This document shows, in pieces, positions 1 through 31,264 of a stretch of 31,264 nt of DNA. Source of the stretch: Lachnospiraceae bacterium (GTDB taxonomy: Bacteria; Bacillota_A; Clostridia; Lachnospirales; Lachnospiraceae); contig JAFQCI010000028.1 of assembly GCA_017416505.1 (NCBI GenBank), forward strand, positions 1 through 31,264, given 5' to 3'. The position numbers were made by a program, and so were the translations under genes. Positions within the stretch are counted from its first letter, which is position 1; every line of letters begins with the position of its first letter. The notes beneath the pieces were generated by a model, which worked only from the letters and a program-made list of their open reading frames with translations, ran no database searches and was not told the DNA's origin.

Positions 1-2
1 GA

Positions 3-65
3 CTCAAAGTAACGAAAGAAGATGTATCCTATATTTTCAGACACACAAGCGTGTATCTAGAATAA
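3..65 (+). CDS. Partial CDS: probable C-terminal tail of a tyrosine recombinase
   Basis: Only the last 20 codons before a TAA at 63-65 are in the window. The tail reads LKVTKEDVSYIFRHTSVYLE. Its V(S/T)KE..+.+YR.TH-like pattern resembles the extreme C-terminus of XerC/XerD-type tyrosine recombinases, where a similar stretch follows the catalytic tyrosine. The catalytic residues themselves lie upstream, outside the window, so this is an inference from a short tail. The next feature downstream is the DnaA-box cluster. Confidence 0.35.
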   Translation, partial: LKVTKEDVSYIFRHTSVYLE

Positions 66-119
66 CAAGTTTATTTTAACACAGGTGGTGATAGAATGGA
101 AGATGAAATAACTGAATAT

Positions 120-202
120 TTATCCACAAATTTCAAAAAATAGGTGAACCAGACCTGTGGAATGTGGATAACAATCAAAATTTTTTTTAGAAATGTGGAT
201 AA
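120..202. promoter_or_regulatory. Cluster of three perfect DnaA boxes
   Basis: TTATCCACA occurs at 120-128 on the plus strand, and its reverse complement TGTGGATAA occurs at 163-171 and 194-202. The two minus-strand boxes are 31 bp apart, about three helical turns. An A/T-rich run (caaaattttttttag, 176-190) lies between them. I saw no other exact copy in the window. This could be a DnaA titration or regulatory cluster, or part of a replication origin of an integrated or extrachromosomal element. No dnaA, dnaN or rep gene is visible here, so origin function is not established. Confidence 0.7.
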
Positions 203-283
203 TAGCTGAAAAATAATAAATTCAGTTTTGAAACGGTGAAATAAAAAAGTTTATTCCTCACCGCTGACAATTCATAATTTTAC

Positions 284-312
284 TTGCAATAAAGTGGAAG
301 GACTGGTACAAT
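284..312 (+). promoter_or_regulatory. Sigma-A promoter of the GGDEF gene
   Basis: TTGCAA at 284-289, a 17-bp spacer, and TACAAT at 307-312 preceded by TGG (extended -10). The expected start of transcription near 320 leaves about 30 nt of leader before the ATG at 350. Confidence 0.6.
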
Positions 313-349
313 ATCTCTATAGGTTTTGAAAGATAGAGAGGCGGGATTT

Positions 350-2059
350 ATGAAGAATTCTAGGAATTTTAATAGAGTGGAAAGAAGAATGGCTATCCTA
401 TACATACTGGGCTTTTTAGGAATGGTTTCAATATTGATAGCTATTTTTATAAGTCGGGAAAAACCAGAACAAAAGATAGAAGAAGAAACCTATCAGAACA
501 TCACTTCCTCTTGGACATTGGATAAAGAGGGAACCCAGGCGGTGGATGTTAAGAAACTGGGAGAATATATGGATGAGGAAAGTGGACTTTTGTCTATGTA
601 TTACCAACTTCCGGAACTAAATGCAGATGTTAGTCTTGTGTATCGTTCTAAAGATGTGTATACCCGTGTCTTAGTGGATGGAGAAGTGATTTACGAAACT
701 TCTGTATATAATTCGAGATTTTATAATAAATCTCCTGGAAATTTGTGGAATATTGCTACGGTCAATTCAAAATATTCAGGAAAATATCTGGAAATACAGA
801 TTGAAATGGTTTATGATACCAATGCAATTACAGTAGATTCTTTGTTGATTGGTGATAAGGCGGATATTATTATTGGACTCTTTGCAGATAATATGTTTGG
901 TATAGTAGTCAGCCTGTTATTAATCATATTAGGTATCATATTGGTGGTGGTTGACTTTCTGCCATCTTACGGTCGTGCAAGAAAGCATCATGGATTATGG
1001 TGGATTGGTTTTTATGCATTTTTGACCGGTGTATGGAGTCTGATTGAAACCAATATCGTTCAGTTCTGTGTTGATGATATGCGTATTCTGCAGTTGATAG
1101 ATAACATGATTATGATGCTTGATACGGTGCCTTTGGTTATCTATATTGACAAAGAATATAACATTTTAAAAAACAGAGCAGTTCGAATCATGAGTTATCT
1201 TGGCATAGGTTATTCTGTGCTTTGTGTGTTCATTCAGTACAGGGGAGTCAAAGACTTACACCATATGCTTAATAATGCGCTTTATATCATGATTGTTACA
1301 GATTTTTTAATGTGTGGCTGGCTGGTTTATAAGTTCTTTAAACTAAAGAAGGAAAAGAAGCCGATACTGAATTGTTTCTTATTGATTTTGGGACTTTGTT
1401 CTGTTTGTTTTTGTAGTATCTTTGAAACCGTCCGTTCTCTAAGGCAGGACAGAATGGACAGGGCAGGACTCATTCGTATTGGTATGCTGGTTCTTTGTAT
1501 CTGTTTTGCCATTGGCAGTCAGGTTGAAACCTATAAAATTATGGAACAGGGACTTAAGTATAATCTAATTCGTAAACTTGCGTATTCTGACGGATTAACA
1601 GGTCTTGGGAACAGAACTGCATATCTGGAACAGTTAGAGGCATATGAACATAACCAAAAAGAAAATATGCAGCTTGGTATTGTATATTTGGATGTGAATA
1701 ATCTGAAGCTGGTAAACGATAATCAAGGACACGAATATGGTGATGAACTGATTCGTCTTGCAGGTAAGATTATTAAGGACAGTTTTGGAAATTATGGAAC
1801 CTCATATCGTATTGGTGGAGATGAATTTTGTGTCTTAATGACAGGTGTTGATTTAAAAGATAAATATGGAAGAGGCTTGCTAGTGTTTCAACAATTAATT
1901 GATGAAGCAAATAAGACAGCCTTGTATACCTGTGACGTTCAGATTGCTCATGGTTTTGCTGTTTGTAATGAGATTACAAAAGAAAAGATAGAAGAAGCCA
2001 TCGCGGTTGCAGATAGCGAAATGTACCAAAATAAAACAAAATTAAAGGGAAATATGTAA
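350..2059 (+). CDS. Membrane-anchored diguanylate cyclase (GGDEF protein)
   Basis: Probable cyclic-di-GMP synthase in the cell membrane. The order is one N-terminal membrane helix, an extracytoplasmic sensor region of about 140 residues (7TMR-DISM-like jelly-roll by general look), a block of about seven hydrophobic helices, then a C-terminal GGDEF domain. The signature RIGGDEF is intact, with GGDEF at residues 489-493, and YLDVNNLK..ND..GH.YGD supplies the nucleotide and metal site. No RxxD inhibitory site is seen five residues before GGDEF, so product inhibition may be absent. The open frame extends upstream to a TTG at 326. I chose the ATG at 350 because it follows a purine-rich GAGGCGGG and a promoter at 284-312. 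The ligand is unknown. Confidence 0.85.
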   Translation: MKNSRNFNRVERRMAILYILGFLGMVSILIAIFISREKPEQKIEEETYQNITSSWTLDKEGTQAVDVKKLGEYMDEESGLLSMYYQLPELNADVSLVYRSKDVYTRVLVDGEVIYETSVYNSRFYNKSPGNLWNIATVNSKYSGKYLEIQIEMVYDTNAITVDSLLIGDKADIIIGLFADNMFGIVVSLLLIILGIILVVVDFLPSYGRARKHHGLWWIGFYAFLTGVWSLIETNIVQFCVDDMRILQLIDNMIMMLDTVPLVIYIDKEYNILKNRAVRIMSYLGIGYSVLCVFIQYRGVKDLHHMLNNALYIMIVTDFLMCGWLVYKFFKLKKEKKPILNCFLLILGLCSVCFCSIFETVRSLRQDRMDRAGLIRIGMLVLCICFAIGSQVETYKIMEQGLKYNLIRKLAYSDGLTGLGNRTAYLEQLEAYEHNQKENMQLGIVYLDVNNLKLVNDNQGHEYGDELIRLAGKIIKDSFGNYGTSYRIGGDEFCVLMTGVDLKDKYGRGLLVFQQLIDEANKTALYTCDVQIAHGFAVCNEITKEKIEEAIAVADSEMYQNKTKLKGNM

Positions 2060-2077
2060 AGAAAAGAGCTTAAAAAA

Positions 2078-2153
2078 AATAACACAGCTACTTGACAATA
2101 CAAAGTAGCTGTGTTATTTTATAGTTACACTACTTGATAATACAAAGTAGTGT
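2078..2153 (+). promoter_or_regulatory. PadR promoter with two tandem operators; first palindrome may also terminate the GGDEF transcript
   Basis: Palindrome 1 has 16-bp arms (2078-2093 and 2103-2118) around the 9-nt loop GACAATACA. Palindrome 2 has 9-bp arms (2127-2135 and 2145-2153) around GATAATACA. They share the core CTACTTGAYAATACAAAG and their centres are 42 bp apart, about four helical turns. TTGACA (2092-2097), a 17-bp spacer and TATTTT (2115-2120) lie inside palindrome 1, so a bound repressor would cover the promoter. PadR proteins commonly bind such sites, and padR follows at 2298. The first hairpin followed by TTATTTTAT could also end the upstream transcript. Confidence 0.7.
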
Positions 2154-2192
2154 GATCTGATAGCGCTTTCTTATGTTATGATGAGAAAAGCG

Positions 2193-2228
2193 AAAATACT
2201 GTTACTGTTCACTCAGTAACAAAATCCT
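2193..2228. mobile_element. Shortened 20-bp palindromic mini-element with near-perfect 8-bp flanking repeats
   Basis: GTTACTG-TTCACT-CAGTAAC (2201-2220) is flanked by AAAATACT (2193-2200) and AAAATCCT (2221-2228), a 7/8 match. The ends match the copies at 9477, 12619 and 26147. It looks like a 26-bp element that has lost about 6 bp from the right arm. Confidence 0.5.
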
Positions 2229-2297
2229 TTTGGTACCAGGGATTGAAAGTGCGTTATGATTGATTTTTAAACATGATTTAGGGGAATGGAGGGTATT

Positions 2298-2618
2298 ATG
2301 GATGATACACAATTAATGAAAGGAATTTTAGAAGGTTGTGTCCTGGCAATTATTAAAAGAGAGGAAACTTATGGTTACCAGATACTATCTGCTTTAGAAA
2401 ACAGCGGATTTGAGAACCTGGGGGAGGGGACATTGTATCCGGTACTTACCCGTTTAGATAAGAATGGATATATTTCCTGTAGAAAAGCGAAGTCGCCATT
2501 AGGACCCATCCGGAAATATTATTCTATTACAGAGGAAGGAACAAAATATTTAGAGGCATTTAAAGAAGTTTATCAAAAAGTCATTCACAATGCTAATCAG
2601 GTTTTGTTTGATATGTGA
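2298..2618 (+). CDS. PadR-family transcriptional repressor
   Basis: Short winged-helix repressor of the PadR family. MDDTQLMKGILEGCVLAII opens helix 1. YGYQI..AL and GEGTLYPVLTRLDKNGYI are the classic recognition-helix and wing signature, followed by a short C-terminal dimerisation helix. I chose the ATG at 2298 because GGAGGG lies 4-5 nt upstream; the ATG at 2286 would begin inside that ribosome site. It is likely self-regulated through the paired operators at 2078-2153 and co-transcribed with the DUF1048-type gene at 2685. PadR regulators paired with DUF1048 membrane proteins are common in Clostridia, often linked to drug or envelope stress; the inducer is unknown. Confidence 0.85.
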   Translation: MDDTQLMKGILEGCVLAIIKREETYGYQILSALENSGFENLGEGTLYPVLTRLDKNGYISCRKAKSPLGPIRKYYSITEEGTKYLEAFKEVYQKVIHNANQVLFDM

Positions 2619-2684
2619 ATGAAAAAGGAATAAAGTAAGGTTTATTTATCCAACAAAAAAGATATATAGAAATGAGGGAGATTT

Positions 2685-3785
2685 ATGTTAGATACAATTT
2701 CAATGGCGGATAAGTTAAAAGGTGACTACCGAAAAGTTTTTGAAAAGGCAGATATGTATAGTAGTGTGGCAGGTGGAGATTTAGAAGAAAATGATGAAAA
2801 AATCATGAATCTGTATGATGTATTAATACAGGCTCAGCAGGAAGAAAAACCAATTGAAAAAATCATTGGAAGTGATTTGGAAGAATTCTGTATGAGTTAT
2901 TTTGAAAGAGAAGAGGAAACGAAGGAGAAATGGTATATCGTGATTCCAAAAACCATATATGGAATTATGAAGGTGGTGTTTATCTGTACTCTTATATGGA
3001 TGCTTCCTTCTGAAGATACCGGTTCTGTACTTGAAATGAAACAAAATGTTTCTCCTTATATTGCAGGCGTTGTATTAGGTTTTGCACTTGTTTTTATTGG
3101 TAATGATATATTAAAGAAGGTTATTTTTAAAAGTAAAAAGATAAAACCAATCGTTTTTTATTTTATTATTATTTTGAATTTTGTAATTGGAGTTATTATA
3201 AGTGTTATGGTATCAGATTTGTTTCAATGGGAAATTTCTTCAAAGACTCTTCTTTTAATATCGTTAGGTTATATGGTTGTTTATTTGCTGGTTCGTTCTA
3301 TTTGGAGATATACAACATTTGGAACGATACGTAGGGAAACAAAAGAAGTTGCTCAAAAAAGAAAAGACGAGAAACAGCAAACGAAATTATTTAACAAAGA
3401 GGTGTCCGATGAATCTCTTTATATGATAATGGCAGAGGGTATGGCAAAGCGATACCTAAGATTACAACGAAAAAAAGGGATTACTTTTGCTGAATTTGCA
3501 GAAAAAATAAGAAAAGAAGAACGACAGCAAAAAAAGATAGATGTTGCTATGATTCTTTTCTATGCAGTGATGATTTTAGGTCCAGCTATTGCAGAAATGA
3601 TAAACAATAATGTTTTTCAAGGGTTGCTTTTAGGACTTCTATTAACAGCAGTGGAAGTACCAATTTATCTTTTTTTAAAAAAGAATACGGACCGGAGTTC
3701 TGCCAATAGTATTCGAATTATAGAAGAATGTGAGAAAAAAGAAATGGATATTGTTGAATATTCGAAGGAATTAAAAGAAAATTAA
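2685..3785 (+). CDS. DUF1048-type membrane protein, PadR partner
   Basis: 366 residues. The N-terminal cytoplasmic part (about 1-85) has the DUF1048-like motif PIEKIIGSDLEEFCMSYF. Two pairs of membrane helices follow (about 90-185), then a charged cytoplasmic coil (about 215-285, QKRKDEKQQTK), two more helices (about 290-335) and a charged tail. A GAGGGAG ribosome site precedes the ATG. It follows padR by 66 bp and is probably in the same transcript. In this family the membrane protein always sits next to a PadR regulator, but its biochemical role is not established. It is longer than a minimal DUF1048 protein because of the second membrane section. Confidence 0.6.
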   Translation: MLDTISMADKLKGDYRKVFEKADMYSSVAGGDLEENDEKIMNLYDVLIQAQQEEKPIEKIIGSDLEEFCMSYFEREEETKEKWYIVIPKTIYGIMKVVFICTLIWMLPSEDTGSVLEMKQNVSPYIAGVVLGFALVFIGNDILKKVIFKSKKIKPIVFYFIIILNFVIGVIISVMVSDLFQWEISSKTLLLISLGYMVVYLLVRSIWRYTTFGTIRRETKEVAQKRKDEKQQTKLFNKEVSDESLYMIMAEGMAKRYLRLQRKKGITFAEFAEKIRKEERQQKKIDVAMILFYAVMILGPAIAEMINNNVFQGLLLGLLLTAVEVPIYLFLKKNTDRSSANSIRIIEECEKKEMDIVEYSKELKEN

Positions 3786-3791
3786 TTTTTG

Positions 3792-3877
3792 TTGTTTCAT
3801 GTCAGGATTTATGTTACACTGACTGTAGTTATGATCAGAATAGAAGAACCATTATATTTTGGAAATTCATGACTACA
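3792..3877 (+). promoter_or_regulatory. Promoter and downstream inverted repeat ahead of the AIM24 genes
   Basis: TTGTTT (3792-3797), a 17-bp spacer and TACACT (3815-3820) with a TG just upstream. An inverted repeat, TGTAGTTATGA (3824-3834) and TCATGACTACA (3867-3877), matches at 10 of 11 positions and brackets the 5' end of the transcript. It is either an operator or an mRNA hairpin. Confidence 0.45.
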
Positions 3878-3904
3878 AAGTATGAAATAAGGAGAGAGTA
3901 GCAG

Positions 3905-4660
3905 ATGTTTCAATTAAATAATTTTCTAGATAACCCAAATATGAAGGTAGTTGAACAAAAAGGTCCGTTCCGGGTTTTTGAACATGAGAAGGATTTAAGT
4001 GTAACTCCAGCCAGTGCGGTGAATGCTTATTTTGCTTCGGAAATGAATGTTAGAAAACGTCAGGTTTTAGTGGAATTACAAAAAGGCGGCTGTGTGACAC
4101 AGGCAGGTGCTATGCAGTGGATGCTTGGTAATGTACAGATGGAAACCGGTGTAAAAGGCGTTGGTAACTTTATTGGGAAGATGGTAAGTTCCGCAGTAAC
4201 AAAGGAATCAGCAGTAAAACCAATTTACCGTGGAAACGGAATCATGATGTTGGAACCTACCTATAAACATATTATTTTAATGGATGTTTCAGAATGGGGT
4301 TCTGTAGTCTTGGATGATGGACTGTTTTTAGCTTGCGAAGAAACTCTTCAACAAAAAGTAGTAGCCCGCTCTAATTTTTCTTCCGGTGTATTGGGAGGAG
4401 AGGGATTATTTAATTTATCTCTTATGGGAAATGGAATTGCAGTTTTGGAAAGCCCTGTTCCAAAGGAAGAATTAATTTTATTTAATCTGGAAAATGATGT
4501 GGTGAAAATCGATGGAAATATGGCAATTGCCTGGTCTGGCTCTTTGCAGTTTACGGTAGAAAAGTCAGGTAAGAGTTTGATTGGTTCTGCAGCATCTGGA
4601 GAAGGCTTTGTCAATGTGTACCGTGGAACCGGTAAAATTTTAATGGCACCAACAGCATAG
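3905..4660 (+). CDS. AIM24 family protein, copy 1
   Basis: 251-residue all-beta protein of the AIM24 (TIGR00266/DUF124) family, related to the fold of the mitochondrial protein Aim24. Diagnostic stretches are GAMQWMLGNV, KPIYRGNGIMMLEPT, VVLDDGLFLAC, LGGEGLFNLSL and the closing GTGKILMAPT. There is no signal peptide or membrane segment, so it is cytoplasmic. AAGGAGAG precedes the ATG by 8 nt. It lies 13 bp upstream of a paralog. Function in bacteria is poorly defined; some relatives are linked to envelope or membrane-stress clusters, and the context here (PadR, TetR, exporters) would fit but does not prove that. Confidence 0.8.
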   Translation: MFQLNNFLDNPNMKVVEQKGPFRVFEHEKDLSVTPASAVNAYFASEMNVRKRQVLVELQKGGCVTQAGAMQWMLGNVQMETGVKGVGNFIGKMVSSAVTKESAVKPIYRGNGIMMLEPTYKHIILMDVSEWGSVVLDDGLFLACEETLQQKVVARSNFSSGVLGGEGLFNLSLMGNGIAVLESPVPKEELILFNLENDVVKIDGNMAIAWSGSLQFTVEKSGKSLIGSAASGEGFVNVYRGTGKILMAPTA

Positions 4661-4673
4661 GGGGAAGAAGGAT

Positions 4674-5561
4674 ATGGTAAATAGTACTGTTTTAAATCAT
4701 GGTAATTTAAAAGAAATCGCCTCTATGGGTAATTTTCATGTATTAGAACATGAAAAAGATTTAAGTGTTTCAGCTTATACCGCAGTAAATGAATTTTTTG
4801 CTTCTAAAATGAATGTAAAAAAGCGACAAGTATTATTGGAATTAGATGGGAAGAGTACTTATATTGTTCAAAGGGGAGCCATGCAGTGGATGAGCGGAAA
4901 CATCACCACAGATTCTAATGTAAAGGGAGTAGGAGATTTCCTTGGAAAGATGGTAAGTTCTGCCGTAACCAATGAAAGTGCAGTAAAGCCTATTTATAGA
5001 GGACAGGGACAGATGATGTTAGAACCTACATACCGTCACATTATTTTATTAGATGTATCAAAATGGGGTAGTGTGGTATTAGATGATGGTTTATTTTTGG
5101 CTTGCGATGGAACCCTATTACAAAAAACAGTAGCAAGAAGAAATGTTTCTTCGGCTGTATTAGGCGGAGAAGGCTTGTTTAATCTGTCATTAACCGGAAA
5201 TGGAATTGCTGCATTGGAAAGTAAGGTTCCTTATGAAGAATTAATTGAAGTTATATTGGATAATGATGTAATGAAGATTGACGGAAATATGGCAATTGCC
5301 TGGTCCGGTTCTTTACAGTTTACGGTAGAAAAGTCAGGAAAGAGTCTGGTTGGTTCAGCAGTATCCGGAGAAGGTTTTGTTAATGTATATCGTGGAACTG
5401 GAAAAATCCTGCTGGCTCCAACTGCTTTTGATAATGCAAATCCGGTGGCTTCCAGCAGTAATACAGGGCAGAGTCAAAGCAAAACCAGTTCTACAGGAAC
5501 TCTTTCTAAGGCAGGTAAGGTATTGGATACGGTTACGGATGTATTGGATTTATTTACTTAA
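4674..5561 (+). CDS. AIM24 family protein, copy 2, with a Ser/Thr-rich tail
   Basis: Tandem paralog of the preceding gene, sharing the same motifs (GAMQWMSGN, RGQGQMMLEPTYRHIIL, WGSVVLDDGLFLAC, LGGEGLFNLSLTGNG, DGNMAIAWSGSLQFTVEKSG). It differs in having about 43 extra C-terminal residues, rich in Ser, Thr and Asn (ASSSNTGQSQSKTSSTGTLS) and ending in a short helix (LDTVTDVLDLFT). The linker and terminal helix may recruit a partner. The two genes are almost identical at the nucleotide level over the DGNMAIAWSGSLQFTVEKSGKSL segment, which suggests a fairly recent duplication or gene conversion. The pair ends at a strong terminator. Confidence 0.8.
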   Translation: MVNSTVLNHGNLKEIASMGNFHVLEHEKDLSVSAYTAVNEFFASKMNVKKRQVLLELDGKSTYIVQRGAMQWMSGNITTDSNVKGVGDFLGKMVSSAVTNESAVKPIYRGQGQMMLEPTYRHIILLDVSKWGSVVLDDGLFLACDGTLLQKTVARRNVSSAVLGGEGLFNLSLTGNGIAALESKVPYEELIEVILDNDVMKIDGNMAIAWSGSLQFTVEKSGKSLVGSAVSGEGFVNVYRGTGKILLAPTAFDNANPVASSSNTGQSQSKTSSTGTLSKAGKVLDTVTDVLDLFT

Positions 5562-5621
5562 TGTTTCGTGTATCGGTACTAGTAACAAGGTAAGATATAT
5601 TAATTTATGACATTAAAGAAT

Positions 5622-5665
5622 GAACTATATTGTAAACTAAGCGTTTATGATATAGTTCTTTTTTT
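5622..5665 (+). terminator. Rho-independent terminator after the AIM24 pair
   Basis: Stem arms GAACTATAT (5622-5630) and ATATAGTTC (5650-5658) are followed by seven T residues. Confidence 0.85.
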
Positions 5666-5699
5666 ACTAAAAATTATTTTATTGGAAAAAACTTATCTC

Positions 5700-5741
5700 T
5701 TGACAAAACTAATCGAATTAGTTATAATACGAATTGTATTA
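5700..5741 (+). promoter_or_regulatory. TetR promoter with two overlapping operators
   Basis: A consensus promoter: TTGACA (5700-5705), 17-bp spacer, TATAAT (5723-5728). Operator 1 fills the spacer: AACTAATCGAATTAGTT (5707-5723, 7-bp arms around CGA). Operator 2 overlaps the -10 end: TAATAC (5725-5730) and GTATTA (5736-5741). The adjacent TetR gene is the likely ligand-responsive repressor. The CTAAT-N3-ATTAG core recurs at the second TetR promoter (20812-20830). Confidence 0.8.
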
Positions 5742-5761
5742 GTTGTTGTGGAGATGAATTT

Positions 5762-6331
5762 ATGTCGAGAGTAGGAATTGATAAAGATACCATTATTATT
5801 AGAGCAGCACAGTTGGCAAATGAGGTAGGGATAGAAAATGTAACACTAAAAATACTTGCAGATGATTTGGGTGTGAAGTCTCCTTCACTTTATAATCATA
5901 TAGGAGGACTTGAGGATTTAAAGAAACAAATTATGATTTATGGATGGAAGCAGATGGAAGAAAGGATGATTCGGTCTGCAATTGGGGTTTCAGGATATGA
6001 AGCAATCAAGGCAGGGTGCTATGCATTTTATCATTATGCAATAGAGAATCCTGGCATTTTTAATGCAATGCTTTGGTATAACAAGTTTCAAAGTAAAGAT
6101 AACATGGAGGCGACTGCAGGTTTATTTCCTGTTCTTTTTAAGATTACCGCATCCTTAGATATTTCGGAAGAGAATTGTAATCATATTATTCGAACATTGC
6201 GTGGTTTTTTAGAAGGGTTTTCATTGCTTGTAAACAATGGGGCATTTGGTAATCCAATATCCATAGAAGAGAGTTTCGAAATTTCAGTTAATGTCTTGAT
6301 AGAAGGAATAAAATCCTTGGAAAACAAATAG
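5762..6331 (+). CDS. TetR-family repressor (WHG-type C-terminal domain)
   Basis: 189 residues. The N-terminal helix-turn-helix is ...NVTLKILADDLGVKSPSLYNHIGGLEDL, and the C-terminal ligand/dimer domain resembles the TetR_C_33/WHG group (RTLRGFLEGFSLLVNNGAFGNP). It is about equally long and clearly paralogous to the TetR at 20854, sharing PSLY.HI.GLE.L, the MLWY/MQWY motif and a GFGNP-like end. It probably controls its own promoter and perhaps the two downstream acetyltransferases, 86 bp away and on the same strand. The ligand is unknown. Confidence 0.85.
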   Translation: MSRVGIDKDTIIIRAAQLANEVGIENVTLKILADDLGVKSPSLYNHIGGLEDLKKQIMIYGWKQMEERMIRSAIGVSGYEAIKAGCYAFYHYAIENPGIFNAMLWYNKFQSKDNMEATAGLFPVLFKITASLDISEENCNHIIRTLRGFLEGFSLLVNNGAFGNPISIEESFEISVNVLIEGIKSLENK

Positions 6332-6417
6332 GAAGAAAAAACAGTAAGAATTTCATATGAGTATAATGGTAAAGGATAAAAGAAAATATACTCAGTGTAG
6401 ATGGAGGATATAATTTT

Positions 6418-6948
6418 ATGGAAAGTAAAGTAATAGCAGAAACAGAAAGATTAATTTTAAGAAGATATACAGAAAACGATTTGGAAGATTTATATGAATA
6501 TTTGTCCAATCCAAATGTTGTAGAGTTTGAGCCATATAAACCCATGAGTTTAGAGGAAGTAAAAGACAATTTGAAATGGAGAATTTCAACGGATGAAATG
6601 ATAGCGGTTGAATTGAAGTCCAATCATAAAATGATAGGAAATGTATATCTGGGTAAGAGAGAATTTGATTCCTTGGAAATAGGTTTTGTGTTTCATGAAA
6701 CATACTGGAAAAAGGGATATGCAAAGGAAAGTTGTGAAAAATTAATAGAGGATGCTTTTGGAAGAGGTATACATAGAATTTATGCGGAATGTGACCCTGA
6801 CAATCGAAATTCATGGGGATTGTTAGAAAAGCTGGGATTTGTGAAAGAAGGTTACTTAAAAGAAAATGTGTATTTTTGGAGAGATAATGAAAATCGACCA
6901 ATATGGAAGGATACCTTTATTTATTCTAAATTGAATGATAGGGAGTAA
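6418..6948 (+). CDS. GNAT-family N-acetyltransferase (RimJ/RimL-like)
   Basis: 176 residues of the GNAT fold, subtype acetyltransf_3. ETERLILRRYTENDLEDLYEYLSNP is the usual N-terminal strand and helix. The acetyl-CoA site lies around IGFVFHETYWKKGYAKES, and NRNSWGLLEKLGFVKEGYLKE is the typical C-terminal motif. A GGAGGA ribosome site precedes the ATG. These enzymes acetylate amino groups of ribosomal proteins, peptides or small molecules; the substrate cannot be read from sequence. A second GNAT gene follows. Confidence 0.8.
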   Translation: MESKVIAETERLILRRYTENDLEDLYEYLSNPNVVEFEPYKPMSLEEVKDNLKWRISTDEMIAVELKSNHKMIGNVYLGKREFDSLEIGFVFHETYWKKGYAKESCEKLIEDAFGRGIHRIYAECDPDNRNSWGLLEKLGFVKEGYLKENVYFWRDNENRPIWKDTFIYSKLNDRE

Positions 6949-7012
6949 TGAATAACATAAAAATCGAAGTATAAGCCAAGGTCGAATTTGAAGTGATGCA
7001 GGGAGAATGAAT

Positions 7013-7543
7013 ATGAAAGAATTAGATACAGCCAGAGTTCGCCTAAGAAATTTTCAACAACAAGACATAGATGATATGTACGAATTTTGCAGTCAGCCTG
7101 AAATAGAGATGGTTGGATGGAGTGCACATAAAAATGTGGAAGAAACAAAAAAGCTTTTGGAGCAATGGATATTAAAGGAAAATATTTTCGCTATTGTGTA
7201 TAAGAGTATAAATAAAGTGATTGGATACATTGCAGTTCACGAGGATTCTGAGGAAGGGCGTTTGGATACCAAGGAATTAGGATTTGCTTTAAATCATCAG
7301 TATCATCGGCAGGGAATTATGAGTGAAGTTATTGATAGTGTGTTGGATTATCTATTTTCGGAAGATATTTTAACTGTTTGGGCGTGTTGTTTTCAGTATA
7401 ATATTTCATCGAAGAATCTGATTGAGAAAATAGGGTTTGAATTTATACAGGAAGGAACGTTTTATTCGGATAGCTTCAAAAAAGAAATTCCTTCCTATGA
7501 ATATCGAATGTCAAAAGACAGTTGGAAAATAGAAAAAAGTTGA
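7013..7543 (+). CDS. GNAT-family N-acetyltransferase
   Basis: Second RimJ/RimL-like acetyltransferase, with LDTARVRLRNFQQQDIDDMYEFCSQPE at the N-terminus, LGFALNHQYHRQGIMSEV for acetyl-CoA binding and NLIEKIGFEFIQEGTF near the C-terminus. I chose the ATG at 7013 because GGGAG sits 7 nt upstream; the ATG at 7007 would be only 1 nt from it. It is divergent from the first GNAT, so probably has a different substrate. Likely expressed with the TetR and first GNAT genes. Confidence 0.78.
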   Translation: MKELDTARVRLRNFQQQDIDDMYEFCSQPEIEMVGWSAHKNVEETKKLLEQWILKENIFAIVYKSINKVIGYIAVHEDSEEGRLDTKELGFALNHQYHRQGIMSEVIDSVLDYLFSEDILTVWACCFQYNISSKNLIEKIGFEFIQEGTFYSDSFKKEIPSYEYRMSKDSWKIEKS

Positions 7544-7593
7544 GAGTATAGATTTTAAATTCATTTTTAAAATCCCTATGGCTTTAAATATAT

Positions 7594-7605
7594 TACCAGG
7601 GTCAC
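7594..7605. repeat. Left 12-bp inverted repeat bracketing the two-component genes
   Basis: TACCAGGGTCAC here is the exact reverse complement of GTGACCCTGGTA at 9450-9461. The left copy ends one base before the -35 box of the kinase promoter. Confidence 0.6.
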
Positions 7606-7606
7606 G

Positions 7607-7635
7607 TTGAAATGTCAGTTCATTTTCGGTATAAT
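7607..7635 (+). promoter_or_regulatory. Sigma-A promoter of the histidine kinase gene
   Basis: TTGAAA (7607-7612), a 17-bp spacer and a perfect TATAAT (7630-7635). The predicted transcript starts near 7642 with a leader of only about 10 nt. This rules out the upstream TTG at 7607 as a start codon, since it is the -35 box itself. Confidence 0.75.
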
Positions 7636-7651
7636 CAAATGGGTGATGATT

Positions 7652-8833
7652 ATGATTGCAATGGAACGATTTACGCAAAGAGCTATGATTTTGCTTTTGA
7701 TAACGATATTGGAATGTTTGACTTCTAAAATACCCTTTGGGCTGTTATTTCTTGCAGGAGCCTTACTTTGTATTATTTGCGAGAGAAGTCTTATGGAAGA
7801 GGAAAAGGGCATCTGTCTGGCACTTCAGTTTATGTTATCTTTGATATTTGTGCTATTGTCCCAAAACTATATTTCTTATCTGTTATTTTATCTTATAGGA
7901 GGAGAAGTTCCGACAAAAATTCGAAAGTCGTATTCTTTTTTATTTCCTGCTATAGTTTATTTTGGATTGCAGATTTTACTGAAACAGCAGGAATTACCGG
8001 AAATAATTCTTCATGTTTTGATTTTAACAGGAATATCGGGGGGATTGTTTCTTCTTCAACAGTTGATAGAAAATTATATACATGCAAAAAGTCAGATTTC
8101 TAAAGCTCTTAGTGTTATGGCAGTGAATGAAATGTATGCCAAAAAGTTAAATCAGGAGCTTGTGATAAAAAATTATCTGGCAGATAAAACGGCAAGACTT
8201 GAGGAAAGAGAAAATATCAGTAGAAATATTCATAACAGTGTGGGGCATTCCATAACGGCAGCGGTTATGACCTTAGATGCAGCAGATATGCTATTTGATA
8301 CGGCACCGGATAAAGCAAGGGAAAAAATGAATACAGCGAATCAGAGGATTCGAGGCAGTCTTGATTTCATACGGCAGGCAGTCCGGGTATTGAATCATGA
8401 AAATCAATATGTAAGCATGAGTGATTTTATAAGTGAACTTACGGCGGTTACAGATGGTTTTGTGATGGATACTATGATAAAAATATATACGGACTTTGGA
8501 AATATTAATATGGATGTGGTGATTCCTCATGAACATACAGAATTTCTTACAGGAGTAGTACAGGAACTTTTGTCCAATGGTGTCCGGCATGGGGGAGCAG
8601 ATGTTTTTTCTGTGACACTGACAGCAGACAGCCGCCACATTAAAATAAAAGTAAAAGACAATGGAAAAAGTGATTTCTCCAAGAAAAATCAAAGAGAACG
8701 CATTGAAAATGGATTTGGATTGAAAAAAATCATTTCTTACGTAAAACGATGTGGGGGAAGTGTGGATTTTTCCAATGAAAATGGATTTAAAGCGGAAATT
8801 TTGCTGGAATTTCAGAAGGGAGAAGAAGAATGA
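7652..8833 (+). CDS. Membrane histidine kinase, NarL-type (HisKA_3)
   Basis: Sensor kinase with about five to six closely spaced N-terminal membrane helices and almost no external domain, so it senses in or at the membrane. The dimerisation/phosphoacceptor helix reads EERENISRNIHNSVGHSIT; the phosphorylated His is near residue 194. A HATPase_c domain follows with VQELLSNGVRHGG (N box) and NGFGLKKI (G box). Start chosen at the ATG at 7652 after GGTGAT; GTG 7643 and ATG 7646 are alternatives. The stop overlaps the response regulator start (ATGA), so the two are translationally coupled. It likely senses the substrate of the exporter encoded downstream. Confidence 0.85.
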   Translation: MIAMERFTQRAMILLLITILECLTSKIPFGLLFLAGALLCIICERSLMEEEKGICLALQFMLSLIFVLLSQNYISYLLFYLIGGEVPTKIRKSYSFLFPAIVYFGLQILLKQQELPEIILHVLILTGISGGLFLLQQLIENYIHAKSQISKALSVMAVNEMYAKKLNQELVIKNYLADKTARLEERENISRNIHNSVGHSITAAVMTLDAADMLFDTAPDKAREKMNTANQRIRGSLDFIRQAVRVLNHENQYVSMSDFISELTAVTDGFVMDTMIKIYTDFGNINMDVVIPHEHTEFLTGVVQELLSNGVRHGGADVFSVTLTADSRHIKIKVKDNGKSDFSKKNQRERIENGFGLKKIISYVKRCGGSVDFSNENGFKAEILLEFQKGEEE

Positions 8834-9453
8834 ATCACTTACAAATACTTTTAGTGGATGATGAGCCTTTATTACTGGAGAGTCTGGAAATCATTCTTAC
8901 TTTAAATCAAATGGAGATTGTAGGAAAAGCACGAGACGGACAGGAAGCCTTGGCGGTACTTTCAGAGAAAACATGTGATTTGGCACTGGTGGATTTAAAC
9001 ATGAAGGGAATGGGCGGAATCGAATTGATTTCCCACATGAAAAAGGAATATCCCCTGGTAAAAATACTGGTATTAACCACCTTTTATGATGATAAAAATA
9101 TTAGTCAGGCCATTGGTGGAGGTGCAGACGGATATTTGTTAAAAGACAGCGGAAAGGATGCCATTCTTGGAGCCATTGAGCAGATTATGGGTGGAAGAGA
9201 TGTCATTGACCGAAAGGTGATGGAACGATTGTCTGCACTTATGAATGGGAAGAGTAAGGGAACTTCGCTTTTCGAGGGAATGACCAGCAGGGAGCAGGAA
9301 ATATGCACGTTGTTAGCGAAGGGACTTACCAATAAGCAGATTGCAGAAACACTTTTTATTTCGGAAGGAACAGTGAAAAATTATATTTCTGGGATTTATG
9401 AAAAAACCGGGATACATGACAGGGCAAAGCTGATTGTCGAGATTCATGGGTGA
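8830..9453 (+). CDS. LuxR/NarL-type response regulator
   Basis: 207 residues. The receiver domain has DDE at 10-12, phosphoacceptor Asp55 in LALVDLNMKG, Thr in VLTTFYDD and Lys in YLLKDSG. The C-terminal LuxR helix-turn-helix is TSREQEICTLLAKGLTNKQIAETLFISEGTVKNYIS. It pairs with the overlapping kinase and probably activates the permease/ATPase/permease genes beginning at 9686. Its stop codon TGA is also the start of the TGACCCTGGTA repeat. Confidence 0.9.
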   Translation: MNHLQILLVDDEPLLLESLEIILTLNQMEIVGKARDGQEALAVLSEKTCDLALVDLNMKGMGGIELISHMKKEYPLVKILVLTTFYDDKNISQAIGGGADGYLLKDSGKDAILGAIEQIMGGRDVIDRKVMERLSALMNGKSKGTSLFEGMTSREQEICTLLAKGLTNKQIAETLFISEGTVKNYISGIYEKTGIHDRAKLIVEIHG

Positions 9454-9461
9454 CCCTGGTA
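9450..9461. repeat. Right 12-bp inverted repeat bracketing the two-component genes
   Basis: GTGACCCTGGTA, partner of 7594-7605; it overlaps the regulator stop codon. Related TGACCC sequences occur at 9653-9658 and 30977-30982. Confidence 0.6.
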
Positions 9462-9468
9462 TCATAAC

Positions 9469-9510
9469 ATATGACCGTAACTGTTCACACATGAACAGTT
9501 ACATATGACC
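9469..9510. mobile_element. 26-bp palindromic mini-element with perfect 8-bp direct repeats
   Basis: The element is 9477-9502: arm GTAACTGTTCA, spacer CACA, arm TGAACAGTTAC. ATATGACC flanks it on both sides (9469-9476 and 9503-9510). The whole element is two inverted arms with almost nothing between them. It is the same length as the copy at 12619-12644. Confidence 0.75.
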
Positions 9511-9547
9511 ACAGTCATAGTGAAATTATGACTGTGGTTACTTTTTT
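9508..9547 (+). terminator. Rho-independent terminator after the two-component genes
   Basis: Perfect 12-bp stem ACCACAGTCATA (9508-9519) and TATGACTGTGGT (9527-9538), then TACTTTTTT. It overlaps the right direct repeat of the mini-element by three bases. Confidence 0.85.
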
Positions 9548-9591
9548 GTTGGAGTTTCTTATGTTAAGATTTAACCTGTAGAAAAGCTAAA

Positions 9592-9658
9592 GAATTGTGG
9601 GAGCACAAAAGTGTGTAGCAATTCGTAGGTATTATGGGGTCAAAATACCTTTTGACCC
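9592..9658. repeat. Two hairpins in the leader of the ABC exporter genes
   Basis: Hairpin 1: GAATTG (9592-9597) with CAATTC (9619-9624), plus an inner GCAC/GTGT pairing. Hairpin 2: GGGTCAAAA (9637-9645), loop TACC, TTTTGACCC (9650-9658). The segment CTTTTGACCCTA also occurs at 30973-30984. This is either a dispersed repeat or, for hairpin 2, the response regulator binding site upstream of the exporter genes. Confidence 0.55.
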
Positions 9659-9685
9659 TAACATCATAAAAGTAGGAGGATGGTT

Positions 9686-10858
9686 ATGGAACAGAAATTA
9701 TCTGCAATGAGGTATGTGAAAAATAACAAGCGACGAGTTGCAGTTTTGGTAGTAAGTTTATCACTTTGTTTTATGCTTACTTATCTTGTGAACTTTTTAT
9801 TATCTTCAACGGAGGAAACTTTTCGGATTATGCTTGTAGATAATACAGAGAAGATTCAATATGTGAGGTTAGCAGGAAGTTCCTTAGGGATTGATGTGGA
9901 ACACGTAGAACAAGAAGAACTCCATCAATTATATTTGGAGAAAAATCTTGAACTGACTGAGAAGCTGAAAGGTTATGAAGCAGTATCAGAGGCATTTTAT
10001 GCCCAGATTCTTTATAATGAGGTAAAGGCTGCCATAGGAGAATGGCAGGGGGAAATTCCATTGGTGGAGAAGGAACAGGTTCCAATTATTCTTGAACATT
10101 ATGGAACCAAGGTTTGTGAAGGAAGAATGCCGGAACATCCGGGAGAAATCGTTTTAGACAGGGCTTCCATGAAAAATGGTGATTATGAATTAAACGACTA
10201 TTTTGACATGGAAAGTCTGGATGATACTGTGAAAATTGTTGGGATTTTGGATTGTGACAGTTATTTTGGCTGTGGAATCCCTAGTGAGGAATATCAGTTA
10301 TCTACCAGTATCGTGATACTTTCCGATGGAAGCATTCAGGATATTACGACGTTGTTAGAACAAGAAGGTATCTTTGTAAGAGAAGGTTTTGATACCGTTG
10401 TGGATGCCAAGGTGGGAAAAGAAGATTTACAAAAGAATGTCATTGATGTCATTGGTAAGTCCGAAAGTGTGATATATATTGGTGTTATGCTGCTCCTGTC
10501 TTTGTCCCTTTATATCGTTTACACCATGTATTTAAGGGACAGACGAAATGAGTGGTGTCTGTATTGCTCCATTGGTTATTCCAAAAAAGAAATATATCGT
10601 TCCATATTGCGGGAGCTTTTCTTTACCTTTGGACTTGCGGTTGTGATTGGAGCAGGTTTAACCATGATGTTAGTGGTGGGACTTGATTTTGGAATGATAC
10701 GCCCGATGGGAATCAGATGCCGGTATTTTTATCCGGAAACCATATTAGAAATATTATGTGCCTATATGCTGCTGATAGGATTATTACAAATTCCTATCCG
10801 GTATGCACTTTATAAAATACGCACCATAGATGCCATGGAGGATGATTTATATGTTTGA
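9686..10858 (+). CDS. FtsX/MacB-type ABC exporter permease 1
   Basis: About 390 residues. One membrane helix near residues 16-36 (VAVLVVSLSLCFMLTYLVNF), a large extracytoplasmic domain, then three C-terminal helices (about 265-380), the usual FtsX-like layout. MRDRRNEWCLYCSIGYSKKEIYRSIL-type residues mark the conserved cytoplasmic loop. I chose the ATG at 9686 because GGAGG lies 6 nt upstream; the ATG at 9680 touches it. The end overlaps the ATPase gene by 8 bp. It works with the ATPase and second permease, probably exporting or removing a peptide, lipid or drug sensed by the adjoining two-component system. Confidence 0.8.
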   Translation: MEQKLSAMRYVKNNKRRVAVLVVSLSLCFMLTYLVNFLLSSTEETFRIMLVDNTEKIQYVRLAGSSLGIDVEHVEQEELHQLYLEKNLELTEKLKGYEAVSEAFYAQILYNEVKAAIGEWQGEIPLVEKEQVPIILEHYGTKVCEGRMPEHPGEIVLDRASMKNGDYELNDYFDMESLDDTVKIVGILDCDSYFGCGIPSEEYQLSTSIVILSDGSIQDITTLLEQEGIFVREGFDTVVDAKVGKEDLQKNVIDVIGKSESVIYIGVMLLLSLSLYIVYTMYLRDRRNEWCLYCSIGYSKKEIYRSILRELFFTFGLAVVIGAGLTMMLVVGLDFGMIRPMGIRCRYFYPETILEILCAYMLLIGLLQIPIRYALYKIRTIDAMEDDLYV

Positions 10859-11522
10859 GATTAAAAATATTACGATGATTTATGATATGGAAAAAACAGA
10901 GAAAGTTTATGCTTTAGGAGGCTTTGATTTATCCCTCCCGGATAAGGGTCTGATTGGGATTATCGGCCCTTCCGGAAGCGGAAAATCTACTTTGATGTAC
11001 TGTCTTTCTACATTGAAAAAGCCTACAGATGGAAAGATTCTTTATAATGGAAAAGAGATTACAAGGTTAAAAGACAGCGAGAGGGAAATCCTTAGGAGAA
11101 ATGAATTTGGTTTTGTATTTCAAAGACATTTTCTGGTGCCTTATATGTCTGCACTGGACAATGTAACAGTGGCAGCTACAAAGCATGAGAAAGAAACCAT
11201 TGAAAAGGCAAAAGGACTATTGAAGGGCTTTGGTTTGGGAGAAAAAGAAATTTCGAAACGCCCATCGAAACTTTCTGGTGGACAAAGACAAAGAGCTGCC
11301 ATTGCAAGGGCAATGATAAATGAACCAAAAGTTTTGTTTGCGGATGAACCTACGGCAGCACTTGACCATGAAAATGCCTTTGCAGTTATGGAGATTCTTA
11401 AAGAATATGCGAAAAACAATCTGGTACTTGTCATTACCCATGACCGCTCTATTTTGAAAGATGCAGACAGTGTGATTGAAATGTGGGATGGAAATATCAG
11501 TGCGATTAAAGGTGGTGAATAA
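10851..11522 (+). CDS. ABC exporter ATPase (MacB/LolD type)
   Basis: 223 residues. Walker A GPSGSGKST, Q-loop FVFQRHFLVPYMSALDNV, signature LSGGQRQRAAIARA, Walker B VLFADEPTAALD and the H-loop VITHD are all present. This is the energising subunit of a MacB/LolD-type exporter, in one operon with a permease on each side. I chose the ATG at 10851, nine bases after GGAGG and overlapping the permease stop; the frame is open to an ATG at 10830, but that would lengthen the protein by seven residues unlike the family. Confidence 0.9.
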   Translation: MFEIKNITMIYDMEKTEKVYALGGFDLSLPDKGLIGIIGPSGSGKSTLMYCLSTLKKPTDGKILYNGKEITRLKDSEREILRRNEFGFVFQRHFLVPYMSALDNVTVAATKHEKETIEKAKGLLKGFGLGEKEISKRPSKLSGGQRQRAAIARAMINEPKVLFADEPTAALDHENAFAVMEILKEYAKNNLVLVITHDRSILKDADSVIEMWDGNISAIKGGE

Positions 11523-11524
11523 GA

Positions 11525-12619
11525 TTGAATCCTTTTTCAGCAATATATTTTGTGAAAGAAAATAAAAAACGTTGTTTTTTACTAATATTTATGATTTTTT
11601 TAAGCTTTGGCGTGTACCTTGGGGGCTTATATGTTACAAATCCTTTGGATAACTGGAAAACTACGATGGATTATTATGATAAGATAGTCAGTGTAAGTAA
11701 TAATTCAGCGGATGGACAGGATTATCAATGGTTTCTTCATGAACTGGAAAGCGATGGCAAGGTTACTATCTTAGAAATGGGAACTTATAATGGATTTCAA
11801 TGGCATAGTATTATGGGTTTTGATAATGGAATTTGCAGCTTTACTTTTCGAAGTGTAGAGGATTTTAAGATATACTGTGAACATTTTGGGATAGAGTGTG
11901 ACTTTGAACAGTTAAAAGAGCAAAGTATGATTATGAGTGAAAAATTCGCAAAAAATAAAGGGTTTTCCATAGGTGATAAGGTGGATAAAAACGGGTATAG
12001 CATGATTTACAGTGAGTTTACTCTGGATGCGGTAACGAAGGAGGATGGGTATACCTTATATTTTATTACCAGCGAAGAGGACATAACCTCAAGTGCCACA
12101 CTTTTAGGAAATGGCATGGAGGGAAAGGAACTTTATGATTATGTTTACAGTCTTCAAAATCAGTTGGAAGACAAAAGCAATATTTATGTATATCCGGGAC
12201 TACGAGAGGATATAGAGGGTCAATTTGAAATATTTAATGTCATATATATCTTTATTGCAATTTTAATTTCCATAATACTTGCAATTACCATCCATGCAGC
12301 CTTTGTGGGGATGTACCAGAGAAGAGAGTTTGAGTTTTCTGTTTATCGTGCCATAGGCATTTCAAAGAAACGTATCATTGGGAAGATTGTAAGTGAATTG
12401 TTATTACTTGATTTGGTTGCTCTTATCATAGGAGCGGGGATTACAGTTCTTGGTATTTACCTTTTGAATCATCTGGTACTTTATCCGATTGGGAAGTATT
12501 TATGTTATTATGATTCTTTGGCATTGGGGGCTTTACTTCTATGCAATATTATAAGCATCCTTCCATTGATGGTGACAAGATGCAGACAGATGTTAAAAAC
12601 AGATATTTGTGAATATTAG
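11525..12619 (+). CDS. FtsX-type ABC exporter permease 2
   Basis: 364 residues starting at TTG, 2 bp after the ATPase stop, with GGTGGT upstream. One N-terminal helix (about 17-34), a large extracytoplasmic domain (about 35-235), then three helices. REFEFSVYRAIGISKKRIIG is the typical FtsX cytoplasmic loop. It pairs with permease 1 as a heterodimer around the ATPase. Its TAG stop is unusual: TA belongs to the left 8-bp repeat GAATATTA and G is the first base of an inserted mini-element. Removing the insertion would restore GAA TAT TAA, so the protein end is unchanged. Confidence 0.8.
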   Translation: MNPFSAIYFVKENKKRCFLLIFMIFLSFGVYLGGLYVTNPLDNWKTTMDYYDKIVSVSNNSADGQDYQWFLHELESDGKVTILEMGTYNGFQWHSIMGFDNGICSFTFRSVEDFKIYCEHFGIECDFEQLKEQSMIMSEKFAKNKGFSIGDKVDKNGYSMIYSEFTLDAVTKEDGYTLYFITSEEDITSSATLLGNGMEGKELYDYVYSLQNQLEDKSNIYVYPGLREDIEGQFEIFNVIYIFIAILISIILAITIHAAFVGMYQRREFEFSVYRAIGISKKRIIGKIVSELLLLDLVALIIGAGITVLGIYLLNHLVLYPIGKYLCYYDSLALGALLLCNIISILPLMVTRCRQMLKTDICEY

Positions 12620-12652
12620 TTCCTGTTCATGTGCGAACAGTAACGAATATTA
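12611..12652. mobile_element. 26-bp mini-element inserted in a stop codon, perfect 8-bp direct repeats
   Basis: The element is 12619-12644: GTTCCTGTTC, ATGTGC, GAACAGTAAC. GAATATTA flanks it at 12611-12618 and 12645-12652. The insertion point is within the permease stop codon and a stop is rebuilt on both sides of the element. Confidence 0.75.
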
Positions 12653-12660
12653 AAACGGAT

Positions 12661-12687
12661 AAGCCGGGGGAAACCCTGGCTTTTTTT
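12661..12687 (+). terminator. Rho-independent terminator of the exporter operon
   Basis: AAGCCGGGG, GAA, ACCCTGGCTT hairpin (one G.T pair) followed by seven T residues. Confidence 0.85.
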
Positions 12688-12714
12688 CGTTATAAGAAAA
12701 AGTTATAGCAAATC

Positions 12715-12858
12715 ATTACTTTTTTGAATTACAAATAATTCAAAAAGTAATTGACATTCTTGGTGATGTGAAGTAAGATATAAAACATAGTAAAACAGTA
12801 GGAAATAATTAAAAACAAAAGGCATATGATATAAGTGAGGATTTCATTAGCTGAAATC
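12715..12858 (+). promoter_or_regulatory. Regulatory palindrome, promoter and leader hairpin of the amino acid transporter operon
   Basis: A long palindrome (arms 12715-12730 and 12737-12751, ATTACTTTTT.GAATT, one base bulged) abuts the promoter TTGACA (12751-12756), 17-bp spacer, TAAGAT (12774-12779). Its place just upstream of and touching the -35 box suits an activator such as the LysR regulator encoded at 16018. A small hairpin GATTTCA/TGAAATC (12840-12858) lies just before the GGAGGTG ribosome site of the first permease gene. Confidence 0.55.
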
Positions 12859-12877
12859 AGACGGAGGTGAAGAACGT

Positions 12878-13549
12878 ATGGATTTTGAATTTATATCTAC
12901 ATATATTCCAACCTATATCAAGGCAGCACAACTGACGATAAAAATTGCTGCATTTGGAATTGCAGGTGCATTTGTAGTAGGAATCATTTGTAGTTTCATA
13001 AAAGAATTAAAAATTCCTGTATTAAGACATATGGTACAAATATATATTGAGTTATCCAGAAATACCCCACTATTAATACAATTGTTCTTTTTGTACTTTG
13101 GATTACCGAAGGTGGGAATTGTCTTAAGTTCTGAAACCTGTGGAGTCGTGGGATTGATTTTCTTAGGAGGAAGCTATATGGCAGAGGGATTTCGAACCGG
13201 GATTGACAATGTACCACAGGTTCAAAGGGAATCTGCTTATAGTTTAGGAATGACGAAAAAGCAGACCTTTTGGAAGATTATTCTGCCCCAGGCAGTAGCC
13301 ACCAGTGTACCGGTGTTTTGTGCCAATGTGATATTTCTTTTAAAGGAAACCTCCGTATTCAGTGCAGTCGCACTGGCAGATTTAATGTATGTTACCAAGG
13401 ATTTGATTGGACTTTATTATAAAACGGATGAGGCACTTATGATGCTGGTAGTTTCGTATCTTATCATACTTCTTCCTATATCATTGGTAAGTGCATGGAT
13501 AGAGAGGAGGGTAAGATATGCAGGATTCGGGAATTCAGGTTCTCTTTGA
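12878..13549 (+). CDS. Polar amino acid ABC transporter permease 1 (HisM type)
   Basis: 223 residues with about five membrane helices. IYIELSRNTPLLIQLFFLYFGL is the conserved polar amino acid permease start, and the EAA loop reads RESAYSLGMTKKQTFWKIILPQAV, which contacts the ATPase. GGAGGTG lies 8 nt before the ATG. It overlaps the second permease gene by 32 bp. With the other subunits it imports an amino acid, probably cysteine or cystine judged from the binding protein. Confidence 0.88.
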   Translation: MDFEFISTYIPTYIKAAQLTIKIAAFGIAGAFVVGIICSFIKELKIPVLRHMVQIYIELSRNTPLLIQLFFLYFGLPKVGIVLSSETCGVVGLIFLGGSYMAEGFRTGIDNVPQVQRESAYSLGMTKKQTFWKIILPQAVATSVPVFCANVIFLLKETSVFSAVALADLMYVTKDLIGLYYKTDEALMMLVVSYLIILLPISLVSAWIERRVRYAGFGNSGSL

Positions 13550-14195
13550 GGGAATTAATTTTGTAAGGCTTTTGGAAGGACTTTTTGTTTCTTTAAAAAT
13601 TGCCCTGATTTCAATGGTATTTTCAGTTTTATTAGGTTTCCTTCTTGGTATGGTAATGACAGGAAGAAATAAAGTGGTTCGATGTTTGTGTAAGGTATAT
13701 CTTGAAGTAGTACGAATCATGCCTCAACTGGTGTTGTTGTTTTTGGTATATTTTGGAGCAGCAAAACATTTCGGAATGGATATCTCAGGAGAAATGGCAG
13801 CAGTTTTGGTTTTTACCTTCTGGGGTACTGCAGAGATGGGAGATTTGGTGCGGAGTGCATTGATTTCCATACCGAAACATCAGTATGACAGCGGATACAG
13901 TCTGGGATTTTCGAAAATTCAGCTATATTGTCATATTATATTGCCCCAGACCTTTCGAAGGCTGTTACCATCTGCAGTAAATTTATTAACAAGAATGATT
14001 AAAACGACTTCTTTAGTAGTTTTAATTGGAGTGGTAGAGGTAGTAAAAGTCGGAAAGCAGATTATTGATGCTTCCAGATACGAGAATCCGAAGGCTGCAA
14101 TCTGGGTTTATGGTTTGATTTTCCTGTTATATTTTGCAGTATGTTTTCCAATTTCAAAATTATCAACAGTGTTAGAGAAAAGGGTAAAAGACTAG
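13518..14195 (+). CDS. Polar amino acid ABC transporter permease 2 (HisM type)
   Basis: 225 residues with about five membrane helices. It has VYLEVVRIMPQLVLLFLVYF and the EAA loop YDSGYSLGFSKIQLYCHIILPQTFRR. The ATG at 13518 follows GAGGAGG and lies inside the upstream permease gene, so translation is coupled. It forms a heterodimer with permease 1. Confidence 0.88.
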   Translation: MQDSGIQVLFEGINFVRLLEGLFVSLKIALISMVFSVLLGFLLGMVMTGRNKVVRCLCKVYLEVVRIMPQLVLLFLVYFGAAKHFGMDISGEMAAVLVFTFWGTAEMGDLVRSALISIPKHQYDSGYSLGFSKIQLYCHIILPQTFRRLLPSAVNLLTRMIKTTSLVVLIGVVEVVKVGKQIIDASRYENPKAAIWVYGLIFLLYFAVCFPISKLSTVLEKRVKD

Positions 14196-14226
14196 ATGGT
14201 AGAAACCTTTTGGAAAGGAGGCAACA

Positions 14227-14982
14227 ATGGAACAAACAATTTTACAAACTGTGGCATTGACAAAATCTTTTGATACATCCCCTCCTGTGTTAAAGAATAT
14301 CAATTTCTCCATAAAAAAAGGTGAGGTTGTTGTGGTAATAGGTCCATCCGGGTGTGGGAAGAGTACCTTTTTAAGATGTCTGAATCTTTTAGAACCCATA
14401 GATTCAGGAGAAATTTTTTTGGACGGAAATTTAATCAGTTCCGACAAGAAAAATATTCATCAATACAGGGAGAAAATAGGCATGGTATTTCAAAGCTATG
14501 ACCTGTTTCCACATAAGACAGTACTGGAAAATGTGATTCTGGCTCCGGTACTGGTACAAAAGAGAAAAAAAGAGGAAGTGAAAAAAGAAGCGGAAGCCCT
14601 GCTGGAAAGGGTTGGTCTTTTGGAAAAGAAAGAAATGTACCCAAGACAGCTTTCCGGTGGACAGAAACAAAGAGTGGCAATTGTAAGAACTTTAATGATG
14701 CATCCGGAGGTTTTATTATTGGATGAGATTACAGCAGCCTTAGACCCGGAAATGGTTCGGGAAGTACTGCAGGTGGTGTTGGAACTTGCGAAAGAGGGAA
14801 TGACCATGGTGATTGTTACCCATGAAATGGACTTTGCGAAGGCGGTGGCCGACCGGGTAATATTTTTAGATAAGGGAGAGATAGTGGAAGAAGAAAAGCC
14901 ACAGGAATTTTTTAACTATCCAAAATCAGAAAGGGCAAAAAAATTCTTAAATACATTTCATTTTGAAGCATTGGAGATTTAG
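14227..14982 (+). CDS. Polar amino acid ABC transporter ATPase (GlnQ type)
   Basis: 251 residues. Walker [11 protein letters not shown]-loop [18 protein letters not shown], signature [13 protein letters not shown], Walker [15 protein letters not shown] and H-loop IVTHEM. The Walker B region has DEITAALD in place of the usual DEPTSALD, with Pro replaced by Ile. AAGGAGG precedes the ATG. It energises the two permeases encoded just upstream. A repeat element separates it from the binding protein gene. Confidence 0.9.
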
Positions 14983-14989
14983 TAATTAT

Positions 14990-15106
14990 CTGAAATTTAA
15001 ATAGGCAATTCCGAAACTAAAATATTTTATGTGAAAGTGATACAAAATGAACAAAAACTCAATATAGATTTTTGATAGTTTCGCAATTACCTATCTGAAA
15101 ATTTAA
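14990..15106. mobile_element. MITE-like repeat with terminal inverted repeats inside the transporter operon
   Basis: 19-bp ends match at 17 positions: ATAGGCAATTCCGAAACTA (15001-15019) and the inverse of TAGTTTCGCAATTACCTAT (15076-15094). Direct repeats flank it: CTGAAATTTAA (14990-15000) and CTGAAAATTTAA (15095-15106), differing by one A. The left end also occurs at 30144-30162 followed by the same AAAATATTTTAT, and the core recurs at 28198-28234. Confidence 0.65.
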
Positions 15107-15125
15107 AAGAAAAGAGGAGAAAGTT

Positions 15126-15986
15126 ATGAAAAAATGGTTTAGTTTATTATTGATAGCGGTATTGGTATTAGGGACTTTTACAGCCTGCGGACAAGAGAAA
15201 AAAGAAGAAAACAATGGAAAGCAGGCCGTAAGGACTTTGGAGGAAATCAAAGAAGATGGCAGCATTAAAATAGGCGTATTCAGTGATAAAAATCCTTTTG
15301 GATATGTGGATGCTAATGGAGAAGTGAAGGGATATGATGTTTATTTTGCAAAAAGAATTGCAAAGGATTTACTTGGAAGCGAAGATGCAGTAGAATTTGT
15401 TTATGTTGAGGCTGCCAATCGTGTAGAATATCTGCAATCAGGAAAGGTTGACATTATACTTGCGAATTTTACTGTAACAGAAGAAAGAGCAGAGAAAGTA
15501 GACTTTGCCCTTCCTTATATGAAAGTGGCTTTGGGTGTTGTATCACCGGAAGAAGCGTTGATTACGGATGTAGAACAGTTAAATGGTAAAACTTTGATTG
15601 TAGTAAAGGGAACAACAGCAGAAGCATACTTTGGTGAAAATCATCCGGAAATTAAGTTATTGAAGTTTGATGAATATCAGGAAGCATACGATGCATTACT
15701 GGATGGAAGAGGAGATGCTTTTTCTACGGATAATACAGAGGTATTAGCCTGGGCAATTCAAAATAAGGGATTTGCAGTAGGAATTGAATCTGTAGGAAGT
15801 CTTGATACCATCGCACCGGCAGTACAAAAGGGAAATACAGAGTTATTAAACTGGCTCAACGAAGAAATTGAATCCTTAGAAGAAGAACAGTTTTTCCATA
15901 AAGATTTTGAAGAAACCTTGGCTCCGGTGTATGGGGACAGCGTGGATGCAGATAATCTGGTAGTAGAAGGTGGAAAAGTAGAATAA
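15126..15986 (+). CDS. Amino acid-binding lipoprotein, CjaA-like (probable cysteine binder)
   Basis: 286-residue periplasmic-type binding protein (SBP family 3), with a lipoprotein signal ending at Cys21 (LVLGTFTAC). Conserved stretches are FSDKNPFGYVDANG.VKGYDVYFAKRIAKDLLG, VYVEAANRVEYLQSGKVDIILANF, ERAEKVDFALPYMKVALGVV and the end VVEGGK. From memory these match the cysteine-binding CjaA protein of Campylobacter closely and PEB1-type aspartate/glutamate binders less so. It is the extracellular receptor for the transporter encoded upstream. The 143-bp gap to the ATPase gene is filled by a repeat element, so its expression may differ from the other subunits. Confidence 0.8.
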   Translation: MKKWFSLLLIAVLVLGTFTACGQEKKEENNGKQAVRTLEEIKEDGSIKIGVFSDKNPFGYVDANGEVKGYDVYFAKRIAKDLLGSEDAVEFVYVEAANRVEYLQSGKVDIILANFTVTEERAEKVDFALPYMKVALGVVSPEEALITDVEQLNGKTLIVVKGTTAEAYFGENHPEIKLLKFDEYQEAYDALLDGRGDAFSTDNTEVLAWAIQNKGFAVGIESVGSLDTIAPAVQKGNTELLNWLNEEIESLEEEQFFHKDFEETLAPVYGDSVDADNLVVEGGKVE

Positions 15987-16017
15987 GGATGCAAAAGAAA
16001 AGAGAGGAAGATACCAT

Positions 16018-16926
16018 ATGACATTACAGCAGTTAAGATATGCAGTTACCATTGCAGATTGCAAGTCCATGAATAAGGCAGCCACAGAGCTTTTTGTGAC
16101 CCAGCCGAGTCTTTCTAATACCATTAAGGATTTAGAAAAAGAGATTCATATAGAGATTTTTATCCGTTCCAACCGGGGGATTGTCATTACCCCGGAAGGG
16201 GAGGAGTTTTTAGGGTATGCAAGGCAGATGTTAGACCACTACCGACTGATTGAGGAACGCTATGTGGAACATACCGCTTTTAAGAAAAAGTTCAGTGTGT
16301 CCATGCAGCATTATACCTTTGCGGTAGAAGCATTTATTCAGATGGCGAAGAAATTCGGAATGGAAGAGTACGAATTTGCAATCCATGAGGCGAAAACCAG
16401 CGAAGTGATTGAAAATGTTCGTTTGAATCGAAGCGAGGTAGGAATTATTTATAAAAATGAGTTTAATGGTAAATTCATTGATAAGATTCTTAAGGAACAT
16501 GATTTAGAATTTCTTCCATTGTTTGATTGTAAAATTTATGTGTATCTTAGCAAAAATAATCCGTTGGCAAAGAAAGAAGTAATTGATTTTGAAGATTTAC
16601 AACAATACCCTTGTCTTTCCTTTGAACAGGGGGACAATAATTCCTTTTATTTTGCAGAAGAAGTGTTTAGCACCTATGATTACCGGCAGATAATTAAGGC
16701 AGATGACAGAGCCACACTCTTAAATTTAATGGTGGGACTAAATGGATATACTCTTTGTTCCGGTATTATATGTGAGGAGTTAAATGGGGACGAGTATGCA
16801 GCAATCCCTCTTAATACAGAGGAAACCATGACCATTGGTTATATCAAACATAAGAAAATGCCTCTAAGTATTTTGGGTGAACAATATATTGAAGAATTAC
16901 GAAAGTATAAGGAAAAGGTCTTATAG
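16018..16926 (+). CDS. LysR-family transcriptional regulator
   Basis: 302 residues. The N-terminal winged helix-turn-helix is MTLQQLRYAVTIADCKSMNKAATELFVTQPSLSNTIKDLEKE, followed by the linker helix and an effector domain of about 210 residues. It lies 31 bp after the binding protein gene and is likely in the same transcript, suggesting control of the transporter through the palindrome at 12715-12751. A cysK remnant overlapping its end suggests a sulfur/cysteine regulon, as for CysB or CmbR, but no such symbol can be assigned. Confidence 0.88.
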   Translation: MTLQQLRYAVTIADCKSMNKAATELFVTQPSLSNTIKDLEKEIHIEIFIRSNRGIVITPEGEEFLGYARQMLDHYRLIEERYVEHTAFKKKFSVSMQHYTFAVEAFIQMAKKFGMEEYEFAIHEAKTSEVIENVRLNRSEVGIIYKNEFNGKFIDKILKEHDLEFLPLFDCKIYVYLSKNNPLAKKEVIDFEDLQQYPCLSFEQGDNNSFYFAEEVFSTYDYRQIIKADDRATLLNLMVGLNGYTLCSGIICEELNGDEYAAIPLNTEETMTIGYIKHKKMPLSILGEQYIEELRKYKEKVL

Positions 16927-17003
16927 GAGCAGCATTAAAAGCAGCTACGATTCTTGCAAACAGACCGGAAATTAAGGGAAAAACCATTGCAGGGTATTTG
17001 TGA
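16923..17003 (+). pseudogene. Decayed tail of cysteine synthase (cysK remnant)
   Basis: In the frame starting at 16923, overlapping the LysR stop, the sequence reads IGAALKAATILANRPEIKG then KTIAGYL and stops. CysK-type O-acetylserine sulfhydrylases have (S)GAAL.AA..LA.RPENKGKTIV near their C-terminus, normally followed by ILPD.GERYLST. Here only about 24 residues are left, with no start and the last part lost. It marks a deletion that fused the LysR end to the cysK interior. Confidence 0.7.
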
Positions 17004-17054
17004 ATCATTGAGGTAAAAACAAGATGATTTATGAATGATAAAAGTGTAAATTTT

Positions 17055-17100
17055 AGAACCTCATTAGAGAGTAAATCTTTCTGATGAGGTTTTTTATTTT
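17055..17100 (+). terminator. Rho-independent terminator of the transporter/LysR operon
   Basis: AACCTCAT (17057-17064) pairs with ATGAGGTT (17084-17091), followed by TTTTTATTTT. The remaining stretch to 17302 has a weak TTGACC/TAGTAA promoter-like pair near 17193-17220 and a TGTAAC at 17240 that could be an ECF -35 box; no gene is seen. Confidence 0.8.
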
Positions 17101-17302
17101 ATAAGGAATTTCGTTGAAATCGTTTTATAAAGTAAAAAATGCTCTGAGGGAATCGCACTTCGGCGGAGTAGAAGATTTTAAGTAAAAATATATTTTGACC
17201 TCAATCATGTATTTATAGTAATATCAAAGAAAAAAAGTTTGTAACGTTTTATAAATTCGGCAGTCTTATTTATGTAAAACAAAGAAGAAGGGAGGGAAGC
17301 AG

Positions 17303-17776
17303 GTGCAGGAATTTGAAGAAATTTATGAGAGTTACTATCCGCAGGTGTATGGATACTTATGTAAACTTTGTCAGGATGAAGATATGGCAGAAGAAATGAC
17401 TCAGGAAACATTTTTTTAGGTGTTAAAGGGGATTGATTCCTACCGGGGAGATTGTAAACTAAGTGTATGGATGTGTCAGATAGCGAAAAACACCTATCTT
17501 ACCCACATCAAAAAACAAAAGAAGATAACGGATGCTCCTATGGAGCAGTTGGAGGAAGAAAAAAGTTTTGAAGAAGCATTTTTAGATAAGGATTTGGCAA
17601 TGGAAATACATAAGGTATTACATACCCTGCTTGAGCCATATAGGGAAGTTTTTTGGATGAAAACCTTTGGTGAACTTTCTTTTGCTGAGATTGGAAAGGT
17701 GCATGGGAAAACGGAAACCTGGGCAAGAGTTACTTATCATCGTGCGAAAATGAAAATAAGGGAGGAATTAAAATGA
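17303..17776 (+). pseudogene. ECF sigma factor gene interrupted by an in-frame amber codon
   Basis: From GTG 17303 (after GGGAGGGAAGCAG) the frame reads VQEFEEIYESYYPQVYGYLC, then region 2 ...DEDMAEEMTQETFF, then TAG at 17417-17419, then VLKGIDSYRGDCKLSVWMCQIAKN with no frame change, and an intact region 4 (LEPYREVFWMKTFGELSFAEIGKVHGKTETWARVTYHRAKMK). Homologs usually have Lys, Arg or Ala at the stop position, so a single base change such as AAG to TAG explains it. TAG is an ordinary stop elsewhere in the window. The downstream half could begin at GTG 17420 but would lack most of region 2. The overlapping anti-sigma gene is intact. It may be a nonsense mutant, a suppressed codon or a sequencing error. 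Confidence 0.8.
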
Positions 17777-18618
17777 AATATCCATGTAATCTTATTCGGG
17801 ATATCTTACCAATCTATCATGACGAGGTATGCAGTGAAGAAAGCAAAACTGCAGTAAAAGAACATTTGGAAACTTGTGAGGATTGTAAGAAATATTATGA
17901 AAATATGTGTGAATCGGACATTGTGGAACGATTTAGTTTTGATGATGAAATGGAAAGGAAAAAAGCAGATTCTATCAAAGAACTGAAAAAGAAAATGAAA
18001 AAAAGAGATTTATTGATTATCATAGGTGTTGTCATAGGTTCTTTGGTTGTTACTACCATAATGGGGCTGTTTGTTGTATTGTTTATGGAAAAAGTTTATG
18101 AAAATGCAGAAGTAGAAGTGTATGCTAACATTGAAGATTATGAAAAATATATGTCGGGGGAAAATGCAGAAAGTGAATTTCAGATTAAATGGGGAATGGA
18201 TGAAACGATTTTTCCTGATGAAATTACGGATGAGATGAAAGTCACGGATTATAAAATGGTGTATTATAATCCTTGGGATGAACAGTATTTGAGCTATCTT
18301 GTAGTGGATTATGAGGAACAGGATTATGAAGAAGAAGTAAAACGCTTAAAGAATTATGAATCCACAGAATACAAAGGGTATTATGGTGTAACTGGATTTG
18401 ATGAGCAATATACGTTATTGGCAATGTATGCCGATGAATATCAGGGCTTCGTATATGCTCTAACGGATAATGAGGATACTATTATTTATGCAGAAATAAT
18501 ATTTTGCAATTATTTTATGGATTTGGATTATACCAAGTATATTCCGGAAAAATACCTTCCAGTCGGTTTTGATGCTACAGAGGATAATGCGTATAGGAAA
18601 AAGATGCTAGGGGAATGA
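17773..18618 (+). CDS. Anti-sigma factor with zinc-finger domain
   Basis: 281 residues. The N-terminal zf-HC2-like domain has the pattern C..IRDILPIYHDEVCSEESKTAVKEHLETCEDCKKYY (His and Cys ligands). A charged linker, one membrane helix (about 78-103, LLIIIGVVIGSLVVTTIMGLFVVLF) and an acidic, Tyr/Glu-rich extracytoplasmic domain follow. Its ATG overlaps the stop of the sigma gene (ATGA), the usual ECF/anti-sigma coupling. It should hold the sigma factor at the membrane until a signal arrives, but its partner gene carries a nonsense codon here. Confidence 0.8.
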   Translation: MKYPCNLIRDILPIYHDEVCSEESKTAVKEHLETCEDCKKYYENMCESDIVERFSFDDEMERKKADSIKELKKKMKKRDLLIIIGVVIGSLVVTTIMGLFVVLFMEKVYENAEVEVYANIEDYEKYMSGENAESEFQIKWGMDETIFPDEITDEMKVTDYKMVYYNPWDEQYLSYLVVDYEEQDYEEEVKRLKNYESTEYKGYYGVTGFDEQYTLLAMYADEYQGFVYALTDNEDTIIYAEIIFCNYFMDLDYTKYIPEKYLPVGFDATEDNAYRKKMLGE

Positions 18619-18759
18619 GAGTAGGGGAAGTATTCGAAATAGAAAGAGTTTTGTGTTATAAAATGAGGATATTTGTACAAGAATTATATCTGATTTAAGA
18701 GTATAATGCAAATAGATAGATGTAGTAAATGAAGTGGTGAAAGGAATGGACGGAGAGAT

Positions 18760-19317
18760 ATGATAAAGGAACGAATCAATGTAAATGATAAGAGTTATTT
18801 GGTTGAAATGTTGTTAGGAAAGGGCAAAGGGGGATATTCTTATCTTGCAACAGACGGGGAAAGGAAATATGTGCTAAAGCAGATACATCATGAACCTTGT
18901 GATTATTACCAGTTTGGAAATAAAATTGAATCAGAGTTGAATGATTATAAAAGACTGACTTCCATAGGAATCCGAATGCCGAAGATGTTGGATATTGATA
19001 TTCAAAATGAAAGAATTTTGAAGGAATATATTGAGGGAGAAACTATATATGAATTGGTAATGAAAGACAGGATGCAGTCTTCGTATTTTGAACAAATTCG
19101 AGAAATGTGTTCTTTGCTTTATGTAGCGAATACAAATATAGATTATTTTCCTACAAATTTTATTGTGCAGGATGGGGAGATTTTTTATATTGATTATGAA
19201 TGTAATGATTATATGGAAGAATGGAATTTTGAAAATTGGGGAATCAAATACTGGTCGAAGACAGAAGAATTTTTAAGATATGTAAAGGAGAAGGAAGAAG
19301 GTAATTCTCTATTTTAG
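18760..19317 (+). CDS. Small protein kinase-like phosphotransferase
   Basis: 185 residues, a compact kinase-like fold. A glycine-rich loop LLGKGKGGYSYLA and the ATP-binding Lys in YVLKQI are present. The catalytic loop is NIDYFPTNFIV, which keeps Asp and Asn in D-x4-N spacing but lacks the HRD histidine. IDYE takes the place of DFG. The size and IDxE motif are closer to RIO/Bud32 or aminoglycoside phosphotransferase types than to Hanks kinases. The substrate is unknown. It is a single gene with GGAGAG before its ATG, between the anti-sigma and Rpn genes. Confidence 0.6.
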   Translation: MIKERINVNDKSYLVEMLLGKGKGGYSYLATDGERKYVLKQIHHEPCDYYQFGNKIESELNDYKRLTSIGIRMPKMLDIDIQNERILKEYIEGETIYELVMKDRMQSSYFEQIREMCSLLYVANTNIDYFPTNFIVQDGEIFYIDYECNDYMEEWNFENWGIKYWSKTEEFLRYVKEKEEGNSLF

Positions 19318-19449
19318 AGTGATTTATTTTAAATGTTGTTGTAATATAATACAATTATGTTTTGGTATTGTTTGCAAAAAAATAAATATTTTCTTGTAAT
19401 AAATAGAAAAAAGTGTTATAATTCATACAAAGCAAAATTTTACAATACA

Positions 19450-19768
19450 TAAAGAAGAATTCTGCTGGCGATACATCCTAGATGTACGGTAAAACAGCAT
19501 CAATAATGTATGTATAAGCTTTGATGTTTCATAGTTGGAAGCATTTATATATGGCAAAGGATGAAAGTTATATCAAAGAAAATCATATTATACATACCAT
19601 TGTCTTTTCTGAATCTTTCAAGGCTTCAGAACATATCATATTCGTAATGAATTCAGAAAATTCTTGCTTTTATTTCAAAATCAATAAAAAAAGCAGAAGA
19701 TTTTCTGAAACGGAAATTGATTAGCAGGCGCTAAATTCCATAGAAAACCTTCTGCGAATACGAAGGAG
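19450..19768 (+). promoter_or_regulatory. Long structured leader of the Rpn-family gene, candidate cis-regulatory RNA
   Basis: Several paired segments can be read. (1) TGCTG/CAGCA around CATC/GATG near 19462-19500. (2) AATGTATGTATAA near 19506 with TTATACATACCATT near 19589. (3) A long hairpin TTCAGAAAAT...GCTTTT (19652-19670) with AAAAGC...ATTTTCTGAA (to 19709). (4) CCTTC (19748-19752) with GAAGG (19762-19766), which covers the ribosome site. GCAGAAG-A-TTTTC (19693-19705), the right arm of (3), can instead pair with GAAAA-C-CTTCTGC (19743-19755), which would break (4). A 67-codon frame (19521-19724) runs through it but has no clear ribosome site or recognisable product. Confidence 0.5.
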
Positions 19769-19777
19769 GAAATGCTT

Positions 19778-20755
19778 ATGGAAAAAGACATCTTATGGAG
19801 TGTGTTCTTTGAGAAGGAGGAGAGATTTGCAGACCTAATCAATGCCTGCGGATTGAATGGAAATCAGCTTGTAAAACCAGAAGATTTAAAATCGGTCGAC
19901 TCGAAAAATTTGCAGCATTATGAAGCTGGGATGAAAGAGAAAAAAGGGAAGAGGGGCAGTATAAAATATAGAGATGCGATACGAAAAGTAGCATTTGGGG
20001 TGAACTTTGCTTTAATAGGAATAGAAAATCAAGAAACAGTAAATTATGCTCTTCCCCTTACCATTATGCAGTATGATTCAGGAGAATATGAAAAACAGAA
20101 AAGAAATATTTTTCGAACCATGAAACATCGAAGCCCTGGTTTAAAGGGTGGAGAATATCTTTACGGATTTTCAAAAGAAAGCAGACTCCATCCAGTGGTA
20201 ACTTTTGTGATTTATAGTGGAGAAGAATGGGATGGTGGAAGAAGTTTACATGACATCATTGATTTTTCAGATATCCCGGATGAATTGAAAGGAATAGTGC
20301 AAGACTATAAGGTAAATCTGATAGAAATAAGAAAGTGGAAGGATACCTCTGTTTTCAAGACGGATATCAGGCAGGTATTCGATTTTATACGCTGTTCAAA
20401 AGAAAAAGAGCAGGTGAAACGTTTGGTGATAAATAATCCGGATTATGAGGAAATATCTGAAGATGCATATGATGTGATGAAAAAATATGCAAATTTGAAG
20501 GAACTTAAAAAGATGAAGAAGGAGGATGGAAATATGGTAAATATGGCAAAAGGATTACAGGACTGGGCTGCAGAAGAAAGGGAAGAGGGAAGATTAGAGG
20601 GAAGATTAGAAGGTAGATTAGAAGGAAAAACAGAGGGAATAACAATAATTGTAAAAAATATGCTGAATCATGGAATGTCAGATGAGGATATTATGATGCT
20701 TACAGAAAGTAGTAGAGAGTTATTGGAAGAAGTGAAACTTCAAAATAATATATAA
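19778..20755 (+). CDS. Rpn-family recombination-promoting nuclease / PD-(D/E)XK transposase-like protein
   Basis: About 325 residues. The N-terminal domain has a Rpn-like PD-(D/E)XK core: KYRDAIRKVAFGVNFALIGIENQETVNYALPLTIMQYD, with Asp followed by an E-x-Q pair, and GWDGGRSLHDIIDF-type downstream motifs seen in Lachnospiraceae members. The tail has EEREEGRLEGRLEGRLEG repeats then GMSDEDIMMLT, the family's usual C-terminus. I chose the ATG at 19778, 9 nt after GGAGG; the ATG at 19772 would be too close. Rpn proteins are DNA nucleases that raise RecA-independent recombination. The gene stands alone behind a long structured leader. Confidence 0.8.
   Translation: MEKDILWSVFFEKEERFADLINACGLNGNQLVKPEDLKSVDSKNLQHYEAGMKEKKGKRGSIKYRDAIRKVAFGVNFALIGIENQETVNYALPLTIMQYDSGEYEKQKRNIFRTMKHRSPGLKGGEYLYGFSKESRLHPVVTFVIYSGEEWDGGRSLHDIIDFSDIPDELKGIVQDYKVNLIEIRKWKDTSVFKTDIRQVFDFIRCSKEKEQVKRLVINNPDYEEISEDAYDVMKKYANLKELKKMKKEDGNMVNMAKGLQDWAAEEREEGRLEGRLEGRLEGKTEGITIIVKNMLNHGMSDEDIMMLTESSRELLEEVKLQNNI
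20588..20623 (+). repeat. 12-bp tandem repeat encoding GRLE
   Basis: Three near-identical units of GGAAGATTAGAR (the third has GGTAGATTAGAA), followed by a degenerate fourth. Each encodes Gly-Arg-Leu-Glu. In-frame units could vary in number by slippage. Confidence 0.7.
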
Positions 20756-20783
20756 CTCTTCATAAAAAAATGTCATTTTTAAG

Positions 20784-20830
20784 TTGACAACCTTAGTCGA
20801 TAAAGATACAATAGCTAATAAGATTAGCTA
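20784..20830 (+). promoter_or_regulatory. Promoter and operator of the second TetR gene
   Basis: TTGACA (20784-20789), a 17-bp spacer, TACAAT (20807-20812). A perfect palindrome TAGCTAAT-AAG-ATTAGCTA (20812-20830) starts at the -10 box. A looser TTAGTCGATAA lies in the spacer. The CTAAT-N3-ATTAG core matches operator 1 of the TetR at 5762. Confidence 0.78.
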
Positions 20831-20853
20831 AAAAGAAAATTGGAGTAACTGCG

Positions 20854-21417
20854 ATGAAAGCCGGACTGGACAAAGAAGTAATTTTAAGAGCCGCTGCCGA
20901 TATGGCGGATGCAGAGGGTATTGCTAATGTTACATTAAAAGCATTAGCAGAAAAATTAGGGGTGAAGCCTCCTTCTTTATACAAGCACATCAATGGCTTG
21001 GAGGAATTGAATGAGGATCTTATGTTATATGGCTGGAAGTCCTTAGAGAAAGAACTGACGAGAGCAGCAGTTGGAAAAGCAAAAGAGGATGCCATAAGAG
21101 CTATATTTTATGCTTACCGGGATTATGTGAAGAAGCATCCGGGAGTTTTTGAGGCAATGCAATGGTATAATATGTATAAATCAGAAGAAAATTTGCAGGC
21201 AACAGAAGAAATCGTTGCGGTTCTTTTTCAGGTACTTTCTGCTTATGACTTAAAAGAAGAACAAAAAGTACATATTGTGCGGATGTTCCGGGTGTTTTTG
21301 CAGGGATTCTTAATGGTAGAAATTCATGGGGGATTTGGAAACCCGGTGTCGATTTCAGAAAGTTTTGATTTTTCATTGGAAATATTACTAAATGGAATTC
21401 TTAATTTGGCATCATAG
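20854..21417 (+). CDS. TetR-family repressor, paralog of the 5762 regulator
   Basis: 187 residues. The helix-turn-helix is NVTLKALAEKLGVKPPSLYKHINGLEEL and the WHG-like C-terminal domain ends ...RMFRVFLQGFLMVEIHGGFGNPVS. It is alignable end to end with the TetR at 5762-6331 (LYGWKSLEKE versus IYGWKQMEER; QWYNMYKSEENLQAT versus LWYNKFQSKDNMEAT). It lies 54 bp before the BceR-like gene on the same strand, so it may share or influence that transcript. The shared operator core suggests possible cross-regulation between the two loci. Confidence 0.85.
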   Translation: MKAGLDKEVILRAAADMADAEGIANVTLKALAEKLGVKPPSLYKHINGLEELNEDLMLYGWKSLEKELTRAAVGKAKEDAIRAIFYAYRDYVKKHPGVFEAMQWYNMYKSEENLQATEEIVAVLFQVLSAYDLKEEQKVHIVRMFRVFLQGFLMVEIHGGFGNPVSISESFDFSLEILLNGILNLAS

Positions 21418-21471
21418 ATAAGTGCGAAGCTATTAAAAACTTGTATTACTTTTATTAGGGGCATTGAAACT

Positions 21472-22164
21472 TTGAAAAGAAGGCAGGGGATTAACATTTA
21501 TAAAATTATGATTGTAGAAGATGATAGAGCCATCCGGTTGGAACTTCAGGTTTTATTCCAAAATGCAGGATATGAAGTACAGGTAGTAGAAGAATTTGAA
21601 GACGTGGTGGAACAAATAAAAAAAGCACAGCCTCATCTGGTATTAATGGATGTCATGCTATCGGTACAGTCAGGTTTAGAAATTTGTATGAAACTTAGAA
21701 GTGTTTCCAATGTGCCTGTGATATTTGTTACGAATTGTAATACGACAGAGGATGAAATGCGATGTATTACCATGGGCGGTGATGATTTTGTCGCAAAGCC
21801 ATATAATATCGCGATTTTACTGGGAAGAATTGCAAACGTGCTACGTCGTACCTATGGAAATGAGAAGGAATTAAATTTGATATCCCATAAAGGAGTAGTA
21901 ATAAATACAGAAACCGGAGAATTATCCTACGGGGAGGAGCAGATTGAATTAACCTGGAGTGAATTAAAAATACTTACTTATTTGTTTAAAAAGAAAGGAA
22001 CCTTTGTTTCAAGAATGAGCCTGATTGAGTATATGTGGGAAAATAAGCTTTATATTGACGATAATACGCTTAGTGTGAATGTTACCAGGATTCGCAAAAA
22101 ACTTAGTGATTATGGTTTAGAGGATTTTATTGAAACAAAACGAGGTGTGGGGTATCGGATTTGA
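21472..22164 (+). CDS. OmpR-family response regulator, BceR-like
   Basis: Receiver domain with EDD at residues 16-18, phosphoacceptor Asp60 in LVLMDVMLS and Lys in FVAKPYN, then a winged-helix DNA-binding domain ending IETKRGVGYRI. It pairs with the overlapping intramembrane-sensing kinase. The listed start is TTG 21472 with AGGGG 10 nt upstream. However, the canonical family start MYKIMIVEDD falls on an ATT codon at 21496, exactly 6 nt after another AGGGG. An in-frame ATG at 21508 is the alternative but would cut into the first strand. It likely controls the ABC genes at 23402 through the box at 23266-23279. Confidence 0.85.
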   Translation: MKRRQGINIYKIMIVEDDRAIRLELQVLFQNAGYEVQVVEEFEDVVEQIKKAQPHLVLMDVMLSVQSGLEICMKLRSVSNVPVIFVTNCNTTEDEMRCITMGGDDFVAKPYNIAILLGRIANVLRRTYGNEKELNLISHKGVVINTETGELSYGEEQIELTWSELKILTYLFKKKGTFVSRMSLIEYMWENKLYIDDNTLSVNVTRIRKKLSDYGLEDFIETKRGVGYRI

Positions 22165-23183
22165 AGATAAAAGATTATTTAAAGGACAGGGCATCATTAA
22201 TTTTATTAATGGTGTTTTCTTTTTTATTCATAGCAATATTTTTATTACTTACAGGAGTTTCTAAAGATATTGTCTGGTTTATTTCTGCGTTTTATTTCAT
22301 GATATTTTTTCTTTATTTTGTTTGTCATTTTCTTTCTGTCAGAAGAAAATGCAGGAAAATAGAACGCACCATGGATTTATTGGAGAAAAAATATTTGATT
22401 GCGGATATTGTGAAGGAAAAAGGAAATCACCAACAACAGTTTTATTGGGACTTGGTGCGAAGGGCATGTAAATCCATGATGGAGGAATTGAATTATCAGG
22501 AAAAACAAAACCTGGAATATAAAGAATATATGGATAGCTGGATTCATGAGGTAAAAACACCGATTACTGCAATTCAGCTGATGTGCGACAATGAAAGAAG
22601 TATAGTGACAGATAAAATAAAGCTGGAAACCAAAAAAGTGGAAATGGACATCGAACGAATGCTTTATTATTCGAAATCAGGGGATACATGGAAGGATTAT
22701 GTGATTGCAAGACATTCCTTATCGGATATCGTGGAAACTTCGATTATGAAGATTTGTCAAATTTTTATTTATCATGGTGTAAAGATAAACATTGAGATAG
22801 AGAAAGAACTTGTTTATACCGATGCAAAATGGAGTTCCTTTATCATTACTCAGATTTTATTGAATTGTATTCAATATCGGAAAGAAGAAGAACCTACCAT
22901 CCATATTTATGTAAAAAAAGCAAAGGAAAGTACCAGTCTTGTGATAGAAGACAATGGACTGGGAATCAAGCCAGAGGAGATAGGAAAGATATTTGAAAAA
23001 GGATTTGTGGGAACCAATGGAAGAAAAAATGAAACCTCAAGTGGTATGGGAATGTTTATATGTAGTAAGCTTTGCGATAAATTAGGAATTGGGCTTCGTG
23101 TGGATTCAGAATATGGAGTATATACAAGGATGATTTTAACTTATGGAGAAGGTTCGTTTTATTTTCCAAAAAAGGAGCAGTAG
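22161..23183 (+). CDS. Intramembrane-sensing histidine kinase, BceS-like
   Basis: 340 residues. Two N-terminal membrane helices (about 12-32 and 37-57) are joined by only a few residues, the hallmark of BceS-type kinases that sense through their transporter. The phosphoacceptor is His129 in SWIHEVKTPITAI. The HATPase domain has DNGLGIKPEEIGKIFEKGF and SSGMGMFI. It starts at TTG, which overlaps the regulator stop (TTGA). It probably senses a cell-wall-active peptide via BceAB. Confidence 0.88.
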   Translation: MKIKDYLKDRASLILLMVFSFLFIAIFLLLTGVSKDIVWFISAFYFMIFFLYFVCHFLSVRRKCRKIERTMDLLEKKYLIADIVKEKGNHQQQFYWDLVRRACKSMMEELNYQEKQNLEYKEYMDSWIHEVKTPITAIQLMCDNERSIVTDKIKLETKKVEMDIERMLYYSKSGDTWKDYVIARHSLSDIVETSIMKICQIFIYHGVKINIEIEKELVYTDAKWSSFIITQILLNCIQYRKEEEPTIHIYVKKAKESTSLVIEDNGLGIKPEEIGKIFEKGFVGTNGRKNETSSGMGMFICSKLCDKLGIGLRVDSEYGVYTRMILTYGEGSFYFPKKEQ

Positions 23184-23265
23184 GAAAAGTATGCGATGAA
23201 AGGTTAGTTTGAGTTACTCTGAATAGCCATATACTGTTAGGTTGCGTAAACAATTTCGATTTAGA

Positions 23266-23301
23266 TTACAAAATTGTAAGATTATTGTAAGTCTGTACTA
23301 T
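23266..23301 (+). promoter_or_regulatory. BceR-type binding box overlapping the promoter of the ABC genes
   Basis: TTACA-AAAT-TGTAA (23266-23279) fits the TNACA-N4-TGTAA pattern reported for BceR-like regulators. A further TGTAA is at 23286-23290. A promoter with TTGTAA (23274-23279), 16-bp spacer and TACTAT (23296-23301) overlaps the box. The leader to 23401 holds no obvious gene. Confidence 0.6.
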
Positions 23302-23401
23302 AGGAAAAAGAGTGAAAATACTTTATTTTAAAGAAAATGATTCTTTTTCAGCTATGAAACAGTAAAAATATTAACGTAAACGCTTTATTAGGGAGGATAA
23401 C

Positions 23402-24166
23402 ATGGCATTATTAAAAATTCAGGATGTTTGTAAATACTATGGAAATGAATCTAATGTAACGAAAGCATTGGATAAGGTGAATTTTGAAATTCAGGAAGGA
23501 GAGTTTGTTGGGATTATGGGAGCTTCAGGCTCTGGTAAAACAACGATGTTAAATTGTATTTCTACCATTGATACCGTAACATCCGGCCATATTTTTTATG
23601 AAAAAACGGATATTACAGAAATGAAAAATACCAAATTGGCGGAATTTAGAAGAAAGAATCTGGGATTTGTATTTCAGGATTTTAATTTGCTTGATACCTT
23701 AACGGTGGAAGAAAATATTTCTCTGGCATTAACCATTAATGGAGAGGAAGGAAAGGACATTGCTAAACGTGTGGAATCCATGGCAGAGGTGTTAGGGATT
23801 CGACACATTTTAGAGCGTTTTCCTTATGAAATATCAGGTGGGCAAAAGCAAAGATGTGCCTGTGCAAGAGCATTGATTCATCATCCAAAACTCATATTGG
23901 CAGACGAGCCAACCGGGGCATTGGATTCCAAATCTGCACAATTATTATTAGAAACGATGGAGAAAATGAATCAGGATATGGGTGCCACTATTTTAATGGT
24001 GACCCATGATGTGTTTTCTGCAAGCTATTGTCAAAGAATTCTATTTTTAAAGGATGGAAGACTGTTTAAAGAGTTGGATGGCAAGGGAAAGAATAGAAGG
24101 GATTTTTACAATGAAATTCTTAATGTGTTAGTTCTATTGGGAGGTGAAGTGAAAGGTGCTTGCTAA
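23402..24166 (+). CDS. ABC transporter ATPase, BceA-like
   Basis: 254 residues. Walker A GASGSGKTT, Q-loop FVFQDFNLLDTLTVEENI, signature ISGGQKQRCACARALI, Walker B LILADEPTGALDS and H-loop VTHD. This is the usual sequence style of BceA/YxdL-type peptide resistance transporters. GGGAGGA precedes the ATG. It overlaps the permease gene by 11 bp. The protein drives removal of antimicrobial peptides or relieves target binding together with the BceB-like permease. Confidence 0.9.
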   Translation: MALLKIQDVCKYYGNESNVTKALDKVNFEIQEGEFVGIMGASGSGKTTMLNCISTIDTVTSGHIFYEKTDITEMKNTKLAEFRRKNLGFVFQDFNLLDTLTVEENISLALTINGEEGKDIAKRVESMAEVLGIRHILERFPYEISGGQKQRCACARALIHHPKLILADEPTGALDSKSAQLLLETMEKMNQDMGATILMVTHDVFSASYCQRILFLKDGRLFKELDGKGKNRRDFYNEILNVLVLLGGEVKGAC

Positions 24167-26135
24167 ATTAGCCATACGGAATATAAAGCGTTCCATCAAT
24201 GATTATGTATTATATATGATTACCATTACTTTGATACTTGCTTTGATGTTTGCTTTTAATTCCATGATGTTTTCGGATTTGATTCTTGGAATGAATGCGC
24301 ATATGTCAGATTACCGGGTTTTGCTGGTATTGTTTTCTATCATTGTTTTGATTGTGGTTTCCTGGTTGATTCATTATATGACAAGATTTATGTTGGAAAG
24401 AAGAAGCAGGGAATTTGGTACCTATTTGATACTGGGTATGGAACATCGGGATGTTTCTAAGATGTTTTTTTATGAAAATATTATATTTGGTATTATTTCT
24501 TTCGTATTAGGGTGTTTTCTTGGAAGTTTTATTTTTCAAGGCTTATTGTTTGTGATATCCACTTTCTTTGGCGAGGAATATAAGATAAAGGCAGACTTTA
24601 ATCTAGCGGCTCTAATTTTAACCATAGTTTATTATTTTTTCATACAATGTATTGTGGTAATTCGCAATCAGAGATATCTGCAAAAACTTAAGATTAAAGA
24701 TTTAATGAATGCCGACAAGGTGAATGAACAGGTTAAGGTAAAGCATGTAAAAAGAAATGTGATTTTGTTTCTTTTATCTATAGTTGCCGGAGTCGTAGCC
24801 TGCAGCAAGGCACCGGTTATTGTAGTAATTATCTGTATGATTCTTTTCATTTATGGTTTTTACATCGGAATATCGGGTATCATGGTGTTACTTATTCAAA
24901 AGTGTAAAAGGTTTAAGTACAAAAAACTAAATGTATTTGTATTCCGTCAACTTTCATCTAAAATAAATACCATGGGATTTACTATGGGAACCATAGCAGT
25001 ATTATTTACCCTGGCGTTATTAAGTAGTAATTATGCCATTGGATTAAGTAATTTTAAGGGTGAAATAGAAAAATATGCTCCTTTTGATATTTGCATTACG
25101 GATTTAGATGCAGGGGAAGACTTTGCAGAAGTAAGGGAGATGTTAAAAGCGGATGGCTGGATAAAAAATGACCTGGTATATAGTATTTATCGCAGTGAAG
25201 ACTCGAAATTTACTGGGATTTTAAAAGATAATCAGGTTTCTGGCGGATATTTTCAGTATGATACTTATATGAGGCTGAGTGATTATAATATTTTAAGAGG
25301 TTTTCTGGGACTAGAGGAAGTAGATTTAAATGACAATGAGTATTTGATTCATTCTGTGGCTTCTGTTTCCAATTATTATGAGGAGTGGCAGAAAGAGAAT
25401 CCTGAGCTTGAAATAAATGGCGAGTTTTATCAATGCAAGGGAGTTTTCGATGAAGATTTTGCCCAAAATGGACAAAATGGAGCCGGATTTATCGTGGTTG
25501 TCCCAGACGCTGTAACAGTGAATATGGAGGTATATTATTCTCAGTATGCCTGTGATACGTTAAAGGAAACAGATAATGACTTATATTTAAAGATTTTAGA
25601 TTATGTTTCTCAGGATGCCGAAAATTGGGCAACTTCCGGTGCAGCTGAGGGTGAATTAGACCATGGTATGGGAATTGACAGTATTTATGTGATTTATGAT
25701 AATGTCATGGTGAAAAATGGTGGTATTGTTTCTGAAGTGGAGGCGGCAATTATTACTGTGGTATCTTCTATTTTTTATGTAGCCTTGGTGTTTATCTGTG
25801 TGGCCCTAACTATTTTAGCGGTGCAGCAGTTAAGCGATGCTGCTAAGTATAAGTTCCGATACAAGGTATTACATCATTTAGGGGTAAATGACCACCAAAA
25901 GTCAAAACTTGTCTTAAAGCAACTGTTGGTTTACTTTGGCTTTCCTATTATGATTCCTGTTATGGTTAGCATGATAATTTCCTTAAAACTGAATCAGGTG
26001 ATGCTAAGCGGAACACAGATACAATCAGATAATTACACTTTTTTTGGATTGGCACTTGTGTTATTCTTAATTGCGTATGGAATTTATTTTAGTGTTACTT
26101 ATATTAATTTTAAACGGAATATTGAAGCAGAGTAA
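24156..26135 (+). CDS. ABC transporter permease, BceB-like
   Basis: 659 residues with ten predicted membrane helices. There are four in the first 240 residues or so, then two more up to about residue 290. A large extracellular domain (about 300-530) lies ahead of the final helices, as in BceB, where it governs peptide specificity. RRSREFGTYLILGMEHRDVSKMFF is the conserved FtsX-like loop. The start is GTG after GGGAGGT, inside the ATPase gene. It forms the sensing and resistance complex with BceA and the kinase. Confidence 0.88.
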   Translation: MLAKLAIRNIKRSINDYVLYMITITLILALMFAFNSMMFSDLILGMNAHMSDYRVLLVLFSIIVLIVVSWLIHYMTRFMLERRSREFGTYLILGMEHRDVSKMFFYENIIFGIISFVLGCFLGSFIFQGLLFVISTFFGEEYKIKADFNLAALILTIVYYFFIQCIVVIRNQRYLQKLKIKDLMNADKVNEQVKVKHVKRNVILFLLSIVAGVVACSKAPVIVVIICMILFIYGFYIGISGIMVLLIQKCKRFKYKKLNVFVFRQLSSKINTMGFTMGTIAVLFTLALLSSNYAIGLSNFKGEIEKYAPFDICITDLDAGEDFAEVREMLKADGWIKNDLVYSIYRSEDSKFTGILKDNQVSGGYFQYDTYMRLSDYNILRGFLGLEEVDLNDNEYLIHSVASVSNYYEEWQKENPELEINGEFYQCKGVFDEDFAQNGQNGAGFIVVVPDAVTVNMEVYYSQYACDTLKETDNDLYLKILDYVSQDAENWATSGAAEGELDHGMGIDSIYVIYDNVMVKNGGIVSEVEAAIITVVSSIFYVALVFICVALTILAVQQLSDAAKYKFRYKVLHHLGVNDHQKSKLVLKQLLVYFGFPIMIPVMVSMIISLKLNQVMLSGTQIQSDNYTFFGLALVLFLIAYGIYFSVTYINFKRNIEAE

Positions 26136-26138
26136 GAA

Positions 26139-26297
26139 GAATAAATGTTACTGTACACTCGTACCTCGTGAACAGTAACGATTCGCAGGCTCATTTAAAG
26201 TTTTGCTTCGCAAAAGGAGCCTACGAACACCTGAATCACTTTCTTACGCACCAAAACAGCAAGTGTTTTGGTGCTGTCTGTACAGTAACGAATAAAT
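26139..26297. mobile_element. 143-bp MITE with 11-bp inverted ends and 8-bp target duplication
   Basis: The element is 26147-26289. Its ends are GTTACTGTACA and TGTACAGTAAC, a perfect 11-bp inverted repeat. GAATAAAT flanks it at 26139-26146 and 26290-26297. Inside are three hairpins: TGTTACTG..CAGTAAC (26147-26179), TTCGCAGGCTC/GAGCCTACGAA (26182-26227, with TTTTGC/GCAAAA nested) and CACCAAAACA/TGTTTTGGTG (26249-26273). It encodes no protein. The ends match the 26-bp mini-elements elsewhere in the window. Confidence 0.8.
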
Positions 26298-26371
26298 ATC
26301 TACCTTTAGATTTCATGAAATCCAAGTATGCAGGGTAAAAAATAATATTAGGAAAGAATCAAAAGGTAGAT
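26298..26371 (+). promoter_or_regulatory. Structured leader of the 2H phosphoesterase gene
   Basis: ATCTACCTTT (26298-26307) pairs with AAAGGTAGAT (26362-26371), enclosing a perfect palindrome GATTTCATGAAATC (26309-26322). The right arm is followed by AAGGTTTTTAAAGGAGG, so the helix ends close to the ribosome site. It may be an mRNA hairpin or an operator. Confidence 0.4.
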
Positions 26372-26394
26372 AAGGTTTTTAAAGGAGGAATAAT

Positions 26395-26922
26395 ATGTAT
26401 CTGATTTCCATTTATTTTGATGAAAGTACAAATAAAAAGTTAAAACAGTATATCCATCAAATTGCAAAGATTACGGGAAATACATATATGCTTGATTATA
26501 ATGTGCCACCGCATATTACCATTTCCTCCTTTTTCTCTGATAAAGAAGAACCTGTAATTTCTATGTTGGAAAAGCAGGCGGAAAAATTAAAACAAGGCTA
26601 TTTGCAATGGGTATCTGTAGGGATGTTTTTACCGAATGTCATTTATCTGATGCCTGTGTTGAATGAATATCTTCATACTATGTCGGTTGGGATATACAAC
26701 CATCTGATGAAACTGGATAATGTGGAAATCAGCAGATGTTACCGCCCATTTCAATGGATTCCTCATACAACGGTGGGGAAGAAACTTTCAAAAGAAGAAA
26801 TGGCAGCAGCTTTTCAGATAATTCAGAATCAATTTGGAGTATTCGATGGGAAAGTAACACATATTGGTCTTGCCAAAACGAATCCGTACCAGGAAATTGT
26901 TTTATTTGAGTTAGATTCTTGA
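26395..26922 (+). CDS. 2H phosphoesterase / 2'-5' RNA ligase-like protein
   Basis: 175 residues with the two H-x-T/S-x motifs of the 2H superfamily: PPHITIS near residue 41 and PHTTVG near residue 123. These supply the two catalytic histidines for 2',3'-cyclic phosphodiester chemistry. The length fits the family. AAGGAGGAA precedes the ATG. It is a single gene followed by its own terminator. The natural substrate (RNA end, cyclic nucleotide or ADP-ribose cyclic phosphate) cannot be told from sequence. Confidence 0.78.
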   Translation: MYLISIYFDESTNKKLKQYIHQIAKITGNTYMLDYNVPPHITISSFFSDKEEPVISMLEKQAEKLKQGYLQWVSVGMFLPNVIYLMPVLNEYLHTMSVGIYNHLMKLDNVEISRCYRPFQWIPHTTVGKKLSKEEMAAAFQIIQNQFGVFDGKVTHIGLAKTNPYQEIVLFELDS

Positions 26923-26968
26923 AATAAAAATATTATATGATGTTACAAAGAAATTTATTAAATAAGGA

Positions 26969-27003
26969 AAAGTTTCTATGCCGAGAGGTATGGAAACTTT
27001 TTT
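26969..27003 (+). terminator. Rho-independent terminator of the 2H phosphoesterase gene
   Basis: AAAGTTTCTATGCC (26969-26982), GAGA, GGTATGGAAACTTT (26987-27000), then further T residues. The stem has two G.T pairs. Confidence 0.85.
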
Positions 27004-27004
27004 C

Positions 27005-27051
27005 TTGACAACTATATCAATGATTGATATACTATATCCATCATTGATATA
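27005..27051 (+). promoter_or_regulatory. PadR promoter with two tandem operators 20 bp apart
   Basis: TTGACA (27005-27010), a 17-bp spacer and TATACT (27028-27033). Operator 1 TATATCAATGATTGATATA (27013-27031) lies in the spacer. Operator 2 TATATCCATCATTGATATA (27033-27051) covers the transcription start. Centres are exactly 20 bp apart, about two helical turns. Confidence 0.82.
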
Positions 27052-27065
27052 AAGGAAGTGATAAT

Positions 27066-27395
27066 TTGGCGAAAATAAGTCCATATGAATCGGAAGAATT
27101 GACGGACAGCATTTTTCTTATTTTACTAGCTATGAAAAATCCCATTCATGGATATGGTTTAATGCAGAAAATAGAGGAATTGACTGCCGGAAATATCTCT
27201 ATCGGACCTGCTACCATGTATACTACTATTAAAAAAATGAAGGCAGTAAACTGGATTAGTGAAACGGAGAATTCTGATTCTAAAATAGTATATAGAATGA
27301 CAGAGAAAGGTTTGCAGGTATTAATGAAAGATTATAAGAGAAGAAAGAGCATTGTTGACCTGGCGGAGAAAGAAGTGGGGGATTTTAATGAGTAA
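27066..27395 (+). CDS. PadR-family transcriptional repressor
   Basis: 109 residues starting at TTG, 8 nt after AAGGAAG. ILLAMKNPIHGYGLMQKIEELT and IGPATMYTTIKKMKAVNWI are the PadR helix and wing signature, with a short C-terminal helix. It probably represses its own operon via the paired operators at 27013-27051. It overlaps the DUF2812 gene by 8 bp. PadR/DUF2812 pairs are common in Clostridia. Confidence 0.88.
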   Translation: MAKISPYESEELTDSIFLILLAMKNPIHGYGLMQKIEELTAGNISIGPATMYTTIKKMKAVNWISETENSDSKIVYRMTEKGLQVLMKDYKRRKSIVDLAEKEVGDFNE

Positions 27396-27900
27396 ATATA
27401 GAGGTTCAAGGGGCTTTGCCATGGCTCCGCAAAAAGATATGAAGATGTTGGAAAAGATGAGTCGTAAAGGATGGCATCTGGAGGGAATGTCTGGCATAAT
27501 GTATAGAATGGAAAAGGGAGAATGCCATGAATACATTTATGACTATAACATGGAAGATGAGATAGATAAGGGAATGTTGTCTTTATACGAAAGCAGTGGT
27601 TGGAAATTGATTTATTCCCAGTCTGGATTTCAGATTTTCCGGGCAGAAAAAGGGACTACACCATTGTTTACGGATACTGAATCGAAAATAGAAGTGTTGG
27701 AGAAGCAACGAAGGCAATTTGCCATTCCCGCCTTGGTTTTTACCATTCTATTTCTAATCAGTGCGTACTTTATGGTTACGCAAGAAGGGATTGCTTTCCT
27801 AATTTTAACGGTTTGCCTGTATTGTTGTAGTGTATTTACGGCATTTCCTTTTATAGGGCTATGCAATCATATTCGAAAAATGAAAAAAGAAGGAAGATAA
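27388..27900 (+). CDS. DUF2812 membrane protein, PadR partner
   Basis: 170 residues. The soluble N-terminal domain has the DUF2812 pattern: MKMLEKMSRKGWHLEGMSG, then YIYDYN, ...SSGWKLIYSQSGFQIFRAE. Two C-terminal membrane helices (about 108-128 and 132-155) follow, with a basic end. Start chosen at the ATG at 27388, within the PadR gene and preceded by GTGGGGGA. Function is not established; DUF2812 proteins are typically regulated by and possibly signal with an adjacent PadR. Confidence 0.75.
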   Translation: MSKYRGSRGFAMAPQKDMKMLEKMSRKGWHLEGMSGIMYRMEKGECHEYIYDYNMEDEIDKGMLSLYESSGWKLIYSQSGFQIFRAEKGTTPLFTDTESKIEVLEKQRRQFAIPALVFTILFLISAYFMVTQEGIAFLILTVCLYCCSVFTAFPFIGLCNHIRKMKKEGR

Positions 27901-27917
27901 AGAGAGGGGAATTGATT

Positions 27918-28157
27918 ATGTGGGAAGAGTTAGGTATTAGTGGTGGAACTGGACTTATTTTGTTGCTTATTTTATTTTTTGTTATCAAAAATGCTGTAAA
28001 AAATGGAATAAAGCAAGCATTTCGCGATATTACAGGAAAAGAAACTTATGAAGATAAACATTGGAAAGAGATATGGAAGGAATATGGATATGATATGGAA
28101 GAAGGGGAAGAAAAGGAGGGTGGAAACGAGGAAAAAACAGTAGATGAGGAAAAATAG
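27918..28157 (+). CDS. Small single-helix membrane protein with acidic tail
   Basis: 79 residues. A short N-terminus (MWEELGISGGTG), one membrane helix (about 13-24, LILLLILFFVIK) and a cytoplasmic region (KNGIKQAFRDITGKETYED) that ends in a very acidic tail (EEGEEKEGGNEEKTVDEEK). I chose the ATG at 27918, after AGAGGGGA; the longer frame from 27861 has no ribosome site. It follows DUF2812 by 17 bp, so it is likely the third gene of the PadR operon. I do not recognise the family with confidence. Confidence 0.65.
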   Translation: MWEELGISGGTGLILLLILFFVIKNAVKNGIKQAFRDITGKETYEDKHWKEIWKEYGYDMEEGEEKEGGNEEKTVDEEK

Positions 28158-28197
28158 AAGAGAAATACGGAATTTTTTTGATTTATAAGAGTAAGTG

Positions 28198-28234
28198 ATT
28201 GTGAAACTATTAAAAAATACTTTAGTTTCGCAAT
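28198..28234. repeat. 37-bp copy of the ATTGCGAAACTA repeat
   Basis: ATTGTGAAACTA (28198-28209) and TAGTTTCGCAAT (28223-28234) form an inverted repeat with one mismatch and 13 bases between. The core is the same as in the elements at 15001-15094 and 30144. Confidence 0.6.
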
Positions 28235-28283
28235 AGCCAATTTGTTAGAGATTAGTAAGGAACAATTTATATAAAAGTGAATG

Positions 28284-28345
28284 AAAATGGAACCGTTGCA
28301 CTAAGAAAATATCATACAATTTTCTATTACGACAGTTCCATTTTT
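28284..28345. terminator. Long hairpin between convergent operons, likely bidirectional terminator
   Basis: AAAATGGAAC (28284-28293) with GTTCCATTTT (28335-28344), extended inside by CGT/ACG and GAAAAT/ATTTTC. T-rich on both outer sides, between the plus-strand PadR operon and the minus-strand genes ending at 28376. Confidence 0.7.
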
Positions 28346-28375
28346 ATAATGACAGGGTTTTATATTTAAGGAGAA

Positions 28376-29206
28376 TCAGGAACCCAAATCTTTCAGTTTG
28401 ATAGGACCACTTAGAACGGTTCTTGACACAACGAGGGATAAGTCTTCTCTGGTTTCTATCGACCATTTTACTAATATCAAGGAACTTTTTTGGAGTTCCA
28501 GGCAGGTAATACATCTAGGATGCACACAGCTTCCGGCATTACAGTAATGAGGACTTTTTAAGTCCAACACAGAACGATGGGTGTGACCGGAAATGATGGT
28601 GGTCTGGTGTTCTTTTGCCCATTCCTCTAAACGCTTTTCTGTTTTTTCTTTTACGGAATAATTTTTTGCTGCACTGGTGGGATCTAAAACTCCAAATTCT
28701 TCTAATGGCTTCCAGAGAAAACGAACAAGGAAACGGGTCAGTTTCCAAAGGGTGGAATTTAAAATTTCAGCCTGATGTCCATGTGTTAGGTGCAGTACCT
28801 TATGTGAAAGGGAATCTTTTAAGATAATTCCCTCATAAAATGGAATATCCAGAGGAAAAGACAGAGATTTCTTTACCATATCATGATTTCCCCATAACAT
28901 ATATAACCGTTTTTTTTGATGAAACAAAGATAAAAGCCAGAATACATTGCTATGGATTTCCTGAATTTGTTTGATATTTGGATTTTCCCATAGTTCATCG
29001 CCATCCCCTATTTCGATATAGGTATAACCTTTTTCGTAATAGTAGTTTAAGGCTGCAAAATATAAATGCTGGTTTTTTAGAAAGTTGTCATTGGAGTTTC
29101 CTATGCCTCTGTGACAGTCGCTCATAAATACAAATCTGGATGAAGGAGAAATAGATAATACAGGTGCATTTTTAAATGCAGAATCCAGTCTTTTTTTATA
29201 TCCCAT
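28376..29206 (-). CDS. Calcineurin-like metallophosphoesterase
   Basis: 276 residues. All five metal motifs are visible in order: MSDCHRG (D-x-H), GDGDELW (GD), GNHD, HGHQ and GHTHR. Between them are helices including a hydrophobic WLLSLFHQKKRLYML. These proteins hydrolyse phosphomono- or diesters with two metals. The HGHQ and NAGSCVHP motifs place it among UDP-diacylglucosamine-hydrolase-like types, though lipid A synthesis is not expected in this host. The start overlaps the stop of the DUF4474 gene (TAATG), so it is translationally coupled to it. Confidence 0.85.
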   Translation of the reverse strand: MGYKKRLDSAFKNAPVLSISPSSRFVFMSDCHRGIGNSNDNFLKNQHLYFAALNYYYEKGYTYIEIGDGDELWENPNIKQIQEIHSNVFWLLSLFHQKKRLYMLWGNHDMVKKSLSFPLDIPFYEGIILKDSLSHKVLHLTHGHQAEILNSTLWKLTRFLVRFLWKPLEEFGVLDPTSAAKNYSVKEKTEKRLEEWAKEHQTTIISGHTHRSVLDLKSPHYCNAGSCVHPRCITCLELQKSSLILVKWSIETREDLSLVVSRTVLSGPIKLKDLGS

Positions 29207-30102
29207 TACTTATAACACCTTTTGGATTTTTTATACTGTTTTGTTTGAAACAGGCGGCGAAAGGCAAAAGGAAGGCAATAGTAAAGGTATAATACTCTGT
29301 CCAAAGAGGAAGAAAAAGGTTTGGTAATCCAAAGGTAAAGTCTGCAAAAGTTCCGATTTTTCCATTGGGAAAAGCGATAACGCAGTCTACGTAGGAAAGA
29401 AAGTGAGCAGGTAGAACAGTTGTCATATCGAAAATGTACCTTGGTACCACAAAGGTAAAGTTCTTCTTGCTTATAGCCTAGCTCTAACAGAGCCAAAACA
29501 AAGGCGTTCATCATTTCTTTGTTTGGAAAGGTAATGCTGACATTCATAGCAAGCTCTGATGGGCTGGAATATTCACCAAGGTCAAAAATAGTGAGCCACC
29601 AATGTCTTTTTCTCATGTTGCCTAAAGTACAGTCCCTTTTGATAAGCTGCATGGAAATTGGAAGCATATCTTTATTTTCAACAGTATGAAATAAGGTAAG
29701 GTTTCTTAAATCTGGGGAAACAATGGAATCACTGTAATAAATGCCGACCTCCCCACCGGTGTTGATGCCATATTGACCTTTCCATAACTGAATTAGCCAG
29801 GTACGGTCTTTGTAGTTAAAGTAAATCGGTTCATTGTCAAATATCATATTGAAACGGGGAGCATAGAGGTTATAGGCTTCAGTATAACCAAATTCCCGTT
29901 GCCAGGCATCGATAGTGGTTGAAAAAATATCTTGTTTACAGTTATAACAGTAACCAAAAGGAGTAATCAATTCTGTCAGTTTTTCACATTTTTCACAGGT
30001 ATTCATATTGCAGATTTTTTGACCTGCTTTTTTCTTTCGTTTATGAAAAAATAGTAATCCAAAGAGAACAAACAGTAATAAGATAAAAAAGAAAAAATAC
30101 AT
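29206..30102 (-). CDS. DUF4474 protein with N-terminal anchor and zinc-ribbon-like cysteines
   Basis: 298 residues. One N-terminal membrane helix (about 3-18), a basic stretch, then CEKC and CYNC pairs (about 37-55) that could bind zinc. The DUF4474 domain follows: WQREFGYTEAYNLYAPRFNM, DNEPIYFNYKDRTWLIQLWKGQYGINTGGEVGIYYSD and LRNLTLFHTVE. The end is basic and Cys/Trp-rich. GGGAG precedes the ATG. The gene overlaps the phosphoesterase gene by one base, indicating joint expression. The role of DUF4474 is unknown; it may act in the envelope. Confidence 0.75.
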   Translation of the reverse strand: MYFFFFILLLFVLFGLLFFHKRKKKAGQKICNMNTCEKCEKLTELITPFGYCYNCKQDIFSTTIDAWQREFGYTEAYNLYAPRFNMIFDNEPIYFNYKDRTWLIQLWKGQYGINTGGEVGIYYSDSIVSPDLRNLTLFHTVENKDMLPISMQLIKRDCTLGNMRKRHWWLTIFDLGEYSSPSELAMNVSITFPNKEMMNAFVLALLELGYKQEELYLCGTKVHFRYDNCSTCSLSFLRRLRYRFSQWKNRNFCRLYLWITKPFSSSLDRVLYLYYCLPFAFRRLFQTKQYKKSKRCYK

Positions 30103-30143
30103 AAACTGCTCCCAAAAAAGATTTACTATATTTTATGCAATAA

Positions 30144-30180
30144 ATAGGCAATTGCGAAACTAAAATATTTTATATGAGAG
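30144..30180. repeat. Partial copy of the ATTGCGAAACTA repeat family
   Basis: ATAGGCAATTGCGAAACTA (30144-30162) followed by AAATATTTTATATGAGAG, nearly the same as 15001-15035. No right-hand inverted end is found nearby. It lies upstream of the DUF4474 gene (minus strand) and downstream of the HAD gene. The rest of 30103-30232 shows no gene. Confidence 0.6.
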
Positions 30181-30232
30181 GGATTGTTTATGAGCCTCAT
30201 GCAAAGTTCATTTTGTTCTTTATTTAATTTAC

Positions 30233-30880
30233 TTAAAGAAGCATAGCAAGTAATTCTTCCGTTGAAGAAACAATGGTTTTGGCTCCTTGTTCTTTTAGGA
30301 AAGAAATATCACGGAATCCCCAGTCTACAGATATGCAGTCCATTTCGGCATTAGCAGCAGTGTGGATATCTACATCAGAATCCCCTATATAAACAGATTT
30401 TTTTCTGTCGGTTTCAAGTTTATCTAAAACCATATTTACGGAGTCTGGTGCAGGCTTTTTTTGAACCCCTGCCTGTTCACCAACTGCGAAATCAAACAAT
30501 CCGTCAAAGTACTGTTTACATAGAATTTGTACCGCATAATCTGCTTTATTGGAAACTACGGCAGTTTTGATTCCATGATCTCTTAATTCCCGAATCATTT
30601 CAACGATACCAGAGTAGGGTTTTGTTTTATCGAAACAGTGTTTTGGGTAATAAGCAGTAAAATCCGTATATACCTTTTCTAAAGCTTCTTTTGAAGTTCC
30701 TAAAGGAACGGCTCTTTCTATTAGTTTTCGAATGCCATTTCCTACAAAATTTCTTACTTCCTCTAAGGTTCTTAAGGGAAAATTAGATAAAGCAAGGGCA
30801 TAATTTAAACTGTCAGCAAGGTCATCTAAAGTATCTAGAATGGTTCCATCCATATCAAAAATTGCAAGTTCATATTTCAT
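30233..30880 (-). CDS. HAD-superfamily phosphatase, phosphoglycolate phosphatase-like
   Basis: 215 residues. Motif I FDMDGTILDTLDDLADSLNYAL (nucleophile Asp and acid Asp), motif II VVSNK, motif III Lys in QKKPAPDS and motif IV YIGDSDVDIHTAANA are all present. A helical cap domain lies between motifs I and II. This is the Gph/PGP subgroup, which dephosphorylates phosphoglycolate or similar small phosphoesters and is a housekeeping repair enzyme. GAGGA precedes the ATG. Its own promoter lies at 30992-31018. Confidence 0.88.
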   Translation of the reverse strand: MKYELAIFDMDGTILDTLDDLADSLNYALALSNFPLRTLEEVRNFVGNGIRKLIERAVPLGTSKEALEKVYTDFTAYYPKHCFDKTKPYSGIVEMIRELRDHGIKTAVVSNKADYAVQILCKQYFDGLFDFAVGEQAGVQKKPAPDSVNMVLDKLETDRKKSVYIGDSDVDIHTAANAEMDCISVDWGFRDISFLKEQGAKTIVSSTEELLAMLL

Positions 30881-30937
30881 GGTATTATCCTCATTCGCCC
30901 TAATGGGGCTGCTTTCTTATGTTTTGCGAGTCCCAAA

Positions 30938-30990
30938 GTCATACTTTTTCATGCAAGCATGAAAAGTATGACCTTTTGACCCTAGTATTA
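30938..30990. repeat. Hairpin repeat upstream of the HAD gene
   Basis: GTCATACTTTTTCATGC (30938-30954) and GCATGAAAAGTATGAC (30957-30972) form a long stem with a 2-nt loop. CTTTTGACCCTAGTATTAT follows, sharing CTTTTGACCCTA with 9649-9660. It would lie in the 5' leader of the HAD transcript. Confidence 0.6.
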
Positions 30991-30991
30991 T

Positions 30992-31018
30992 ATTATACCA
31001 GATTACATTTTCCGTCAA
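30992..31018 (-). promoter_or_regulatory. Minus-strand promoter of the HAD gene
   Basis: Reading the minus strand: TTGACG (31018-31013), a 15-bp spacer ending in TGG, and TATAAT (30997-30992). The short spacer is offset by the extended -10 TGG. Confidence 0.5.
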
Positions 31019-31034
31019 ACTCTGAAAATATAAT

Positions 31035-31264
31035 GGTTACTGTTTAAACACAATCGGATATTCATTCTATTATGTATAAATCATTCTGTTTAATTTTAAT
31101 GTAGTAAATTGTCAGAAAAAATTAGCACGGGAGTTTGACAGTTGAAAATTGAAAAAAGTATCTCAAAGCCTTGAAATAGGCGTATTTTTTTTGTCAAATT
31201 TCTTGTTTTTAGGTATGTTATTTTATGTTATTGTGTGGTATAATAAGAATCGGAGGGATGCTTA
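31035..31264 (+). promoter_or_regulatory. Gene-free right end: repeat fragment, then promoter and ribosome site of the next gene
   Basis: GTTACTGTTTAAAC at 31035 resembles one end of the palindromic mini-elements but has no partner. Near 31172-31197 a weak AGCCT/AGGC stem is followed by eight T residues. TATAAT at 31239-31244 with TGTGG just before it looks like an extended -10 promoter, and GGAGGG (31252-31257) a ribosome site. An ATG at 31258 touches it, so the true start is probably just beyond the window. No gene is seen between 30881 and this point. Confidence 0.5.

Follow-up and report, generated by a model that had tools for sequence, protein, structure and literature searches.

The described systems closest to the element reported here are bacterial MITEs, the IS66 family, REPs and, among eukaryotes, the IESs of Paramecium. 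MITEs are given as 70-300 bp long in an excerpt of one source (PMC3733652) and as about 100-200 bp in an excerpt of another (PMC2229807), and MITEPsy1, of 100 nt, is introduced in part of a third as the first bacterial MITE reported to move (PMC3189936). REPs are characterised, again in excerpt, as palindromes of 20-40 bp with many copies, GTAG/CGTC tags and tyrosine transposases (PMC3733652). For IS66, a portion of a study of Paracoccus tables elements with 8-bp repeats (PMC3281130), while Paramecium IESs have a sharp minimum of 26 bp and a first size peak at 26-28 bp according to the relevant part of PMC3464196. The literature searched yielded no report of ends-only bacterial elements of 26-34 bp.

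Such an element is found in the window, the 31,264 nucleotides of Lachnospiraceae DNA analysed here. An open reading frame for an FtsX-like permease (PF02687; 11525-12619, plus strand) runs into the ends-only element GTTCCTGTTCATGTGCGAACAGTAAC (12619-12644, no strand assigned), composed of GTTCCTGTTC-ATGTGC-GAACAGTAAC. It is an imperfect palindrome of 26 bp, with 10-base arms paired at 9 of 10 positions, and lies between two exact copies of the 8-bp target duplication GAATATTA, at 12611-12618 and 12645-12652 on the plus strand. An earlier note, made from the sequence alone, had described precisely this arrangement and had argued that an element of this kind has room for transposase recognition sites only, which holds. 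The permease frame ends GAA TAT TAG, its present stop codon (12617-12619) taking its G from the first base of the element. The right-hand repeat, GAA TAT TA, together with the A at 12653, reads as the stop of the empty allele.

Relatives of the site were sought by scanning genome contigs with the permease, which gave 10 loci. The closest (L001, permease 85% identical), from Lachnospiraceae bacterium RGIG1668 of goat cecum, reads CAGATATTTGTGAATATTAAACC, with a single GAATATTA and the stop codon TAA, and is an empty site. The earlier note had predicted that a relative would carry GAATATTAAA and that the element had rebuilt the stop codon; L001 bears out both. Its left flank aligns well with the window up to the stop, and its right flank for two bases more, after which the two diverge until the terminator. 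The next locus, L002 (permease 63% identical), also lacks the element. Because AATATT is palindromic in itself, the 8-bp repeat could in principle be a mere extension of the inverted repeat, and a listing of inverted repeats does give 17-nt arms, 88% complementary, at this site; the single GAATATTA of L001, with its GAA TAT TAA, speaks against this.

Arms of 10 bp (at most one mismatch), a total length of 20-40 bp and an exact 8-bp flanking repeat coincide twice in the window, at 9477 and 12619, and in none of 150 windows simulated with a first-order Markov model. With the empty site, these simulations uphold the earlier argument for insertion over a chance hairpin, and the focal site is a real insertion with an 8-bp duplication. 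The other 26-bp element, GTAACTGTTCACACATGAACAGTTAC (9477-9502, no strand assigned), has perfect 8-bp repeats ATATGACC at 9469-9476 and 9503-9510. The counterpart in L001 has one ATATGACC, which is only consistent with insertion, since the left flank is rearranged there. A possible 20-bp member, GTTACTGTTCACTCAGTAAC (2201-2220, no strand assigned), is bordered by repeats matching at 7 of 8 bases (AAAATACT, 2193-2200; AAAATCCT, 2221-2228), and its counterpart in L001 is too diverged for comparison. The relatives therefore offer one clean empty site, that of L001 at 12619.

The elements at 12619 and 9477 both sit between a stop codon and a terminator-like hairpin. By consensus scan, 12619-12644 is absent from the 11 terminator-like sites in 9300-13000 and lacks the G-C stem and following T run of an intrinsic terminator; the nearest such site is a candidate hairpin just 3' of it (12661-12682, plus strand). 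Other members of the family are better preserved than the focal copy, whose single-strand hairpin is weak at -3.7 kcal/mol; the element at 9477 reaches -9.6. The window also holds repeats of other kinds. A 44-bp repeat with 91% identity occurs at 14998-15041 and 30141-30184, and at the first of these places TAGTTTCGCAATTACCTAT follows inverted, so the site may be an unrelated small MITE of about 95 bp. Elsewhere, 300 nt with 74% identity (4150-4449 and 4919-5218) are common to the neighbouring ORFs 3905-4660 and 4674-5561, perhaps an old tandem duplication.

Palindromes of the focal type are dispersed in other genomes. G001, the draft genome of L001, contains 28 matches to CTGTTCN{2,12}GAACAG against none for the reversed pattern, although a few of the 28 look like chance; six other genomes give 0-10 matches against 0-5. 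Across the 397 genomes from the family of G001, TNACTGTTCN{4,13}GAACAGTNA is present in 22, with 61 matches by our count (21 in G001, six in G280, five in G252, four in G098, three each in G141 and G198, and one or two in the others). The reversed control gave one match each in 16 of the 397, so that a single match is weak without its flanks and the signal lies in several copies per genome (nine genomes against none). This pattern spanned totals of about 24-33 bp, which makes the upper size limit partly a limit of the search. Single ends of the form GTWACTGTTCA are also in large excess over their reversal (G280, 167 against 11; G252, 214 against 4; G098, 50 against 6; G141, 155 against 3). A stricter T-type pattern, used earlier on relatives, was found in one of 61 genomes, G001 itself, and understates the spread because it misses A-type ends. 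In viral contigs, two exact 20-base patterns gave no stretches, and a looser core gave 21 palindromes with at most 4 of 8 flank bases matching, which serve as a negative control.

The flanks of these copies carry the signature of insertion. In the window, L001 and 40 stretches of G001, an initial scan returned 27 repeat-flanked elements of 26, 33, 131-134, 143 and 1883 bp. In all, 80 stretches were taken, around chosen matches rather than all matches, and palindromes of 20-40 bp were collected irrespective of their flanks, giving 105 distinct sequences. At register 8, direct repeats matching at 7 or more of 8 bases border 30 of the 105, where permuted flanks would give 0.25; the signal is confined to this register, with 4-7 and 9-12 close to background. 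Excluding viral loci, and treating separately 22 palindromes that lie close to a MITE core, leaves 85 stand-alone palindromes. The 8-bp repeats that the earlier note looked for around other copies are present at 33 of these (at least 7/8; 15 perfect), where 0.1 would be expected, and at none of the 22 near a core. The remaining 52 of the 85 fall below 7/8; nine of them reach 6/8 and some are MITE ends missed by the core pattern.

By length, 32 repeat-flanked copies comprise twelve of 26 bp, six of 27, six of 33, three of 30, two of 28 and one each of 25, 32 and 34. They constitute a family spread over several genomes of related gut bacteria, each with its own middle sequences. For example, identical or nearly identical 27-bp copies occupy different sites in G280 (L202, 7/8; L204, 8/8; L205, 7/8), as do 30-bp copies in G252 (L112, L113 and L114, all 8/8). 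The genus of G280 consists of one genome, and relatives of G252 supplied four more palindromes, in G429 and G434. A further 30-bp copy in G252 (L111, 293-322) has a changed first base, and its 8-bp repeat TTCTGGCA becomes perfect only when the element's start is moved in by one base, which would suit a cut one base inside the end.

In addition to the first reading, the focal-type palindrome was found to be also the left end of a larger MITE. Many G001 palindromes form the left end of family A, a 133-bp MITE; family B is a 143-bp form with a 33-bp palindrome at one end. The window contains a family B copy (26147-26289, plus strand) between repeats GAATAAAT at 26139-26146 and 26290-26297, with its end palindrome at 26147-26179 and a structured core at 26224-26289. 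Both the 26-bp and the 33-bp palindromes are found alone as well, each with its own 8-bp repeats. Between the left-end hairpin and the right end, the MITE has a second hairpin, then a linker CCTGAATCA..TTACG and then a stem-loop whose loop reads CAGCAAGTG. Seven of nine pairs of the stem-loop core change on both sides in a set of 12 sequences that we chose (covariation score 0.685, against 0.219 when shuffled). With 47 distinct sequences aligned to the model, all nine do (0.807 against 0.226), in an alignment that leans towards the model. When up to 13 candidates were scored in each of the 397 genomes, the core model gave matches in 42 of them. Among 27 core loci (L215-L241), 16 elements of 131-174 bp have 8-bp repeats matching at 7/8 or better, nine of them perfect; many end positions were tried in calling these, and the weakest (L233) may be chance. 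Rfam gave no match at gathering scores across the window, and none up to E=5 within 26100-26350. These elements form a structured MITE superfamily, with a compensating stem-loop core, 8-bp duplications and no Rfam match.

The left-end hairpin of this MITE was compared in 18 chosen sequences. Its outer seven pairs are formed in 98.4% of cells, with changes on both sides at four pairs; the inner pairs are less regular, and roughly half of the 18 sequences have an inner arm that falls short of a full transposon end. A full end does form the inner arm in L087 of G252 and in both MITE families, A and B, of G001. These comparisons suggest that left-end hairpins become independent once they have turned into palindromes composed of two complete ends. 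Two larger composites were met among the MITE loci. In G141, a 1022-bp stretch (L125, 339-1360) with matching 8-bp repeats contains ATCTACTT three times and, between two MITE ends, two small ORFs that look antitoxin-toxin-like by eye, with no transposase; it is perhaps a cassette between two MITEs. The other, L035, holds a 1883-bp IS4-family element with a 442-aa transposase and a perfect 8-bp repeat, and was considered as an autonomous partner. It was ruled out, as its own ends, CAATGTCATTTAGATAAT, and 10-bp repeat, CTGTATGAAC, show it to be another IS, which lies inside a 133-bp MITE. This IS4-in-MITE lies at 2168-4050 of L035, and the window lacks that MITE at the corresponding place near 26968.

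A better candidate for the mover comes from the IS66 family. PF03050 transposases were searched for in nine genomes, three of which had any, and one of these, at L097 in G328, is flanked by the ends GTTACTGTTCAGGGGG. Its 549-aa product, P0001, scores 161.8 bits against NF033517, below the cut-off of 180, and 4e-23 against PF03050; by these matches it is assigned as a divergent IS66 member. Relatives of P0001 at E<=1e-60 occur in 11 of the 397 genomes; the viral contigs have no relative of P0001. At the 11 P0001-type loci, L097 included, matching ends lie on both sides in eight and on one side in three, and the ends of the palindromes are those of an IS66-like element. Perfect 8-bp duplications are present at three of the eight both-ended loci (L171, GCCGGAAT; L173, CAAAGCCC; L179, GTATTAGA); of the other five, four have none and one is at a contig end. 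Other IS66 elements were rejected as partners. None of 30 loci (L140-L169) has a GTWACTGTTCA-like end (at most one mismatch) on both sides and five have one on one side, although these loci extend only about 1500 bases past the match, so that some ends may have been missed.

The ends and the 8-bp duplication of the mini-elements are those of a divergent IS66-like IS, which makes an IS66-type DDE transposase acting in trans the likely mover. For G001 and the window's genome we infer such a mover from the ends and the duplication length, since the G001 draft has no PF03050 match and no P0001 relative at E<=1e-60, and genomes with P0001-type elements hardly overlap those with palindromes or MITEs: among the 11, only G328 is one of the 22 with the palindrome and only G181 one of the 42 with the MITE core. 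Taken together, the 26-bp palindrome is probably an ends-only MITE that moves on its own, likely by means of an IS66-type DDE transposase. That the 26 bp are themselves the transposed unit, and that a P0001-type or IS66-like transposase moves them, is what we infer from these data. The element would consist of two transposon ends (consensus GTTACTGTTC or GTAACTGTTC, plus the complement) around a short middle. It inserted at the permease stop codon, just after the first GAATATTA, and duplicated those eight bases. Its origin would be the left-end hairpin of a MITE of about 133-145 bp, which turned into a palindrome with two complete ends before moving independently.

Other origins of the palindrome were weighed against independent movement. 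Its place at a gene end, just 5' of a terminator-like hairpin, would suit an ordinary regulatory hairpin, or a chance one, at the end of an operon with a fortuitous repeat. The empty site, the simulated windows and the family-wide repeats counter this, as do the few flank matches of the viral palindromes, and it has next to no probability. Movement by a RAYT (HUH tyrosine) transposase is not known to leave a target duplication. That the palindrome is of the REP type, with a RAYT as its mover, is very improbable here: the size does fit REPs, given as 20-40 bp with many copies in the excerpt cited above (PMC3733652), but the GTAG/CGTC tetranucleotide is absent (the ends are GTTAC/GTAAC), and an 8-bp duplication and IS66-type ends are found instead.

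Deletion in place had to be considered because the palindrome is also the left end of a larger MITE. On this account a MITE of about 133-145 bp entered the site and was later reduced by deletion to the palindrome, still between its target repeats, in the manner of solo LTRs. The deletion would take place between two direct repeats of about 11-14 bp, one being the inner copy within the left palindrome and the other the right end, and recombination of this kind is proposed for solo TIRs of Paramecium IESs in a part of PMC3464196. The palindromes are indeed the left ends of MITEs of the same genome in G001 and in G252 (L087), and one in G280 (L206) is in a MITE-like context. Moreover, when copies with two or more mismatches are disregarded, the repeats are mismatched at 8 of 10 repeat-flanked 26-bp solos of G001 and at 3 of 11 of its 131-143-bp MITEs, as expected if the solos are older or derived. 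Excision by transposase of the piece between the inner left end and the right end was rejected, as both tips point the same way: with the inner left copy and the right end in the same orientation, a transposase cannot cut the piece between them as an element. In the sequences, inverted pairs are formed only by the palindrome's outer and inner ends or by the MITE's two outer ends. The arms themselves bear on a deletion by recombination. The family A inner arm has GAACAGTTAC at its end where the right end has GAACAGTAAC; 11 identical bases precede the difference and two follow it, so that most deletions should give mixed arms. Instead, the two arms are symmetric at their third base in 29 of the 32 repeat-flanked copies across all genomes. 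Among the 12 of 26 bp (window and G001), seven are A/A and three T/T, against deletion; one is C/T (L055) and one, L119, is repeat-flanked with mixed arms, as deletion predicts. In G252, the sole MITE seen has the right end GAACTGTAAC, whereas all four solos have GAACAGTAAC. No site was found that is a solo palindrome in one relative and a full MITE in another, the 2201 and 9477 sites having been looked at in L001. In-place deletion is disfavoured by the arm symmetry, and we regard it as unlikely, though clearly ahead of the REP-type and chance origins.

If the palindrome does move on its own, its ends must be paired over a very short distance. A 26-bp duplex is too short and too stiff for its ends to meet. 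One speculative solution is that the palindrome extrudes as a cruciform, each hairpin arm of which would resemble one double-stranded transposon end. The two tips would then lie side by side at the cruciform junction, where cuts at both 3' ends and joining 8 bp apart could follow. When six copies were folded as single strands, four gave hairpins of 11-15 bp with predicted energies between -9.6 and -15.1 kcal/mol, and the other two, the 33-bp B form and the focal copy, gave -7.1 and -3.7 kcal/mol; the weak predicted fold of the last does not favour a cruciform step for that copy as it now is. A self-synapsing 26-bp mobile unit, with its cruciform arms serving as paired ends for an IS66-type DDE transposase, is a tentative proposal that we hold to be somewhat less probable than its opposite. 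If true, the covarying left-end hairpin of the parent MITE would be the form that gives birth to such units.

To our knowledge, all elements described so far with a DDE-type target duplication are longer than 26 bp. If the 26 bp are the mobile unit, they lower the known minimum size of DDE-type transposable elements. Such a unit would also permit a direct test of how a transposase pairs ends that are too close to loop, and would account for short, dispersed, REP-like palindromes that are mobile by a different chemistry. In addition, palindromic ends that are complete as transposons could mobilise any DNA between two copies.

Compared with known systems, the mini-elements share most with bacterial MITEs such as MITEPsy1, RUP and Correia/NEMIS: they are non-coding, have IS-like inverted ends and a duplication of fixed length, and occur in many dispersed copies. 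The focal element itself combines a non-coding sequence, terminal inverted repeats, the fixed 8-bp duplication and one clean empty site, and its ends recur on an autonomous IS (both sides at 8 of 11 P0001-type loci), in genomes other than that of the window. The described MITEs are larger, whereas the elements here are 26-34 bp and made of ends only; at 26 bp the focal one lies outside the usual 70-300 bp, a length that describes known cases and is not part of the definition. The 8-bp target duplication looked for in an IS66-mobilised element is found in the mini-elements and the IS66 elements alike, and the first 10-12 end bases are identical to those of the divergent IS66 subgroup. In contrast to IS66 elements, the mini-elements carry no transposase, and canonical IS66 elements of the same genomes (L143, L164) have ends GTAA[CG]CGTCAAATAA. 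With REPs and REPINs, and their RAYTs, they share dispersed palindromes of 20-40 bp, but not the GTAG/CGTC tag, having 8-bp duplications and a putative DDE-type partner instead. In Paramecium, a DDE-type (domesticated piggyBac) transposase handles units on the 26-bp scale, which offers a precedent, by analogy, for such an enzyme acting on 26-bp units; IESs differ in being eukaryotic and in their programmed excision at TA, and no relation is claimed. The best reading is that the focal element is one of a family of REP-sized, ends-only MITEs with IS66-type ends.
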